From assembly GCF_000208385.1 (NCBI RefSeq), contig NC_015436.1, forward strand, positions 620,001 through 684,000: a stretch of DNA of 64,000 nt. The letters are read 5' to 3'. Both the position numbers and the translations under genes were made by a program. This DNA is from Parasphaerochaeta coccoides DSM 17374 (GTDB lineage: Bacteria; Spirochaetota; Spirochaetia; Sphaerochaetales; Sphaerochaetaceae). The notes beneath the pieces are model-generated. The model did not search any database. It saw only the letters and a list, made by a program, of their open reading frames with translations, and was not told the DNA's origin. Below are positions 1 to 64,000 of this stretch, piece by piece. Within the stretch, counting starts at the first letter, position 1. Each line of letters opens with the position of its first letter.

Positions 1-362
1 ACTATCGCCTGGAGATGAAGGATGTGAACGGAAAACATGTGGGCTGGGTGCTCGACCTTACAGGTAGCGGCTTCGGCGGACCAATGCGCATCGTTGCAAG
101 CTATGACCTTTCCGGAGCCATCATCGCTGGTACGATACTGGAGAATACCGAAACACCCGGTATCGGGACACGGAGCCAGGAGCCTGGGTATTTCGATATG
201 TTCACAGGAACAGGAGGTCAGGTTCCCGTACCCGTTTCCGCAGCCAGGCTCAGTGCAGGTCATGTACAGACAATGAGTGGTGCGACGATTACTTTTACTG
301 GCATTGCCCGCGCACTTGCAGCAGGTTCCGACTATATCAAGAGTCTGGGAGGTACAAGGTGA
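1..362 (+). CDS. rnfG: RnfG, C-terminal part (FMN-binding subunit of the Rnf/Rsx electron-transport complex)
   Basis: The reading frame is open from the first bases of the window, so the start of the gene lies upstream. The visible part ends in the FMN-binding domain. It contains an SGATIT motif, the site where members of this family carry FMN covalently on threonine through a phosphoester bond, followed by a short tail. RnfG sits on the outer face of the inner membrane and passes electrons within the ferredoxin:NAD oxidoreductase ion pump. The stop overlaps the start of the next gene by 4 bases (GTGA), as expected in an rnf operon where rnfE and rnfA follow. Identity is secure from motif and context; the N-terminal membrane anchor cannot be seen here. 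Confidence 0.9.
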   Translation, partial: YRLEMKDVNGKHVGWVLDLTGSGFGGPMRIVASYDLSGAIIAGTILENTETPGIGTRSQEPGYFDMFTGTGGQVPVPVSAARLSAGHVQTMSGATITFTGIARALAAGSDYIKSLGGTR

Positions 363-997
363 TGAAATTCACAACATATGAGCAAGACGGACAGACATCA
401 ATGCCAGCAGTATGCCTTGCTCTGGGCATATGCACTGCGCTGGAAGCTGCTGCCGCCGTCAATTCCGCCATTGTCCTTGGACTTCTTCTGTTGTCAATCA
501 TGATGCTTTCTTCTCTTGTCACATCGTTCCTGCGGAAGGTCATAACTTCTGATGCCGCTCTTTTGGTGCCGCTCATCGTCATTGCTACCTTCACATCCGC
601 CGCATCCCTTTTGCTTCAGGCTTTTGCTCCCGCGTTGCATGGGACATTGGGAATTTCGCTTCCTTTGCTGACAGTGAACGCTCTTATTCTCAGTCGGATA
701 CATGGTTTTGCCCGTGGACATGGAGTTATAGCTTCAATGCGTGACAGCCTCCTGAGCGGGCTTGGTTTTCTGGGGAGTCTGACAGTCATAGCCCTGGTCA
801 GGGAAGTACTGGGGAAGGGGACTGTCACCCTCTTTCCCATAGGGGATTGGAACGGTGTCATCACGCTGCCTTTTATTTCCTCCGCGCCCATCAAGGTTGC
901 AGTGAGTATGGCAGGAGGTCTGATGGTGCTGGGCATGTTCATGGCATTCCATTCCGTTGTCTTGGCTAATCGGGCAGAGAAGGAGAAAACAGCATGA
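359..997 (+). CDS. rnfE: RnfE, membrane subunit of the Rnf complex (one of two iron-ligand cysteines missing)
   Basis: An integral membrane protein of 212 residues with about six hydrophobic segments, matching RnfE/NqrD. A GGAGG at 348-352 serves either the GTG at 359 or the ATG at 362. The first conserved motif (LGICTAL, Cys25) matches the usual LGLCPAL. In the second motif, where E. coli RsxE has TNC, this protein reads VNA with alanine at residue 108. In Rnf/Nqr structures RnfA and RnfE each give two cysteines to an intramembrane iron-sulfur centre, so one of RnfE's ligands is absent. The order rnfG-rnfE-rnfA and 4-base overlaps at both ends support the assignment. Confidence 0.9.
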   Translation: MMKFTTYEQDGQTSMPAVCLALGICTALEAAAAVNSAIVLGLLLLSIMMLSSLVTSFLRKVITSDAALLVPLIVIATFTSAASLLLQAFAPALHGTLGISLPLLTVNALILSRIHGFARGHGVIASMRDSLLSGLGFLGSLTVIALVREVLGKGTVTLFPIGDWNGVITLPFISSAPIKVAVSMAGGLMVLGMFMAFHSVVLANRAEKEKTA

Positions 998-1584
998 GTT
1001 ACATTGGCATACTTATTACCTATATCCTTGTCAGCAATCTTGTCCTTGTCCACGGGCTAGGAATTGGGACGCTTGCGGCTCCTTGCCCCACACGCACAAA
1101 GACTTCCGTGGCTGCTTTGATAGCAGTTTCAACTGTCCTTTCCGGCATCTTGGGCTGGATAGTCAGAACTGTCATTCTGCTTCCTTTGAAAGCGGATTAC
1201 TTGTCCGTGCTGGTCTCTGTCATGATTGTGGCAGGCATCGGCATGGCGGTGTTGGCTGTTGTCAGGGCATATGCGCCGGAATTTCATGAAGACGTCAAGG
1301 CGTTTGCTCCCCATGTCCTGACTGATGGCATAGTCATGGGACTGCTCCTGATTATTGCTATGGAAGGTTATGGTTTTGGTCAGGCTCTCTTTGCGTCGGC
1401 AGGGACAGGACTGGGCTTTCTTTTGGTTGCCGTTCTCCTGGGGAATATCCATGAACGCCTGCTTCTTCATCCTGTAAGGAAATCTTTTTCCGGTCTTCCC
1501 ATCTTGTTCGTTTCGTTGGGACTGATGGCTTTGGTATTTTCTGCGGTTGATTCCACGCTTCTCACGAATCTAAATCTCATGTAA
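994..1584 (+). CDS. rnfA: RnfA, membrane subunit of the Rnf complex (both iron-ligand cysteines missing)
   Basis: A 196-residue membrane protein with about six transmembrane segments. It aligns with E. coli RsxA through the N-terminal asparagine motif, the ILLPL segment and the C-terminal ERL region. The canonical LGLCPF motif reads LGIGTL (Gly25) and the TTNCAVLG motif reads LTDGIVMG (Gly112), so neither cysteine of the usual iron centre is kept. Cys31 lies a few residues after the first motif and could in principle substitute. It overlaps rnfE by 4 bases and is the last gene of the operon. The 268 bases that follow show no gene. Confidence 0.88.
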   Translation: MSYIGILITYILVSNLVLVHGLGIGTLAAPCPTRTKTSVAALIAVSTVLSGILGWIVRTVILLPLKADYLSVLVSVMIVAGIGMAVLAVVRAYAPEFHEDVKAFAPHVLTDGIVMGLLLIIAMEGYGFGQALFASAGTGLGFLLVAVLLGNIHERLLLHPVRKSFSGLPILFVSLGLMALVFSAVDSTLLTNLNLM

Positions 1585-1852
1585 CACTGTAGTAGGTTCA
1601 TGATAGCTGCCTTGACGGATATTTTTCAGAATTATATTCGTCCAATTGTATGCGATTGAATGATTGAAACAGACGAGCAGAGCAAAAAAAGAAGCATTGG
1701 CAAATTTCACTTTTACACTATCCTCCGGATGGCGTTGCATAGCTTCAGGAAAAAGTATAGTTTGTTCCAAACACAGTCGGGTAGTATCGACTTCCGGCTT
1801 TCTGTGGATTATGCTTGTGTTTAGACTTTCTTTGTAGAGGAGCCTTCCGTCC

Positions 1853-3751
1853 ATGTTCATTGGCGCATACAGTCAGATTCCCCATGGTTCTTCACCCCAG
1901 GCATTCAAGAGGGTGGTGGACTGTGCGCTGAAGCCCCTCCTTACTCATCTGTATCAGAAGCCTTGGGTACGGCTGCATCTTTATCTTTCCGGTGCATTGC
2001 TGGAATGTCTCGATGACAGCTATCCCGAAATCAACATGCTGATTGTTGACCTGATCAAGAAGGAACAGCTCGAATTTCTCACCGGAGGATATTACCAACC
2101 GGTCCTCCACGTTCTTCCTGCAAAAGAAAGGTCCCTCCAGATTGAAAAAATGACCACGTTGCTCCGTAAACGCTTCGGAAAGAGAGCGCGTGTCCTCTGG
2201 TGCTACAACCAGATATGGAACCCCTCCTTGGTCAACACCATGAAAATGTGCAGTCTGGATGCTGTAGTCATTTCACCATTCGATGCACTGGGAGGCAAGA
2301 CAGGCACGGAAAAACCATTTCGCATGCAGGAGATGGGTAAGTTCATAAAAGTATTTCCTTCCGATGACGGAATTTCTTATGCGGTACGCCAGTATGCTGA
2401 CGGACAGACTGACATTGAAATGCTGAAACGCAGTATGAAAACATCGCTCGCTTCACATCCTGACGCCTTTGCCATGATTAACATTGACCAACTCTGCCAA
2501 GGAGCCGCCCAAATGGTTCCACGGGATGATGAGCATGTCTGGAATGTCTTTGAAACCGTTTTTTCTCTTTTCCCGGAGGAAGTACAGAGTGATCAGGGCA
2601 AGACACAGCTGTATGCGCTGGTTGAAAGACCGGAGGAGCCGCTTCCCTTGGGATACTTACCCAGTGGATGGTATGGGCGTGATGCCTCCATTGAAGGAGT
2701 CAGGGCGTTCAATGACCTTCTGGTGCAAGACAACACGGTCAATTACCTGCACGCCCGCCTGCTTACGCTTACAGAAATTGTCCGCGCATACAGAAAGAAC
2801 CGTGATGTCAGGAAATATGTTGAAGCCCTGCTTGAGAAAGCATCAGGCTCCGCAGCCTATATCAGAGATTCTGCGGGAGGGCCTTATACCGGCGGACTGC
2901 GGAAATACTGCTACCGTCACATCAGCGCGGCAGAACAACAGCTGATGAAACAGCCTGACATTTCTTTTCCATTCCAGCAGGACGTGGATTACGACGGCAT
3001 GGACGAATACCTCGTATCAGGAAAAGTAATCAGCGGAGTGCTTCATGCCCGTGGAGGTTCCCTGTGTGAACTGATTCATCTTCCCAGCGCATGGAATTAC
3101 GCTGATACTGCGGGAGTTCCCGCCAAAGATTCGACCTCCGCTGTTCCCGGATTATTCCAGGACTGCCTGCTTCTCAATGGTGCGGAAGTGGAAAAACCGG
3201 ACGCTCAGGCTTCAAAAGACATCATCCGCCTGGCAAACCACATATACGATATAACCGTCGTCGATAAGAAGAACACGGAGTTTCTTGCGTCCTGTACATA
3301 CCCACTGAAACCGGCAGGAAATGTCATCTTCATAGAAAAAAGATATAAGTTCAGGACAAATGCCGTCATCGTGACCATCCGCCTGAAGAATGAAGGCCAA
3401 CGCCAGCTTGTCTTCAAACTGGGGGAACAGGTGAATCTGACCCTGGGACAACACGGAGGCACTGTTCCTGTATTTTCCATTTCACGTGAAAGCTCGAATA
3501 TCATTCCTTCCGGGACGATGTCAAAGAACCACAAGAGCATACGGATACTTGATGAAGAAAACAAGACGACCTTATCCCTTGTATCCGATGCGCGTTTTTC
3601 AATCTTCCATCAAGATTTCTCCGTTCCGGTGAATACCTTGCTTGGTTTCCATGAGGAATATCAGTATACTGAACTCATGCCTGTCTGGAATGTCGATCTG
3701 CCTTCCGGCGCTGAGATGACCTATATGCTGGCATTGAAGATAGAACGTTAA
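1853..3751 (+). CDS. Glycoside hydrolase family 57-like protein (4-alpha-glucanotransferase type), probably catalytically altered
   Basis: A 632-residue protein with the layout of GH57 4-alpha-glucanotransferases/alpha-amylases: an N-terminal beta/alpha-barrel-like part of about 350 residues and a C-terminal beta-rich part. A GGYYQP motif at residues 78-83 matches GH57 region 2. In region 3, family members read WLTERVWxP with Glu as nucleophile; here it reads WCYNQIWNP with Asn119 at that position. The usual N-terminal HQP reads SQIP, and no clear DDGEKFG motif is visible. It therefore belongs to the family by fold but may not hydrolyse or transfer glucan. It stands alone between the rnf operon and prfB. 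The fold assignment is firm; activity is doubtful. Confidence 0.75.
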   Translation: MFIGAYSQIPHGSSPQAFKRVVDCALKPLLTHLYQKPWVRLHLYLSGALLECLDDSYPEINMLIVDLIKKEQLEFLTGGYYQPVLHVLPAKERSLQIEKMTTLLRKRFGKRARVLWCYNQIWNPSLVNTMKMCSLDAVVISPFDALGGKTGTEKPFRMQEMGKFIKVFPSDDGISYAVRQYADGQTDIEMLKRSMKTSLASHPDAFAMINIDQLCQGAAQMVPRDDEHVWNVFETVFSLFPEEVQSDQGKTQLYALVERPEEPLPLGYLPSGWYGRDASIEGVRAFNDLLVQDNTVNYLHARLLTLTEIVRAYRKNRDVRKYVEALLEKASGSAAYIRDSAGGPYTGGLRKYCYRHISAAEQQLMKQPDISFPFQQDVDYDGMDEYLVSGKVISGVLHARGGSLCELIHLPSAWNYADTAGVPAKDSTSAVPGLFQDCLLLNGAEVEKPDAQASKDIIRLANHIYDITVVDKKNTEFLASCTYPLKPAGNVIFIEKRYKFRTNAVIVTIRLKNEGQRQLVFKLGEQVNLTLGQHGGTVPVFSISRESSNIIPSGTMSKNHKSIRILDEENKTTLSLVSDARFSIFHQDFSVPVNTLLGFHEEYQYTELMPVWNVDLPSGAEMTYMLALKIER

Positions 3752-3775
3752 GATCTCGATACACAAGGAGTCCTT

Positions 3776-4886
3776 ATGTTTTTGCAGAATAAAAGCAAAT
3801 TTGAAGAAATAAAAGAAGAAGCATACACCGTATGGAGGCGTCTTTGACTCAACGGGAATAGAAAAGCAGATACAAGAGCTTGAAGCCAAGACCACGCTGC
3901 CTGATTTCTGGAATGACAAGGAGAAGGCGGAGAAGACCTTCTCTGATTTATCTTCGTTGAAGGATTCATTCTTTCCTTGGCGTGACTTGAAGAAAAGGAT
4001 AGATGATGTCGGTGACCTCATTGACTTGTACGCTAATGAGGATGATGAATCCCTTGTCCAGGAACTTGATTCACAGATTCTGGATATTGAGAAAGAGTTT
4101 CATCCGCTCAAGGTCAAGACGCTCCTGTCCCAGCGTTTTGACAAGAACGATTGTTTCCTGTCAATTCACGCCGGAGCTGGCGGGACGGAAGCCAGTGATT
4201 GGGCGGCCATGCTGATGCGCATGTACCTGAGATGGTGCGAGCGTAATGGTTTCAAGAGCGAAATACTGGACATGCAGGAAGATGAGGGCGGTATAAAGAG
4301 TACGACAATCAGGGTATCAGGGCAGTATGCCTTCGGATATCTCAAGGGAGAGGCGGGCGTTCATCGCTTGGTGAGGATTAGTCCCTTCGACTCCCAGAAG
4401 CGGAGGCATACATCGTTTACGTCGGTCTACGCGTCTCCGGTCATCGACGATGAGATTGAAATTGATATCAAGCCGGAGGACATCCGTCTGGACACCTATC
4501 GTGCCGGTGGTGCCGGAGGACAACATGTGAACAAGACTGATTCGGCAGTGCGCATCACCCATTTTGAGTCCGGGATTGTAGTGCAGTGTCAGAATGAACG
4601 CAGTCAGTTCATGAACAAGGAAGTTGCTTTCAAGATGCTCCGGAGCCGTCTGTATGAGTATTATAAGGAAAAACAGGAACAGGAGCACCAAAAGACTGCC
4701 ATAGCAAAAAAGGGCATTACATGGGGAAGTCAGATTCGTTCCTATGTCTTCCAGCCGTATACGATGGTCAAGGATCACCGGACGAACTGTCAGGTCGGTA
4801 ACATACAGGCTGTCATGGATGGCGACATCGATGATTTCATTGAACAGTTCCTCCAGTGGGATGGAAACACGCCAGTCGAAAGCTAA
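3776..4886 (+). CDS. prfB: Peptide chain release factor 2, expressed through a programmed +1 frameshift
   Basis: The start is ATG at 3776 with AAGGAG at 3764-3769. Codons 1-23 end in CTT followed by an in-frame TGA at 3845; reading continues after skipping one base (CTT, then GAC at 3846). The full product is about 369 residues, the usual RF2 length. The GGQ peptidyl-hydrolysis motif (AGGAGGQHVNKT) and the SPF stop-codon recognition tripeptide (ISPFDS) are both present. RF2 reads UGA and UAA stops, and the frameshift lets low RF2 levels raise its own synthesis. The next gene begins 8 bases after the stop. Confidence 0.97.
3834..3848 (+). other. prfB autoregulatory +1 frameshift site
   Basis: An internal Shine-Dalgarno-like GGAGG (3834-3838) lies three bases before the slippery CTT codon (3842-3844), which is followed by TGA and C. 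This is the classic RF2 recoding layout: slow decoding of UGA plus pull from the SD pairing moves the ribosome by +1. Reading resumes at GAC (3846-3848). Confidence 0.95.
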
Positions 4887-4894
4887 GGAGCTTT

Positions 4895-6223
4895 ATGAAG
4901 CGCGTCATTGGAAAAGCATATATGTTGCTCATGCTCATGCTCATCATGGGATGCGGAGCTGGCGGCTTGCTTTTCGCAGCCTCATCGTGGCGCGTAGGCT
5001 ATTACGCCGTCACAAAGGAGACGTCGCGGGCGGCTTCTGATGGATTGTGGTTCAAAGACATGCTTTTTTCCCTTGAGCTTGTCAGGGAAAATATCACCCC
5101 TGCCGGGCAGTCATGGCACAGTCTTCTGACTGAGCTTTCCCTGAACCGACAACATGCCGCGGCTCCAGGAAAAACTGACGCCAAGGAATATATCCCCGCT
5201 GAAATGACGGCGTTACCTATTGAATTTGTGGAACTGCCGGCTTCTGCTATTCTTACGCCGTTGTTTCTTGAGGGAGGACAGGAGTTCCTTGATGTCGTAA
5301 TGAGGCGTGCCGGTCTTGACGGACTGCTGGTCGTCCAGTCTCATGGAGAAGAATTTATTTCACGGTTGACGGTGTACTATGTGGAAGTTCAGAAAATCGT
5401 GATACAGGGGCAAGGGGAAGATACCGCGGAACCGGTGGCGGGTGTGGGTACGTATACCACGGTGTATGATACTTCATTTCCTTCTTATGCCCGTGCGGCC
5501 AACCGTGATGCCGTGTTCCGACCGGTGGTCACTGCGCTTTCCGGTCTGGACAGAAGTTTTCTGACGTTGCTGGGGTTGCCTGCTGAAGGGGGAACTCTCG
5601 TTGTGGACGGACAGGTTGCGACGGAAATATTCGAGAATACCTTTGCCATTGTTCCGGGTATCCACGATATTCAGGTTGATGCTTTGGGTTTTGAACCATA
5701 TGTTGGTTCCGTCACCGTATTCCCTGATGCTGCCGTACCTTTCCAGATATCCATGGTTCCCCGGTATGCGGGAGCCGCGGTGATATCTTCACTCACCGGA
5801 GATGTACACTGGGTATTGAACGGCAAGGCACAACCAACCTCTTTGCCAGTGTTTCTGCCGGAAATCAACGTCCCTCTGTCTCTGGCGGTGTACAAGGATG
5901 GTTTTTTTCCATTTTTCTGGCAGACGACACAACCACAACCCTATCTTGCCGTTGATCTCCGTCCCGCGTGGATGACGCAGGATATTGTAGAAATTCGGCA
6001 ACGGGGATACTATCAGTCCATGGCTCGTCTGCTGGCATCCATCGGGACATACATCGGTGTTGGTGTCATCAAGGATATGATGACACCGGCAAACGGTCTG
6101 GTTCCTCCTGTTTGGCGGCTTGTCGATACTGTAGCGACTGGTGCTGTCGTGCTGACATTGGTTGATTTCATAGGGGAACTCCTGTTGTATGGAAACAGCG
6201 TCCAGCCTGAAATGATTTTCTGA
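4895..6223 (+). CDS. PEGA-domain envelope protein, likely lipoprotein or membrane-anchored
   Basis: The ATG at 4895 is chosen because AAGGAG (4885-4890) precedes it. The product is 442 residues. The N-terminus is a hydrophobic signal (LLMLMLIMGC) that could be a lipobox with Cys20. At about residues 230-290 there is a PEGA-type repeat (VDGQ, then GIHDIQVDALGFEPY), a beta-sandwich common in surface proteins. Two hydrophobic stretches near residues 370-430 suggest membrane contact at the C-terminus. It sits between prfB and ftsY with short spacing, so it is probably co-transcribed. No enzymatic motif is seen. A structural or surface role is inferred only from PEGA and the signal. Confidence 0.7.
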   Translation: MKRVIGKAYMLLMLMLIMGCGAGGLLFAASSWRVGYYAVTKETSRAASDGLWFKDMLFSLELVRENITPAGQSWHSLLTELSLNRQHAAAPGKTDAKEYIPAEMTALPIEFVELPASAILTPLFLEGGQEFLDVVMRRAGLDGLLVVQSHGEEFISRLTVYYVEVQKIVIQGQGEDTAEPVAGVGTYTTVYDTSFPSYARAANRDAVFRPVVTALSGLDRSFLTLLGLPAEGGTLVVDGQVATEIFENTFAIVPGIHDIQVDALGFEPYVGSVTVFPDAAVPFQISMVPRYAGAAVISSLTGDVHWVLNGKAQPTSLPVFLPEINVPLSLAVYKDGFFPFFWQTTQPQPYLAVDLRPAWMTQDIVEIRQRGYYQSMARLLASIGTYIGVGVIKDMMTPANGLVPPVWRLVDTVATGAVVLTLVDFIGELLLYGNSVQPEMIF

Positions 6224-6239
6224 TGATGAGGAGCCCGGA

Positions 6240-7106
6240 ATGTTCAAAAGTCTTGGTATGAAGCTGAAAGCGCTTTTTGGCGCAAAGACATATGATGAAG
6301 GTTTTTTTGAAGAACTTGAGGATACTCTTATTGAGTCCGACCTTGGTCCCCGTCTTTCCATGGAGATATCTGACATGGTGAGACAGGAAGCCAAGTCCGG
6401 AAAACTGAAGACACATGCTGATTTCCTACGTTTTGTCAGTGATATCCTGAAAGAAAAAGTAGCTCCGTGGGTTTATCAGCCTGCGTCATCTCCCCAGGTT
6501 TTTCTTGTCCTTGGAGTGAACGGAGTCGGTAAGACTACCACCATCGCCAAACTTGCCTATCATTTTCATTTACAAGGTAAGAAAGTCCTTCTGGCTGCCG
6601 CCGATACATTTCGGGCAGCCGCCGCTGACCAGCTTGAGCTGCATGCCGAGAGGATAGGTGTGCGGATTGTGCGACAGGCTGATGGCAGTGACCCCGGCGC
6701 GGTGGTCTATGATGCGATTACCAGTGCTCAGGCGCGTCATGAGGACATCATCCTCGTGGATACAGCGGGGCGTATGCATAATAAGGAAAATTTACTTCGT
6801 GAATTACAGAAAATTGATAAGATCATCGCAAACAAGAATATTTCGGCTGACAGCTATAAGAAGTTCCTCGTCCTTGATGCAACGACCGGACAGAATGCCT
6901 TGAGCCAGGCTGAGCTGTTTCATCAGGCGGTGAAACTTGACGCTGTCATCCTGACAAAATATGACAGTGCTGCGAAGGGCGGAACTGTCATCCGGATAGG
7001 GGAAAAGCTCGGCTTGCCGATTGCTTATGTCGGTACAGGAGAAAAATATACTGATCTTGAGAGTTTCAACGCCGAAAAGTTCCTCTCTGACCTTGTCAGT
7101 CTGTAA
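6240..7106 (+). CDS. ftsY: Signal recognition particle receptor FtsY
   Basis: A 288-residue SRP GTPase of the short FtsY type, with almost no acidic A domain before the N domain. The G domain shows the P-loop GVNGVGKT (92-99), DTAGR, and [10 protein letters not shown] near the C-terminus. FtsY docks SRP-ribosome complexes at the inner membrane and resets the cycle by mutual GTP hydrolysis with Ffh. The start ATG has GAGGAG upstream. It is followed 21 bases later by the transporter genes, and the group looks like one envelope-biogenesis operon. Confidence 0.97.
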
Positions 7107-7127
7107 GTAAGGAAGGAGTTGCCTGTG

Positions 7128-8366
7128 ATGCCGGTGGGTCGGATAACGTGGAGATATGCTTTCTCACGGCAGAATCGGCATCGCGTCACGGCTGTCCTCC
7201 TTGCTTTCGGCATCTGTTGCGCCATGACAGCGCTTGTCCTGGTTCTTGCATTCATGGATCAACTTCAGATGATGCGTTTTGATGATATCAAGATTCTTGA
7301 TTCGTATTCCCTCCATGTCGTTCCTGACGACACATCACGTGACGGGGCAATGAATGCGCTTTCCATGCTTTCTGAAATTGAAGGAGTGACGAAGGGAATC
7401 CTTTTCTCGGAAATTCCCGCAATCGCCTATACCGGCGATGGCGGTGGGAGGCTGATGAGGATTCGGGCTCTTGATGAAATGGGTTTTGCATACACGCAGA
7501 ATGGGAAAAGCATGGAAATTTATGCTGGAGCGCAACCAGCGGCTGACGCTTCAATCCCGGAAATCCTTGTTTCATGGGAGCAGCTGCAAAACGTAGCCAT
7601 GGGGGGGACACAGGTGATGCGCGTGACAGTCCTTGCCAGAGGTCGGACAAGTGCCGCCGTACCACGGGATTTCACGGTACGTCCAAGCGGAATATTCTCC
7701 TCCGCATTGCCGGAATTCAATTCGTCAGTCATGTTCATGTCGTTGGAATCATTGCTTGCTCTCGTTCCTTCTTCATCTGTACGGATTGGCCTTGTGGTCG
7801 ATGAGACAAAAGTGACGAGCCAAGCAATGGCATCGTCCATCCGTGCTCTCCATCCCTCATGGCAGGTGATGACGTGGCAGGAACAATATGCATCGCTCTA
7901 TGGCGCCATGATGCTTGAAAAAGGAATGATGACCATAATGATAGGCTTCCTGATGCTCGTCATGGCTTTCATGCTTCTCCACGCATCACGAAGACTTCTC
8001 CGTGACAAGCAGAGGGAACTTGCAATGCTTGAAGTAATTGGATTCGGACGGAGCAGTCTCCTTACGATATCCGTGCTGCAATCCCTCTGTGTCGCGGCCT
8101 GCGGGCTTATTGGCGGATTCCTGCTTTCCCATGTGCTGGCATTGACATTCCCATCGTTGCTTTCCGGCATAGCGACGCTTTCCCGCGGACTGACGGGATA
8201 TGCGCCGGCTATCCTGACACTGCCGCTTATCCTGAAGGTGGACGTTGTGTTCTACGCGTTTTTTTCCTGTGCCGTGCTTGGGGTGATATCCTTGTTCTCG
8301 TTCCTTGCCGCCAGGAAACTTATCTCCCGGAACATCATGGAGAGCATACTGCATGACACATTCTGA
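7128..8366 (+). CDS. LolC/E-like ABC transporter permease (FtsX/MacB fold)
   Basis: A 412-residue permease with one N-terminal transmembrane helix, a periplasmic domain of about 230 residues and three C-terminal helices, the LolC/LolE/MacB topology. The ATG at 7128 is preferred over the upstream TTG (7119) and GTG (7125) because AGGAG (7114-7118) lies 9 bases before it. With the ATPase and second permease downstream it makes a LolCDE-type complex, which extracts lipoproteins from the inner membrane. A general MacB-type export role cannot be excluded from sequence alone. The stop overlaps the ATPase start by 14 bases. Confidence 0.8.
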   Translation: MPVGRITWRYAFSRQNRHRVTAVLLAFGICCAMTALVLVLAFMDQLQMMRFDDIKILDSYSLHVVPDDTSRDGAMNALSMLSEIEGVTKGILFSEIPAIAYTGDGGGRLMRIRALDEMGFAYTQNGKSMEIYAGAQPAADASIPEILVSWEQLQNVAMGGTQVMRVTVLARGRTSAAVPRDFTVRPSGIFSSALPEFNSSVMFMSLESLLALVPSSSVRIGLVVDETKVTSQAMASSIRALHPSWQVMTWQEQYASLYGAMMLEKGMMTIMIGFLMLVMAFMLLHASRRLLRDKQRELAMLEVIGFGRSSLLTISVLQSLCVAACGLIGGFLLSHVLALTFPSLLSGIATLSRGLTGYAPAILTLPLILKVDVVFYAFFSCAVLGVISLFSFLAARKLISRNIMESILHDTF

Positions 8367-9054
8367 AAAAGATATCCTGAAATTTGACAATGTCACCAAG
8401 TCATATCCTCTGCCGGACAATTCCAAGGGCAGGGTGATGGTATTCGAAAACATCACCTTTGGAATTGAGAAAGGTGTAAGCGTTGCTATCACAGGCAGGA
8501 GTGGCAGCGGGAAAAGCACTTTCCTCCATGTCGCAGCCGGACTTGCTTCCCCTGACAGTGGAACTGTCCTGTATAAAGGAGAAGATATTGCGGCTTTCTC
8601 ATCTCAGAAGACAAGCAAGTTTCGTTCCACTGATGTCGGTTTTATTTTCCAGGCAAATTACCTCCTTACGGATTTCACTGCTTTGGAAAACGTCATGCTT
8701 GCCGCGCAGGCGGCTGGAACTTCTGAAAGGAAAGCCCGGACAAGGGCGCAGGAACTGCTTTCCTATGTCGGCCTGTCCGATCGGCTTTCCCACAAGCCAT
8801 CTGAACTGTCAGGCGGAGAGATACAGAGGGTCGCCATGGCACGGGCAGTGATGAACAAACCAAGCATCATTTTTGCCGATGAGCCTACCGGCGCCTTGGA
8901 CGAGGAAAATGCCGCTATGGTGGAACAGATGCTTTTCTCCTTGGTAAAGGAGGAGAATCTAACACTTTTTCTGGTAAGTCATGATGCTGTCCTGTCAGAA
9001 AAATGTGATCGCCGCTATCTCCTTTCTCGCAGAAACTTGGAGCGACTTTCATGA
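8353..9054 (+). CDS. LolD-like ABC transporter ATPase
   Basis: A 233-residue ABC ATPase with Walker A GRSGSGKS, signature LSGGEIQRVAMARA, Walker B IIFADEPTGALD and the switch histidine (VSHD). This is the LolD/MacB ATPase subfamily. The ATG at 8353 is chosen over an upstream in-frame ATG at 8305 because it gives the usual subfamily length; it lies inside the end of the permease gene. It is flanked by two permeases of the same fold, giving an asymmetric LolC-LolD-LolE order. It powers the complex on the cytoplasmic face. Confidence 0.9.
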   Translation: MTHSEKDILKFDNVTKSYPLPDNSKGRVMVFENITFGIEKGVSVAITGRSGSGKSTFLHVAAGLASPDSGTVLYKGEDIAAFSSQKTSKFRSTDVGFIFQANYLLTDFTALENVMLAAQAAGTSERKARTRAQELLSYVGLSDRLSHKPSELSGGEIQRVAMARAVMNKPSIIFADEPTGALDEENAAMVEQMLFSLVKEENLTLFLVSHDAVLSEKCDRRYLLSRRNLERLS

Positions 9055-10238
9055 TTCGGATGCTTGTTTCGCGGAGAGTCGGAACCCGTACGACAGCGCC
9101 TGCAAGACTCCGGCAGATTGTGCGCATGATGCCAGTTGTCCTCACGACAGCCTTGGTAGTCGTTGCCCAGCTTTTTGTCTCCGGAATGATTGAAGGTATA
9201 GTGCGTAAATATACATTGGTCTCCGATGGTACATATACGATTCGTAGCAATGGTTCCGAACCTGTGGATGTCCCGTCATTGGTCAGGAGTGTCCGTTCCG
9301 ACATCAGGGAAATCGTTCCCGTGATTAACGGAGCTGCCTTGGCGTATGCGGGTGATGAGGCCGTTCCGCTTCGACTCAAAGGCGTGGATACAGAGACTTA
9401 TTTTTCAGGCGAAAGAGCAGAGGCAATCAATTTTCACGGAATCCGAACTACTGTCAGTGGAGCCGCTTTGCCCTTGCTGCTCAGTAAAGATACTGCTGCT
9501 GAACTCGGTGTCGGAACAGGCGACCGGCTGACACTCATGTTGATTCCAGATGGCACGCGGACTGCCGCCAGACCAGTACTGGCCGCCGTCGTTGCTGTTT
9601 TCTCTACTGGCTATAGTGAACTTGACAAGAGAATAGCTTTTGTCGAAGCCAAAGATGCCCGGAAATATTTTTCCTCACCGTCCGCTGTTGTCTGGGAAAT
9701 CGTGACAGATTCCCCTGTATCCTCTCATATCCAGAATCTCATCCAGAACGAGCTTCCTGCCTCATATGAAGTGGTATCTTTGAAGGAAACACAGCCTACG
9801 ATTTTTGAAAATCTTCTCGTGAGTCAACGTACTTTGACTCTTGTATTCGTTCTCATTGCCATATTGGCAGGATATTTTGTTTCTACGATTGGTCAGGAAT
9901 TCATTCAGGATGATCGGTCGGCAATCGCCACTTTGAAACTCATGGGATTCCCCCGTAGGGAAATATCATGGACGTATCTTGTCATGATCATAGGAATGAC
10001 CAGCGTCGGTCTGGTCACAGGTATTTTTATTGGCTGGATCATTGCCTTGGCAACAAAACCATTGCTGCTCAATCTGTCCACGGCAGGGATACCGGCCTTA
10101 TCCCAATACCTGCTTGATTTTACTATCAGCATTTCAGTGGTCGATGCGCTCATGGTCTTCATTGTATTCTTGGCGGTATCCGTACTGAGCGCGCTCTTGA
10201 GCATCCGTCGTGTCCAAGATATCATGCCTCTTGATTAG
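9051..10238 (+). CDS. LolE/C-like ABC transporter permease
   Basis: A 395-residue permease with the same plan as the upstream one: one N-terminal helix, a periplasmic domain and three C-terminal helices (near residues 260-285, 305-340 and 360-385). The ATG overlaps the ATPase stop (ATGA). The two permeases are clearly different in sequence, so the complex is a heterodimer like LolCE rather than a MacB homodimer. It is the last gene of the tight run that starts at prfB; 72 bases separate it from the RNase Z gene. Confidence 0.8.
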   Translation: MIRMLVSRRVGTRTTAPARLRQIVRMMPVVLTTALVVVAQLFVSGMIEGIVRKYTLVSDGTYTIRSNGSEPVDVPSLVRSVRSDIREIVPVINGAALAYAGDEAVPLRLKGVDTETYFSGERAEAINFHGIRTTVSGAALPLLLSKDTAAELGVGTGDRLTLMLIPDGTRTAARPVLAAVVAVFSTGYSELDKRIAFVEAKDARKYFSSPSAVVWEIVTDSPVSSHIQNLIQNELPASYEVVSLKETQPTIFENLLVSQRTLTLVFVLIAILAGYFVSTIGQEFIQDDRSAIATLKLMGFPRREISWTYLVMIIGMTSVGLVTGIFIGWIIALATKPLLLNLSTAGIPALSQYLLDFTISISVVDALMVFIVFLAVSVLSALLSIRRVQDIMPLD

Positions 10239-10310
10239 CCCTTCTTGATTAGCGAAACGTGGGCAGATAGGGGCAGTGGTATTTTTCTTGTAAAAGAGTT
10301 ATAAGAAGGT

Positions 10311-11237
10311 ATGAATTTCGAGATATTTGTACTTGGAACCAGTGGCATGATGCCACTGCCCGGACGCTTTCTTACCAGTGCGCTCCTGCGCAGGGAAGGG
10401 GAACTGTTCCTTTTTGATTGTGGAGAAGGTACCCAGGTCACGCTGAAGATGCTGAACCTGAAATGGAAGAAAATTAATTCAATTTTTATTTCACATATGC
10501 ATGCCGACCATGTAACAGGTCTTCCCGGCATCCTGATGCTTTCAAGTCAGGTTGAGAGAGACACCCCGCTGTATATCTACGGTCCGCGGAAACTCAAGGA
10601 ATATATCGAGGCAAACAGACGTATCCTGGACATGTATATCAATTATGAGATCATTGTCATTCCTGTAGAGCCAGGACGCATCTTTGAGACTGATGAATAT
10701 TTTGTCGAGGCTTTTGAGCTGAACCATACAAAACCCTGTCTTGGATATTCTTTCATAGAGAAGGAACGTCCAGGGGAGTTCAATCCGGAAGCTGCCGCCA
10801 CGCTGGGAATTCCCAGAGGGCCTCTGTGGGGACAGCTTCAGAAAGGGAATACAGTAACCCTGGAGGATGGCAGGGAAATTCATCCTGATGCTGTCATGGG
10901 GTTGCCACGGGGAGGGCGGAAGTTTTCCTATGTGACGGACTCTCTTTACTTTCCTGCAATTGCCGAACATGTGAAGGATGCTGATTTCTTCCTTTGTGAA
11001 GGGATGTTTGAAAATGCGCTGGAAGCAAGCGCCGTGGAAAAGAAACACATGACAGCTGTCCAAGCTGCCCGTATTGCCCACGATGCCCATGTGAAGAAAA
11101 TGGGACTTTTTCACTATAGCCCACGGTATACTGACAAGGAAATCAAGAAGTTGGTCGAGGAAGCGCGCGCCGTTTTCCCGCGAACGATTCATACAAGGGA
11201 TCGGATGTGCTTTACCATCCCTCTGCCACAGGATTAG
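10311..11237 (+). CDS. rnz: Ribonuclease Z (tRNA 3'-processing endonuclease)
   Basis: A 308-residue metallo-beta-lactamase-fold nuclease. The zinc motif HMHADH is at residues 62-67, preceded by FDCGEGTQ. Later histidines (FELNHT, HMTA, LFHYS) fit the remaining metal ligands. RNase Z cuts tRNA precursors after the discriminator base. It is the relevant enzyme for tRNAs lacking an encoded CCA, which applies to the tRNA-Thr in this window. AAGAAGGT lies before the start. The length matches the bacterial short form. Confidence 0.95.
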   Translation: MNFEIFVLGTSGMMPLPGRFLTSALLRREGELFLFDCGEGTQVTLKMLNLKWKKINSIFISHMHADHVTGLPGILMLSSQVERDTPLYIYGPRKLKEYIEANRRILDMYINYEIIVIPVEPGRIFETDEYFVEAFELNHTKPCLGYSFIEKERPGEFNPEAAATLGIPRGPLWGQLQKGNTVTLEDGREIHPDAVMGLPRGGRKFSYVTDSLYFPAIAEHVKDADFFLCEGMFENALEASAVEKKHMTAVQAARIAHDAHVKKMGLFHYSPRYTDKEIKKLVEEARAVFPRTIHTRDRMCFTIPLPQD

Positions 11238-11362
11238 AGGGCGCGGATGGACAGCTTCTTATGGTTACGTAAGGCCAACTACTATTCAACAATCATGTAG
11301 ATCTCTCTTTTCTTTACCCTTTAGGAATAGCAATCTTACCGAAGTGACTGAACAAACAAAAA

Positions 11363-11395
11363 GAACCGTCAGCAGGATATATCTCCGGACGGTTC
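11363..11395 (-). terminator. Intrinsic terminator between two convergent genes
   Basis: An 8-bp stem GAACCGTC/GACGGTTC with a 17-base loop. On the minus strand it is followed by TTTTTGTTTG, and on the plus strand by a shorter CTTTT. It can therefore end the minus-strand membrane protein gene and possibly the plus-strand rnz transcript too. Confidence 0.75.
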
Positions 11396-11422
11396 CTTTT
11401 GCTATGTGTAGGGGCAGTGAAA

Positions 11423-12322
11423 CTACTGGATGAAGGTGACACCGTTGTCAAAAGAAGCATCCAGTTCAGCGGTTTCAGCTTCCGCGTACAGGTACTCTGC
11501 GTCAATATCTCGTCCAGCACGGGAAGCAAGACCAATCTGGAATTCGATTCCCGGCAACTGTTCACGCAAAGAATCAAGAAGTGCCAGCAGATAGGAACGG
11601 GCATCCTCCTCTGTGTACAAGGAGAAGATCAAGGCGACCTTGCCATTTTCCAGTTCATATGCAAATGCAGCTTCAAGTGTATTCTTCAAAAGGATGCTGA
11701 CGATATCTACATGATTGCCGCCTGTGAACGCAATGACAGCAAGGGAAATATCATAATCAAACCTGATTGCATCCGCCAATTCTTTTTCAAGGACGGAGTC
11801 AAAGGTATCTTCGAAAGTCGGCAAAGTAGCAATTATGCCAGTTCCCGTCTCAATAGGGCCGTGGGCATAGATTGTCATGCCGGGAGGAATGACTCTGGCT
11901 TCGGCCGGATTGGGAGTCATCAGGGGAACGGATACCGGTTCAGAAAGCAAGGGAGGTGTAATGGAACGGACGGGGGCTTCCAGTGCGGCAGCGGGTGCTG
12001 AACTTTTTGTGGAAGTTGCCACCGGATCATCACCAGGCATAACATAGAGTGACTGGTCATAAGAGTTGGGAGGGAGTTTGTCTTCCGCGGAAATGCCTCT
12101 GTCTTCCTCACGGCGACGGGCGATTAGAACACCAATTTCAATCATTGCAAGTCCAATCAGCAGAGGAAACAATTTTATTAAGACCGGACGGACATCACCA
12201 AGTTCGATCCCTGACGCAGGAAAAATGTACGTGACTACACCGTATGTCACAACGGCAAGTGCTATTATCGTCACCAGCAATGTCAGGAAAATGCGTTTCC
12301 CGTAATGTGTAGTTTCGGCCAT
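11423..12322 (-). CDS. Two-helix membrane protein with a degenerate GGDEF-like domain
   Basis: The start at 12322 is set by GGAGG seven bases before the ATG, giving 299 residues; an upstream in-frame ATG lacks this. Two hydrophobic helices lie near residues 10-35 and 45-65, then a variable proline/serine-rich linker. The last 110 residues follow the helix/strand pattern of GGDEF domains (FDYDISLAVIAF, EEDARSYLLALLDSLRE, FQIGLAS, YAEAE). The GGDEF signature itself is absent, with ENGKV at that position. It is thus unlikely to make cyclic-di-GMP and may act as a sensor or scaffold. It is divergent from the FtsB-like gene. Confidence 0.6.
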   Translation of the reverse strand: MAETTHYGKRIFLTLLVTIIALAVVTYGVVTYIFPASGIELGDVRPVLIKLFPLLIGLAMIEIGVLIARRREEDRGISAEDKLPPNSYDQSLYVMPGDDPVATSTKSSAPAAALEAPVRSITPPLLSEPVSVPLMTPNPAEARVIPPGMTIYAHGPIETGTGIIATLPTFEDTFDSVLEKELADAIRFDYDISLAVIAFTGGNHVDIVSILLKNTLEAAFAYELENGKVALIFSLYTEEDARSYLLALLDSLREQLPGIEFQIGLASRAGRDIDAEYLYAEAETAELDASFDNGVTFIQ

Positions 12323-12362
12323 TGGATCTACCTCCGCAAGAAAACAATTATATAGGAACTTT

Positions 12363-12383
12363 ACACAACTTATACAGTTGTGT
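12363..12383. promoter_or_regulatory. Perfect 8+8 inverted repeat in a divergent promoter region
   Basis: ACACAACT and AGTTGTGT are separated by TATAC, between the divergently read genes at 12322 and 12413. The position and symmetry fit an operator for a dimeric regulator acting on either gene. No regulator can be named. Confidence 0.45.
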
Positions 12384-12412
12384 ACAGTCAATTGTAATAG
12401 CAAGCAATAACT

Positions 12413-12919
12413 ATGACAAGAAAATACCTTGTATCATTTACAATAAGCTTCATCATTCTTGTGTCATTAGGCATAGGAATCTTTGGCAAACATGGAGTCA
12501 TTAGCAACAGAATTCTCCGACAAACGCTTGAGGATAAGCTCTATGCAGAGGAGATGCTTCGTCTTCAAGTCGAGGAGTTGGAACGTACGGAAAAAGAAGT
12601 TTCACAGGGCGATGAGCTGAAGGATGTTGCTTTCCGGTTAGGGTACACCATGGACGGTGACACCGTTTATTATTTTTCCGAACCAGATGTCTTTGACCCC
12701 TTGGAGGATGATAAGAACGAGGTGAACAGCCAAGACGGAGGAAAAGATTTTTCTGGTCTTTCCTTCGGTGTCATTTCAGCGATAGCCGGGGGGATATCAC
12801 TGGCTGTGATTGCCACAATGATGCTTGCCGGAAAAAGACGTAGTTTCCGTGATGACGACATTGGCTGGAAGAAGCTGCCAGGAGACGGTCAAAGGGAGAA
12901 ATATGACGATTATTTTTAA
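12413..12919 (+). CDS. DivIC/FtsB-like septum formation protein with an extra C-terminal membrane helix
   Basis: A 168-residue protein. Residues 5-25 form a transmembrane helix, followed by a coiled coil (about 33-65) and the motif LGYTMDGDTVYYF, which matches the region after the coil in DivIC/FtsB proteins. These bridge the divisome (FtsL, FtsQ) at the septum. Unlike typical members of about 100 residues, this one continues through an acidic linker to a second hydrophobic segment (near residues 116-142) and a basic/acidic tail. The start ATG has no strong ribosome site. The family call rests on topology and one motif, so it is moderate. Confidence 0.6.
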   Translation: MTRKYLVSFTISFIILVSLGIGIFGKHGVISNRILRQTLEDKLYAEEMLRLQVEELERTEKEVSQGDELKDVAFRLGYTMDGDTVYYFSEPDVFDPLEDDKNEVNSQDGGKDFSGLSFGVISAIAGGISLAVIATMMLAGKRRSFRDDDIGWKKLPGDGQREKYDDYF

Positions 12920-12942
12920 TTCAATGACGAGGAACGGATGCC

Positions 12943-13527
12943 ATGGAGCATGAATTGGTGATAAGCCGACAGGATGAAAGGAGTGCGGAGGTGGTAGTGC
13001 AATGTCTGCTTGCCGACCATGCTGTCATACTTCCTTGTGATACTATCTACGGGTTGTCAGCCCGTGTCCCCCAAGGAGAAAATCTCCTCAGGGAAATCAA
13101 AGGACGCAGCGCCGACAAATCTTTCTTGGTTCTCGCCACTCTGGAGATGGCCCGCAGCTTGTCGGGCGGACATCTGCCGCCTGGACTGGAGGAAATCTGG
13201 CCGGCTCCTTTGACTGCAATCGTCAATACACAAGATGGCGGCACCATAGGCATCCGGGTTCCTGATGATGTATTCATACAAAAAATCTTGGAAATGGTTG
13301 GCACTCCTATCTATTCGACAAGTGTCAACGTCTCTGGGGAGAAAGCAATGCTTTCATTTGACGAGATTTTTTCTCATTACGGTATGGATGAACGCATTGC
13401 CCTGTTCGTCATAGGTTCATCGTCTGTCGGTACCACCATGGCTTCGACAATCGTTGATTGCACGGTTCGTCCGTACAGAATCCTGCGACAGGGTGCCTAT
13501 GACGCGACTACCCTGATTAGGGAATAA
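12943..13527 (+). CDS. tsaC: Sua5/YciO/YrdC family threonylcarbamoyl-AMP synthase
   Basis: A 194-residue YrdC-fold protein. It makes threonylcarbamoyl-AMP from threonine, bicarbonate and ATP for the t6A37 modification of tRNAs reading ANN codons. Visible family features are PCDTIYGLSA near residue 30, the KGRSADKSFLVL nucleotide-binding stretch and STSVNVSGE. The length is that of TsaC without the C-terminal Sua5 domain. The 3' end overlaps the convergent DUF1015 gene by 11 bases. No RBS stands out; the ATG at 12943 gives the normal N-terminus. Confidence 0.88.
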   Translation: MEHELVISRQDERSAEVVVQCLLADHAVILPCDTIYGLSARVPQGENLLREIKGRSADKSFLVLATLEMARSLSGGHLPPGLEEIWPAPLTAIVNTQDGGTIGIRVPDDVFIQKILEMVGTPIYSTSVNVSGEKAMLSFDEIFSHYGMDERIALFVIGSSSVGTTMASTIVDCTVRPYRILRQGAYDATTLIRE

Positions 13528-14839
13528 TTTTCCGCGCTTCGATGTAATATCGTTTTTCCTCGGCGTGTCCCATGGAGAAGGTCTTTCTGGGTAGAACCTT
13601 ATCCATTCGTATTGACGGGAAAAAAGAACTTTTTGCTATGTCAGGCAAAATGAGGCCAATGTTTCCTGCCTGAATCCCCAGCTTGATTGTTGCTTCCTCC
13701 CCATGTATGTAATCAACCTCGGCTTTCCCGGAAGATAGCAGGGAATCAATGGTCAGTTGTACCGTAGCGGCACTTAAGGATGTCTGTGGGTCATGTACGA
13801 TGCAGAGTTCTGAATCCGTGGAAGAAATCATGCCGAAGACTTGTCCGCTTCCTTTGTAGGATTGAACGGACCTCCTGACTTCTCCAGGCAGTACGACAGG
13901 CCGAAGTTCATAAGAACCGCAAAGAGATGACAGGGCATGGAGAAAGTCGTTTTTGTCGCATGAGAAAAGGACTCTATGGATTGGCTCGAACTCAAGCGCG
14001 GGATCATGGATGTTCCCCAGTTCAACAAGCGCCCATCGGGAAGGATGGAATAGTTTTTCCGTGTCAGAAAGAGTTTTCTTTATATCCTCCCAGCAGTTTT
14101 TGGCTGTGGCCAGGCTGTGGTTCCCGTCTCCGATTGCATAGAGCAGGGGATTGGATGGATCGAGCGATGTTTTCAATGCCAATAATGCATCAGCTATGCT
14201 TTCCATGTCATCCACTGCCGAGACTTTCCATCCCCGGACATGACCGCCGCCCGCCATGAGGTGAAAATCATATAGGGGGGCATCATGACTACACGTGTTG
14301 TAAACCGGCTCTATGACCGAACAGGAAGGATCGTCAATCAGAACCAAAATATGTGGTAGTTCAAGAGGCGCGCCCATCCTTATCTTCTTGCGTGGCGGAA
14401 TGCGGGAGAGGATGGTTCCTTCCGTCGCCCGTACCAGACTCACTGAAGTTGGGGAATAGTCGTATGCTTCCAAATCCAAGGCAGCGACCAAACCGAGCCG
14501 CAGCGCACCTGACTTCATCTGCCTTTCCACCAGGATGAAGGAATCCTCCACCGTGGTGAAAACTCCCTGATCAAAGTATGTGTTCATTGCTTTATGAATC
14601 AAAGCAATCTGTTCCTCATTGCCTGCTTCCGTCAGATAACATTCCGGAAGTGACATGAACAAGGTACTGGGAGCGTTTCCGATGAATGAAAAGGCACGTT
14701 CCCAATATTCTTTTTCTGAAGTAAACTGGTCACAGGCGATGACAGCCCATTTTTCCATGTTTATCTCCGGATTGGGCAACAGGATTGTAGTGGGTCTGAT
14801 GGCGACGTCTTCAAGTTTTTCATGGTACGTGGCGGTCAT
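13517..14839 (-). CDS. DUF1015 family protein of unknown function
   Basis: The start at 14839 is placed by AGGAG ahead of ATG ACC GCC, giving 440 residues. The sequence shows family marks of DUF1015: an N-terminal IRPTTILLPNPEINMEKW stretch, then CDQFTSEKEYW, and a central AIGDGNHSLATAK motif. The biochemical role of the family is not established to my knowledge. It is convergent with tsaC and divergent from thiN, 51 bases away, so the last two may share a promoter region. Confidence 0.8.
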   Translation of the reverse strand: MTATYHEKLEDVAIRPTTILLPNPEINMEKWAVIACDQFTSEKEYWERAFSFIGNAPSTLFMSLPECYLTEAGNEEQIALIHKAMNTYFDQGVFTTVEDSFILVERQMKSGALRLGLVAALDLEAYDYSPTSVSLVRATEGTILSRIPPRKKIRMGAPLELPHILVLIDDPSCSVIEPVYNTCSHDAPLYDFHLMAGGGHVRGWKVSAVDDMESIADALLALKTSLDPSNPLLYAIGDGNHSLATAKNCWEDIKKTLSDTEKLFHPSRWALVELGNIHDPALEFEPIHRVLFSCDKNDFLHALSSLCGSYELRPVVLPGEVRRSVQSYKGSGQVFGMISSTDSELCIVHDPQTSLSAATVQLTIDSLLSSGKAEVDYIHGEEATIKLGIQAGNIGLILPDIAKSSFFPSIRMDKVLPRKTFSMGHAEEKRYYIEARKIIP

Positions 14840-14890
14840 ATGGAGGCTCCTGAAAATGGGGCAGTGATACAGGGATTGTAGGAAAAAGGG

Positions 14891-15580
14891 ATGGACGATA
14901 CAAGGGATGCGCAAGGGATGAAGGATGAAATGGCAGCTATTCTGATTGCCGGAGGGGAAGCTCCTTCCTTTCTTCCGTGGAAATCCGAGGATTTGGTCGG
15001 TATGCGGGTCGTTGCGGCTGACAGTGGATGGGATACTGCTCTTAGGTTAGGCATTCCGGTCAATCTGCTGGTAGGGGATATGGATTCCGTGACTGACAGG
15101 GATATCCCGTCCAGTGTGGATGTGCGTCGGTTTCCTGTAGCCAAGGATGATAGTGATACGGCACTTGCATTGAAGGTCATCACCCATGAATGGCGGGCTG
15201 ACGTCTGGCATCTTGTCGGTGGAGGAGGTGGGAGACTTGATCATCTGGCGGATATCTTTACCTTGTTCAGGACATACGGGCCTCCCGTGTCGTGGCATAC
15301 TGCACATGAAAAACTCGTACTGGTGACATCCGAGGCTGCCATTGACGTATCATCCCCCGGAGCCAGGGTTTCCCTCATTCCTGCATGGGGGGATGCCCGT
15401 TCTCACGTGACAACACGTGGTTTAGCATGGGATGTGCAGGATTATCCTGTGAATGCAGGCAACATAAGTCTGTCGAACATCTCACATGGCACCGTCTTTC
15501 ATGTTTCAGTCACAGGGGATCCTGTCTTTGTTATTACGGATATCACTGATATCAGGAACCAGGCACGGGATATACACTGA
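14891..15580 (+). CDS. thiN: Thiamine pyrophosphokinase
   Basis: A 229-residue enzyme that transfers pyrophosphate from ATP to thiamine, giving thiamine diphosphate for salvage. Motifs are LVGDMDSV (near residue 60-67), KDDSDTALAL and GGGGGRLDHL, all diagnostic of the family. The ATG at 14891 follows a weak AGGA. An internal ATG at 14918 (MKDEMAAI) is an alternative start that would still keep all motifs. No TPP riboswitch is visible upstream. Confidence 0.92.
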   Translation: MDDTRDAQGMKDEMAAILIAGGEAPSFLPWKSEDLVGMRVVAADSGWDTALRLGIPVNLLVGDMDSVTDRDIPSSVDVRRFPVAKDDSDTALALKVITHEWRADVWHLVGGGGGRLDHLADIFTLFRTYGPPVSWHTAHEKLVLVTSEAAIDVSSPGARVSLIPAWGDARSHVTTRGLAWDVQDYPVNAGNISLSNISHGTVFHVSVTGDPVFVITDITDIRNQARDIH

Positions 15581-15583
15581 ATT

Positions 15584-15620
15584 GGTGCATAAGCATGCAC
15601 CATATACCTATTTGGTGTAT
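15584..15620 (+). repeat. Two tandem short hairpins after thiN
   Basis: The first hairpin has stem GGTGCAT/ATGCACC with loop AAGC (15584-15601). The second pairs 15602-15608 with 15614-15620 around TATTT, with one wobble. There is no U-tract, so this is not a standard intrinsic terminator, although the first stem starts three bases after the thiN stop. It may pause or stabilise the transcript. Confidence 0.45.
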
Positions 15621-15660
15621 AGGCATTGTCGCCCTGACGGTTTGATGCTACCATGGTGCC

Positions 15661-16002
15661 ATGCTGAAACTACGGCGTATACTGGCAATCAGTAGCCAAC
15701 TGCATACATATCTTCTCATTGCTGACGTGACGGTATTCTGTATGCGTTTCATCCTCCCTTCATGGGATGCGGAACTACAGATTATCCAGGCTTTTCGTAC
15801 CTATAACGCTATTCTTGGATGGACAGGAATCCTGTTCGGCATATTCATCATATGTGGTTCAATCTTGGCCTATGCGCGTGATGAGGTGAATATCGCTCAT
15901 CTGCTTGTTCCTGCAATCATCAAGACGGTCATTTTCTTCGCTGTGTCATTTTTGTCGGGTCTCATCAATTCTATCGTCCAGGGCGGTGTCATCATTGTAT
16001 GA
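15661..16002 (+). CDS. Small integral membrane protein, unknown
   Basis: A 113-residue protein with three clear hydrophobic segments (about residues 14-33, 48-70 and 80-110) and few charged residues between them. No domain is recognised. Its stop lies inside the ribosome-binding region of the aroH gene, so translation of the two is probably coupled. No strong ribosome site precedes its own ATG. The coding call rests on the hydrophobic pattern and tight packing with aroH. Confidence 0.6.
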   Translation: MLKLRRILAISSQLHTYLLIADVTVFCMRFILPSWDAELQIIQAFRTYNAILGWTGILFGIFIICGSILAYARDEVNIAHLLVPAIIKTVIFFAVSFLSGLINSIVQGGVIIV

Positions 16003-16016
16003 GGGAGGATGAGGGT

Positions 16017-16391
16017 ATGCAAAGTCCGACATATACAGCCTTGCGCGGAGCAATCCAGGTTGAGCATGATGTGCCTGAAGATGTTGACAACGCAGTAAAG
16101 CGTCTGTTCAGTGAGCTTTTGCTGGTCAATGCAATAGACGAGACTGACATTGGTATGATTTTCTTCACGATGACATCTGATCTTCATTCCCGCAATCCTG
16201 CGGCTTCACTGCGTAAGTTTTTTCCGAAGGTTTCCACGACTGCCTTGTTCTGTATGCAGGAAGCTGAAATTGACGGAATGTTGGAAAAAGTAATACGCAT
16301 CCTTATAGTCACCACGTATCCTCTTGGTCGTCATGGAGAAAATGTGTACATGGATGGTGCGCGTGTCTTACGACCGGAATTTGCTCGCTGA
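16017..16391 (+). CDS. aroH: Chorismate mutase, AroH class
   Basis: A 124-residue monofunctional chorismate mutase that converts chorismate to prephenate for Phe/Tyr synthesis. AroH hallmarks are LRGAIQVEHD at the N-terminus, FFTMTSDLHSRNPAA, and IRILIVTTYP at the C-terminus, corresponding to the Arg-rich active site and the IRVL region. The ATG at 16017 is preferred over 15999 because GAGGGAGG (16001-16008) lies 8 bases upstream of it. No other shikimate gene is nearby. Confidence 0.9.
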   Translation: MQSPTYTALRGAIQVEHDVPEDVDNAVKRLFSELLLVNAIDETDIGMIFFTMTSDLHSRNPAASLRKFFPKVSTTALFCMQEAEIDGMLEKVIRILIVTTYPLGRHGENVYMDGARVLRPEFAR

Positions 16392-16397
16392 GGGATG

Positions 16398-16427
16398 TTG
16401 ACACATTACGTCCATCCCCCGTATAGT
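16398..16427 (+). promoter_or_regulatory. Sigma-70-type promoter of tRNA-Thr
   Basis: TTGACA (16398-16403) and TATAGT (16422-16427) are separated by 18 bases, 17 bases before the first base of the tRNA. The match to consensus is strong, and the position directly upstream of a stable RNA fits. Confidence 0.8.
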
Positions 16428-16443
16428 ACGCATCGTACCTTTT

Positions 16444-16517
16444 GCCACCTTAGCTCAGCTGGCCAGAGCACGTGACTTGTAATCTCGGGGTCGTCAGTTC
16501 GAATCTGACAGGTGGCT
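16444..16517 (+). tRNA. tRNA-Thr (anticodon TGT)
   Basis: A 74-base cloverleaf: acceptor stem GCCACCT/AGGTGGC, D stem GCTC/GAGC, anticodon loop CTTGTAA with TGT, a 5-base variable loop, and T stem GTCAG/CTGAC with loop TTCGAAT. It reads ACA codons. The third pair of the anticodon stem is a T-T mismatch. CCA is not encoded, so it must be added after RNase Z cleavage. It is followed at once by an intrinsic terminator and then by the restriction-modification island. Confidence 0.95.
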
Positions 16518-16528
16518 TTTGATTTTGA

Positions 16529-16568
16529 GAGGTAATTCATTTAATTGTAATGAGTTGCCTCTTTTTTT
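16529..16568 (+). terminator. Intrinsic terminator after tRNA-Thr
   Basis: A 13-bp stem (16529-16541 with 16549-16561, including two G-U pairs) closes a 7-base loop and is followed directly by seven Ts. It ends the tRNA transcript. The next 190 bases show no convincing gene. Confidence 0.88.
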
Positions 16569-16757
16569 ATGCTCTTTTCGTACCCATTTCTGTACCTTTT
16601 CCCCCTTTACCGACACACACAGCATTGCGCCCAGAGTATGACCATAGGACGCCAGAGAGAATATTGGAGCAATTGCAACCGGTGCGGGCGATATTAGAGG
16701 ATAGGACGAAAGAGGTTAACGATCAAATCTTTCTCGTCCTTCTATGCTCATATAGCC

Positions 16758-16847
16758 CTACTGCCCAAGTCTTTCTTCTTCTTCTTTTTTCTCTTTAGGT
16801 AGAATGACATCCAGCTTTTTGTTGATTTCGCCAAGCGTTTCATCCAT
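16758..16847 (-). CDS. Very small ORF (29 aa), charged and coil-like
   Basis: It starts 4 bases after the stop of the small membrane protein gene, with TGAGGA as a possible ribosome site. The product is 29 residues, mostly charged (LGEINKKLDVILP then a Lys/Glu run). It could be a translated small protein, or the tail of a longer gene split by a frameshift, since the frame is open further upstream. No function can be assigned. Confidence 0.35.
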   Translation of the reverse strand: MDETLGEINKKLDVILPKEKKEEEERLGQ

Positions 16848-16851
16848 GTCC

Positions 16852-17013
16852 TCAGAGCTTTCGAGAGGGAGGGTAGAGGCCGATCGCTACGACAATAATC
16901 AGAACGCCGCCGACAATATAGATACCACCATCATATGAACCCGGATTTAGTAGCCCCGAAAAAAAGAAATATATGCCGATGATTGTCCCGATGATTAAAA
17001 AGATTTTTCTCAT
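16852..17013 (-). CDS. Small membrane protein (53 aa)
   Basis: The ATG at 17013 has GGGAGG six bases upstream, a good ribosome site. The peptide has two hydrophobic helices (MRKIFLIIGTIIGIYFFF, then GGVLIIVVAIGLY) joined by a short NPGSYDGG loop and ends in a basic PPSRKL tail. It lies between tRNA-Thr and the restriction-modification operon and is read away from it. The family is not recognised. Confidence 0.55.
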   Translation of the reverse strand: MRKIFLIIGTIIGIYFFFSGLLNPGSYDGGIYIVGGVLIIVVAIGLYPPSRKL

Positions 17014-17192
17014 TCCTATCCTCCCAATATTTTTATGATTATTCTTGGTTATACAATACGCGGTACCATCCGGAAATGAAAAAATTGTGCAAAAATTGTG
17101 CAAGGACTTTGCTCGATGATAAACGAATGGTTTCCATTGGCAAAGTTCCAGATCGCGAATATAATAATACAAGATTGACAGGAGGGCCATGT

Positions 17193-18275
17193 ATGGATTT
17201 TATGACTGCAAAAGAAGCATCTGCGCTTTGGGGAATCTCGCAAAGGCGAGTGGCACTTCTGTGTTCAGAAAACAGGATTGATGGTGCCGAAATGATGGGG
17301 AAGATGTGGCTGATTCCAAACACGGCGACAAAGCCTGATGATGCCAGGAGCTTGCGCTTCCAACCGCTTGAATGCCTGCCTGTTAAACCATTTGTGAAAT
17401 GGGCAGGAGGCAAAGCTCAGATATTAGATGAGATACGACGCTTATATCCATCTGGATTAGGAGCGACAATCACGAAATACGCCGAACCATTTGTCGGTGG
17501 CGGTGCAGTGTTGTTTGATATTCTTAGCAAGTATCAGCTTGACGAAATATATATAAGTGACATTAACCGCGAGTTAATCGCAACGTATACACACATTCGA
17601 GACGACGTTGGCGAACTCGTTGATGCTCTCAGAACTATGGAGCAAGAGTATATTCCAGCTTCGGATGATGACCGTAAAGAATACTATTATGAAAAGCGTG
17701 AACGCTTCAATCATCTGAAAGCAGAATCCGATACGAGCGTAGAAGTCGCAGCCTTATTCATTTACCTGAATCGGACTTGCTTCAACGGGTTGTACCGCGT
17801 CAATAGCAAGGGCGGGTTCAATGTTCCGATGGGGAGCTACAAGAACCCGACTATTTGTGATGAAAACAATCTGGCAGCGGTGTCCGAACGTTTACAGAAT
17901 GTCGAAATTGTCTGCGGCGACTACAAAGAATCGTGGAGCTTCATAGACAAGAGGACTTTTGCTTATTTTGATCCTCCTTATCGACCGCTTTCCGATACAG
18001 CGAGCTTCACATCATATGCCCAAGATGGGTTTGATGATGATAAGCAGGAAGAACTTGCCCGGTTCATTAAGGAATTGAGCCGAAAGGGCGCGTATGTCGT
18101 CGCAAGCAATTCTGATCCGAAGAATACCAATGAGGGTGATAACTTTTTTGATGAACTTTACAACTCACTTTCTATTGCCAGAATTTCTGCAAGTCGCACC
18201 ATCAATTCCGTTGGTGATAAACGCGGACGGGTAAGTGAGTTGTTGATTTCTAATTGTGAGGCGATAAGAGTATGA
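17193..18275 (+). CDS. HTH-fused DNA adenine methyltransferase (Dam/D12 class, GATC-type)
   Basis: The ATG at 17193 is preferred to one at 17076 because GGAGG lies 7 bases before it. The product is 360 residues. Residues 1-50 (MTAKEASALWGISQRRV) form an excisionase-like helix-turn-helix, usually found as a stand-alone regulator in Firmicutes. From residue 67 it is a D12-class N6-adenine methylase: FVKWAGGK (67-74), EPFVGGGAV and DPPY (260-263). With the DpnII-like nuclease next door the site is most likely GATC. The HTH may let the methylase regulate its operon. Confidence 0.88.
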   Translation: MDFMTAKEASALWGISQRRVALLCSENRIDGAEMMGKMWLIPNTATKPDDARSLRFQPLECLPVKPFVKWAGGKAQILDEIRRLYPSGLGATITKYAEPFVGGGAVLFDILSKYQLDEIYISDINRELIATYTHIRDDVGELVDALRTMEQEYIPASDDDRKEYYYEKRERFNHLKAESDTSVEVAALFIYLNRTCFNGLYRVNSKGGFNVPMGSYKNPTICDENNLAAVSERLQNVEIVCGDYKESWSFIDKRTFAYFDPPYRPLSDTASFTSYAQDGFDDDKQEELARFIKELSRKGAYVVASNSDPKNTNEGDNFFDELYNSLSIARISASRTINSVGDKRGRVSELLISNCEAIRV

Positions 18276-19129
18276 GAGACTTTGCCGAATGGCTTTCTCG
18301 TTTCCGAGAGAGCATCAGCGATTATGCCTATTACATTGACTTTGCCAAGGTTCACAAGAATGTTGATACAATCAAGGTTGAACTGAATATCCTGAACTCA
18401 CTGATTGGCTCGCAAAACATCGAGGCAGAGTTTGATGCTCTAGTCACGAAATACCCGGACACGCTGAAATGCGTACCCCTCTTGCTTGCGGTCAGGGCGA
18501 GCGAAATTTACGCTATTGACGAGGATGGTGAGTTTACATATGAGTTCCCCAAACCCAACCAGACCGCTGCGCAGTACAGGGTATTTATGCGAAAAACAGG
18601 ACTCTTTGATCTAATGGAGCAACACATTGTCCATAGCCTTGTGGACTACGCGACAGGTGTGGAAACCGGGCTTGATAGTAATGGGCGCAAGAACCGAGGC
18701 GGTCACTTGATGGAGAATCTTGTTGAGAACTATCTTCGCAAGGCTGGCTTTAAGCGCGATGTCAACTACTTCAAAGAAATGAAGCTTGCTGATATTGAGA
18801 GCAAATGGGGTCTTAATCTGTCGGCACTGAGTAATGATGGTAAGACGGTCAAACGGTTTGATTTCGTTGTCAAGACGGAGCAAACAGTCTTTGCCATTGA
18901 AACGAACTTCTATGCGAGTAGCGGCTCGAAGCTGAATGAGACGGCGCGGAGCTACAAAAACATTGCACAAGAGGCACAGAGTATTGATGGGTTTGCTTTC
19001 GTCTGGTTCACTGACGGTAAGGGGTGGATTTCCGCAAGACACAATCTTGAAGAAACCTTCGATGTGATGGAGCACATATATAGTATTTCAGACTTAGAGA
19101 ACGGAGTAATGGGCAGGATATTTCGATGA
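18272..19129 (+). CDS. DpnII/MboI-family type II restriction endonuclease
   Basis: A 285-residue protein. The N-terminus (FRESISDYAYYIDFAKV) and the C-terminal FAIETNFYASSGSKLNETA are characteristic of the DpnII/MboI family, which cuts before GATC. The FDF...IETN stretch supplies the acidic active-site residues. It overlaps the methylase upstream and the second methylase downstream by 4 bases each, so the three genes form one operon. The length is normal for DpnII and there is no sign of inactivation. Confidence 0.9.
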   Translation: MRDFAEWLSRFRESISDYAYYIDFAKVHKNVDTIKVELNILNSLIGSQNIEAEFDALVTKYPDTLKCVPLLLAVRASEIYAIDEDGEFTYEFPKPNQTAAQYRVFMRKTGLFDLMEQHIVHSLVDYATGVETGLDSNGRKNRGGHLMENLVENYLRKAGFKRDVNYFKEMKLADIESKWGLNLSALSNDGKTVKRFDFVVKTEQTVFAIETNFYASSGSKLNETARSYKNIAQEAQSIDGFAFVWFTDGKGWISARHNLEETFDVMEHIYSISDLENGVMGRIFR

Positions 19130-19863
19130 CAATAAGAAAATGGGAGCCGGATAATTTTGAGTTAGAGACTAATACGGTATGGAGTTTTCCTGATCGCGGG
19201 AACTGGGCGACGCATGATGCCAAGTGGCGCGGAAACTGGTCGCCGTATATACCAAGGAACATATTGCTTCGCTACTCCGGAGAGGGCGATTGGGTGCTTG
19301 ACCAATTTGTCGGCGGTGGTACGACATTGGTTGAAGCGAAACTGTTGAACCGCAATATCATTGGCATCGATGTCAATCCGGATGCACTGAATCGGTGTAA
19401 GGCGAAGATTGATTTTGAGTGTCCAAATGCAGGAACAGTAAAGCTATATCAAAACTCAGCGGGTAATCTGAGCTTCATTGAGGCTAACAGCATAGATCTG
19501 ATTTGCACGCACCCACCATACGCTGATATTATCCATTACAGCGAAGATATCGAAGGCGATCTTTCTCTAATGAGTGTTCGTGATTTTCTGGGTGCAATGA
19601 AGCCTGTTGCAGAAGAATGCTACCGTGTATTGAAGAAGGGGAAGTTTTGCGCCGTACTGATGGGTGATACTCGTAAAAAAGGTTGTGTTATTCCGATGAG
19701 CTTTGATGTTATGAAGATATTTGAAGCGGCTGGATTCGTAACGAAAGAGATAATCATCAAGGAACAGCACAACTGCAAGGCGACGGGTTATTGGAAAACC
19801 AATAGCATAAAGCATAACTTCCTGTTGTTGGCGCATGAGTATTTATTTGTGTTCCGGAAATAA
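19126..19863 (+). CDS. Second DNA methyltransferase of the restriction-modification operon (N4/N6 amino type)
   Basis: A 245-residue methylase. The S-adenosylmethionine-binding loop FVGGGTT is at residues 61-67, with IGIDVNP after it. The catalytic motif reads HPPY (129-132), a variant of D/N/S-PPY. Motif I precedes motif IV, unlike DpnA, where the order is reversed. It is therefore not the usual single-strand GATC methylase of DpnII systems; what it methylates is unclear. It is translated in overlap with the nuclease gene. Confidence 0.75.
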   Translation: MTIRKWEPDNFELETNTVWSFPDRGNWATHDAKWRGNWSPYIPRNILLRYSGEGDWVLDQFVGGGTTLVEAKLLNRNIIGIDVNPDALNRCKAKIDFECPNAGTVKLYQNSAGNLSFIEANSIDLICTHPPYADIIHYSEDIEGDLSLMSVRDFLGAMKPVAEECYRVLKKGKFCAVLMGDTRKKGCVIPMSFDVMKIFEAAGFVTKEIIIKEQHNCKATGYWKTNSIKHNFLLLAHEYLFVFRK

Positions 19864-20191
19864 GCTCATGGTCGATGACCGACTCAACGGACGACAGCCC
19901 GCTTCCAATTGCCCACCTACAAAGGAACGGACGATACCGGCACCAATGGCATCCTCAAGGGAAAGATAGGGGGCTAAATCTTGTATGCGCAAAACCTATC
20001 CCGCATTTAGTTCCTGACTTGTCTAGGATGCGACAGTATATCTGCCGTGGGCAAAACGCCCTGCTGGAATATCTCAAGAAAATTCACTGTCTGGTGAATA
20101 AGGACGAAGCCGTCATTAAAAATACAAACCAAGACTATATACAATATGCTATATGATATAAAAAATATTTTACGCTAATAGGTGGCTTACC
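19864..20191 (+). other. Non-coding stretch between the restriction-modification operon and the TfoX-like gene
   Basis: No convincing gene is seen in these 328 bases; a 93-codon open frame lacks a ribosome site and a recognisable sequence. The last 40 bases are AT-rich. Bases 20180-20188 (AGGTGGCTT) repeat the 3' end of tRNA-Thr (16510-16518), a possible trace of island insertion, but nine bases can match by chance. Confidence 0.4.
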
Positions 20192-20530
20192 ATGGCATCC
20201 AGTTCTGAATTTGTGGCATATCTCTGTGACTTGCTTTCCCCTTTGGGGAATGTGTCTGCAAGAAAGATGTTCGGTGATTACGGCATCTATGTTGACGGTA
20301 TTTTCTGTGCCCTCTGTTGTGATGACATCCTCTACCTCAAACCTCTGGAAAAGATTCTTGAACAATATCAGAGGACACTTGCTCCTCCTTATCATGGAGC
20401 AAAGGGATGGATTGTTTTCGATGACCCGGAATCTGATGATGCGCTTCTGCCTCTCTTTCAAGCCGTCCTTGCCGAGCTGAAGAAAGCATCTTCGGAGAAA
20501 CCTTCCAGGAGATCGGGAAGGGTAAAGTAG
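20192..20530 (+). CDS. TfoX/Sxy N-terminal domain protein
   Basis: A 112-residue protein consisting only of the TfoX N-terminal domain: SARKMFGDYGIYVDGIFCALCCDDILYLK, then APPYHGAKGWIVFDDPE. In Haemophilus, TfoX/Sxy activates competence genes, but most short proteins with only this domain have no proven role. The C-terminus is basic (SRRSGRVK). It is a monocistronic gene just before the ssrA promoter. Confidence 0.82.
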   Translation: MASSSEFVAYLCDLLSPLGNVSARKMFGDYGIYVDGIFCALCCDDILYLKPLEKILEQYQRTLAPPYHGAKGWIVFDDPESDDALLPLFQAVLAELKKASSEKPSRRSGRVK

Positions 20531-20557
20531 CTGTCTTGTTCCTTCCAATGATGACGC

Positions 20558-20586
20558 TTGATTCCATTGCTCCAACGTAGTATATT
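20558..20586 (+). promoter_or_regulatory. ssrA promoter
   Basis: TTGATT (20558-20563) and TATATT (20581-20586) are 17 bases apart. Transcription would begin near 20593, leaving a short leader for RNase P to remove before the mature 5' end at 20610. Confidence 0.65.
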
Positions 20587-20609
20587 AATTATGCCTTGCA
20601 TTTGTATGC

Positions 20610-20984
20610 GGGGGTGTTTCGGTTTCGACCGGCGGTATGTCAGGTCAGTAGTTGCAAGCGGAGCGCCAACTCCTAAAACTAGCACACGCTTTACCTGCCA
20701 AAAAAGAAGACGAAAACGTCTCTTATGACGCAGAATATGCTTTCGCTGCCTAAGGTAGTGTAAGTATACAGGTTCGCCAGGTGCAGCCCATAACCTGCGG
20801 ATACCTGTAACAACAGGGGCTTACCAGCACGAATGCCAGTGGCGTGCAGGGACACCAAAGCTGGATACGGCGTATCCACGTTTGCCGATAAACCACGGTA
20901 CGCCGGAACCACAGAGCATCGGCTAAGCTTGTAGATGCTGCTGGGTGGCCCGTCGGGACGAGGGTTCGAATCCCTCCACCTCCA
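20610..20984 (+). ncRNA. ssrA: Transfer-messenger RNA (tmRNA)
   Basis: The 5' GGGGGTG pairs with 3' CACCTCC to form the acceptor stem. The T arm is GAGGG-TTCGAAT-CCCTC, and the conserved 5' TTTCGGTTTCGACCGG is present. The tag frame begins at GCC (20697) and ends at TAA (20751-20753), giving AKKEDENVSYDAEYAFAA, longer than the 10-11 residue proteobacterial tag but with the same hydrophobic end recognised by ClpXP-type proteases. CCA is not encoded. Its partner gene smpB is at 43626-44099. ssrA 3' ends are common integration sites, and an accessory region begins right after it. Confidence 0.95.
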
Positions 20985-20992
20985 TCACCTAA

Positions 20993-21047
20993 AGACACCG
21001 AGATTGATACAATCTCCGCCCTCGGATTTCCGGGGGCTTTGGTGTCT
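20993..21047 (+). ncRNA. Structured element resembling a three-way junction, directly after ssrA
   Basis: An outer stem AGACACC/GGTGTCT (20993-20999 with 21041-21047) encloses two hairpins. The first is GAGATTG/CAATCTC with loop ATA (21000-21016); the second is GCCCTCGG/CCGGGGGC with loop ATTT and one wobble (21018-21037). Nearly every base is paired. It has no downstream U-tract, so a plain terminator is unlikely. It could be a mobile palindromic element, an integration scar, or the 3' end of the ssrA precursor. It is seen directly; its role is unknown. Confidence 0.5.
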
Positions 21048-21321
21048 CTTGGGGCGGGAAATGGCTTGTAATCAGTGGTTTTGCGAATCTTGAGTCTGCC
21101 GGCGTAGCGATTCGGACGTCTCGCAGAAGCGATGGTTTTGCTTTTTCTCGCGACGTTGCCGAATGACCGTCGCGAAAATGCACCACACAGCAAGCGGGGG
21201 AGGGTGCAAATCTCATAAGGCTATCTTAAAAAGTCGTGTGCAGATTCTACTTGTAGCGACGGCTACACCATACCAGACGTAAGTTTTGCCAAAGTGACAT
21301 TGCGACACTTGTTTTATCGTA
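21048..21321. other. Non-coding junction between ssrA and the accessory region
   Basis: No supported gene. An 8-bp inverted repeat TCGCGACG/CGTCGCGA with a 12-base spacer lies at 21148-21175. A minus-strand open frame of 75 codons exists but runs through the structured element above and lacks a recognisable domain. The stretch probably marks the left edge of inserted DNA. Confidence 0.4.
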
Positions 21322-22209
21322 TCAATCAGCCACAGACAGAGCAGCCCGCACTCTGTTTAAGAACATTTTCGATGCCTTGGAGAACACTTGGTATTTTTTC
21401 CAGACCAACGACATGCCTGCCTCCAGCCGGGGTTCCAGAGGGCGGAAACACAAGTCGCCGTCGTGCGGGACGCCAACAAGGCGGTCGAAGCAGATTGCAC
21501 TGCCGATACCTTCCTCAACCATCAGTTTCGGGGTGTTGATCAGATTGTACGTGGCAACTACATTCAATTTTTCGCATCCATGTCCAAGCCATCCCGACAA
21601 CCCGTTCTCATCCAGCATTTGTTTGGAACAAACAAGGGGAATCCCTCTTAGGTTTTCCGGCCGTATGACGTCCAAATCGGCCAACGGCGCATCTTTGCGC
21701 ATCAGAACACCCCAGATGTCCGCTTCGGGCAAACGCAGGTTGTCATACTTGCTGAGGGTCACAGGTTCAAACAACACGCCAAAATCAATCAGTCCTTTAT
21801 CCAATCGTTCCGTCACGTCATAGGAGTTTCCGCTGAAAATGTGATAGCGAATTTTTGGGCAGTCCCGTTGAAACTGTTTCATGATTCCAACCAGAAAACG
21901 CATGCCCTCCGATTCACCGCCGCCGAAATAAACGTCGCCACCGATTTCCTCATTGGAAGCCATAACCTCCGCTTTCGCTTTTTCCATCAGGTCAACGATT
22001 TCTTCTGCCCGCTTCCTGAGTATCAGCCCTTCATCGGTTAGCGTGATTCTTCTGTTGCCTCTGATGAACAATGTTTTGCCGAGTTCATCTTCCATGTCTT
22101 TCAGGGCACGGGACAGCGGTGGTTGTGTCATGTTCAGTTGTTCGGCAGCGCCACTGATACTCTGCTCACGTGCGACTGCAAGAAAATATTGCAAAACACG
22201 TATATCCAT
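21322..22209 (-). CDS. LysR-family transcriptional regulator
   Basis: A 295-residue regulator. The N-terminal winged helix (residues 1-60: FLAVAREQSISGAAEQLNMTQPPLSRALKDMEDELG) is typical of LysR, followed by a two-lobed ligand-binding domain. It is divergent from the flavodoxin-AKR gene, with a 17-bp palindrome carrying a T-N11-A LysR box in between, so it most likely controls that gene and itself. AGGAGGTG lies ahead of the ATG. The inducer cannot be inferred. Confidence 0.93.
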   Translation of the reverse strand: MDIRVLQYFLAVAREQSISGAAEQLNMTQPPLSRALKDMEDELGKTLFIRGNRRITLTDEGLILRKRAEEIVDLMEKAKAEVMASNEEIGGDVYFGGGESEGMRFLVGIMKQFQRDCPKIRYHIFSGNSYDVTERLDKGLIDFGVLFEPVTLSKYDNLRLPEADIWGVLMRKDAPLADLDVIRPENLRGIPLVCSKQMLDENGLSGWLGHGCEKLNVVATYNLINTPKLMVEEGIGSAICFDRLVGVPHDGDLCFRPLEPRLEAGMSLVWKKYQVFSKASKMFLNRVRAALSVAD

Positions 22210-22245
22210 ACTGCACCTCCTGGTTGTCTGATGGTATCACACCTT

Positions 22246-22314
22246 CACATACTTTTTAAGTATGATAAGGCATATTATATATGTATTTGATATTCGTGTA
22301 TTTCTCTGTATAAT
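22246..22314 (+). promoter_or_regulatory. LysR box and promoter of the flavodoxin-AKR gene
   Basis: The palindrome CATACTT-TTT-AAGTATG (22246-22262) contains T-N11-A. Downstream lies a plus-strand promoter, TTGATA (22287-22292) and TATAAT (22309-22314) with a 16-base spacer. The spacing from operator to -35 fits LysR-type activation of the plus-strand gene. Confidence 0.65.
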
Positions 22315-22346
22315 ACATGCAAGAGATGATTGGAGCAGAATGAGTT

Positions 22347-23864
22347 ATGCGGAGGATAAAGGATACAGCCTTGCGAAACATCAGACGAGCATTAGCGGTA
22401 ATCATCGCTTTAACCTTGATAACAATGTCTTTGTCGGCTTGCGGCACCAATGAACCGTATGCTGGGACAGGCGTCAGCCCGGAGACACAAACAGAATCTG
22501 AGAACTCTGTATCCGATACGTCGGCAAATGAGGAGGATACGAAGGTGCTGGTTGCGTATTTTTCATGCACGGGAACAACGGAAGCCATCGCAAAGGGCAT
22601 AACGGACGCAACGGGCGGAACGCTTTATCAAATCCTGCCTGAAGTGCCGTACACGGCTGCCGACCTTGACTATAATGACGGTAGTTCACGCGCCAACAAG
22701 GAACAAGACAGCGCTGCCGCCCGTCCCGCCATCAAAGGCGGTGCGGAGGGCATTGAAAAATATGATGTTATATTCTTGGGCTATCCCATCTGGTGGGGGC
22801 AGGCACCGAAAATCATTTACACATTTCTTGAAAAGTATGATTTTTCGGGCAAAACGATTGTACCATTCTGCACCTCTCATTCAAGTGGAATAGGCACAAG
22901 CAATACAAATTTGCACAGCCTTGCGCCTACTGCAAATTGGATAGAAGGCAAGCGGTTTGCCGCTGGTGCGAGCAAGTCAAAAATATCGGAATGGATAGAC
23001 AGCCTCGGTTTGAAAACGGGCGGTGCTGTGTCATCCTTCAACCTCTCGGCAGGGGAAAACGGCAAAGCCCCGACCGTGACGCTGAACAGTGGATACGAGA
23101 TGCCGATAGTGGGACTTGGAACTTACAGCCTGCTTGACGATGTGTGCGTAAACTCGGTTGCTTCCGCGCTCCAAAGTGGTTTCCGAAAGATTGATACCGC
23201 CTATATGTATCACAACGAAAAGGAAGTCGGAGAAGGCGTAAGGAAATCCGGCGTTCCGCGAGAGGAAGTATTTGTCACGACAAAGCTGTATCCGAATCAA
23301 TACGCAAACGCAGGAACTGCTATTGGTGAAGCTCTTGAAAAATTGGATTTAGGGTATATTGATTTGATGTTGCTTCACCACCCCGGAAAGGGTGATGTGG
23401 AGGCGTATAAGGCTATGGAGAAGGCAGTGGCTGAGGGCAAAATTCGCTCTATTGGGCTGTCTAATTGGTACATCGAGGAGATTGACGGCTTTATCTCGCA
23501 GATCGCGATCATGCCTGCGCTCATACAGAATGAAATTCACCCCTATTATCAGGAGAATGAAGTGATTTCGTATATGCAAGGCAAAGGCATCGTAATGGAA
23601 GCGTGGTATCCGCTTGGTGGCAGGGGGCATACAAAAGAGCTTTTTGAGAACGAAACCATCGCGGCGATAGCGGCGGCGCACGGGAAATCGCCCGCACAGG
23701 TGATTTTGAGGTGGGATTTGCAAAAAGGGGTGGTCGTCATACCGGGATCAAGCAATCCCGACCACATCAAGGAGAATATCTCCGTCTTTGATTTTGAACT
23801 GACAGATGAGGAAATGAATCGGATTAACGCACTTGACCGGGGTGAAAAACACGATTGGTATTGA
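22347..23864 (+). CDS. Lipoprotein fusing a flavodoxin domain to an aldo/keto reductase
   Basis: A 505-residue protein. A lipoprotein signal ends in LSAC (Cys32). Residues about 67-225 are a flavodoxin fold with FMN-binding YFSCTGTTEAIA and GYPIWWGQAPK. From about residue 244 a complete aldo/keto reductase follows (MPIVGLGTYS), with the catalytic Asp/Tyr in DTAYMY, Lys in TTKLYP and His in LLHHP, ending in DRGEKHDWY. The AKR part usually stands alone as a cytoplasmic NADPH enzyme; here it would be tethered outside the cytoplasm, where NADPH is scarce, unless the signal is not used. It heads an operon and is probably controlled by the divergent LysR regulator. Confidence 0.85.
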   Translation: MRRIKDTALRNIRRALAVIIALTLITMSLSACGTNEPYAGTGVSPETQTESENSVSDTSANEEDTKVLVAYFSCTGTTEAIAKGITDATGGTLYQILPEVPYTAADLDYNDGSSRANKEQDSAAARPAIKGGAEGIEKYDVIFLGYPIWWGQAPKIIYTFLEKYDFSGKTIVPFCTSHSSGIGTSNTNLHSLAPTANWIEGKRFAAGASKSKISEWIDSLGLKTGGAVSSFNLSAGENGKAPTVTLNSGYEMPIVGLGTYSLLDDVCVNSVASALQSGFRKIDTAYMYHNEKEVGEGVRKSGVPREEVFVTTKLYPNQYANAGTAIGEALEKLDLGYIDLMLLHHPGKGDVEAYKAMEKAVAEGKIRSIGLSNWYIEEIDGFISQIAIMPALIQNEIHPYYQENEVISYMQGKGIVMEAWYPLGGRGHTKELFENETIAAIAAAHGKSPAQVILRWDLQKGVVVIPGSSNPDHIKENISVFDFELTDEEMNRINALDRGEKHDWY

Positions 23865-23877
23865 TAGGAGAATGCCA

Positions 23878-24615
23878 ATGAAACGGATTATGCCGACAAT
23901 TATGCTGTTTATGTTGCTTGCTTTAACCGCTTGTAACAGCACAAACAGCAGTTTAATCAGCGATGATACAAGCTCTACTGTAACGGCGACCGATAAAACA
24001 GGAGCAACCGGGGCACAAACCCCGGAGCCGTCGAGCAATGCTGACGTTATAAGTGAGGAACCTGCGGACACGGATACCGGTTCGCCTGCTGCTGCACCAC
24101 CACTTTTTGACACAAAACCGCCGGAAGCGACAAGTTCTACGGTGAAGCCGGATGTTACGTCGAGTTCTGCTCCGGCGAAACCGCCGGATACGCCAAGCCC
24201 CACACCGAGCAGTACGCCCGAACCCGAACCAATAGAACCAACTAAAACTGAGGAAATAGATATGAGCAAAATGATGATCACAGTAGGAAGCACTACTTTT
24301 ACAGCAACTATGGAGAATAACGCATCCGTCAAGGCGCTAATGGAGTTACTCGTCAAAGAACCGTTGACAATCCAAATGAGTGAATACGGCGGTTTTGAAC
24401 AGGTCGGCTCGCTCGGTCAACGATTGCCCTCAAACGACCTGCAAACCACTGCATCGGCGGGGGATATTGTCCTTTATTCAAGCAATAACATCGTCATTTT
24501 TTATGGCAGTAACTCGTGGAGCTACACGCGCCTCGGCAAGATTGAGAGTGCGGGTGCAAAAGAAATCAAAGACGCCTTCGGGAGCGGCGCTTCCGTCACG
24601 CTTTCTATAAACTAA
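23878..24615 (+). CDS. Lipoprotein with a C-terminal cyclophilin-like domain
   Basis: The ATG at 23878 is chosen over 23872 because AGGAG (23866-23870) is then 7 bases away; 245 residues. The signal peptide ends in LTAC (Cys19). A long low-complexity linker rich in Thr, Ser, Pro and Glu (about 22-135) acts as a stalk. The last 110 residues form the small cyclophilin-like beta-barrel ([46 protein letters not shown]). Such domains are often near flavin oxidoreductase genes in gut bacteria. Proline isomerase activity is not proven for this subfamily. It is co-transcribed with the upstream fusion gene. Confidence 0.75.
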
Positions 24616-24628
24616 GGGGGAATCAAAT

Positions 24629-25207
24629 TTGGAATTACACGTATTGATTGACCATATGAGTGCAGGTAAGCCACTTCAAGGTGAGCTCGAACTGACAGGG
24701 CTAATGCGGCAATACGCCCGCGAAGCACAGCAAATCACGGCGGAGTTAAACGGCGGCTATCATGAGTCAAAGAAACTGAGAGAAATCTTCTCAAGGCTTA
24801 TCGGCAAAGAGGTAGACGAATCTTTCTGCCTGTTTCCACCCTTTTACGCTGACTTCGGCAGGAATATCACAGTAGGCAAAAATGTCTTTATCAACTCCTG
24901 TTGTTGTTTCCAAGACCAAGGCGGGATAGAAATCGGCGACAATGCGCTCATCGGGCATCAGGTGGTGCTTGTCACGCTGAACCACGGCATAGAGCCGAGC
25001 GACCGCGCATCGCTCTATCCCGGCAAAATTACAATCGGAGACAATGTCTGGATTGGTGCGGGAGTGGTGGTATTGGCGGGGGTGACAATCGGCGATAACG
25101 CCGTAGTCGCGGCGGGGGCGACCGTCACAAAGGACGTACCTGCAAATACGATTGTCGGCGGCGTTCCGGCAAAGATGATAAAGAATATACAGGGGGAAAG
25201 ACTATGA
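24629..25207 (+). CDS. Hexapeptide-repeat sugar O-acetyltransferase (maltose/galactoside type)
   Basis: A 192-residue left-handed beta-helix acetyltransferase. An N-terminal helical cap precedes repeats such as [30 protein letters not shown] and [15 protein letters not shown], and the family ending [11 protein letters not shown] is present. The catalytic His is in TLNHG. It transfers acetyl from acetyl-CoA to sugars. The start appears to be TTG at 24629 with AAGGGGGAA before it; an ATG at 24656 would remove part of the cap. The stop overlaps the next ATG (ATGA). Confidence 0.88.
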
Positions 25208-25278
25208 TCTATCGCGATTTTCAAAATCTAAAACTGTCCGCGTTGGGATTCAGGGCAATAGTAAACCCGCGAAAATGA
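25204..25278 (+). pseudogene. N-terminal remnant of an aldo/keto reductase gene
   Basis: The 24-codon frame begins [16 protein letters not shown], the standard N-terminus of bacterial aldo/keto reductases that continue with GxMRLP. Here it turns into unrelated codons and stops, overlapping the next start. It keeps a start that overlaps the acetyltransferase stop. The body of the gene has been deleted. Confidence 0.7.
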
Positions 25279-25580
25279 AAGTTTTAGGAATCAACGGCAG
25301 CGCAAGAAAAGACGGCAACACCGCTATCATTATCCGAAAAGTATTTGAAAGATTAAATGAAGCGGAGATTGAAACAGAACTTATCCAGTTTTCGGGGCAG
25401 ATTATCGAGCCATGTAAAGCCTGTTTCGCCTGTGGCGGCAAAGGTAACTGCGTCTATCAAAAAGATATGTTTGCCGAAGTGTTTGCAAAGATGGTGCAGG
25501 CAGATGGCGTTATTTTTGGTTCGCCGAACGAGATTGTGGAAATCATATCCGGGCTGACGGGTAGGCGCGTCCACGAGTAG
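25275..25580 (+). pseudogene. Truncated NADPH-dependent FMN reductase/flavodoxin-like gene
   Basis: The first 86 residues match iron-sulfur flavoprotein/FMN reductases: KVLGINGSARKDGNTA (FMN phosphate loop), the paired cysteines CKACFACGGKGNC, and ADGVIFGSP. The family continues for about 100 further residues with the flavin-binding core; here the sequence switches after GSP to unrelated residues and stops at 101. It is therefore probably inactive. It marks a second deletion junction within a few hundred bases of the first. Confidence 0.72.
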
Positions 25581-25709
25581 TCGTTCAGGTTGTTCCCTCC
25601 GTTTTATACCGCCCACGGCAAAAATGCACACAGCAAAAGGCAAATCGTTGAACAGTAGTGATAATCGTTTAACCGTTGGCGAGGAGTGTGCATCTAAGGT
25701 TAAACATTC

Positions 25710-25760
25710 TTGACAAGTGAACGGTCGGTAACTTACACTATAAGTGAACGATTGGTAGCT
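25710..25760 (+). promoter_or_regulatory. Promoter and repeated operator of the TetR operon
   Basis: TTGACA (25710-25715) and TACACT (25734-25739) are 18 bases apart. Two direct copies of AAGTGAACG followed by a GGTA core (25715-25730 and 25742-25757, period 27) flank the -10 region. This fits autorepression by the TetR protein encoded from 25781. Confidence 0.6.
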
Positions 25761-25780
25761 GATTCAGGAAGGTTGCTTCA

Positions 25781-26410
25781 ATGGTTGATACTAAAGAGAA
25801 CATACTGCAAGCCGCTCTAAGGCTTTTTTCGCAGGACGGCTATGAGGCCGTGTCCGTCAGCGCCATCGCCGCAAAGCTTGGCGTGACCAAGCCCGCACTG
25901 TACAAGCACTACAAAAGCAAGCGCGACATCTTCGACCATATCGTCGAGCGGATGGTAGAGATAGATATGCAAAAGGCGGCGGCGTTCGATGTTCCTGTAG
26001 GGGCGTTTGTCCAAACACCGGGGGTTTCCCGCGAAGCGGTGCTTGAAAAGATAAAGTCATTCAGTTTGGCAATGTTCAGGTATTGGACCGAAGATCGGTT
26101 TGCCTCGAACTTTCGCAAAATGCTGACACTGGAACAATACCGCAACCCAGAGGCGGCGGCGTTGCTCAACCGATACCTGACAGGTGGCGTCATCGACTAC
26201 ACGGAGGACTTGATGCGCGAAGCGATAGCGTCCACGGCCTACAGGGACAAGGATGTAAAGGTTCTGGCCGTGGAGTATTTCGCTCCCATCTACCTGATGA
26301 TGAACCGGTACGATGGGACGGAGAACAAGGCTGATGCCGTCCAAATGGTGGAGAAGCACATTGAGTACTTCATGGACACGCTGTATATGGAAACGAGAGG
26401 AAAGAAGTAA
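25781..26410 (+). CDS. TetR/AcrR-family transcriptional regulator
   Basis: A 209-residue protein. Residues 1-50 are the TetR helix-turn-helix (ILQAALRLFSQDGYEAVSVSAIAAKLGVTKPALYKHYKSK); the rest is the helical ligand-binding domain. AGGAAGG precedes the ATG. It is the first gene of a run continuing with FMN-bind, flavodoxin and membrane proteins with 2-base gaps or overlaps, so it likely represses its own operon through the repeats upstream. Confidence 0.93.
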   Translation: MVDTKENILQAALRLFSQDGYEAVSVSAIAAKLGVTKPALYKHYKSKRDIFDHIVERMVEIDMQKAAAFDVPVGAFVQTPGVSREAVLEKIKSFSLAMFRYWTEDRFASNFRKMLTLEQYRNPEAAALLNRYLTGGVIDYTEDLMREAIASTAYRDKDVKVLAVEYFAPIYLMMNRYDGTENKADAVQMVEKHIEYFMDTLYMETRGKK

Positions 26411-26412
26411 GC

Positions 26413-26811
26413 ATGAGACAAAAAACAAAGACTGTTGCGGTTGTTGCTGGAGCGTTGGCCGTCCTGATTGTTGGCGTGTGGTTATTGGCAGGGATATACG
26501 CGAAGTCGGCAACCAAGGACATTATGTTCCAAACAGTGGATGCGGTTGGTGTTGCTGACGACATCTACGACGGATTATATGAGATTGCCCCGGTCAAAGC
26601 ATCTGTCCGGGTGACGGTCGAGGATGAGAAGATTACGAGTATCGACATACGGGAGCACCAGACCGGTCTTGGCGGGAAAGCTGAGGCGATTGCAGACGAT
26701 GTTATCCGAAACCAAAGTCTGGAAGTCGATGCAATCAGTGGCGCGACGGTCAGCAGTAATACGATTTTGAAGGCCATTGAAAACGCCCTTCAATCAGGAG
26801 AAAAAGACTAA
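26413..26811 (+). CDS. Membrane-anchored FMN-binding domain protein
   Basis: A 132-residue protein with an N-terminal membrane helix (residues 8-29) followed by one FMN-bind domain. It contains SIDIREHQTGLGGKAEAIADDVI and the SGATVSS motif, where FMN can be attached covalently to threonine as in RnfG and NqrC. It would be exported and face the periplasm. The next gene, a flavodoxin, starts directly at its stop, suggesting an electron-transfer pair. Confidence 0.85.
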   Translation: MRQKTKTVAVVAGALAVLIVGVWLLAGIYAKSATKDIMFQTVDAVGVADDIYDGLYEIAPVKASVRVTVEDEKITSIDIREHQTGLGGKAEAIADDVIRNQSLEVDAISGATVSSNTILKAIENALQSGEKD

Positions 26812-27353
26812 TGAATGAGAAAATAGCGGTCATTTACCAATCACACTACGGCGCCACAAGAAGGTATGCGGAGCGGATAGCGGCAGAGCTCGGCGCGGAC
26901 ATTATTGAGCGCAAGAAGGCGAGTGCCGCCATGCTTGCCGGATACGATTGTGTCATCTACGGCGGCGGGCTGTACGCGGGCGGTATCCTCGGCGTTTCGC
27001 TCGTGGCGAAGAACCCGGTTGAGAACCTCGTCGTGTTCACGGTCGGGCTTGCCGACCCCAAGACTACAGACTACACGGCCATTATCGACAAGAGTTTCCC
27101 GGAGGGCAGCAACAAACCGCTGTGCGTGTTCCACCTGCGCGGCGGTATCGACTACAAGGAACTGTCGTTCATCCACAAGGGCATGATGGGCATGGTCAAG
27201 AAAGCCGCGGAAAAGAAGCCCGAAGCGGAGCGCACAAGCGAGGACAGATTATTCCTGGAGACATACGGCAAGGCCATCGACTTTATGGACAGAGACAGCA
27301 TTGCTCCGCTTGTTTCATATGTTAACGGGATTATAAACGGGGCGACAAGATGA
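26811..27353 (+). CDS. Flavodoxin-domain protein (HemG-like)
   Basis: A 180-residue flavodoxin. The N-terminal IAVIYQSHYGATRRYAERIAAELG is the FMN phosphate-binding loop, and VIYGGGLYAGG is the second FMN loop. The overall layout resembles the flavodoxin domain family that includes protoporphyrinogen oxidase HemG, but no haem gene is adjacent, so the substrate is open. It has no signal peptide and so is cytoplasmic, opposite the FMN-bind partner. Its stop overlaps the next start by 4 bases. Confidence 0.8.
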   Translation: MNEKIAVIYQSHYGATRRYAERIAAELGADIIERKKASAAMLAGYDCVIYGGGLYAGGILGVSLVAKNPVENLVVFTVGLADPKTTDYTAIIDKSFPEGSNKPLCVFHLRGGIDYKELSFIHKGMMGMVKKAAEKKPEAERTSEDRLFLETYGKAIDFMDRDSIAPLVSYVNGIINGATR

Positions 27354-28192
27354 GAACGTTTCTCAAAATCTTGGGCGTGGGCGCGATAACGATTATTTTC
27401 CGCGTACTGTTCCAATTGCCTATGCAAGACACCGGACAGACGGTGCTTGCTCCAAGCATATTCGCAACAAACGGCACATTGCCCGTAGCGTTCAGCGTAT
27501 ATGGGTTGATTCTGTACAGCATGTTGACGGCGCTGTTTCTGCTCGTATCCCCGCGAATCATGGGAACAGGGGTGGTAAAGGGACTGAAATTTGCCCTTTC
27601 GCTCTGCGCCATATGGTCAATCTACCTGTTCGAGCCGCTCCCCCACGCCAAGTCTATTTTGCTCGACAGCGTGGCCTATGTTCTGGCTGATGGTGTGGCT
27701 CTGCTCGTAATGGGAGCGCTTTCCGGGTTGCTGTTGGGGCAAGGCAAAGACGAAGCCATAGCTGAAGAAAAGAGAAAACTACCCTTGACAAAAGTCGTGC
27801 CATCTGTTGTTGCGGTAGCCGCCGTCTTTGTCTGCGGCAGACTGCTTCAGTATGTTGCCTGCCACATATACTCATCTTTCGACACGAGGCCATTGGAGAC
27901 GATTATGTGGGACGTGGCGACGGGTTTGGTCGCCGCCGTTGTGATGCTTTGGTGGAGTGGGCGCATCCGAAAGATGGGCAGAATACAGAGCACGCTTGTG
28001 TTGGGGTGCTTGATGTTTGGCGTGAACTTGTTGCTTTTCAACTTCCTCATGCCGCTGGTGCTTGCAGTGGACATTGGGGATCTGATCGTGAGAACAGGGG
28101 TGGACACACTTGCAGTGACAATTGGATGCTTCTGTGCTATACCAAAAGTGACGCAAAGCGAAGTTGAGTCTACAAAGCGGCGATACGATTAA
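27350..28192 (+). CDS. Multi-pass membrane protein of unknown function
   Basis: A 280-residue protein with about seven hydrophobic segments (near residues 5-25, 45-65, 75-95, 105-128, 148-168, 185-205 and 215-250) and a basic C-terminal tail. No domain is recognised. Its start overlaps the flavodoxin stop, making it the fourth gene of the TetR operon. Its position suggests it connects the cytoplasmic flavodoxin and the periplasmic FMN protein, but this is inference. Confidence 0.6.
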   Translation: MRTFLKILGVGAITIIFRVLFQLPMQDTGQTVLAPSIFATNGTLPVAFSVYGLILYSMLTALFLLVSPRIMGTGVVKGLKFALSLCAIWSIYLFEPLPHAKSILLDSVAYVLADGVALLVMGALSGLLLGQGKDEAIAEEKRKLPLTKVVPSVVAVAAVFVCGRLLQYVACHIYSSFDTRPLETIMWDVATGLVAAVVMLWWSGRIRKMGRIQSTLVLGCLMFGVNLLLFNFLMPLVLAVDIGDLIVRTGVDTLAVTIGCFCAIPKVTQSEVESTKRRYD

Positions 28193-28248
28193 CCAAAAAA
28201 ACGAGAAACTTACGCCGTTATCTTCGTTGAAATGAGAATAGAGGGAAA

Positions 28249-28341
28249 ATGCTGTCATGTGTAAAAAGATACCGACAACAACGCGTTCATGCTCTCGGCG
28301 ACGAACTTATTCAAATCATAAAGGAGAATGTGCATGATTGA
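28249..28341 (+). pseudogene. Possible C-terminal remnant of a GntR (YtrA-like) regulator
   Basis: The 30-codon frame ends ALGDELIQIIKENVHD, which resembles the last helix of YtrA-type GntR regulators; these normally precede ABC ATPase-permease pairs like the one that follows. It overlaps the ATPase start by 8 bases, as a regulator gene would. The HTH-encoding part is absent. The match is short, so the call is tentative. Confidence 0.35.
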
Positions 28342-29182
28342 GTTTCAAAACGTTACCAAGTTATATGGGGAAACCGTCGGGCTGGACGATTTTTCCCTGT
28401 CGGTTTCGGAACCTGGCGTTTACTGTCTGCTTGGGCGCAACGGGGCGGGGAAGACCACGCTGATGAAGCTGTTGGCAGGGCATATTGAGGCGACTTCCGG
28501 CAGTGTTTGCGTATTTGGCAGGGAAGTAAGCCTGCTACACTCGCCTGATAGCGTCCATTACATGGAAAGCGGTGCAGCTCAATTCAACGTGAGGCTGGAA
28601 ACGCTGTTTAAATACGCTCGGTCGGTCAATCCCGGCTTTGACGCGCCCTTCGCGCTGAGAATGGCAAAGCGGTTCAAACTGGATTTGCGCAAGCGCTACA
28701 AGCAGCTTTCGTTCGGCATGAAAACGATGGCAAACACCTTGATTTCCGTGTCCTCCGGCAAGGACATCCTCCTGCTGGACGAGCCTGTCTTGGGTTTTGA
28801 CCCCATCATGCGCAGAACGTTTTACGATTTGTTGCAGGAGAGCTGCGCCGAAAAACCGAGAGTTGTCATCGTCTCCACTCACATCATCGATGAGATTGCA
28901 AAGATCGCAGAGCGGCTGATCATCATTGACGAAGGGCGGCTCGTGCTGTTTTGCGGTATGTCCGAGATCGGCGAGAGAGCTTACTTGGTGGTCGGGCCTG
29001 CGGAGCTTGTTACGGCGGCGACCGAAGGGCTTAGGGTAATCGGAGAAACAACGGCGGGAGGATTCCTGTCCCGGAGCGTCTATGACCGAAGAATCCCCGA
29101 CAGCGACAAATACACCGTATCCGCACTGAGCTTACAGGATTTCTTTGTCGGGCTTGTGGGCAATGAAATGGAGGGCATGTAA
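28334..29182 (+). CDS. ABC transporter ATPase
   Basis: The ATG at 28334 has AAGGAG 7 bases upstream; one at 28328 is too close. The product is 282 residues. Walker A is GRNGAGKTT and Walker B ILLLDEPVLGFD. The signature is altered to LSFGMK, a variant seen in YtrB/bacitracin-type exporters. The His switch is STHIID. The C-terminal 80 residues are an accessory domain. It pairs with the membrane protein starting directly after its stop. Confidence 0.88.
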   Translation: MIEFQNVTKLYGETVGLDDFSLSVSEPGVYCLLGRNGAGKTTLMKLLAGHIEATSGSVCVFGREVSLLHSPDSVHYMESGAAQFNVRLETLFKYARSVNPGFDAPFALRMAKRFKLDLRKRYKQLSFGMKTMANTLISVSSGKDILLLDEPVLGFDPIMRRTFYDLLQESCAEKPRVVIVSTHIIDEIAKIAERLIIIDEGRLVLFCGMSEIGERAYLVVGPAELVTAATEGLRVIGETTAGGFLSRSVYDRRIPDSDKYTVSALSLQDFFVGLVGNEMEGM

Positions 29183-29869
29183 ATGAAAACGATTCAAGGC
29201 ATCGTGAAAATCAATCTGAAACAGTCCAAACTGGCGTATTTGATCGCCGGAATAGTGTTTTTTGCGACCGCCGTGTCAGACATCATTACCCGCGTGATAC
29301 TTCGCATCGGCAGCGGAATGGCGCTCGGCAATTATCTGCTCATTTTGCCTCTGCTCATGGGCATATTCATCCCAGCGATAAACTTTTCCAAACTGCTGAA
29401 TCTAGGGTGCAAACGCCTGGATTTCTTTAAGGGCTGCCTGCCTACTTACGCGCTTGCCTCGTTTTGCACGACGCTTGTCTGCCTCGTTTTGTGGCTTTTT
29501 CATGATCCCTTCATGCTGCCGTTTTCGAGTGACCCGTCGCTTTACAACCTGTTCGATGTTTTCGGTTTCGCAAAAAACGGTGAGATGGTAGCGTTCATAC
29601 AAATGTTCACATTGTTGTTGCTGACTTCCTGTGCGGCACACACGCTGACCTTGGTGCAAGGGCACTGGTATGGCTGGCTTGCGGATGTACTCATAGTCGC
29701 CGTGATTGCCGTGTTCACGCCGATAGCACCGCTTCGCGCCACCCTGAGTTGGTTTTTCGACCTGATTATTTTTAACAATCTGGCAATCGTGCAAATCCTG
29801 TCCTGCGTCGTATTGAGCGTCGCAGTTTATGCGACCGGGCTTGTCCCGATCAGAGAGAAACAGATATGA
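29183..29869 (+). CDS. ABC transporter membrane subunit
   Basis: A 228-residue protein with about six hydrophobic segments and a short cytoplasmic N-terminus (MKTIQGIVKINLKQSK). It begins at the base after the ATPase stop. This two-gene arrangement is typical of ABC-2-type exporters for small hydrophobic compounds. The family cannot be named more closely, and the substrate is unknown. Confidence 0.75.
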   Translation: MKTIQGIVKINLKQSKLAYLIAGIVFFATAVSDIITRVILRIGSGMALGNYLLILPLLMGIFIPAINFSKLLNLGCKRLDFFKGCLPTYALASFCTTLVCLVLWLFHDPFMLPFSSDPSLYNLFDVFGFAKNGEMVAFIQMFTLLLLTSCAAHTLTLVQGHWYGWLADVLIVAVIAVFTPIAPLRATLSWFFDLIIFNNLAIVQILSCVVLSVAVYATGLVPIREKQI

Positions 29870-29901
29870 ACGAGGATAGATAGATTAAAAAGGAGACGGT
29901 C

Positions 29902-29955
29902 ATGGCATGGTACGTGATGAAATCAAAAAAAGGGAGAAAAGCACATGACGATTGA
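29902..29955 (+). CDS. Possible 17-aa leader peptide
   Basis: A short frame (MAWYVMKSKKGRKAHDD) starts 5 bases after an AAAAAGGAG and ends by overlapping the start of the GyrI-like gene in another frame. It may couple translation of that gene, or be a gene remnant. There is no other support. Confidence 0.25.
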   Translation: MAWYVMKSKKGRKAHDD

Positions 29956-30586
29956 TTACAAGAAAACACAGAAAGACCTGTATCAGCCCAAACTCTCTCC
30001 ATCCATCATCGACGTGCCGGAGATGGTTTTCATCATGGTGGACGGGTATGGCGATCCGAACACGAGCGCGGAATATCAATCTGCCGTGGAAATCCTATAT
30101 GGGCTATCCTATTCTATCAAGATGAGCAAGAAGAACGGCGACCGGCCGGAGGGGTATTTCGATTATGTCGTACCACCGCTTGAGGGGTTGTGGTGGCATA
30201 GGGACGGCAGCGTAATTTCGGATATTTTCGATAAAGCTCAATTTGCTTGGACTTCAATGATTCGGCAGCCGGAATTTGTCACCTCAGAGGTGTTTGATTC
30301 CTTGAAGGGTGTACTTGCAAAGAAGAAACCAGAACTCGACTTGTCGCTTGCGCGTCTCGAAAAGTTCACAGAGGGACTTTGCGCCCAGATTTTACATATT
30401 GGCTCTTATGACGATGAACCTGCGACCATGGCCATGTTGGAAAGGTTTATCGCACAGATAGGGATGCAGCCTGATTTTACGAAGAAACGCAGACATCACG
30501 AAGTCTATTTGAACGACCCGCGAAAGACTGCGCCGGAAAAATTAAAGACGGTGATTCGGTATCCGATACGTCGCAAGGAGGACTGA
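29945..30586 (+). CDS. GyrI-like small-molecule-binding domain protein
   Basis: A 213-residue stand-alone GyrI-like/SOUL-fold ligand-binding protein, recognisable from MVFIMVDGYGDPN, the EGLWWHRDG stretch and HHEVYLNDPRKTAPEKLKTVIRYP at the end. Proteins of this group bind hydrophobic ligands, and some hydrolyse electrophiles. AGGGAGAAAAGCAC precedes the ATG. It is followed 3 bases later by a PPOX-type gene, so the two are co-transcribed. Confidence 0.85.
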   Translation: MTIDYKKTQKDLYQPKLSPSIIDVPEMVFIMVDGYGDPNTSAEYQSAVEILYGLSYSIKMSKKNGDRPEGYFDYVVPPLEGLWWHRDGSVISDIFDKAQFAWTSMIRQPEFVTSEVFDSLKGVLAKKKPELDLSLARLEKFTEGLCAQILHIGSYDDEPATMAMLERFIAQIGMQPDFTKKRRHHEVYLNDPRKTAPEKLKTVIRYPIRRKED

Positions 30587-30589
30587 ACC

Positions 30590-31036
30590 ATGATGCGTGA
30601 CCCGAAAAAGACAATAGGCGATCTCATAGACAAGCAAGGCGTGGCCTTCATCGGCTCCATCTCCACTGATGGCTTTCCCAATATGAAAGCCATGCTGCCG
30701 CCACGCAAGCGGGAGGGAATCCACGAATTCTGGTTCACCACCAACACATCGTCTATGCGCGTGGCGCAGTATCACAAAAATTCAAGTGCCTGCATCTATT
30801 TTTACGACAAGCGATTCTTTCGCGGGGTGATGCTCATTGGGACGATGGAGGTTATGGAAGATGCTGAATCGAAAGGGGCAATCTGGCGAGATGGCGATAC
30901 GATGTATTACAAAGGTGGCGTGACCGACCCGGATTACTGTGTGTTGAAATTTACGGCGCAAAGCGGACGGTATTGCAGCAACTTCAAGAGCGAGGATTTT
31001 GGCGTATGGGATACAAAGTCGGCAAAATCTCAATGA
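30590..31036 (+). CDS. Pyridoxamine 5'-phosphate oxidase-fold flavin-binding protein
   Basis: A 148-residue split-barrel protein. GVAFIGSISTDGFPNMKAML at the N-terminus and FWFTTNTSSMRVAQYHKNSSACIYFYD in the middle are typical of this family, which binds FMN, F420 or haem. The role could be reduction of a small toxic compound. AAGGAGG lies 8 bases before the first of two ATGs. The end carries a CSNFKSEDFGV extension. Confidence 0.82.
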   Translation: MMRDPKKTIGDLIDKQGVAFIGSISTDGFPNMKAMLPPRKREGIHEFWFTTNTSSMRVAQYHKNSSACIYFYDKRFFRGVMLIGTMEVMEDAESKGAIWRDGDTMYYKGGVTDPDYCVLKFTAQSGRYCSNFKSEDFGVWDTKSAKSQ

Positions 31037-31081
31037 AAGAGAAGCACGTCATGTTTAATAAGGCAACGGAGGGTTGACACT

Positions 31082-31171
31082 ATGGCAGGAATTGGACATC
31101 CCATGATTGGATGTTGCGAAATTGACTGGAATGTGGCGGTTGAAGAAACTCCAAGGAAAAAGGAAGGTTAA
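31082..31171 (+). CDS. Small ORF (29 aa) between the PPOX-like and DUF2200 genes
   Basis: It has a ribosome site (GGAGGG, 31069-31074) 7 bases before the ATG. The product includes GHPMIGCCEIDWNVAVEE. It ends three bases before the DUF2200 start, consistent with translation in the same operon. It could be a real small protein or what is left of a larger gene. No function is recognised. Confidence 0.4.
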   Translation: MAGIGHPMIGCCEIDWNVAVEETPRKKEG

Positions 31172-31174
31172 GCT

Positions 31175-31525
31175 GTGAATAATGAGCGTGTTTTCAAAAT
31201 GAAAGTGTCAGATGTGTATCCCATGCTCATCCAAAAGGTGGAGCGCAAAGGACGTGAAAAAACTGAAGTCGATGTGATTACGTGCTGGCTGACCGGGTAC
31301 GACATCCAGGGGCTGAAATCCCAGCTTGAAAAGGAAGCCAGTTATGAACAGTTTTTCGCTGAGGCTCCGCAGATAAACTCCAATGCAAACAAAATCACAG
31401 GAGTTGTCTGCGGTATTCGTGTCGAAGACATCACGGATCCTCTGATGCAAAAAGTGCGTTGGCTTGACAAGCTGGTGGACGAGTTGGCAAAGGGCAAAGC
31501 CATGGAGAAGATATTGAGGAGTTGA
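31175..31525 (+). CDS. DUF2200 family protein
   Basis: A 116-residue protein with the compact DUF2200 sequence: VYPMLIQKVERKGR, EVDVITCWLTGYD, the FF-A-P segment, and ITGVVCGIRVEDITDPLMQKVRWLDKLVDELAKGK. No biochemical role is established for the family. It starts with GTG, preceded by AAGGAAGG. It closes the plus-strand accessory operon. Confidence 0.82.
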   Translation: MNNERVFKMKVSDVYPMLIQKVERKGREKTEVDVITCWLTGYDIQGLKSQLEKEASYEQFFAEAPQINSNANKITGVVCGIRVEDITDPLMQKVRWLDKLVDELAKGKAMEKILRS

Positions 31526-31644
31526 GAGGGAGTCCCTTGGATGATGAATCAATGTTGTGAGAGCTTGCGCCAGCGTAATGGAAAAGGGACGAAAAAGGGA
31601 AGTCTTTCAGTTGCTCCCACATGATTTGGAAAAACCATTGATTC

Positions 31645-32643
31645 CTATTTTTTCCTAAAGACATCAAGCCCTAAAGTCTTCCTGCCACCTTCGGAAACAC
31701 CCCTGACGCCAGGTAGCAATTCCACGAAACAGTAGCCGAGAAGCTCTCCATTTTCGTCTTTGATGTCCGCAAGTAATTCGAAGAAAAACACGTTGAACAT
31801 ACCATCCGCCTTGGGCGTTATCGTATACTTCTTGTCGTTTATCGTCACCGTCCAGCCATTCGAGAACTGTTTGCCTTCGTAAGTGATGACGCCGCTCGAT
31901 TCAAGGTGATAGTCGTTTAAGCGGTGGTAGTCGCCGCTTTCGGTGATGTATGTGCCGTCGTAGTAATTGTCTTGCGGGAACGCAAACAGCATAACTTCTG
32001 TATTATCGAAGAAACGTAGTGAAAACCACTCCCAGCATGTCCTGCTGTCACGAATCGAATATGTACCACCTTGTCGGTCAAACCAAGTCTTACCGCACAT
32101 GTTAGCGTAAGTTCTTCCGCCAAGTGTGAGGCTTCCGCTTGTTTTAAGGTTCGTGAATGAATAGTAATAAGTGCGTTCCTTTTCACCAGGTATCCCCATC
32201 TGAAGGATTCCGTTGTCGCAATGCCAGGTCGGTGGTTTGACAGCTTCCATATCAACTTCAAGGTTGAACTCATCTGAATACATCTTCAGGTGCATCTTTC
32301 CCTTGCTTGAATGTGTGTTCGAGGCAAAGGAGACGCTAGCACGTCTATCGACCGAGAGAAGGGTATCGTTAGTAGTTACGCCTTTGCCAAACAGCAGAGG
32401 TACTTGAATGTTGTAGTGCTTTTTTGTTTTGAAATCTGTGACAGAGCAAATCAACAGCCTTATTGTCACTCCGAATAGATTCACCTGCGCCAAAGTAAAC
32501 TGATAACTGAAAAAGGAGCTTTTCCCGTCTTCAAGGTATCCGGTACAATACCACCACTCCGAGTTTTTCTTGTGAGTCATGAATTCTTCGTCAAAGGAAC
32601 GCGGGGGTATTCCTGTTCCTGTAGTATAAACGATTTTACCCAT
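31645..32643 (-). CDS. AttH/CrtC-like lipocalin-fold protein (hydroxyneurosporene synthase type)
   Basis: A 332-residue protein. The N-terminal EEFMTHKKNSEWWYCTGYLEDG and central CGKTWFDRQGGTY/WEWFSLRFFDN motifs are those of the CrtC/AttH two-lipocalin family, which includes carotenoid 1,2-hydratases. No carotenoid gene is near, so a role in lipid or isoprenoid hydration is only a guess. There is no signal peptide. It is read against the accessory operon and divergent from the nitroreductase. Confidence 0.72.
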   Translation of the reverse strand: MGKIVYTTGTGIPPRSFDEEFMTHKKNSEWWYCTGYLEDGKSSFFSYQFTLAQVNLFGVTIRLLICSVTDFKTKKHYNIQVPLLFGKGVTTNDTLLSVDRRASVSFASNTHSSKGKMHLKMYSDEFNLEVDMEAVKPPTWHCDNGILQMGIPGEKERTYYYSFTNLKTSGSLTLGGRTYANMCGKTWFDRQGGTYSIRDSRTCWEWFSLRFFDNTEVMLFAFPQDNYYDGTYITESGDYHRLNDYHLESSGVITYEGKQFSNGWTVTINDKKYTITPKADGMFNVFFFELLADIKDENGELLGYCFVELLPGVRGVSEGGRKTLGLDVFRKK

Positions 32644-32954
32644 TTGCTCATACTCCTAAAATAGTTGGATCGATTGTGGATTCAAGAGAACCCACAGTTC
32701 TCGTCGGTACGTACCTGTGTACAAAAACTAACAATTCCCTCGTCCGTTTAGGACGCTTGCTCATGTATGATGACGAGAGGATGACATCCTTGACCCCAAC
32801 CATATACGGACTATATAGTAGATTATATAATCTAGAGTTACCCAAACCGCAAGGAGATTTATCAGCTTTGCAAAAAACATTGCTGATGAGACAATGGTCA
32901 TCTTCGGAAAAGCGCTGGGTCGGATGTTGTATAAGGTGTAAAGGAGTTGGCAAA
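32644..32954. other. Divergent intergenic region between the AttH-like and nitroreductase genes
   Basis: There is an open frame through this stretch continuous with the nitroreductase, but its codons do not resemble the family and it has no ribosome site. An AT-rich segment around 32808-32835 probably holds promoters. No gene is supported. Confidence 0.5.
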
Positions 32955-33629
32955 ATGATGGATTTACATGAAGCGATAGAGAAGCGACACTCAGTCCGCA
33001 AATACGTGGAGGATTTGATTCCTGAAAGCGCAACACAAGACTTACACAAATATGTCGATGAGTGTAACCGAGAGAGCGGTCTTTCGATGCAGCTTCTTAT
33101 TAACGAACCCAAGGGATTTGCGGGGATTTTTCGGGGTGCCATACTCAAGAATGCGACGAACTACCTTGCCATCGTTGGAAAGGACGACGACCGACTTGCT
33201 GAGACCGGCGGATACTATGGGGAGAAGGTCGTGCTTAAGGCTATGCAGCTTGGTATCTCCTCGTGCTGGTTCGCGATGGGCGTAAAGAAGGACGCCATCA
33301 AGATTGGCATTGGTGAAAAAATGCTTATCGTGGTCGCACTCGGCATCGGAGCGTCCGAAGGGAAGCCTCACTTGGCGAAACCTCTTGAGAAATTCTATAC
33401 CATTGAATCGGGGAGTACTCCCAAAAAATGGTTCCTGAATGGAGTCAAAGCCGCGGCGCTCGCGCCGACTGCCCGCAACCAGCAGAAGTTCCGCTTCATA
33501 CTGGAGCCTGACGGACGCGTCAAGGCTGAGTCGCTCGGCGGAGCGTTCTCTGATGTCGATCTCGGAATCGTGAAGTACCACTTCGAGATTGGTGCTGGGG
33601 CGGGTAGTTTTGAGTGGGTTCGGGCATGA
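32955..33629 (+). CDS. Nitroreductase-family flavoprotein
   Basis: The ATG at 32955 follows AAGGAG (32941-32946); 224 residues. The N-terminal DLHEAIEKRHSVRKYVEDLI is the FMN-phosphate-binding start of nitroreductases. The central GYYGEKVVLKAMQLGISSCWF and the C-terminal APTARNQQKFRF also fit, the latter resembling the TM1586-like nitroreductase group with a duplicated half. Such enzymes reduce nitro compounds or quinones with NAD(P)H. It is a single gene at the right end of the accessory region. Confidence 0.88.
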   Translation: MMDLHEAIEKRHSVRKYVEDLIPESATQDLHKYVDECNRESGLSMQLLINEPKGFAGIFRGAILKNATNYLAIVGKDDDRLAETGGYYGEKVVLKAMQLGISSCWFAMGVKKDAIKIGIGEKMLIVVALGIGASEGKPHLAKPLEKFYTIESGSTPKKWFLNGVKAAALAPTARNQQKFRFILEPDGRVKAESLGGAFSDVDLGIVKYHFEIGAGAGSFEWVRA

Positions 33630-33695
33630 AACAATGTTTTCTTGATAAGAAAGAACTTGTGGAGAATGTTCATATATTCTTCCTAAGTGAAATGC

Positions 33696-35159
33696 TTATC
33701 CCACTTTAGCAATGATTGCTTTCGCAGCAGCTTTCCCGTCCGCTATGGCATGGACGACCAGGCTTGCTCCTCGGCGGGCATCTCCTGTAGCCCACACCTT
33801 TGGATTGGAGGATTGGAAGGTTCCCGATGTCCTGATGTTCCCCCTGTCATCCAACGCAAGGTTGAAATTCTTGACAATGCCCTCCTGGACGACATGAGTA
33901 AAACCCATGGCGAGAAGCACTATGTCTGCTTCCACCGTGAACTCAGAACCGGGAATGTCCCGAAGCGTCGGACGCCCACCTTGGGGAGATGTCACCCATT
34001 CAACCTGCGTACAGTTCAGTGAGGATACCTTTCCGTCAGTCAGGTTGAAGCTCTTGGTGTTGACGCTCCACATCCTCTCGCAACCTTCCATGTGGGAGCT
34101 GCTAGTCTTAAGCACAGTCGGCCAGAGAGGCCACGGTTGATTCACGGGTCGGTGTGAAGGCGGTTGTGGCATCACTTCAATCTGGACAATGGAACGCGCT
34201 CCTTGTCGATTTGCCGTCCCTACGCAGTCTGCGCCGGTATCACCGCCACCAATGACCACAATCTTCTTGCCGTAAGCCTGCAAGGAATCTTTGGAATCCG
34301 TACCGTGGAGTTTCCCTTCATACGCTCTGTTCTGCAAGGACAGAAAATCCAGGGCCTGATGGATGCCATTGGCTTCTCGTCCCGGAATGATCAGGTCGCG
34401 CGCTGAACGCGCTCCAATGGCAAGCACGATGGTGTCGAACTCTTTTTCAAGCGTCTCGGCGCTAACGACGGATGCTACCGTTTTTTTTCCAAACAAGGCG
34501 GCATGGTCGCCGATGACTGTATTAGTCTTGAAAATGATGCCTTCCGCACTCATCAATTCCAGCCGTCTGTCTATGAAACGCTTATCTAGCTTGAAGTCGG
34601 GAATGCCATAGCGAAGGTAGCCGCCTGGCTTATCATCCGCTTCATAGACTGTCACGGTGAAACCAGCACGGTTCAGATAAACAGCCGCGGAAAGTCCTGC
34701 CGGACCACCGCCGACAATGGCTACTTTCCTGCCATTACGAGACTTTGGCGGACATGGGGTTACGAAACCCTCGTCAAAGGCTTTCTCAATGACTGCCAAC
34801 TCATTCTGCCGGATTGTCACAGGCTCATCATGGATTCCCAGGACACACGATGCCTCGCAAAGGGCAGGGCAGACACGTCCGGTGAATTCAGGGAAAGGAT
34901 TGGTCAACGTGAGACGTTCCCATGCCGCCCTGTAGTCACCCTTGTACAGGAAATCCTGCCACTGGGGCATGATGTTCTCGACAGGACAAGCCCAGTGACA
35001 AAAAGGAATGCCACAGTCCATGCATCGTGATGCCTGAAGCCGTCGCTCATCATCCTCAAGGCGCATCTCCACTTCGCTGTAATCGTTGACGCGTTCTTCC
35101 ACAGGACGATATCCTGACGTCTTCCGGGGAATCTTCATGAATCCAGTTGGGTTGCCCAT
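33696..35159 (-). CDS. gltD: Glutamate synthase, small subunit
   Basis: A 487-residue GltD. The N-terminal iron-sulfur cysteines are at 46, 49, 54, 58 and 97, 101, 105. FAD-binding GGGPAGLSAA and NADPH-binding GGGDTGADC follow. It takes electrons from NADPH and passes them through FAD and 4Fe-4S clusters to GltB. The start lies two bases after the gltB stop, so the pair is translated together. No unusual features. Confidence 0.96.
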   Translation of the reverse strand: MGNPTGFMKIPRKTSGYRPVEERVNDYSEVEMRLEDDERRLQASRCMDCGIPFCHWACPVENIMPQWQDFLYKGDYRAAWERLTLTNPFPEFTGRVCPALCEASCVLGIHDEPVTIRQNELAVIEKAFDEGFVTPCPPKSRNGRKVAIVGGGPAGLSAAVYLNRAGFTVTVYEADDKPGGYLRYGIPDFKLDKRFIDRRLELMSAEGIIFKTNTVIGDHAALFGKKTVASVVSAETLEKEFDTIVLAIGARSARDLIIPGREANGIHQALDFLSLQNRAYEGKLHGTDSKDSLQAYGKKIVVIGGGDTGADCVGTANRQGARSIVQIEVMPQPPSHRPVNQPWPLWPTVLKTSSSHMEGCERMWSVNTKSFNLTDGKVSSLNCTQVEWVTSPQGGRPTLRDIPGSEFTVEADIVLLAMGFTHVVQEGIVKNFNLALDDRGNIRTSGTFQSSNPKVWATGDARRGASLVVHAIADGKAAAKAIIAKVG

Positions 35160-35161
35160 TC

Positions 35162-38100
35162 TTAAGCCCTCGCCGCTATGTCTTCGTTTTCACGAATTTC
35201 ATTCAGTTTTCTGTCCATCTCTGCTATCTGCATCTGCTGGAGTGCCCGTTTGTACTCCACAGGAAGGACCTTGATAAACAGTTTCTTTTTTACATCCCAG
35301 TTGTCCAAGATACTTTGGGCATACGTAGAGCCTGTCCAATAGACATGCCTGCGAATCAAATCCTTGACAATCTTCTCATCTTCAGCAGTATCAAGGGCAA
35401 GCAGTTCCACCATGCCTTTGTTGACTTTACCTTCCAATTGACCGTGTTCATCCAGGACATAAGCTATACCGCCTGACATGCCGGCGGCAAAATTCCGACC
35501 GACCGCGCCGAGGACTACCAACGTACCACCCGTCATGTATTCGGCGCAGTGATCGCCGGTGCCTTCAATGACTGCGGTCGCGCCGCTGTTACGGACGCAA
35601 AAACGTTCTCCGCACAGACCGGAGACAAATACCTCACCATCTGTCGCGCCATAGAGGACCGTATTACCGATGATTATGTTGTTGTAACTGGGATAGGAAG
35701 CTCCTGTCGGGGGATTCACGATGATTCGCCCTCCTGACAACCCCTTGCCTAAATAATCATTTGCCTCTCCATGGAGACGAAAAGTCACGCCACGAGCCAG
35801 GAAAGCCCCGAAACTCTGGCCTGCCGATCCCATGAAATCAACAGTAACGAAATTGTCTGGCAAACCATCGTCCCCATACCTGCGGGAAATTTCATAGGAC
35901 AGTCCGGCACCGATGGCACGATCAGTATTCCTGATGGCGAACGCAAAAGATACCGGGATTTTTTCCTCAATGGCTTGGATGCTTCGTGATATAACCTTCT
36001 GCTCCATGGTAGGAAACGGGGCAGTGACGGGTGCATCGAGAGAATGAAGCACAACATCGTGTTCATCCATGGAAAGGTGGGCAGGATAGAGGACGCGGGA
36101 GAGGTCGAGTGTCGCGGCTTTTCCTGTCGGATTCTTCTTCTGCACAAGCAGGTCGCTTCTCCCCACCATGTCCTCAAACTTCGCTATGCCAAGCGATGCC
36201 ATGATTTCGCGGACTTCTTGAGCTAGGAATGTGAAAAAATTCACGATATGCTCGACTTTGCCGGTAAAGAGCTTTCTCAGGGCAGGGTCTTGGGTTGCTA
36301 CACCCATAGGACACGTATTCACATGACATTTCCGCATCATGACACAACCAAGCGTGACAAGTACGGAAGTTCCGAAGCCAAATTCTTCAGCACCGAGCAT
36401 TGCGGCAATGACGACATCCTTCCCGCTTTTCAACTGGCCGTCAGTCATCAGACGTACACGCTCTCTCAACTTGTTTGCCACAAGCGTCTGATGCGTCTCG
36501 GCAAGCCCCAGTTCCCACGGAAGACCGGCGTAGCGGATGGAGCTGAGAGGACTGGCTCCGGTTCCACCGTCATAGCCGCTTATCAGTATGCTGTTGGCAT
36601 GCGCTTTCGCAACACCGGCGGCGACAGTGCCGACTCCTGCCTCACTGACCAGTTTGACGCCAATCCTGGCATGAGGATTAGCCGCCTTCAAGTCGTATAT
36701 CAGTTCCGCAAGATCTTCTATTGAATAAATATCATGATGGGGCGGCGGACTGATGAGCGTCACTCCGGGCGTGGCATGACGGATACGCGCAATCGAGGCA
36801 TCAGTCTTATGTCCGGGAAGCTGACCACCTTCTCCCGGCTTTGCACCTTGGGCAATCTTGATTTGCAATTCATCGGCATTGGCAAGATAGTTGCTTGTCA
36901 CGCCAAAACGGGCGGAAGCCACTTGTTTGATTGCTCCCCGTGTCCACGGGAGTGAACCACGCTTTGCAAAGCGTTCCGAATCTTCACCGCCTTCACCGGA
37001 GTTGGAACGTGCATGGAGAGAGTTCATCGCCGCCGCGATTGTCTCATGCGCCTCCCTGGAAATGGAACCGAAGGACATCGCTCCGCTGGTGAACCTTCTT
37101 ATGATGCTTTCGACACTTTCAACATCGGATATGGCAATGGGATGGGAGAGGGCTTCAGCGGAGAACTCCAGCATTCCGCGGAGTACATGAGGAGTTGCGT
37201 TGAGTTTATCCGAACTTGCGGTGAACTCTCTGAATATCTCATAGCGACCTTCACGGACTGCCTGTTGGAGCAGACGGATTGTATCGGGGTTCCACGCATG
37301 AATCTCGCCGCCTTTAAGCCATCTGTATTGACCGGAATTAGGCAGCGAGATATCAAGATTACGTGATTGCCGGTATAGCTCAAGCGCATCTTCTTGAATG
37401 TGGGTGAAAGATATTCCGCCTATGCGGGACTGGCATCCGGTAAAGCACATGTCCATGACATCCTTGCCTAACCCTAATGCCTCGAATATCTGGGCTCCTC
37501 TGTATGAACGGAGTGTCGCAATGCCCATTTTTGCCATGATTTTCAGGAGTGCCTTGGCAATTCCCTTCTGATAGTTTTCCACCACCGTCTGATATGTCCT
37601 GTTCTTCAATTCACTCTGTCGGGCTATGGTGTCATGGAGCATTGCGTAAGCACCCCACGGGACGATGAGGTCGGCGCCGAAACCGAAAAGGAGGGCATGG
37701 TGCATGACCTCCCGCGGTTCTCCAGAATCGACGATGATGGTTGCCTGAAGTCTTTTCCCGGCTTCCAGTAGTCCTTGATGCACCGCTCCGGCCGCAAGGA
37801 GGGAGGGAATAGGGCAGAGCGATGTGTCTGAAAGGAGCTTGCGGTCGCTCAGGATGATGAAAGTGTAGCCATTTTCAACAGCGGCGCATGCTTGCAGGCG
37901 CAGACGTTTAAGATTTTCCTCCAGAGACGTGCTATCGTCCTTCCCTGGATTTTCCGGTACAGGGAAAAAATCATCAAGGACGATAGAGGAGAAGTCCTTG
38001 TCCTGCATGGCTTGGATGCTCCTCAAATCCGCCGTACTGAGCAACGGATTCTTGACCATCAGTCGCTTGGCATGCGTTTCACTATCCTGAAGCAGATTCC

Positions 38101-39748
38101 CTCTGCGCCCAGTGAAGCTAGTCAATGTCATGACCAATTCCTCACGAATTGAATCAATCGGAGGATTCGTTACTTGGGCAAAAAGCTGCTTGAAATATGA
38201 AAACAGCAGTTGAGGTTTTTGGGAGAGTGGAGCGATAGGGGTGTCTGTTCCCATGGAGCTGGTCGGCTCCTGACCTGAGAGCGCCATGATGGGGAAAAGG
38301 GATTCCCTGTCTTCCAGACTAAAATTAAACAGTTTCTGCACTCTGTCCGACTGCTGCTGGTTTTCAAAGATATCATCATCCTTTACAGGGAGATGAGGCA
38401 GATCAGCCAGATTGATGAGATTGTCTTGAATCCATGTTGGGTAAGGGTTGCGGACATAGATGTCATGCTTGACCTGGGCATCAGGAATGATGCGATGCTC
38501 CTTGAGATCCAGCAGAAGAAACTTGCCCGGCGAAAGACGACCTTTCTGTAGGATTTGTGAGGCTGGGAAATCAAGGACGCCTGCTTCCGAGGCCATGATG
38601 AGCATTCCGTCCTGTGTGATGGTGAAACGCGAAGGACGCAGGCCGTTCCTGTCCAGAGTACCTCCAATGAAACGTCCGTCGAAAAACAGAAGGGAAGCCG
38701 GACCATCCCAAGGCTCCATCAAACATGCGCTATAGGTATAGAATGCCCTCAACTCATCAGGAATGGGATTCCTTTCATTGAAGGATTCCGGCACAAGCAT
38801 CATGAGGGCATGAGGCAGGGATCTTCCGGCGGTATACAGCAATTCAGTGGCATTGTCCAGGCTTGCGGAATCACTCTTGCCCGGTTCTATGATTGGGAAG
38901 ACTTTCTCCAAGGCAGGAATAGCGTTCGTGGAAAGCGTTGACTGCTGGGCGCGCATCCATTGGCGGTTACCCTGGATGGTATTGATTTCCCCGTTATGCG
39001 CCAGATAACGGAACGGCTGGGCAAGTTCCCATGAAGGAAAGGTATTGGTGCTGAAACGTGAATGCACCAGAGCAGCCGCTGAGGCAAGGCGAGGGTCTTC
39101 CAACTCAGGGTAGAAAAGCCGCAGATGGCGACTCATCATCATCCCTTTGTAAACGATGGTACTTGTCGAGAGAGAAGGGATGTGGAAAGGTGAACCGACA
39201 CCGGCCTCCCTGGCGGCATTCTCCACGGATTTACGATAGACATACAGACGGGAGACGGTCAGGGAGTCATCCTCCGCTGGGTCGTTGTTCCTGACGAACA
39301 TCTGGTGGATTGCAGGCATGCAGTTTCGAGAGATAGGTCCGAGTATATGGGGCGATGTCGGAACAGTCCTCCACGAGAAAACTGAAAGCCCACACTGTTG
39401 TGCCTGATGGTGAATGATGTCCAACGCAGTCTGTGATTGTTCATTGTCCTGGGACATGAATACAAGTCCGGTCGCATATTTTCCTGGTTCTGGAAGATTC
39501 GCGATGATATCGGAAAAATACGCATGAGGAATCTGAATCATGATTCCCGCGCCATCACCGGTGAGTCCGTCCCAGCTTTCCGCCCCGCGATGCTCCTGCT
39601 TTTCCAATGTCGTCAACGCAAGTGATACAATTTCATGTGACGCCTTGCCGTCAATGTTCGCAACTACGCCGACACCACAGGCATCATGCTCGAAATTCCT
39701 GTCATAAAGTCCCCGTCGCTGGCCATCTTCACTCGCAGTTTTCCCCAT
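35162..39748 (-). CDS. gltB: Glutamate synthase, large subunit
   Basis: The start at 39748 is set by AGGAG 8 bases upstream; 1528 residues. A propeptide of 23 residues precedes the nucleophile Cys24 (ACGVGVVA), exposed by self-cleavage for the glutaminase domain. A central domain follows, then the FMN/synthase barrel with the 3Fe-4S cysteines (KCHVNTCPMG), and the C-terminal GXGXG beta-helix. It makes two glutamates from glutamine and 2-oxoglutarate. A palindrome near 39885 lies in its promoter region. Confidence 0.97.
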   Translation of the reverse strand: MGKTASEDGQRRGLYDRNFEHDACGVGVVANIDGKASHEIVSLALTTLEKQEHRGAESWDGLTGDGAGIMIQIPHAYFSDIIANLPEPGKYATGLVFMSQDNEQSQTALDIIHHQAQQCGLSVFSWRTVPTSPHILGPISRNCMPAIHQMFVRNNDPAEDDSLTVSRLYVYRKSVENAAREAGVGSPFHIPSLSTSTIVYKGMMMSRHLRLFYPELEDPRLASAAALVHSRFSTNTFPSWELAQPFRYLAHNGEINTIQGNRQWMRAQQSTLSTNAIPALEKVFPIIEPGKSDSASLDNATELLYTAGRSLPHALMMLVPESFNERNPIPDELRAFYTYSACLMEPWDGPASLLFFDGRFIGGTLDRNGLRPSRFTITQDGMLIMASEAGVLDFPASQILQKGRLSPGKFLLLDLKEHRIIPDAQVKHDIYVRNPYPTWIQDNLINLADLPHLPVKDDDIFENQQQSDRVQKLFNFSLEDRESLFPIMALSGQEPTSSMGTDTPIAPLSQKPQLLFSYFKQLFAQVTNPPIDSIREELVMTLTSFTGRRGNLLQDSETHAKRLMVKNPLLSTADLRSIQAMQDKDFSSIVLDDFFPVPENPGKDDSTSLEENLKRLRLQACAAVENGYTFIILSDRKLLSDTSLCPIPSLLAAGAVHQGLLEAGKRLQATIIVDSGEPREVMHHALLFGFGADLIVPWGAYAMLHDTIARQSELKNRTYQTVVENYQKGIAKALLKIMAKMGIATLRSYRGAQIFEALGLGKDVMDMCFTGCQSRIGGISFTHIQEDALELYRQSRNLDISLPNSGQYRWLKGGEIHAWNPDTIRLLQQAVREGRYEIFREFTASSDKLNATPHVLRGMLEFSAEALSHPIAISDVESVESIIRRFTSGAMSFGSISREAHETIAAAMNSLHARSNSGEGGEDSERFAKRGSLPWTRGAIKQVASARFGVTSNYLANADELQIKIAQGAKPGEGGQLPGHKTDASIARIRHATPGVTLISPPPHHDIYSIEDLAELIYDLKAANPHARIGVKLVSEAGVGTVAAGVAKAHANSILISGYDGGTGASPLSSIRYAGLPWELGLAETHQTLVANKLRERVRLMTDGQLKSGKDVVIAAMLGAEEFGFGTSVLVTLGCVMMRKCHVNTCPMGVATQDPALRKLFTGKVEHIVNFFTFLAQEVREIMASLGIAKFEDMVGRSDLLVQKKNPTGKAATLDLSRVLYPAHLSMDEHDVVLHSLDAPVTAPFPTMEQKVISRSIQAIEEKIPVSFAFAIRNTDRAIGAGLSYEISRRYGDDGLPDNFVTVDFMGSAGQSFGAFLARGVTFRLHGEANDYLGKGLSGGRIIVNPPTGASYPSYNNIIIGNTVLYGATDGEVFVSGLCGERFCVRNSGATAVIEGTGDHCAEYMTGGTLVVLGAVGRNFAAGMSGGIAYVLDEHGQLEGKVNKGMVELLALDTAEDEKIVKDLIRRHVYWTGSTYAQSILDNWDVKKKLFIKVLPVEYKRALQQMQIAEMDRKLNEIRENEDIAARA

Positions 39749-39884
39749 GCTTACGTCTCCTGTTTGCCCATGCAGGCCAAGCTCCATGATGCTTAGGGAG
39801 AAATTTATACGTTTTAAGAATGATTATTCAATAATTATGCACAAAAAAACTAATTTTTTCATTGCCTCTTAATAGTAAATTATC

Positions 39885-39892
39885 GGTATACC
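39885..39892. promoter_or_regulatory. GGTATACC palindrome upstream of gltB
   Basis: The perfect 8-base palindrome lies about 137 bases before the gltB start, in AT-rich DNA. Its surrounding TAGGTAT also appears in the site upstream of the Rrf2 pair, so a shared regulator is possible. Short motif, low certainty. Confidence 0.3.
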
Positions 39893-39987
39893 TAAATATC
39901 AATCATGTAAAAAATAGGGTAATCACAAAAAAGATGAATAAAAAATGTGTTTATGGTAAAAAGTCATATCTTTTACTACCAGCTTCA

Positions 39988-40422
39988 TCAAATGAAATAC
40001 ATATGTCCTTCATTTTCATCTGAACTGCCTATGAGCGAGGCAAGGGAGATGGTGTCAACCACATTGGCAATGGCATGCTCCAGTTTATTGTAGACAGTCA
40101 GCCTGAGGCACTGCTGGAGGCGGTTTTCTGCTTCATGGGATTGGAGGGGATCGACAATGTTAAGGTCTCCTTCGAGGGCGCGAAGTACATCACCAAGAAG
40201 AATATCCTGGGCAGGACGGGCAAGCCTGTAACCGCCAGAGGCTCCTTTGACTGAGAGCAGAAAACCTGACCATCTGAGTATGTCCGCGACTTGTTCCAGA
40301 TAACGCAGAGGGATATCTTGTCGTCCAGCAGTAGTCGCCAACGGCACGGGATCCGCCATATCCTGGGACGCAAGATCCACCAAAAGTCTTACACCATAGT
40401 GGGTACGGGTGGAAATCTTCAT
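39988..40422 (-). CDS. Rrf2-family transcriptional regulator (second of pair)
   Basis: A 144-residue winged-helix Rrf2 protein: THYGVRLLVDLA at the N-terminus, then DIPLRYLEQVADILRWSGFLLSVKGASGGYRLARP, the recognition helix and wing. Iron-sulfur Rrf2 members (IscR, NsrR) keep three cysteines after the wing; only one Cys (QQCLRL) is present here, so cluster binding in the usual way is unlikely. Its start overlaps the stop of the other Rrf2 gene by 4 bases. It is upstream of gltB in the same direction. Confidence 0.9.
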   Translation of the reverse strand: MKISTRTHYGVRLLVDLASQDMADPVPLATTAGRQDIPLRYLEQVADILRWSGFLLSVKGASGGYRLARPAQDILLGDVLRALEGDLNIVDPLQSHEAENRLQQCLRLTVYNKLEHAIANVVDTISLASLIGSSDENEGHMYFI

Positions 40423-40859
40423 ATCATGTACTCCCCATCATTCATCTTGTGATAGGATGATACGACATCAGCAAGAGTCAGGGAGTCGATGAATCCGCTG
40501 ATTGTATCATGTAACTCCGCCCACGTCTCTTTGACCTTCGGAATGGGATTGGAAATGTCTTGTCGAACTGCGGAATCTGGACGGGATGAATCCTTGAGAC
40601 TGTTTTCCACGCTTCTCAGGATATCTCCGACAGTAATCTTGTCCAAATCAGATGCAATCCGATATCCTCCCTTTGCACCCCTTGAACCTTTGATAATGCG
40701 CGTCCGCTTAAGGGGAATGAACAACTGTTCCAGGTAACCGTAGGATATACCAGTTTTTTCCGAGATCAGATGAGCGCTGACAATGCTTTCCGCATCCTGA
40801 ACCAGGGCAATAAACAGCAATGCTTCCAATGAATAGCGCCCGCGCGTTGAAATCCTCAT
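40419..40859 (-). CDS. Rrf2-family transcriptional regulator (first of pair)
   Basis: A 146-residue Rrf2 protein (RYSLEALLFIALVQ, then GISYGYLEQLFIPLKRTRIIKGSRGAKGGYRIA). No cysteine follows the wing, so it resembles the CymR-type, cluster-free branch. With the overlapping downstream paralogue it could form a heterodimer. A TAGG-ATA-CCTA element lies about 45 bases before its start and may be its own operator. Confidence 0.9.
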   Translation of the reverse strand: MRISTRGRYSLEALLFIALVQDAESIVSAHLISEKTGISYGYLEQLFIPLKRTRIIKGSRGAKGGYRIASDLDKITVGDILRSVENSLKDSSRPDSAVRQDISNPIPKVKETWAELHDTISGFIDSLTLADVVSSYHKMNDGEYMI

Positions 40860-40902
40860 GTGCGGCTCCCGTGAAAATTTTCAAGTAGTCTACAGACACT
40901 AC

Positions 40903-40913
40903 TAGGATACCTA
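40903..40913. promoter_or_regulatory. TAGG-ATA-CCTA inverted repeat upstream of the Rrf2 pair
   Basis: An 11-base dyad in the intergenic region between the Rrf2 operon and the divergent dehydrogenase gene. It resembles the element in front of gltB (shared TAGGTAT core when read on the minus strand). A candidate autoregulatory site. Confidence 0.35.
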
Positions 40914-41000
40914 TGCCACTGTAGCTGGTCAAGGGAAGGTTTTAAAGGAAGGTTTCTGCCAAGCCTTGAACGGGTGAGGATTTCATGATTAACTTCACCC

Positions 41001-41807
41001 ATGAGTAAAAAATACCGATATGGAAGGAAAATCCTCATAACCGGCGCAAGCAGTGGCATAGGTTTGGCATGCGCTCGCATGTTCGCTTCCCGTGGATATG
41101 ATGTAATTGCTGTATCCCGCAAGGCTGGAGGTGACATAGAACGCATAGGGAACGGCAGCCTGACGCCTTGTGCCATGGACGTGACAAGGCCGGAGACGTA
41201 TTGCGCCCTGGATTCCTATCTGGATGATGTCGGGATTATCGTTCATTGCGCTGGTTTTGGCATTGCCGGAGCCGCTGAAGACACTCCGATGGACATGGTG
41301 CGTCGCCAAATGGAAATCAACTATTTCGGCATTCTTTCCCTTAACTCATATGTCCTGCCTCACATGCGTAATCGGGGAAGCGGGCTGGTCATGGTGATTG
41401 GTTCGATAGCAGGCAGGGTTTCCATTCCGTTTCAGTCCCATTATTCATCAACTAAATTTGCTCTGGAAGCCTATATTGAAGGATTGAGGATTGAATGCCG
41501 TCCCTATGGTATTCGGGCAGTTGTCATAGAGCCAGGTGACACCCGTACCGGTTTCACGGCAAACCGCGTGTGGAATGACGCACCGTCCGTATACAGGGAA
41601 CGATGCAGGGTAGCTGTGAGCCGGATGGAAAAAGACGAAATGAACGGCAAACCGCCTGAATCCGTGGCACGGGTAGCCTATGCTCTGGCTGGCAGGAAAA
41701 ATCCTCCGATTCGGGTAGCAGTAGGAATGAGCTACAAGCTGCTGATGATGGCAAAACGCCTCTTGCCTTCCCGTTTTGTTGAATGGATTGTCTCCAAACT
41801 GTATTGA
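41001..41807 (+). CDS. Short-chain dehydrogenase/reductase
   Basis: A 268-residue classical SDR: the cofactor loop TGASSGIG near residue 15, the catalytic Ser in VIGSIAG, and YSSTK as the YxxxK motif. It is likely NADP-dependent since basic residues (SRK) follow the second strand. The C-terminus has extra helices ending at the membrane-like SRFVEWIVSKLY. The substrate is unknown. Its stop abuts the integrase stop on the other strand with no base between them. Confidence 0.9.
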   Translation: MSKKYRYGRKILITGASSGIGLACARMFASRGYDVIAVSRKAGGDIERIGNGSLTPCAMDVTRPETYCALDSYLDDVGIIVHCAGFGIAGAAEDTPMDMVRRQMEINYFGILSLNSYVLPHMRNRGSGLVMVIGSIAGRVSIPFQSHYSSTKFALEAYIEGLRIECRPYGIRAVVIEPGDTRTGFTANRVWNDAPSVYRERCRVAVSRMEKDEMNGKPPESVARVAYALAGRKNPPIRVAVGMSYKLLMMAKRLLPSRFVEWIVSKLY

Positions 41808-43046
41808 TTATGATGTCGCGGCATCGGCCTTCTTTGCTTCAAGGATGAAAGGAAGGATATTCCGTTCTTGTGCGGAGCGGACAAGCTCCAGCCTTCCTTG
41901 TGTCATGTGCGTATAGATGTCGCTCATTTCTTCCGACTGATGTCCAATGGTCATGCGCAGGGTGCTTTCATCAACAGTACCTCTGAGAAGAGTGTTGGCC
42001 ATATGCCTGAAACTGTGGAATGTTATGTTCCTTGTGGTGAGTTCATCTTTATTCATCATGGTGAGCAATAGAGCCTGAAGTTTGGCAGGAAGGAAATGGC
42101 TTGAGATATGACCGCCGCCTCGTCTGCTCCAGAATACCAAAGGGTCAAGTGTTTCTCTGTTGAGATACGGATTTGTTTCGGCAAAGTCTTTCAATTCATT
42201 GCACAGTGAAATAGGGCAGGGCACGTGGCGTGAACGTTTTCCTTTCGGTGGTTTTTCTCCCGCTTTGTCCGCATATGCCTTGTCAACGGTAATCAGGCCA
42301 TTTCCAATTGATTTCATGGTCAACGCGCGAAGCTCTCCCGCCCGCATTCCTGTAAGAAGTGAGAGGGAAGCGGCCAGGTACAGTCGTCTATCAGTACTCC
42401 GGGTGGCACGCGCAAGCAGTGTACGCAGCTCGTTTTCGGAAAGTATGCCCCTGTTCCGTGGGGAAACTGACAATGCCTTGGGCGGTCGTATGTGGGAAAA
42501 AGGAATGCCGCTGCCCTCCCGGATGTCTTTTAGGGCAGTGAATACAGCGCTCATCATCTGGTTGATGGTGATATTGGCAAGCTGGCCTTCTTTCACCAGT
42601 TCATATTGGAGCTGCCTCAGATGGTTGCTCGTCACGTTGGCTATGCTGAGAGATGATGGAAGCAAAGGGATGACATGTCGTTTCAGGAGCGAGAATCTCG
42701 TGGCCGCGTAATCTGGTCCTATGCTTCCCGGATCGATGGTGATTTTACGCTGGATTGCTGGACTGTTTTCCCAGTCCCAGTAGGATTCCAGGTAATTCCT
42801 AAACGAACCATGAAGGCTGTTTGGAGAGAATATTACTCCAGCGTCAAGTGCTTGGATGCAAATTTCATATGCTTCCGTTTTCCGAAGGATAGGCGTGCGA
42901 GAGAAATCTCCCAAATTTTTGCGGAGATTTTCCACGCTTTTTTTGGTCATGCGTTCTCCTGTTTCCGGATTCCTGAAAAGTACGTACCAACGGTATCTGT
43001 CCTTGCCTTTGATTCGGCACAATGTGAATGATACGTTTACTTTCAT
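41808..43046 (-). CDS. Tyrosine recombinase (phage-type integrase)
   Basis: A 412-residue recombinase with an N-terminal arm-binding part, a SAM-like core-binding domain (about 110-180) and the catalytic domain. Catalytic residues visible are Arg235 (GMRAGEL), His344 and Arg347 (HSFRH), His369 (GHQ) and Tyr378. All are intact, so it may be active. It is longer than XerC/XerD and no phage or transposon cargo is adjacent. It is transcribed away from a 570-base AT-rich block and lies between a dehydrogenase and smpB. Confidence 0.9.
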   Translation of the reverse strand: MKVNVSFTLCRIKGKDRYRWYVLFRNPETGERMTKKSVENLRKNLGDFSRTPILRKTEAYEICIQALDAGVIFSPNSLHGSFRNYLESYWDWENSPAIQRKITIDPGSIGPDYAATRFSLLKRHVIPLLPSSLSIANVTSNHLRQLQYELVKEGQLANITINQMMSAVFTALKDIREGSGIPFSHIRPPKALSVSPRNRGILSENELRTLLARATRSTDRRLYLAASLSLLTGMRAGELRALTMKSIGNGLITVDKAYADKAGEKPPKGKRSRHVPCPISLCNELKDFAETNPYLNRETLDPLVFWSRRGGGHISSHFLPAKLQALLLTMMNKDELTTRNITFHSFRHMANTLLRGTVDESTLRMTIGHQSEEMSDIYTHMTQGRLELVRSAQERNILPFILEAKKADAATS

Positions 43047-43625
43047 GTGAGATTTCCTTTTTCTGTCATTTTACATTTGTTCATATATTTGTTCAATACT
43101 AAATTTATAATAAATAAATCAATGTTTTAATGTCTAATGTAATTAGTTTATATATAATAAATTATATTGCATTATGCTAACTATAACAAATGGTATATAC
43201 TTACTCATATCAAGTAAGTTAATAAAAACAGATTTTATGAATATATTATGATTATGTAATTTGTTAAAAATTATCTATATAAATAATATTTACACCAATT
43301 GACATTTAAACTGGGATTTCATTTGCAATTTACTCAAAAAATTAAACTAATAAATTGATAATTTGTACAAATTATATTTAATATTCCTTATATATCAGAT
43401 ATTAAATCATGCTTTAAGATAATATAAGCTGGAAATATGAATTATAATTCAAACACTAAAAATAGTATAATGTATGCATAATTATGAATATTTAAAAAAT
43501 ATTCATTTTGACTTTTCTTTATCATAAAGAAAACTTGACCATCCAGGAGAAAAAAGACGAAGAAATCACCGCGTAGAGTGGTGAAAAATGAGACAGTAAG
43601 AATGTCAGAATGAAATCCCTTGCCC
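43047..43625. other. Extremely AT-rich non-coding region
   Basis: About 580 bases with no credible gene. From about 43070 to 43530 the sequence is mostly A and T with short repeats and palindromes, in sharp contrast to flanking genes near 50% GC. It separates the integrase promoter from the smpB 3' end. It may be foreign DNA, a silencing-protein target, or an attachment region. Confidence 0.7.
43484..43506. repeat. Perfect 10+10 inverted repeat in the AT-rich region
   Basis: ATGAATATTT and AAATATTCAT around AAA. It is preceded by the small palindrome TATGCATA. It could be a recombinase or regulator site; as an RNA hairpin it would be weak because it is nearly all A-U. Confidence 0.5.
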
Positions 43626-44099
43626 TTAGTAATTCGACAGCTTCATTTCCCTGCGGGCATCTCTGTCCATATCTCTTTCCTTGAGACTGGCACGTTTGTC
43701 ATGCAACTGCTTGCCGCGTGCAAGTGAAACTTGCATCTTAATAAGATTTCCTCTCAGATAAACCTTTGTAGGAACAAGAGTAAATCCTTTTTCGTCAACC
43801 TTGCGCCGCCACTTCTTGATTTCTTGTTTCTTGGCAAGAAGACGACGGATTCGATCACTCTTGTGATTATGGATGTTGCCGTGAGTATAGGGCTGTATGG
43901 TGAATGAAATAAGTTTCAGTCCATCGGGATCAATCTTCACGTAGCTATCGGAGAAACTGAAACGACTTTCCCTGACAGATTTTACTTCAGTTCCTGTGAG
44001 AGCAATGCCACATTCAAGATCCTCAACCATCTCATAGTTGAAGTATGCTTTCCTATTTGTCTGTAGTACTTTGACATCATCTTTTCCAAATTTTGCCAT
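43626..44099 (-). CDS. smpB: SsrA-binding protein SmpB
   Basis: A 157-residue OB-fold protein that delivers tmRNA to stalled ribosomes. Family marks are NRKAYFNYEMVEDLECGIALTGTEVKS, SFSDSYVKI and the basic tail (ARGKQLHDKRASLKERDMDRDARRE) that reads the empty mRNA channel. The start at 44099 follows GGGAG by 7 bases; the upstream gene ends 4 bases before it. Its RNA partner is the ssrA gene at 20610. Confidence 0.97.
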   Translation of the reverse strand: MAKFGKDDVKVLQTNRKAYFNYEMVEDLECGIALTGTEVKSVRESRFSFSDSYVKIDPDGLKLISFTIQPYTHGNIHNHKSDRIRRLLAKKQEIKKWRRKVDEKGFTLVPTKVYLRGNLIKMQVSLARGKQLHDKRASLKERDMDRDARREMKLSNY

Positions 44100-44103
44100 G
44101 TTC

Positions 44104-45561
44104 TTACTCCCATGCCACACGGAAACCCATGTAGTCAGAGCATTCATCAGGACCTGCAACTCCTACGGTATGGCGAGTGATGTTACGAGAATCTGAAATA
44201 TAGGAACCGCCCTTCAGGATGATGGGAACGTCATCAGGCATAAGTGTCGATAATGTTTGGAGTTCTGTGTAATCCATGGCACGTGCCAAGGGCATGAAGA
44301 CAGTCTGGGTCATTTCCCATACGCCTCCCAGCATTCCGGATGGATATAAGCTCGTTTCAGTCAGAGCTGACAATGAAGTCAAGAAATCCCCTTGGGGAAC
44401 CTGTTCCGCCGCACGTGACCATTGGACTTCGTCAGGGAGGTATACATGCCGCCCGGAAAGCACGGAAAGCCACTGCGTGAAGGCCTTTGCGGCGTGGAAG
44501 CTGATACCGCGTATTGGCCTGTGCGAGGGAACGCTGACACTGGGATAGATGCCGGCAAGATAACTCTCATCGACCATGCCATCCGCGACTAACTGCTTTT
44601 TATTATCCACGGACCAGTACGGATTCTCCTGCATGAAAAGGGCCCACTGGTATTCCGTCACAGGGGAAGATGCCAAGGAAAATGCCTTTGTGTAAACATT
44701 GATTTGTTTCTCAATGACATCCGGCAGGGCAAGTTCAATGCCGTCACCCATGATGAAGTCTCCGGCTGCGTAAGCAAAACCGCTTACGGTGAAAAGGGAT
44801 GAAGATAATTTCACTGGTACTGGGACAGAAAAAACAATGTTTTTTGTATTTTGCGTGTCATTGCCAGCGGTTCCGGATACAACACTTTCAGCATTCTCAA
44901 GAATGTCTTGTTTGATGATAAAACCATATTTTATAAGCAGTTGCATGGCTTGTTTCGCATCTTCAAGGAGTTCGGGTGACGTGATGAACGCAACACCAAC
45001 GGAAAAAACTTCAGAAACCATATCCGCTGATGATGAAGTCGCGAAAGCTGCCATATCCCGTGCCCACGGAGTAAAAACGGGAGCGAAAGGATAACTGGCG
45101 TCAAAAGACAGGATGAGGGAACGACGGGCGAGGGTGGAAAGGAAGTCATCAGTCAGAAGAGTGATTTCATCAGATGAAAAAACACGCACGGGTACTTCGA
45201 CATTCGTGCGCCGAGGAAACAGCCACGTCAAGAACACCGGATGTTTGGTGGTGAATGTCTCGGAGGCGACAATGATGCCGTTCCGACCATAGACGACCTC
45301 ATGCCTGCCACTGGGAATAAAGGTTTCAAAAGGCGTTCCCCCCAGGTATTTCCCATCGACAGTCACGGAAACAGGACCGGAAGTACTGGTGAAACGATAA
45401 TTTCTTCCTCCCTTGAGAATGCCTGGCAGAAAAGCGACCAAGAATATCCCAAGAATGATGATGAACGCAAGGATAATAGATATATAAATGCCGGGACGCA
45501 TCCCGAAAACATGCGGAAGGACTATTGGATCCTCCACAGATTTCCCTATATTTTTCTTCAT
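44104..45561 (-). CDS. Membrane protein with PEGA and SUMF1/FGE-sulfatase domains
   Basis: A 485-residue protein. A cytoplasmic N-terminus and one transmembrane helix (about 25-47) are followed by a PEGA domain (about 53-95: VSVTVDGKYLGGTPFETFIPSGRHEVVY). A middle region without known motifs follows, then a C-terminal SUMF1-type C-lectin-like fold (about 290-485: SPVTEYQWALFM, PIRGISFHAAKAFTQWLS, GGVWEMTQ, LKGGSY, YMGFRVAWE). The copper-binding cysteines of true formylglycine-generating enzyme are not evident, so it is probably binding rather than catalytic. It is upstream of smpB in the same operon. Confidence 0.75.
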   Translation of the reverse strand: MKKNIGKSVEDPIVLPHVFGMRPGIYISIILAFIIILGIFLVAFLPGILKGGRNYRFTSTSGPVSVTVDGKYLGGTPFETFIPSGRHEVVYGRNGIIVASETFTTKHPVFLTWLFPRRTNVEVPVRVFSSDEITLLTDDFLSTLARRSLILSFDASYPFAPVFTPWARDMAAFATSSSADMVSEVFSVGVAFITSPELLEDAKQAMQLLIKYGFIIKQDILENAESVVSGTAGNDTQNTKNIVFSVPVPVKLSSSLFTVSGFAYAAGDFIMGDGIELALPDVIEKQINVYTKAFSLASSPVTEYQWALFMQENPYWSVDNKKQLVADGMVDESYLAGIYPSVSVPSHRPIRGISFHAAKAFTQWLSVLSGRHVYLPDEVQWSRAAEQVPQGDFLTSLSALTETSLYPSGMLGGVWEMTQTVFMPLARAMDYTELQTLSTLMPDDVPIILKGGSYISDSRNITRHTVGVAGPDECSDYMGFRVAWE

Positions 45562-45592
45562 GATTGTTAAAAAGTACCTGTGAGCGAATAAC

Positions 45593-45621
45593 TTGTCAAC
45601 TCACGGCTATTGTGTTAGTTT
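45593..45621 (+). promoter_or_regulatory. lepB promoter, possibly giving a leaderless mRNA
   Basis: TTGTCA (45593-45598) and TAGTTT (45616-45621) are 17 bases apart. The -10 ends 6 bases before the lepB ATG and no ribosome site is seen, so transcription may begin at or next to the start codon. Confidence 0.45.
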
Positions 45622-45627
45622 TCCCTC

Positions 45628-46635
45628 ATGGAAAATTTCCTGGATTCAATTGAAAAACGCACCGTTGCCTTTCTTGTTGCCCGCAGGGAAAAACGTGTGA
45701 CCGCACAGGCACGGAAAGCTCCAAGGACTTTCTGGGGAGAAATCAAAGGCTGGCTGGACGCTCTGCTGTTCGCCGTCATCTTCATGCTGATTTTGAACCA
45801 GTTCATCTTCCAGCTTTTTGTCATACCGACTCCATCGATGGTCGATACCTTCCGGATAGGGGAGAGGGTATTCGTTGATAAGAATGTCTACGGGCTTGAG
45901 ATATATCCGGGAGGTCCCAAGCTGGCCTCAAAGCATCGCATGCCGCAGCGTGATGACGTCATTACCTTGTATAATCCGGAATATGATTCTCGCGGGCCAG
46001 TCTTTGATATCTTGGCCCAAGCGCTTTACATGGCGACTTTTAGTTTGGTGAATATAGACGTGGATGCTGACAGGAACCCTCGTGAACGGCTGTACGTCAA
46101 GCGTGCCGCAGGCTTAGGTGGTGATGTGGTCAGGTTCATTGACGGTAATGTCAACATCAGAGCGGCAGGGACGTCAGGATATGTCAACGAAGAAGATTTC
46201 AGGATAGCGAATGGATTATCCCGTGCTCCCCACAGGACAGTTGAATCAGCAATCTATCCTGCGTTGAAAGCATGGGGCGCTCTCTATGAATATCAGGAAC
46301 GGAATATTCCATCGTCAAGGATTCCTTCCCGCCTTATTACGACATACCAAAGTAATGCTTCCCTTCTTGGAAATTCTCCCGTTGATTTCTACGCTTTCAC
46401 TCACGCAAGGAACATAACGGCTACTATTCTTGATCCGGCTGACCGCCAAGCACGTAGTGAACGTACAAAAGCAGACATCGGAATCTTCGTCCCCGAAAAC
46501 CACACCTTACCATTGGGAGATAACCGGGATAATTCACATGACGGCAGATATTTTGGGCCTGTGTCGAACGCTACGATAAACGGCAGGGTTCTCTACAGGA
46601 TATGGCCGCTCAATAGATTCACGACACTCTTATGA
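45628..46635 (+). CDS. lepB: Signal peptidase I
   Basis: A 335-residue type I signal peptidase with one transmembrane helix (about 44-66). The catalytic Ser70 is in PTPSM and Lys158 in ERLYVKRAAGLGGD; the C-terminal LPLGDNRDNSHDGRYFGPV box is intact. An insertion of about 150 residues between the Lys region and the GDNRDNS box makes it larger than the E. coli-like core. It removes signal peptides after Sec or Tat export. Its stop overlaps the next start by 4 bases. Confidence 0.95.
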   Translation: MENFLDSIEKRTVAFLVARREKRVTAQARKAPRTFWGEIKGWLDALLFAVIFMLILNQFIFQLFVIPTPSMVDTFRIGERVFVDKNVYGLEIYPGGPKLASKHRMPQRDDVITLYNPEYDSRGPVFDILAQALYMATFSLVNIDVDADRNPRERLYVKRAAGLGGDVVRFIDGNVNIRAAGTSGYVNEEDFRIANGLSRAPHRTVESAIYPALKAWGALYEYQERNIPSSRIPSRLITTYQSNASLLGNSPVDFYAFTHARNITATILDPADRQARSERTKADIGIFVPENHTLPLGDNRDNSHDGRYFGPVSNATINGRVLYRIWPLNRFTTLL

Positions 46636-47834
46636 CAGACATGCTTTCTTCTTTCTCCCGTGACATGGATATTTCTCTCTACCTTCATATTCCTTATTGC
46701 GATACCCGATGTTCGTATTGCGCTTTTTATTCTCTGGGACGACATGACTGGTTCATGGGAGCGCAAGATGTCTATGCAAGGAGACTGCTTGAAGAAATCC
46801 GAACAGTGACAAGCTGGATGGGACGGCCTTTCCATAGTATTTTTGTCGGAGGGGGGAACCCTGGTTGCCTGGAACCTGATGTCCTGCATTCCATTCTCAA
46901 GGAAACAACGTGCCATGGCATGCCAGCGGAACTGACCGTCGAGATGAATCCGGAGTCCCTTGATGAGCGTCGGATGGATATTCTCGCCATGCATGCGACC
47001 CGCCTGAGCATGGGCGTACAAAGCCTGTCGCCGTTTACCCTGTCGGTTCTTGGCAGGAACAGCTGCAAGGACAGAACCCTGGAAGGAATGGAAAAGGCGC
47101 TGTTTCTTCATGGCAGGGCTGGACTCGCCTTGAACTTTGACATCATCACCTGTGTTCCCGGCCAGGATGTACGTTCCGCTGTGAACGACATGCAGGAGAT
47201 TCTTTCAACTGGACATGAGGCTGATCACATTTCCCTGTACAATCTTACCGTAGAGGAAGGAACCGCGCTTGCCCAAAGGATTGACAGGGGAGATGTCACG
47301 CCCCTTGATGAGGATTCCCAGGCGGATATCCTCCAAGCGTGTTGGAATGTCTTGGCGGAGAAGGGATACACGCACTACGAAGTCTCCAACTTCGCCCGTC
47401 CCGGACATGAGAGTATCCATAATCTTTGTTACTGGTCGGGAAAGCAATATATAGGACTGGGAAGTGGCGCAAGCGGGACATCGCTAGCCCCTTCCGGACG
47501 GACAGTCCGATGGACATATCCCCCCGACATCCATCGGTATGTCAGGGGAGCTTCCGGGACTGGCTATGCTGGAGAGGAGCTTGGGACGGGAGAAATCATG
47601 GAAGAAATTCTTCTTACTCAGATGCGGACATCCGTAGGTATCGACAAGAATGCCTTTGCAGCCCGGACAGGTCTTGATTTTGATAGGATTTTTTCTCCCT
47701 CAATCGCGCGTATGGAACAAGGAACATATAAGGATAGTTCCTCTCATTTTGTTGTGACGGAAAGAGGTATGATGATTCTTGATGCCATTGTCCTTGATTT
47801 TGCCCTCCAGGTAGATAAGAGGGCCTTATCTTGA
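46632..47834 (+). CDS. hemW: HemW-like radical-SAM protein (coproporphyrinogen III oxidase-related)
   Basis: A 400-residue radical-SAM protein. The cluster motif CDTRCSYC (Cx3Cx2C) follows the HIPYCD start seen in HemN/HemW. GGGNPGCL, MGVQSL and HNLCYW are family features. HemW proteins are thought to carry or insert haem and lack true HemN activity; no haem-synthesis gene is nearby, fitting HemW. It overlaps lepB and is most likely co-transcribed. Confidence 0.85.
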   Translation: MTDMLSSFSRDMDISLYLHIPYCDTRCSYCAFYSLGRHDWFMGAQDVYARRLLEEIRTVTSWMGRPFHSIFVGGGNPGCLEPDVLHSILKETTCHGMPAELTVEMNPESLDERRMDILAMHATRLSMGVQSLSPFTLSVLGRNSCKDRTLEGMEKALFLHGRAGLALNFDIITCVPGQDVRSAVNDMQEILSTGHEADHISLYNLTVEEGTALAQRIDRGDVTPLDEDSQADILQACWNVLAEKGYTHYEVSNFARPGHESIHNLCYWSGKQYIGLGSGASGTSLAPSGRTVRWTYPPDIHRYVRGASGTGYAGEELGTGEIMEEILLTQMRTSVGIDKNAFAARTGLDFDRIFSPSIARMEQGTYKDSSSHFVVTERGMMILDAIVLDFALQVDKRALS

Positions 47835-47929
47835 CAGACAATTTTGGGGCATGCTAGTTTTAACCGGATGCGCTGAAGCGCGCCAGAGCGTTTTTTTCGC
47901 TGATGCCATACGTAACGAGAGGTTATATA

Positions 47930-48673
47930 ATGTCCGGCCATAGCAAATGGGCAACCATCAAACACAAGAAAGGAATAGCTGACGCCAAAAGAGGCCAAGC
48001 ATTCACGAAAGTTATCAAGGAAATCACTGTAGCGGCTAAGAATGGGGCAGACCCTGACACCAATGCCGCCCTTCGTACTGCCATCCTTAAGGCTAAAGCT
48101 GCGAACATGCCGAAGGACAACATTGAAAGAGCCATCAAGAAAGGTTCTGGTGAAATGGGCGATGCAATATTCTATGAGCTGACATACGAAGGATACGCTC
48201 CGGGAGGAGTGGCCATCATCATTGATACGTTGACCGACAACAAGAACAGGACTGCCGCTGATGTCAGAAGCACTCTGACCAAACTTGGCGGTTCTCTCGG
48301 AGCTACAGGTTCGGTATCGTACCAGTTCCAGACCAAGGGCGTCATCACCTATGATGAAGGTAAGTACACCGAAGATGAAATCCTTGAAGCCGCGTTGAAT
48401 GTCGGTGCCGAGGATGTATCAGGAGATGGAGAAGTCATTGAAGTCACCACAGCTCCGGCGGATTTCGCCAATGTCCTGGAATCCATGCAGGCTGCCGGTT
48501 ACGAACAGATGAGCGCGGAAGTGTCCAAGATTGCCGACACCACTATCGCCCTGGATTCCGAAAAGGCTCGCAAAGTCCTGCGTATTGTCGAGAAACTAGA
48601 GGATCTTGATGATGTCCAGCAGGTTGCGACCAATCTGGAACTTCCTGATGACTTTACTGACGAAGACGAATAG
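47930..48673 (+). CDS. yebC: YebC/PmpR-family protein
   Basis: A 247-residue protein of the YebC family. The N-terminal MSGHSKWATIKHKKGIADAKRGQAFTK is nearly invariant in the family. Members act as transcription factors (PmpR) or, as recently described, assist translation of difficult proline-rich sequences. The ATG at 47930 follows GAGAGGT and is preferred over 47903 because the family begins with MSGHS. It directly precedes ruvC, a common arrangement. Confidence 0.95.
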   Translation: MSGHSKWATIKHKKGIADAKRGQAFTKVIKEITVAAKNGADPDTNAALRTAILKAKAANMPKDNIERAIKKGSGEMGDAIFYELTYEGYAPGGVAIIIDTLTDNKNRTAADVRSTLTKLGGSLGATGSVSYQFQTKGVITYDEGKYTEDEILEAALNVGAEDVSGDGEVIEVTTAPADFANVLESMQAAGYEQMSAEVSKIADTTIALDSEKARKVLRIVEKLEDLDDVQQVATNLELPDDFTDEDE

Positions 48674-48674
48674 T

Positions 48675-49166
48675 ATGCGCATTCTTGGGATTGACCCAGG
48701 ATTGGCACAGACAGGCTGGGGTGTGGTCGATATCATCGACCAACGCTACCGGCCTGTTTCGTTTGGGGTGGTGACGACTGCGACAAGCCAAGACCTTGGC
48801 CTGCGCATCCATTACATTGCCTCCAACATAGGACGATTGGCCGCTGAGCATGAAGTTGTTATGGTTGCCATGGAGGATGTCTTCTTTACAAAGAACATCA
48901 GCAGTGCCATTCCGGTTGCCAAAGTAATCGGAGCCATCATGCATCAGCTTGCAGGGCAGGGGCTTGACGTAAAAATGTTCAGTCCTCCCCAGATAAAGAC
49001 AGCGGTCACTGGCTATGGTAGCGCAGAGAAGCATCAAGTACAGGAGATGATGAGACTGATGCTTGATTTGAAAGAAATACCCAAGCCAAACCACAGTGCC
49101 GATGCTCTGGCAGTTGCTGTCTGCTGTGCATCCTACAGCTCAACGGAAAGACGCCTGGGAGGCTGA
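48675..49166 (+). CDS. ruvC: Holliday junction resolvase RuvC
   Basis: A 163-residue nuclease. The active-site acids Asp7 (GIDPG), Glu67 (MEDVFF), and His140/Asp143 (NHSADALAVA) are intact. It cuts Holliday junctions held by RuvAB. The ATG follows the yebC stop by one base, so it is translationally coupled. ruvA and ruvB come next, 87 bases further on. Confidence 0.96.
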   Translation: MRILGIDPGLAQTGWGVVDIIDQRYRPVSFGVVTTATSQDLGLRIHYIASNIGRLAAEHEVVMVAMEDVFFTKNISSAIPVAKVIGAIMHQLAGQGLDVKMFSPPQIKTAVTGYGSAEKHQVQEMMRLMLDLKEIPKPNHSADALAVAVCCASYSSTERRLGG

Positions 49167-49253
49167 GTTGTTTGTACTGATTGGTGTTCATTCTGCCGTT
49201 TCTCGGCTATACTGCTTGCGATATTGGAGTCAAAGGAAGGAGATTTCTGAGCA

Positions 49254-49883
49254 ATGATACATGCGCTTACCGGCATCTTGGTTTCCGTCACCGCTCATCA
49301 AGCGGTACTTGCCTGCGGCCACATGGAGTTTGAGATAATTATTTCCGCGCAGACTGCCAGTACGCTCAGTCAGCTTTCTCCGGAAAAACGCCAACATGTC
49401 AGATTGCTGACTTATCTCCAGCACAGAGAGGATGCCATGGTTCTCTTTGGTTTTCTCTCCGAACAGGAAAGAATCGTGTTTGAACAGCTTCAGACTGTTC
49501 CAGGGATCGGAGCCAAGCAAGCAGTGAAAATTCTTGGTGGCATGAGTCTGGTCACTCTGCTCACAGCCCTTGACCAAGGTGATGTGAAAACCCTGTCCCG
49601 TATTCCCGGCGTCGGTAGCAAGACTGCTCAAAGACTCATTCTCGCGTTGCGGGGTACTTTGGTGCTGGAGGATGATGCGACGCCCGGCAAAGCTCCGTCT
49701 CCATCTGCTACTGGCAGATGGACTGATTTGTCCGAAGCCTTGCAGGAAATGGGTTATGACCGGAAGAAGGTGATGGAAATTCTTGCCCGTCTTGAAAAGG
49801 AACATGAGTCAGAGATGTCCGGTCTGACGGCGCACCAAACTGAAGAACTGATGTTCCGCAATGCCATCATTGCGCTGGGGTAG
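49254..49883 (+). CDS. ruvA: Holliday junction branch-migration protein RuvA
   Basis: A 209-residue protein with an N-terminal OB domain. Two helix-hairpin-helix motifs ([13 protein letters not shown] and [13 protein letters not shown]) and a C-terminal domain (about 150-209) that contacts RuvB follow. A ribosome site AAGGAAGGAG lies upstream. It forms tetramers around the junction. Normal length. Confidence 0.96.
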
Positions 49884-49888
49884 GAAAT

Positions 49889-50959
49889 ATGGATATCACC
49901 GGAGAAAACTTTGAAAGTGTTGAGTCCCTTGAGCAGAATTCTGTCCTGTCCATGACTTTCCAGCGCCAGGGGGATGAGACGGAAAACCTTCTCCGTCCCC
50001 AACGGCTTAAGGATTTCCAAGGACAGCAAAAACTCAAGGACAACCTTTCGGTATTCATAACTGCTGCAAGGGAGCGGAATGAAGCTCTGGATCACGTCTT
50101 CCTGATTGGTCCTCCTGGCCTTGGGAAGACAACGCTTGCCACCATCATCGCAAATGAAATGAACGCTGAAATCCGCATGACAAGCGCTCCGGCCTTGGAC
50201 AAACCGAAGGATCTGGCCGGCATTTTGACCAATATCAGTGAGAATAGCGTGTTTTTCATAGATGAAATACATCGCCTGAAGCCCGCCTTGGAAGAAATGC
50301 TTTACATTGCCATGGAAGACTATGAGATAGACTGGGTCATCGGCCAAGGACCGGCAGCACGAACCATGCGGATTCCGCTGCCACGTTTCACCTTGATTGG
50401 AGCGACGACAAAGGCGGGTCAAGTCAGTTCTCCTCTCCATAGCCGTTTCGGCATCACCTGTCATATTGATTTTTATAATGAAAACGAACTGTCGGGAATT
50501 ATTCTCCGTTCCAGTGGAATAGTGGGAACGGAGATTACCCCTGACGCGGTTTCTCTGCTTGCCCGTTGTTCCAGGGGAACTCCCCGCATTGCCAACCGCT
50601 TGCTCCGGCGTCTCAGGGATTTTGCGGATGTCATAGGTACAGGAATAGTTGATGTGGACATCGTCCATGAAGGAATGAAACGTTTGGGCATTGATCTCAA
50701 CGGATTGGACGAACAGGACAGGAACATACTCCGCACTATCATTGAATTTTATGATGGAGGACCTGTCGGTGCCGATACCCTGTCCATTTCCGTAGGTGAG
50801 GCGAGTGAATCCCTTGAGGATTTCTATGAACCTTATCTTATTCAGAAAGGATATCTGAAACGGACTCCACGCGGGAGAATGGTCACACGGAAGGCATACG
50901 AGCTTTTGGGCATACCATGCGAAAGGAAAATGGATGAAGACCAAGGAATTCTTTTTTGA
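49889..50959 (+). CDS. ruvB: Holliday junction branch-migration ATPase RuvB
   Basis: A 356-residue AAA+ helicase. Walker A GPPGLGKT is at 74-81, Walker B FIDEIHRL follows, then the [13 protein letters not shown]-terminal motif and the C-terminal winged helix ([13 protein letters not shown]). It begins 5 bases after ruvA and its 3' end overlaps queA by 26 bases. Typical in all respects. Confidence 0.97.
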
Positions 50960-51974
50960 CCTTCCAGAGGAGCTGATTGCCCAGACGCCGTCTGAACGCC
51001 GCGGAGCAAGCCATCTTCTCGTACTGGATAAAACTACAGGAAAACTTACAGACTCGTCGATGGAGGATTTTGCTTCCTTCCTGCCGGAAGACGCGGTCAT
51101 GGTCATCAACAACAGCAAGGTACGCAAGGCCCGCGCATATGGGATAAGCGGGTCAGGAGGAAAGGTTGAGTTTCTTTTCCTTGAAGAAAACGCAGATCAG
51201 ACGTGGAATGTCATGGTGACCAAGAGCAAAAAGCAAAAGAGTGGTAAGGAATATGTCTTTCATGCACCCGATGGGAGGATTGGGGCTTCTGCTCAGATTA
51301 TCCGTGAGAATCCTGACGGGACCAAGACAGTAAGCTTCAATGCCCCGATTACGGAAGCGTTCTTTCAGGAATGCGGACATGTGCCTCTGCCCCCATACAT
51401 CAAGCGTGAGGATACCTTTTCCGATGAAAGCCGTTACCAGACAATCTATGCCCGTCCTGAAGGTTCTGTCGCTGCGCCTACCGCCGGCCTGCATTTTACC
51501 GGAGAAATCCTTGATTCCATCAGAGAGCGAGGAGTGCAGGTCGTTCCAGTCACGCTGCATGTGGGACCGGGAACTTTCCTTCCCATGCGTGTAGATGATA
51601 TTGAAGACCATCACATGCACTATGAAAGGTATGAAGTGCCGGAGGACACCGCCAGGATAGTGACTGACGCCAAAGCCAACAACCGCCCTGTCATAGCAGT
51701 CGGCACGACCAGCATCAGAACCTTGGAATCCGCCTGGGACAGCGTGCATGGCATGTTGACTCCCGGTCAAGGAAGGACAAACCTATTCATCACTCCGGGC
51801 TTCACCTATCGCGTGGCAAACCATCTGCTGACCAACTTTCATACTCCGGAATCCACGCTGCTTGTCTTGGTGTCGGCATTTGCCGGAAAAGACCTGATTT
51901 TCTCTGCATACCACCATGCCATAGAAAGACGCTATCATTTCTTCTCATATGGCGATGCCATGTTCATCAGATAG
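50934..51974 (+). CDS. queA: tRNA preQ1(34) S-adenosylmethionine ribosyltransferase-isomerase
   Basis: A 346-residue QueA, which transfers ribosyl from SAM to preQ1 in tRNA to give epoxyqueuosine. [16 protein letters not shown] at the start, [15 protein letters not shown] and TNLFITPGF in the body, and the NHLLTNFH ending are characteristic. The start lies within the ruvB 3' end. The ruvB-queA order is common in bacteria. Confidence 0.96.
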
Positions 51975-52001
51975 CATATCTCATAGGCTTGTCCTTGTGT
52001 C

Positions 52002-52649
52002 CTACGGCGTGGAAGTGGAGAAAAAGGCGCGTATGCCAGGCTCCCGCTGCATGAATTCCTTGATGTGGAGAAAAATATCTTCGATTTCCATGCTGCCGTC
52101 TACCCGAAGGAACTTCACTTCCTCCGGAAGCTCCGAGAACGCTCTCTCGTAGAATGACGTGACTTCTTCCAGATATTCCTTGTATTCGAACAGCTCCTGG
52201 GCGGCGCCTCGCTTCTTCATCCTTGCAAGGCAGATTTCAACCGGAGTGTCGATGTATATAAGATATCGTGGGTGGGGGTAGCGGTTCATCATGGACACCG
52301 TCTCAAAGGGAACCTGAACTGACTGGTAAGCAAGGGAAGAATAGAAATACCTGTCGCTGATAATCAGTGAGTCCTTGTGATGGAGAGCCAAGCCGGTCTG
52401 TGGATTATGGAGGTGGTCGTCCCGGTCGGCGGCATACAGACCAGCAATCGCCAGCGGGGTCGTTACGGCTTCTTTACGCAGGAAGGAACGGATAAGCCTG
52501 CCGATAGGTCCGCCGGTAGGTTCGCAGGTGGGGATGACCGGGACCTCCAGTTCATCCAACCAGTGGCAGATACGTTCACTTTGTGTCGTGGTTCCAGAAC
52601 CATCCAAACCTTCCAGGACAATCCAATTTTCCAGTAGCGAAACTTCCAT
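52002..52649 (-). CDS. tmk: Thymidylate kinase
   Basis: A 215-residue kinase making dTDP from dTMP. The P-loop is GLDGSGTTT, then EPTGGPIGRLIR, and DRYFYSSLAYQ is the DR(Y/H) catalytic motif. AGGAGGTAGGC leads the ATG. It is convergent with queA, 27 bases apart. The region upstream (52650-52898) holds the divergent start of tamB and no gene. Confidence 0.95.
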   Translation of the reverse strand: MEVSLLENWIVLEGLDGSGTTTQSERICHWLDELEVPVIPTCEPTGGPIGRLIRSFLRKEAVTTPLAIAGLYAADRDDHLHNPQTGLALHHKDSLIISDRYFYSSLAYQSVQVPFETVSMMNRYPHPRYLIYIDTPVEICLARMKKRGAAQELFEYKEYLEEVTSFYERAFSELPEEVKFLRVDGSMEIEDIFLHIKEFMQREPGIRAFFSTSTP

Positions 52650-52898
52650 GCCTACCTCCTGAACAGTAATGCAGCGGATACCATGAATATGGCAGAACCC
52701 TGCCGCGCGGAAAGGGAATAAAGCCGAAGGCGTAATTCCCGGTGATTATTCCTAGAGCATAATCTGTCAGAGAGGTTTTTTACAACAGCCGGAATGAAGA
52801 ACTTCCTCAGAACTTCAAACGAGAATCTCATAATGCACGTATAATACACTGTTCCATCTGGGTAACAGCCTGTATACTGCTATAAGGGAAAAAGCGTG

Positions 52899-55800
52899 AT
52901 GAAATACAGACAGACATTTTCTTCCATTACGACGGCCATACTTATTTTCTCTGTCTGTTTTGTAATTTCTGTGCTCGGAGTGTATTTTTTCAACACTGGC
53001 GAAGTCGCCGATCCCTTGGCGACACTGGTAACCAAATCTTCTGTCAGCGACGGTCGCCTCCGCGTCACCTATGGATATGTCAAGACTACATCCTCAACCG
53101 TCGAGATGCATGAAATCATTGTCGCCGGGAATATCGATGGGCAGTGGATGGATTTCCTCACGGCCGATTCCCTGCGTATCGACAGATCTTTTCCCGATCT
53201 TGCGGGTGCTTTTGTTTCCGGTCACGGAGCGTTGAAGCTGGCGCTGGAATCCGGAACGGTTACGATTAGTCCGAGGATTGTATCGGTAATCATGGATGCA
53301 TTCTCTGCTCCAAGGGATGACGACCGATTCACGGAAATGGCTGAAAGTACTGTTCAGATTCACAAGGCATCACTTTTCAGTGGATTGTCGCTTGATGCTC
53401 TCATTAAAAATTTCATTGCAAATTTCATGACCAATTCCTTCAGCCTCGACCTGACGGATTTTAATGCCATTTATACGGGAGACGGAGTTTCTGCCGGGCT
53501 TTCGTCACTTGATATCGGAGTTGAAGTGGCTCCGTCCTTTACACCAAGAGAAATCACATTCAAAGCAGGAGAAACATTCCTTGATGCCAGTACGATTTCA
53601 GGTTTTTTGCGCCGCCTTGATGCCGAAAGCATTACCGGAGGCATCAGGCCGGATGAATCAGGAAACGGATGGGTCGTATACCAGACAACTGATAAGCCTC
53701 ATCTTGAGTTTTCAGAAGGAGAAATATCCTCGTATGGCATTGAAGCACGTTTGACAATGGATTCTTTTGCTCCGGACATCATATCCTTTACCAATGAGCT
53801 GATTGGAACCATTTCCAGGGAACAGGCATCCCTCACTGGGCTTCTCGATGATTCCATCGTACAGGCAGGAGAACCACTGGAAACTGAATGGAATCTAGCC
53901 GTGGAGTTTTCCAACAACGATTTTCTTCTTGATGGTTCAACGGCGCCATATTCCTTCCATCTTTCGGAAGCCACGACAAGAGCATCCCGAAGTGATGTCG
54001 GGTTGAATATTGATGTACATGGCAAAGGTTCTGTCGGAGACCATGAAACGACAGGTCTGTCCGTCGATTTACCTGGGACAATGTATGTTTCAACGGAGGA
54101 ATTCCGGTTTTCAGCCTTGGTTTCCCAGTCAGAAAAAATAACCATAGATGGTGAACTCGCGCAGACGGGCATATCCTTGGATTCGAGTGTTTACGCTGTT
54201 CTGGAAAAAATCATGGGAATCAATTTTTCCTCCACACGCGAACAGATTGACATTCTTTTCTTCAAGGAGGCATCTGCCCATGTCGCGGGGACTTCCCTGA
54301 ACGACATGTCTGCGCTTTTCTTGACGGATCTGACCATCAAAGGAGAAAATGAACAGGAGCCAATCCTTGGTGGTACGGTGTCGCTTTCCTATGAAACCAA
54401 GGAAGCAAGACAAGCATGGGATGTGCGCCTCATTTCGTTTGAAAGCAGCCTGCTTCCCAGCGTCATGGACGCCTCAGTCATCGTAGATATCACGGGTTCG
54501 CATACATATGGAGACATCCTGATTTCTTCAAGTAATGGATTTTTCGGTAGGGCAGGCTACAGGAATGAAAATGACTCACGAACCATATCCGCCCGGATTG
54601 ATTTCACTGATTTCGACCTGGCTCCTTTTGCTGATTTTCTTCATGGACTTATTCCTGCAAGCCAAGGGATGATAGATGACGCGACTTCGGTGGCGGGAAG
54701 TCTTCGAGCTGATGCCGCATTTGCGGGGGATTCTTGGGTACCTGATTCTGGAAACGTAATCTATGAGATATCTGTTGTTGAACTCGGAGTCGGCAATCGC
54801 GTCATGAACATCGCCACGTCTGCCGCCATATCTCTTGGAAATGGAATATTCACCGTTGATACATTCTCCTTGACGACGGAAGGGTATCGCCTGGTGTTTT
54901 CCGGCTGGATACCTTTTGACCGGCGGGCTGTGCCGGTAGGCCGATTTGCTTTCAAGAATATTACGCAAGACGAAGATCTTGTCGATATTGGAATTGGGGT
55001 TTTAGGAAGTGATGGATATACGCTTGACATCCTTTTCCCGCAGATTCCGGAGCTTTCCATCCGGGGAGAAGTCGATCTTGCGGGAATCGGTACACTTGTC
55101 GGTTCTGGCGTACTTACTGCATGGGAACAGAAATATCCGACCGATCTTTTCCTTGACTATCGTAACCTCAATGCCCGGTTGAGCAGCGCTGGACTTGGAA
55201 TGGTCACAAGCCTTTCAGGAGGCGAGTTTTTCCTGGGTCTGGATTTCAGCAGTTTTGCCGTGCCTTCATTCGGACGCCCGGAACTGTCCGATCGTACCGT
55301 CACTGTAGATGGCAAGATGACTTTCATCTTGCCGTTGAATGGTTTTAACTGGGATTTCACCGCTGACTCGTTGATCGTGGATAATATCCCCATTGGAGGG
55401 AGATTCGGACAGTTCAAAGCTAATATTGCTGCGGTTCCGATGGAATTTATTTTCTCGGATGTTTTCTGGAAAGACGATTCCCATGAACCGCTTTCTGGAT
55501 ATGGAATGTTGCGTCTTGGCAAAAAATTCCCTGGATTGACGCTGGAACTTGTCGAGGATCTTGAACTTGTCGTGAATCTTGCGGCTTCTGCGAGTGATGA
55601 GGTGTTCATTGCTTCTTTGGCGGGAAAGAATAGTGGGACGGACAAACCGGTGATTGGGGGAATGATCCATGCACAGGGGATTGACATGGAAAGATTCACC
55701 ACGGCTTTTCCTGGGGTCACGTTCGAATTCAATGCCTTGGGAACGTATTCACTGGGAAATGCAGGTACGGATGTAGATGCTGTCCTTCGTTTCCACAAAA

Positions 55801-57851
55801 ATGAATTGTCGGAGGATGGAGGCATGCTGTCGGCGGTGATCAAGCTTGATGACTCAGGAATCCTTCTTTCAGACGTGGCATATGAAAGTGAAAACATGTC
55901 AGTTGCGTTGGATGGTAGCATCATGCCGGGACAAGGTCACGCCCAGGTAGCGGGAAACATGCAATTCCTTCGTGAAACAGTAATGGAACCGTGGATTTCG
56001 TCGTTTGGTTTCTCAAGTGACATCCGGTTCGCGCCGACCTTTGACAACCTTCCTTCCCTGATGGCTACGCTTTTCCAAGGAAATGTACCTGCTGACTCAG
56101 TATCCGCCGTGATAAACATCAAGGACGCTGTTTTGTTTTCCCAGGAAATGCTTGGTTCCACGACGCTTTCCCTTTCATATGAAAATCAGATTTTGACCCT
56201 GCAAGGCACGGGATTGACGGATAAAACTACGTTCTCACGGATAGAAGGTTCCTATGCTCTTGACGGCGAGGTCATCGATGTCAGTGTAACTCCCGGTACA
56301 TATCCACTCGGTTTCAAGATGAGAGGGCATTTTGGAGAAGAAATTTCGTTGGAAATAGACGAACTGTCTGCTCCTCTGCGTTTGCTGACATACCTCATGG
56401 CAGCCCCTATCCTTGTTTTTCACGATGGAATCGCAACCGGAAAGCTGCTGGTGTACGGACCGAAGGATAACGTGGATGTCTTCGGTCAGTTCACTGCCGA
56501 TAGGCTGGATCTGACCTCGTTCTGGACTCCCTGGACAAAGGCATCGGCGAAAAACCCTCTCGTCATCCTTTCTGAAGGCACGCTGTCTTCCGGAAAGGTC
56601 CCGGTCATCTTCACCAACATGATAACCGGTGAGACAGCAAAAGGATATACAGTGTTTGAAGCGGATTTGGGTTTCCGCGATTATAGCATCCTTCTTGGCG
56701 CGGAAGATGCACTTCTTCCTGTATCATTCCCCATACCAGGTCTTGGCTTAGTGATTTCAGGAAACATACGGGGTGCCTTGACTTTCAGCGGCATACCGAA
56801 CGGTATTGCCATCAGCGGGTCAGGCTTTGTTTCAGATACCACCGTTGACTTTGAACTTCCCGATGATCTTCCGGCATGGTATCTACGTCCGAGCAGGACA
56901 AACCTTGATCTTGACCTGATTACTGAAAGGAATGTGTCCTTCAGTTTCCCCAACGCCGATAACCCTATCCTGGAAGCGAACATCCAGCCTGGTCAGAATA
57001 TCAAGATACATTTGGATGAGATTGCCGATGAGTTTTCTTTGACCGGATCCGCCGATATACGAAGTGGCACGATTTATTATTTCCGCAAAGATTTCTACAT
57101 TACCGAAGGTACTCTTTCTTTTCCTGAGAGACTGTCCGGAAGCGGAACGGGATTTTCCCCTGTCATAGACCTGAGGGCAAAGATCAGAGAATATGATTCT
57201 GACGGGAATGCCGTTGATGTGTTCCTGATACTGGACAAGGCATCCTTGGACAATCTGAACCCCCGTTTCGAGAGCGTGCCGGCCAAAAGTTCCGCGGAGA
57301 TATTGCAACTGATGGGAGAAAATTTCCTCGGAAGTACGACCGGGGCAGGGGATGCGACTCTTTCCTCAGTTGCCTCACTTGCCGCTGCTGCGACCGATGT
57401 CTTCTCACGCATGGGATTTTTCGATATAGGGACTTCATTTGGCTTGAGCCGCTCAATCAAGCAGTCCCTTGGTCTTGACATGTTCTCCATCCGAAGTAAT
57501 ATCGTGCAGAATGTATTCTTTGATGCTCTTTCACTTTCTGGCTATTCTGTCCCGTCAGTGGCAAGTCCCATGGCTCGATATTTTGACGATACATCGCTGT
57601 TTTTCGGGAAATTCCTGAGTAACGATCTTTTTCTGCAAGGGACAATACATCTGACGGCGCGGGATCAGTACGAAACAAATGCACGACGCATACGCTTCGT
57701 CAATGACGACCTGTGGATTGACACGGAACTTTCACTGGAATGGACGACTCCGCTGGCCACCTTCACGATATTCACACAACCCACCGAGTTGTCGCTATTC
57801 GGTATATGGGATACTATAGGTATCAGCGTCACCAAACGTCTGGAATGGTGA
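52899..57851 (+). CDS. tamB: TamB-family envelope protein (AsmA-like, DUF490)
   Basis: About 1650 residues: a membrane helix at residues 7-30, then a very long repetitive beta-rich body and a C-terminal DUF490 domain (roughly the last 350 residues, RLSGSGTGFSPVIDLRAKIREY). It ends in an aromatic residue (Trp). TamB-type proteins form a hydrophobic groove bridging inner and outer membranes, for lipid transport and outer-membrane protein assembly. It lies 20 bases upstream of bamA; in spirochaetes TamB is reported to work with BamA. A GTG at 52896 is an alternative start. Confidence 0.9.
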   Translation: MKYRQTFSSITTAILIFSVCFVISVLGVYFFNTGEVADPLATLVTKSSVSDGRLRVTYGYVKTTSSTVEMHEIIVAGNIDGQWMDFLTADSLRIDRSFPDLAGAFVSGHGALKLALESGTVTISPRIVSVIMDAFSAPRDDDRFTEMAESTVQIHKASLFSGLSLDALIKNFIANFMTNSFSLDLTDFNAIYTGDGVSAGLSSLDIGVEVAPSFTPREITFKAGETFLDASTISGFLRRLDAESITGGIRPDESGNGWVVYQTTDKPHLEFSEGEISSYGIEARLTMDSFAPDIISFTNELIGTISREQASLTGLLDDSIVQAGEPLETEWNLAVEFSNNDFLLDGSTAPYSFHLSEATTRASRSDVGLNIDVHGKGSVGDHETTGLSVDLPGTMYVSTEEFRFSALVSQSEKITIDGELAQTGISLDSSVYAVLEKIMGINFSSTREQIDILFFKEASAHVAGTSLNDMSALFLTDLTIKGENEQEPILGGTVSLSYETKEARQAWDVRLISFESSLLPSVMDASVIVDITGSHTYGDILISSSNGFFGRAGYRNENDSRTISARIDFTDFDLAPFADFLHGLIPASQGMIDDATSVAGSLRADAAFAGDSWVPDSGNVIYEISVVELGVGNRVMNIATSAAISLGNGIFTVDTFSLTTEGYRLVFSGWIPFDRRAVPVGRFAFKNITQDEDLVDIGIGVLGSDGYTLDILFPQIPELSIRGEVDLAGIGTLVGSGVLTAWEQKYPTDLFLDYRNLNARLSSAGLGMVTSLSGGEFFLGLDFSSFAVPSFGRPELSDRTVTVDGKMTFILPLNGFNWDFTADSLIVDNIPIGGRFGQFKANIAAVPMEFIFSDVFWKDDSHEPLSGYGMLRLGKKFPGLTLELVEDLELVVNLAASASDEVFIASLAGKNSGTDKPVIGGMIHAQGIDMERFTTAFPGVTFEFNALGTYSLGNAGTDVDAVLRFHKNELSEDGGMLSAVIKLDDSGILLSDVAYESENMSVALDGSIMPGQGHAQVAGNMQFLRETVMEPWISSFGFSSDIRFAPTFDNLPSLMATLFQGNVPADSVSAVINIKDAVLFSQEMLGSTTLSLSYENQILTLQGTGLTDKTTFSRIEGSYALDGEVIDVSVTPGTYPLGFKMRGHFGEEISLEIDELSAPLRLLTYLMAAPILVFHDGIATGKLLVYGPKDNVDVFGQFTADRLDLTSFWTPWTKASAKNPLVILSEGTLSSGKVPVIFTNMITGETAKGYTVFEADLGFRDYSILLGAEDALLPVSFPIPGLGLVISGNIRGALTFSGIPNGIAISGSGFVSDTTVDFELPDDLPAWYLRPSRTNLDLDLITERNVSFSFPNADNPILEANIQPGQNIKIHLDEIADEFSLTGSADIRSGTIYYFRKDFYITEGTLSFPERLSGSGTGFSPVIDLRAKIREYDSDGNAVDVFLILDKASLDNLNPRFESVPAKSSAEILQLMGENFLGSTTGAGDATLSSVASLAAAATDVFSRMGFFDIGTSFGLSRSIKQSLGLDMFSIRSNIVQNVFFDALSLSGYSVPSVASPMARYFDDTSLFFGKFLSNDLFLQGTIHLTARDQYETNARRIRFVNDDLWIDTELSLEWTTPLATFTIFTQPTELSLFGIWDTIGISVTKRLEW

Positions 57852-57871
57852 TGCCTCTGTGAGGAGGCTCG

Positions 57872-60397
57872 ATGAATAAGAAGATTATCCCCCTGATAAT
57901 GGGAATATTCCTTTTCCTGCTTTTGCCCGTGTATGCCCAGGATGACAACACATCCTCCTGGTGGCTTGACAGAACCATCTCCGGATTCACCAGTACCGGT
58001 CTGCGACGTGTGAATAATTCCACCATCGAGGACATCACGTATCCATACATCGGAAAAAAATTCACCAACGCGCTTTTCCAAGAGCTTCATGACAAACTTT
58101 ATGAAGTGAATGGAATCAATTATTTCACCGCTTCGGTCTCTCCATCAAAGATAAACAATACCGAGATAGTGATTAATTTTGATTTCGTGGAATTTCCCGG
58201 CGTTGCATCTGTTGAAATCGTAGGGGCCCGGAAAATACGAACGAGCGAACTTCTCCAGAAGATATCTGTCAAAGCAGGTGATTTCATATTCCAACAGGAA
58301 GTGAGCCTAGCGGTCAACGAACTGACCGCTTACTACCGTGAAAAAGGTTACGCAAGTGCCGTCGTGACCGGCAGAACCATTGAGAACGAAGATACAAACT
58401 CCCTACAGGTCATTTTTGACATTACAGAGGACAGACAGAGCAAGGTAAAGGAAATCACTTTTGAAGGCAACGTGGCACTTTCCTCCCGCGCATTGACCAA
58501 GGAGCTTGTGACAAAACAGAAGTCACTGTTCAATCCTGGAAATTTCAGGGAGGACACACTCAAGGCTGACACGGCGAATATCCTTGCTGCATACAGTAAA
58601 AACGGCTACATCGATGTTCAGGTCACCGAAATCAAACAGGAAGAGCTTCCCCAGGATAATAGTGATGTCCGTGAGCTACGACTGGTTTACGTCATAGAAG
58701 AAGGCATGCAATGGTATTTGGGCTCCGTCCAGGTCGTAGGTAATGAAGTATTTACGGACGAGCAGCTTCTTTCATTGATAAACATGCAGGAAGGCGATGT
58801 CCTGAACATCCAGACGGTGAACGCCCAGCTTTCCCGAATCGGTGAGCTGTATTGGAACAATGGATATATCTTCAATAACCTGAGCATCTCGGAACAGAGG
58901 AACGAGGAGACCCGCGTCATTGATTTCACCATTTCCGTCGTAGAATACCAGCAGGCAATCGTAGAAGACGTACTGATAAACGGACTGACAAAAACAAAGC
59001 CTTATGTCTTTGAAAGAGAACTGACAATGTCTCCAGGAGATATCTTCAGTAAGAGGGAGATGGAGCGGAGTGCCCAGAACCTGTACAACACAGGATTGCT
59101 TTCAGATGTCAAATATGATATTCGCTACGGCAGCCAGGATGGGCAGGTCATCCTTGACTATACTATTGAGGAAGGCAATCAGATTGAAGTTCAGTTTGGC
59201 GCGACTTTCGGTGGTAATGTAGATGGCTTTCCTGTCTCCGGCTTCCTGATGCTCAACAACAAGAATCTTGGCGGTACTGCCAGAAAACTCAGCATTTCCA
59301 CGGAAATCAGCCCTGACGAACAATCTTTGGAAGTGGGACTGTCTGATGGTTGGGTGGGAGACAAACGCTGGTCAAATGGCGTGTCGCTTTCTTTTGATAG
59401 AAGTCGGAAAACCAATGTTCCCCAGCGCGCCGTCGGGGGGCAATACTATAGTTGGGAGACGGCAGACACAGCACGTCCTCTTGGCACGACCACTGACTAC
59501 AATGGCGAGTTGCCTGATTCCCAATATCTCATGGATTATGTCTATTATCGTGTCGCTTTGGGTTATACCACCGGTTACACGTTCATGTTCAATGCCGGAC
59601 GGCTTACGGCTTCAGCAGGTTTATCCGTTGGTTTGAACCATGCGCAGTATGATGACAAATATGACGCTTTTGAGAAATTAATCATGCAATATCATGAAGG
59701 TTGGAAATTCTCCAACCGGCTGACCTTGTCGCTGACATGGGACGGACGTGATTTGATTGAAAATACTACAAGAGGATATGTCATCTCCCAGTCGTTCACC
59801 TACGCAGGTGGTCTGTTAGGCGGTCTTTCAAATTATATCCGTTCTACGTCCAGTGCCGCAGGATATTTGACGGCATTTGAAACAAAGGGAGAAAATCCGG
59901 TAAAAGGCGTCGTCAGCCTCACCACGACAGTCAATCTCATGTTGCCCCAATATTGGAACAAGGAGGGGAGCGGCTGGGCTTTCCATGATCCACGCGATGG
60001 AGCTACCAGGTATGAGATGCTCTATCTTGACGGAATGTCCATTGGCCGGGGTTTCCAGCCTGTGTTCGGACAATCTTTCATGTGGGATACCATGCTTGAA
60101 CTCACTGTGCCTGTGGTCAAGAATCTCCTCTCCGCTGAAGTGTTCACAAGCGCAACGGCAATATCCGACCAGCAGATTTCCAAAATAAGCTTCCCTGAAC
60201 TTAACTGGTATTTTTCTGGAGGTGCTGGAGTCAAGCTCAGCATACCGGGATTCCCGCTGGGACTGTATCTGGTGAAGAACGCGACAATTAAGGATGGTAA
60301 TTCCTTTACATGGGAAAGTGGTCAGCTCTTTAATCCCAACAACCAAAAAGGACACGGACTATCCATTGTCCTTGCCATCACTACCAGCCTTTATTAG
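57872..60397 (+). CDS. bamA: Outer-membrane assembly factor BamA
   Basis: An 841-residue protein. The signal peptide ends about residue 22 (PVYAQ). Five POTRA domains follow up to about residue 440, then the 16-stranded barrel (Bac_surface_Ag), closing with an aromatic C-terminal residue (TSLY), the usual insertion signal. GAGGAGG precedes the ATG. BamA inserts beta-barrel proteins in the outer membrane. No bamB-E homologues are in the window. Directly follows tamB. Confidence 0.95.
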   Translation: MNKKIIPLIMGIFLFLLLPVYAQDDNTSSWWLDRTISGFTSTGLRRVNNSTIEDITYPYIGKKFTNALFQELHDKLYEVNGINYFTASVSPSKINNTEIVINFDFVEFPGVASVEIVGARKIRTSELLQKISVKAGDFIFQQEVSLAVNELTAYYREKGYASAVVTGRTIENEDTNSLQVIFDITEDRQSKVKEITFEGNVALSSRALTKELVTKQKSLFNPGNFREDTLKADTANILAAYSKNGYIDVQVTEIKQEELPQDNSDVRELRLVYVIEEGMQWYLGSVQVVGNEVFTDEQLLSLINMQEGDVLNIQTVNAQLSRIGELYWNNGYIFNNLSISEQRNEETRVIDFTISVVEYQQAIVEDVLINGLTKTKPYVFERELTMSPGDIFSKREMERSAQNLYNTGLLSDVKYDIRYGSQDGQVILDYTIEEGNQIEVQFGATFGGNVDGFPVSGFLMLNNKNLGGTARKLSISTEISPDEQSLEVGLSDGWVGDKRWSNGVSLSFDRSRKTNVPQRAVGGQYYSWETADTARPLGTTTDYNGELPDSQYLMDYVYYRVALGYTTGYTFMFNAGRLTASAGLSVGLNHAQYDDKYDAFEKLIMQYHEGWKFSNRLTLSLTWDGRDLIENTTRGYVISQSFTYAGGLLGGLSNYIRSTSSAAGYLTAFETKGENPVKGVVSLTTTVNLMLPQYWNKEGSGWAFHDPRDGATRYEMLYLDGMSIGRGFQPVFGQSFMWDTMLELTVPVVKNLLSAEVFTSATAISDQQISKISFPELNWYFSGGAGVKLSIPGFPLGLYLVKNATIKDGNSFTWESGQLFNPNNQKGHGLSIVLAITTSLY

Positions 60398-60421
60398 TTT
60401 TTCCATCCATGATAGAATATG

Positions 60422-60456
60422 CAATCCCTGTGACGGATCACTCCGTACAGGGATTG
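60422..60456 (+). terminator. Strong hairpin between bamA and mutS (terminator or attenuator)
   Basis: CAATCCCTGT pairs perfectly with ACAGGGATTG, and inside it ACGGA/TCCGT closes a TCAC loop after a one-base bulge. It begins 25 bases after the bamA stop and is followed by TCCATTTC, a poor U-tract. It may partly stop transcription, or separate bamA and mutS mRNA. It also argues that mutS starts downstream of it. Confidence 0.65.
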
Positions 60457-60477
60457 TCCATTTCAGGAGACATCATG

Positions 60478-63129
60478 ATGAAAGAACAAGTCCTTAAAAA
60501 TACTCCGATGATGCAGCAGTATCTTGATATCAAGGCCCGCCACGTAGATATGATCTTGTTCTTCAGGCTTGGCGATTTTTATGAAATGTTCATGGATGAC
60601 GCCCGTGAGGTTTCCCGTCTTCTTAATCTGACCCTGACCCAGCGCGCGGGAGTCCCTATGTGCGGCATTCCGTACCACGCTGCACGGAATTATATCAAGC
60701 GACTGCTCGACGAAGGAAAGAAAATAGCTATCTGCGAGCAGGTGGAGATGACTTCGGATGTCAAGAGCTTGGCGCGACGGGAAGTCGTGCAGATTATTAC
60801 GCCTGCGACAGTCGTGGACGATGACTATCTTGATGCTCTTTCGTCCAGTTATATAGTGTGCCTGGCATCTGTTCATGCTGGTAGCATGCCTGTCGCCGTA
60901 ACCGATATTTCGTCAGGAGAGTTTCTCCTGGATGTTTTGGAAGAAGACCATCTTCCTCGGATACGCTCACTGATTGCCCAGTATCGTCCGAAGGAAATCC
61001 TGGTTGACGAAGATGAGTATTTCAGCCATTCCAATTTCGCTGCGCTTGTGGATGAAGGACAAGCCATGGTGACAAAGCTCCCTCATGGTTATTTTTCCGT
61101 CCATGATGGCTTCACCCTGCTGTGCGGTCACCTTGGACTGGCGAATCTCAAAGCATTCGGAATTCCTGGCGACCATCCATCACTTGCCGCGGGTGGTGCT
61201 GCCATGCGGTATCTCATGGATACAGCACGTTCATCCTTGACACAGATTACTGCATTCCGACTTGTTACTTCCGGCGGACTCATGCAGATGGATGAAGCGA
61301 CCCGACGCAACCTTGAAATAGTCGTAAATAGTCAGGATGGAACTCAGAAGTTTTCTTTGTTCGATGCCGTCGATCATACGAGGACTGCCGGAGGAACCCG
61401 CCTGTTGAAATCATGGCTGTCCGCTCCAATCACCGACATGACGGAGCTGGACAGACGACATGGTTGGATTGCATCTTTTTGTGATGACGTGGAAGAATTG
61501 AAGCGAGTGAGGAATGAACTGGGTACTGTCCTGGACGCTGTCCGCTTGTCCTCTCGTGTGGCCATGAACAAAGCGGTTCCTCACGATCTTGTTTCCATCA
61601 AGCAGACAATCAGTACGTTCTTCCGGATTGTGTCCGAAAAACACGAATTATACCAGATGTTGCTCAGCTACCATGTCAGCGACGAAAACTTGGAATCTTT
61701 GCTAACCCTGATGATGACGATTGGACAGGCAATCAATGAGGATAGCAAGGGGCCGTTCGAGGAAGGGGCGGTCATCAAGGATGGATATGATGCCGTACTT
61801 GACGAGCTTCGCGGCTTTCGTGACCACGGAACTGATATCCTTGAGGAATATCTGGCAAAAGTGAAAGGAGAAACGGGAATAACGACGCTCCGGTTGTCCT
61901 ACAACAAGATTATCGGACACTATTTGGAAGTTTCCAAAGGTCAGGTTGACAAAGTTCCCGCGAATTTTTACCGGAAACAGACTTTAGTCAATGCAGAGCG
62001 ATATACGACTGACGAGCTGATTGCCTGCGAGACACGGATACTTCGTGCCGTAAGCGATGCAGAGAAGCGAGAGCGTCACGTTTATGAAGCGGTGATGGAA
62101 GATACGCGCCGTAACATGGAAAAAATCCTTGCCGTCGGTAAGTTTCTTAGTGAACTGGATGTCTATCAGAGCCATGCGACGCTTGCACGGGAACGTTCTT
62201 ACATACGCCCGGAGTTTGTCATGACAGATGTCCTTCACATCACGGAAGGTCGGCATCCTGTCGTTGAGAAAACCTTGAGGGCTGGTACTTTTGTTTCCAA
62301 TAACCTGGACATGGAAGAAAATTCCGGACGTTTCTGCCTTATCACCGGGCCAAACATGGCAGGGAAGTCCACGTACCTCAGGCAGAACGCGCTGATTGTT
62401 CTTCTTGCACAAAGCGGCAGTTTCGTTCCGGCGACTTCGGTCAGGATGGGACTTGTTGACAGACTGTACTGCCGTGTCGGGGCGTCAGACAACCTTGCCC
62501 GCGGAGAATCAACCTTTCTTGTCGAAATGCAGGAAGCCGCCCATATCATCCGGACGGCAACTCCGAATAGCTTAGTCATCATGGATGAGATTGGACGGGG
62601 GACTAGCACTCAGGATGGCATGTCCATCGCCTGCGCAATCATGCGGAGGCTTCAGGAAATGCGGACTAAGACATTGTTTGCCACCCATTATCATGAACTG
62701 ACGATGTTGGATACTTCACAGATACAACTGTTGACGCTTGAGGTCGCGCAAAAGGCTCGGAAAATCATCTTCATGAGGAAGGTGATTCCTGGAGTGGCAA
62801 ATTCTTCCTATGGGCTTCATGTTGCCGCTCTCGCGGGGCTTCCCGTTGATGTTGTCAGGAATGCCGCTGATTTCCAAAAGAAACATTTCGCCGATTACAA
62901 CATGTCTGCTCCCGAACAGCTCGACCTGTTCATCATGGATGATAGGCAGCGCAGCGGATACAATGACACAGCCGTCTTAGGCGGTGCCGACGATGACGAG
63001 TCTCTTCCAATCAGGGAAATCATGGAGGAACTGGAAGATTTTTCCATTGACGACTCGACTCCACGTGAAGCCCTCGATTTTGTCGCAAGTTTGAAAGAAA
63101 GGCTCCGAAGACTGAAACAGGAGACATAG
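60478..63129 (+). CDS. mutS: DNA mismatch repair protein MutS
   Basis: The ATG at 60478 has AGGAG 8 bases upstream; 60475 is a close alternative, and a far upstream in-frame ATG (60409) precedes the hairpin. About 883 residues. The mismatch-reading FYE is in GDFYEMF, then connector, lever and clamp domains, and the ATPase has GPNMAGKST (Walker A) and DEIGRGTSTQDG (Walker B). It recognises base mismatches with MutL. Normal MutS1 length. The last 60 residues hold the helix-turn-helix for dimerisation. Confidence 0.96.
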   Translation: MKEQVLKNTPMMQQYLDIKARHVDMILFFRLGDFYEMFMDDAREVSRLLNLTLTQRAGVPMCGIPYHAARNYIKRLLDEGKKIAICEQVEMTSDVKSLARREVVQIITPATVVDDDYLDALSSSYIVCLASVHAGSMPVAVTDISSGEFLLDVLEEDHLPRIRSLIAQYRPKEILVDEDEYFSHSNFAALVDEGQAMVTKLPHGYFSVHDGFTLLCGHLGLANLKAFGIPGDHPSLAAGGAAMRYLMDTARSSLTQITAFRLVTSGGLMQMDEATRRNLEIVVNSQDGTQKFSLFDAVDHTRTAGGTRLLKSWLSAPITDMTELDRRHGWIASFCDDVEELKRVRNELGTVLDAVRLSSRVAMNKAVPHDLVSIKQTISTFFRIVSEKHELYQMLLSYHVSDENLESLLTLMMTIGQAINEDSKGPFEEGAVIKDGYDAVLDELRGFRDHGTDILEEYLAKVKGETGITTLRLSYNKIIGHYLEVSKGQVDKVPANFYRKQTLVNAERYTTDELIACETRILRAVSDAEKRERHVYEAVMEDTRRNMEKILAVGKFLSELDVYQSHATLARERSYIRPEFVMTDVLHITEGRHPVVEKTLRAGTFVSNNLDMEENSGRFCLITGPNMAGKSTYLRQNALIVLLAQSGSFVPATSVRMGLVDRLYCRVGASDNLARGESTFLVEMQEAAHIIRTATPNSLVIMDEIGRGTSTQDGMSIACAIMRRLQEMRTKTLFATHYHELTMLDTSQIQLLTLEVAQKARKIIFMRKVIPGVANSSYGLHVAALAGLPVDVVRNAADFQKKHFADYNMSAPEQLDLFIMDDRQRSGYNDTAVLGGADDDESLPIREIMEELEDFSIDDSTPREALDFVASLKERLRRLKQET

Positions 63130-63146
63130 AAAGAATATATTCTTTC
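63129..63146. repeat. 18-base perfect palindrome between mutS and the comF-like gene
   Basis: GAAAGAATA and TATTCTTTC meet at the mutS stop and end 3 bases before the comF-like ATG. No ribosome site is visible for that ATG. The hairpin could affect its translation. Confidence 0.55.
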
Positions 63147-63149
63147 CTG

Positions 63150-63866
63150 ATGACATATTTTTTTATCAAGCGTTGCATCCTTTGTGGATTACCATGTTCC
63201 GGTATGGATGGAGATACATATTCTGTTCCTGTATGTTCCTCATGTACGGCAGAGTTGGACGAATGGAAAAACTTGTATAGGAACCAGTGTCCAACGTGCG
63301 GAACCTTTCTTTTGTGGCAGAGGCAAGACTGTCCGCGATGTCATGAGTCGGAAGGGGAGTCCCCCTTAGAAACAATCCGATGCGTTGGTCCTTTCCGTGG
63401 CATTGGCAGGAGAATCGTTTTGGCTTATAAAAAATCAGGATATCGCCGACTCTGTGGCCTGTGCGCCGATTTGTTGGAGCCTTCGCTTGCTCAGTCTTCC
63501 CATGACTGTCTGATAGTCCCTGTCCCATCACAACAGAAGAATGTCAGGAAACGCGGGTTTGACCATATGGCGTGCATCTGTCGGGAACTTGCGGCGCGGA
63601 CGAATTGTGGCTATGCTTCCTTGCTCATCCACTTGCAGGAAGAACAGAAAGGGCTTACTCGTCAACAGAGGCTTGACAGCCATGGATATGCTTTGAAGCA
63701 TCTGCTTTTTTTCAGGAGGACTGCGATTTCCCGTATTCCATGGAAAACAATGCTCCTTGTGGACGATGTCAGGACGTCCGGTGGAACACTCCATCATTGC
63801 GCCGGTTTGCTTTCAAATGTTTTCCAAATGCCGATACACGGACTTGTCTTGTGCGATGAACCATGA
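63150..63866 (+). CDS. comF: ComF-family phosphoribosyltransferase-like protein
   Basis: A 238-residue protein. The N-terminal zinc-ribbon has paired cysteines (CILC, CSSC, CPTC, CPRC). The C-terminal half is a PRPP-binding phosphoribosyltransferase fold with VPVPSQQKNVRKRGFDH and the PRPP loop LLVDDVRTSGGT. ComF proteins are needed for DNA uptake in competent bacteria, but their exact reaction is unknown. It follows mutS by 20 bases, without a clear ribosome site. Confidence 0.85.
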   Translation: MTYFFIKRCILCGLPCSGMDGDTYSVPVCSSCTAELDEWKNLYRNQCPTCGTFLLWQRQDCPRCHESEGESPLETIRCVGPFRGIGRRIVLAYKKSGYRRLCGLCADLLEPSLAQSSHDCLIVPVPSQQKNVRKRGFDHMACICRELAARTNCGYASLLIHLQEEQKGLTRQQRLDSHGYALKHLLFFRRTAISRIPWKTMLLVDDVRTSGGTLHHCAGLLSNVFQMPIHGLVLCDEP

Positions 63867-63925
63867 CGTGGGAAAAAAGTGGTGATGTGATGATGAGCTG
63901 TAAGAAAACGATTCCGCACTCCAGG

Positions 63926-63962
63926 TTGACATACTAGGCATAATGCACTACATTAAATGTAG
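63926..63962 (+). promoter_or_regulatory. Promoter with overlapping palindromic operator at the window end
   Basis: TTGACA (63926-63931) and TACATT (63949-63954) are 17 bases apart. A perfect 15-base dyad CTACATT-A-AATGTAG (63948-63962) covers the -10 hexamer, which suits a repressor. The gene it serves lies beyond the window. Confidence 0.6.
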
Positions 63963-64000
63963 CTAATGTTTCAAACGTTGGGGATCGCGCAAGCCGGTCC

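What the first reader, a model, noticed from the sequence alone, without database searches (positions are those of the whole stretch)
22347..23864. Lipoprotein that fuses flavodoxin and aldo/keto reductase
Both halves keep their cofactor and catalytic motifs, joined after a lipoprotein signal. AKR enzymes use NADPH in the cytoplasm, so an exported, membrane-tethered version paired with flavin implies an unusual electron source, for instance the FMN-bind and flavodoxin proteins encoded a few kilobases downstream.
Basis: partly seen in the sequence, partly recalled or inferred. Interest (0 to 1): 0.55.

Follow-up and report, generated by a model that had tools for sequence, protein, structure and literature searches.

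The report
Cell-surface flavodoxin–aldo/keto reductase fusion
A bacterium carries an enzyme normally found inside cells, an aldo/keto reductase, joined to a flavin protein and apparently anchored outside the cell membrane; it belongs to a family of such exported enzymes in anaerobes, and how they obtain electrons outside the cell is unknown.

Summary
Window 22347-23864 is one 505-aa frame: lipobox signal (C32), Flavodoxin_4 (66-219), low-confidence linker, aldo/keto reductase (AKR). It is not an assembly error: 24 of 80 best named loci in a genome scan, one other class-mate genome (67% identity) and 6 further genomes of 391 Clostridia sampled carry the same join.

The fusion is a branch of something larger: an AKR subfamily ending in EKHDWY that is exported. 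All 86 best AKR frames carry a lipobox, signal peptide or N-terminal helix, with swapped anchors (SLH, dockerin, Ig-like, Tat); one weaker relative has none. Flavodoxin fusion came and went repeatedly. The cluster is conserved: divergent LysR, hydrolase, acetyltransferase, FMN reductase, flavodoxin, cyclophilin-like lipoprotein.

The catalytic tetrad is kept, but the two residues that grip NADPH's 2'-phosphate are Gly and His in 86 of 86, as in an engineered mutant (1M9H). The window genome lacks TatC, so export is probably by Sec, unfolded, with FMN and nucleotide bound outside.

Likely role: extracytoplasmic carbonyl reductase using NAD(H). The electron route is unsolved. Function is inferred, not shown.

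The parts
21322..22209 (-). Divergent LysR-family regulator
   Evidence: Pfam HTH_1 E 2.1e-22, LysR_substrate E 2.1e-21; a LysR of this cluster lies near 54 of 80 AKR loci, window included
22347..23864 (+). Flavodoxin-AKR fusion lipoprotein, 505 aa
   Evidence: Single frame; Pfam; same join in other genomes
22347..22442 (+). Lipoprotein signal, residues 1-32, lipobox SLSAC, C32
   Evidence: Read; helix 2-30 in model; Lgt and LspA in genome
22542..23003 (+). Flavodoxin_4 domain, residues 66-219
   Evidence: Pfam E 1.4e-53; PDB 3klb, 4ici, 4j8p; FMN-loop conservation over 29 fused domains
23016..23060 (+). Interdomain linker, residues 224-238
   Evidence: pLDDT under 50 in the AlphaFold2 model
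23070..23861 (+). AKR domain, residues 242-505, ends EKHDWY; tetrad D283 Y288 K313 H344; G467 and H473 at the 2'-phosphate clamp
   Evidence: Pfam; PDB alignments; conservation; VIA-align Z 33.6 to YvgN, 32.6 to 1m9h
23878..24615 (+). Cyclophilin-like lipoprotein (LTAC lipobox), 245 aa
   Evidence: Pfam Cyclophil_like2 E 2.9e-27; the same domain is fused to the AKR in L064, L072, L087, L105
24629..25207 (+). Hexapeptide-repeat acetyltransferase
   Evidence: Pfam Hexapep E 1.4e-17; relative near 31 of 80 AKR loci
25275..25580 (+). FMN-reductase-like gene, truncated (101 aa; all but one of its relatives are 173-248 aa)
   Evidence: Pfam FMN_red E 4.6e-17; lengths; relative near 35 of 80 loci

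Best explanation
The protein is an extracytoplasmic carbonyl reductase of an exported AKR subfamily, encoded in a LysR-regulated cluster. Shown by sequence: one frame; lipoprotein signal; intact AKR tetrad and FMN loop; loss of the NADPH 2'-phosphate clamp; no TatC in this genome. Inferred: it leaves by Sec unfolded, is lipidated, folds outside the inner membrane, and binds FMN and an NAD(H)-type nucleotide there. Inferred: the AKR reduces reactive carbonyls (for example glyoxal-type aldehydes) at the cell surface or in the periplasm, and the flexibly tethered flavodoxin is its redox partner. The route by which reducing power reaches the nicotinamide outside the cell is the least certain step; extracytoplasmic flavin carriers (Rnf, FMN-bind, ApbE systems) are the most available source. 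Confidence by layer: exported AKR family about 0.9; NAD(H) rather than NADP(H) about 0.7; active reductase about 0.6; flavodoxin as direct partner about 0.35.
For: Export: 86 of 86 AKR frames with a signal. Anchors are exchanged: SLH in the closest relative L049, Dockerin_1 in L060, Big_2 in L043, L050 and L053; Tat-type lipoprotein signals in L114, L120 and fused L133. Treponema-like G349 has two adjacent genes, each with its own signal peptide. TatC absent from G000. Catalysis: D283, Y288, K313 86/86, H344 85/86; S372, N373, Q394, W420 86/86; 16 of 21 cofactor/catalytic positions invariant against 81 of 264 overall, hypergeometric p 1e-5. Clamp: G467 and H473 86/86; 1M9H aligns Gly and His at the same positions and its title names K232G and R238H. 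The genome's own AKR without a signal keeps IPKS...R. Partnership: fusion state changes at least 12 times on the tree, 5 forced by starred branches; flavodoxin, fused or separate, at 40 of 80 loci. dN/dS well under 1 in both domains.
Against: No biochemistry. Signals were called by a home-made rule plus eye, not SignalP. The 86 were chosen by similarity, which favours uniformity; one relative in the second sample, L139 (283 aa), has no signal. Clamp loss is also seen in L005 and L007, which have no signal, so it probably preceded export and is not an adaptation to it. 5 of 17 genomes searched have TatC over the cut-off, so Sec-only export is not universal. ApbE and FMN_bind are both missing from 2 of 17 (completeness of these two unknown). 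The model gives pTM 0.54 and a low-confidence linker, so no defined docking of the two active sites. No extracellular source of NADH is known to me.
Confidence: 0.5

Rival explanations
1. Nicotinoprotein: the exported AKR keeps one bound NAD(H) that cycles between two substrates (oxidise one, reduce another, or epimerise one), so no outside donor is needed; the flavodoxin is a separate function on the same tether.
For: Nicotinamide-contact residues S372, N373, Q394, W420 are invariant in 86. 57 of the 86 exported AKRs have no fused flavodoxin, so flavodoxin is not obligatory. Glucose-fructose oxidoreductase is an exported precedent (recalled).
Against: The recalled precedent goes by Tat, already loaded; this genome has no TatC. 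It does not explain recurrent flavodoxin fusion.
Confidence: 0.2
2. Scavenger: a plain NADH-dependent reductase that uses NADH present in its surroundings (periplasm or gut fluid from lysed cells).
For: Clamp replaced by Gly/His in 86 of 86, which fits NADH.
Against: Supply would be unreliable and does not explain the fusion; none of the recurrent neighbour families looks like nucleotide uptake or export.
Confidence: 0.15
3. The AKR domain no longer does redox chemistry and serves as a binding or scaffold domain.
For: The cofactor paradox outside the cell.
Against: Tetrad and nicotinamide site are invariant or nearly so; dN/dS about 0.04-0.07 in two close pairs.
Confidence: 0.07
4. The signal is not cleaved or not used, and the enzyme stays cytoplasmic.
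For: L139 in the wider sample lacks a signal; AKR/flavodoxin pairs without signals exist in other bacteria, for example Pusillibacter.
Against: 86 of 86 close relatives carry a signal of several types, and surface anchors (SLH, dockerin) are swapped in.
Confidence: 0.06

Closest known systems
AKR superfamily, 2,5-diketogluconate reductase / YvgN group (PDB 1A80, 3D3F, 1MZR)
   Same: Fold (Z 32.4-33.6, 37-42% identity), catalytic tetrad, nicotinamide site
   Different: Exported; Gly/His in place of the clamp Lys/Arg; EKHDWY end; fused to flavodoxin, cyclophilin-like or surface domains
Engineered 2,5-DKG reductase A with F22Y, K232G, R238H (PDB 1M9H)
   Same: Gly and His at the positions of G467 and H473 (title)
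   Different: Laboratory mutant of an enzyme that works inside cells (recalled)
Flavodoxin_4 proteins (PDB 3KLB, 4ICI, 4J8P)
   Same: Same domain along its length, E 2e-50 to 2e-42
   Different: Those are single-domain entries of 159-171 aa; here it is the N-terminal part of a lipoprotein
ApbE-flavinylated extracytosolic redox proteins (PMC8238504, passages read)
   Same: Flavin redox chemistry outside the cytosol; ApbE and FMN_bind are present in this genome
   Different: No ApbE acceptor motif in this protein; flavin would be non-covalent; AKR is not mentioned in the paper's main text
LysR - flavodoxin - AKR clusters on plasmids of Pusillibacter, Achromobacter, Pseudosulfitobacter
   Same: Regulator, flavodoxin and AKR side by side; cupin and carboxymuconolactone decarboxylase near them in Pusillibacter and Achromobacter
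   Different: AKR without signal and with Lys at the clamp; flavodoxin without a signal in Pusillibacter or with a Tat-like signal in the other two

Membership tests
Aldo/keto reductase (PF00248) | Profile match over the barrel | tested here: met
   E 1.4e-48, residues 269-497, 165.9 bits against cut-off 24
Aldo/keto reductase (PF00248) | Catalytic tetrad D-Y-K-H | tested here: met
   D283, Y288, K313, H344
Aldo/keto reductase (PF00248) | NADPH 2'-phosphate clamp (Lys, Arg), usual but not universal | tested here: not met
   G467, H473 in 86 of 86 exported AKRs; Lys in 28 and Arg in 25 of 40 comparison AKRs, 8 of which are themselves exported
Aldo/keto reductase (PF00248) | Carbonyl reduction with a nicotinamide nucleotide | not testable with these tools
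   Needs purified protein
Flavodoxin_4 (PF12682) | Profile match | tested here: met
   E 1.4e-53
Flavodoxin_4 (PF12682) | Phosphate loop and aromatic flavin neighbour | tested here: met
   S73 29/29, T78 29/29, T75 28/29, W149 29/29 over fused domains; the roles of these residues are recalled
Flavodoxin_4 (PF12682) | Bound FMN | not testable with these tools
   Needs purified protein
Bacterial lipoprotein | Lipobox with Cys after a hydrophobic stretch, plus Lgt and LspA | tested here: met
   SLSAC, C32; Lgt and LspA
Bacterial lipoprotein | Lipidation and location | not testable with these tools
   Needs labelling or fractionation
Tat substrate | Consensus twin-arginine motif and TatC in the genome | tested here: not met
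   RR present but followed by ALAV, no consensus; no TatC match in G000
ApbE-flavinylated protein | D-x-x-(S/T)-G-A-(S/T) acceptor motif | tested here: not met
   No match in P0001; the motif itself is recalled

The most novel reading that the evidence does not exclude
A flavin-driven aldo/keto reductase: outside the cell, a captive NAD in the AKR is re-reduced by the tethered FMN domain, which is fed by membrane flavin carriers. This would be an FMN to nicotinamide to carbonyl wire that needs no diffusible NAD(P)H, and it would explain export without Tat, loss of the NADPH clamp and repeated fusion to flavodoxin.
Probability: 0.15. Interest if true: 0.85.

Novelty: new variant of a known kind. 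Interest (0 to 1): 0.6.

Why it matters
AKRs are textbook cytosolic NADPH enzymes (general knowledge). A subfamily that is consistently exported, keeps its catalytic site and has dropped the NADPH clamp makes a clear question testable: can a nicotinamide enzyme work outside the membrane, and with what donor? If so, anaerobes of the gut and other habitats would have surface carbonyl reduction that current annotation as plain 'aldo/keto reductase' hides.

Tried and rejected
Assembly error: rejected (same join in independent genomes). Cytoplasmic form: rejected for the family, untested for this protein. Tat export here: rejected. Covalent flavin through ApbE: no acceptor motif (one of 29 fused frames, L052|8, matches it). 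Downstream FMN-bind and flavodoxin as dedicated partners: not conserved beside other AKRs. Tight docking of the two active sites: not seen (pTM 0.54). Phage origin: no relative in the viral scan with P0001. Of the first hits that looked fused, L005, L017, L033 and L034 turned out to be separate genes. G349 and G378 encode flavodoxins matching Treponema saccharophilum's at 182 of 206 and 188 of 208 aligned positions; being class-mates of the window genome, they suggest it is a spirochaete; names are withheld, so this is inference.

Literature: searches returned no paper with flavodoxin, aldo-keto reductase and lipoprotein together; the listings showed nothing on an exported or flavodoxin-fused AKR. 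The library holds open-licence papers only. PMC3543383 (passages) is irrelevant. PMC12274486 (abstract and a reference) cites glyoxal resistance from E. coli AKR YafB; it does not describe this cluster. One search did not bring up the paper behind 1M9H.

Rows dropped before counts: L091 (AKR score 317, under the 380 limit) from the 86 and from the neighbour table; 24 of the 40 comparison AKRs were left out of the tree (one search used 102 rows: 86 + 16). In one search the automatic start was wrong for L041, L042 and L052|8 (lipoprotein start visible) and L087|3 (visible); lipoboxes of L049, L063, L077 and L107 were read by eye. Only 10 loci of the 18 matching genomes were read for signals.

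Full report
What is there. Window 22347-23864 (+) is one open frame of 505 residues. Residues 1-32 form a lipoprotein signal (positive start, hydrophobic core, SLSAC with C32). Residues 66-219 match Flavodoxin_4 and 269-497 match Aldo_ket_red. The closest solved relatives are YvgN, prostaglandin F synthase and 2,5-diketogluconate reductases for the AKR half and the flavoproteins 3KLB, 4ICI and 4J8P for the flavodoxin half. The AlphaFold2 model has mean pLDDT 80.2 and pTM 0.54, with linker residues 224-238 under 50. So the two halves fold, but their mutual position is not defined. The AKR half aligns with YvgN at Z 33.6.

Not an artefact. The genome is a single 2.23-Mb contig. Among 394 genomes of its class, two have the fusion in one frame, this one and G084 at 67% identity. 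In a scan of named genomes, 24 of the 80 best loci have it, including Christensenella intestinihominis, Eisenbergiella tayi, Robinsoniella peoriensis and Dielma fastidiosa. In 391 Clostridia-type genomes it is in one frame in 7, one of which was the centre genome already known to have it (the group is the class of the Eisenbergiella tayi genome).

An exported AKR subfamily. From those 80 loci plus the window and G084 I took every AKR frame scoring at least 380 bits against the window's AKR half: 86 frames, 29 fused and 57 not. All 86 begin with a lipobox, a signal peptide or an N-terminal hydrophobic helix (four starts corrected by eye). All 86 end in DWY, 84 in HDWY. The anchor varies: SLH domains in the closest relative L049, Dockerin_1 in L060, Big_2 in L043, L050 and L053, and twin-arginine lipoprotein signals in L114, L120 and L133. 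Cyclophil_like2 can be fused directly to the AKR (L064, L087, L105) or sit between flavodoxin and AKR (L072); in the window it is the next gene, itself a lipoprotein. More distant exported relatives (L006, L033, L035-L040) also carry signals. The counter-example is L139 in the wider sample: a 283-aa frame without a signal, next to a truncated copy.

Order of events. A quick maximum-likelihood tree of 102 AKR domains puts the 11 AKRs without a signal on one side of a single branch (support 95), while the fused state needs at least 12 changes, 5 forced by starred branches. Export therefore seems older than the fusion, and the fusion is gained and lost repeatedly. In L055 two AKR halves are 99.2% identical while their flavodoxin halves are 64% identical, which points to module exchange. 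The tree is a quick one with long branches among the comparison rows, so fine detail should not be trusted.

Active sites. The tetrad D283, Y288, K313, H344 is complete in 85 of 86 (L103 has Tyr at 344). Nicotinamide-contact positions S372, N373, Q394 and W420 are invariant (the assignment of these roles is recalled). The clamp for NADPH's 2'-phosphate, Lys and Arg in most of the comparison AKRs (28 and 25 of 40), is Gly467 and His473 in 86 of 86. PDB 1M9H, an engineered 2,5-diketogluconate reductase whose title names F22Y, K232G and R238H, aligns with Gly and His at exactly these places. That the mutant was made to use NADH is recalled. The genome's own AKR without a signal keeps IPKS...R (L002). 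Against a simple story: L005 and L007, without signals, also have Gly and His, so the change probably came before export. In the flavodoxin half S73, T78 and W149 are invariant in 29 fused domains. dN/dS is well below 1 in both halves.

Export route. TatC has no match in the window genome and is over its cut-off in 5 of 17 genomes searched, so this protein most likely leaves by Sec, unfolded. Lgt and LspA are present. Passages of PMC9973259 state that Sec-exported proteins needing a cofactor must get it outside, and describe a flavin exporter in Firmicutes. The FMN could be supplied in such a way; an outside source of NAD(H) is not known to me.

Neighbourhood. Within 6 kb of the AKR (where the contig allows), 80 loci including the window have: LysR 54, flavodoxin fused or separate 40, FMN-reductase-like 35, alpha/beta hydrolase 32, hexapeptide acetyltransferase 31, cyclophilin-like 10 (the hydrolase is named by eye). 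The window has LysR, fusion, cyclophilin-like, acetyltransferase and a truncated FMN reductase in that order. Related clusters whose AKR has no signal and whose flavodoxin has either no signal or a Tat-like one exist in other bacteria. The genome does hold one ApbE, three FMN_bind matches, one of them in a 609-aa frame that reads like an exported fumarate-reductase-type flavoprotein, and Rnf-like genes at the window start (the last two identifications are by eye). Across the 17 genomes searched ApbE and FMN_bind each occur in 15, with no comparison to non-carrier Clostridia.

Reading. The best-supported account is an extracytoplasmic carbonyl reductase of the NAD(H) type with a tethered flavodoxin, under LysR control, plausibly against reactive carbonyls. 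Location and family are well supported. Catalysis is likely. The electron route is open. The boldest reading not excluded is that the flavodoxin re-reduces a captive nicotinamide. The chief rival is a nicotinoprotein that needs no donor, which fits the 57 exported AKRs that have no fused flavodoxin. Searches in open-licence papers found no description of exported or flavodoxin-fused AKRs; subscription papers were not covered.

Noticed in passing
window 25275-25580: FMN-reductase-like gene is cut to 101 aa while its relatives beside other AKR loci are mostly 173-248 aa; looks like a decayed gene.
   Followed up: partly
window 1-1584: Rnf-like membrane subunits and an FMN_bind match (69-320) at the window start: an extracytoplasmic flavin route in this genome (Rnf names by eye).
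   Followed up: partly
L128 (G000 C1:404184 region): 609-aa lipoprotein frame with FMN_bind and a fumarate-reductase-like part: an exported flavin reductase elsewhere in this genome.
   Followed up: no
window 17076-19863: Three adjacent frames that look by eye like a DpnII-type restriction-modification set (adenine methylase, nuclease, second methylase); not tested.
   Followed up: no
L055 and L050: Neighbouring AKR copies with nearly identical or identical AKR halves but different N-terminal modules: module exchange or gene conversion.
   Followed up: partly
L050:7872-10181: One frame with two flavodoxin domains, an Ig-like domain and an AKR.
   Followed up: no
L056, L065, L105: Records titled Methanomassiliicoccus, Alistipes and Chloroflexi carry Firmicutes-like copies; possibly misbinned contigs.
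   Followed up: no
L034:1486-2394: In G378 the separate AKR gene appears split into two frames, apparently broken, while the flavodoxin gene is intact.
   Followed up: no
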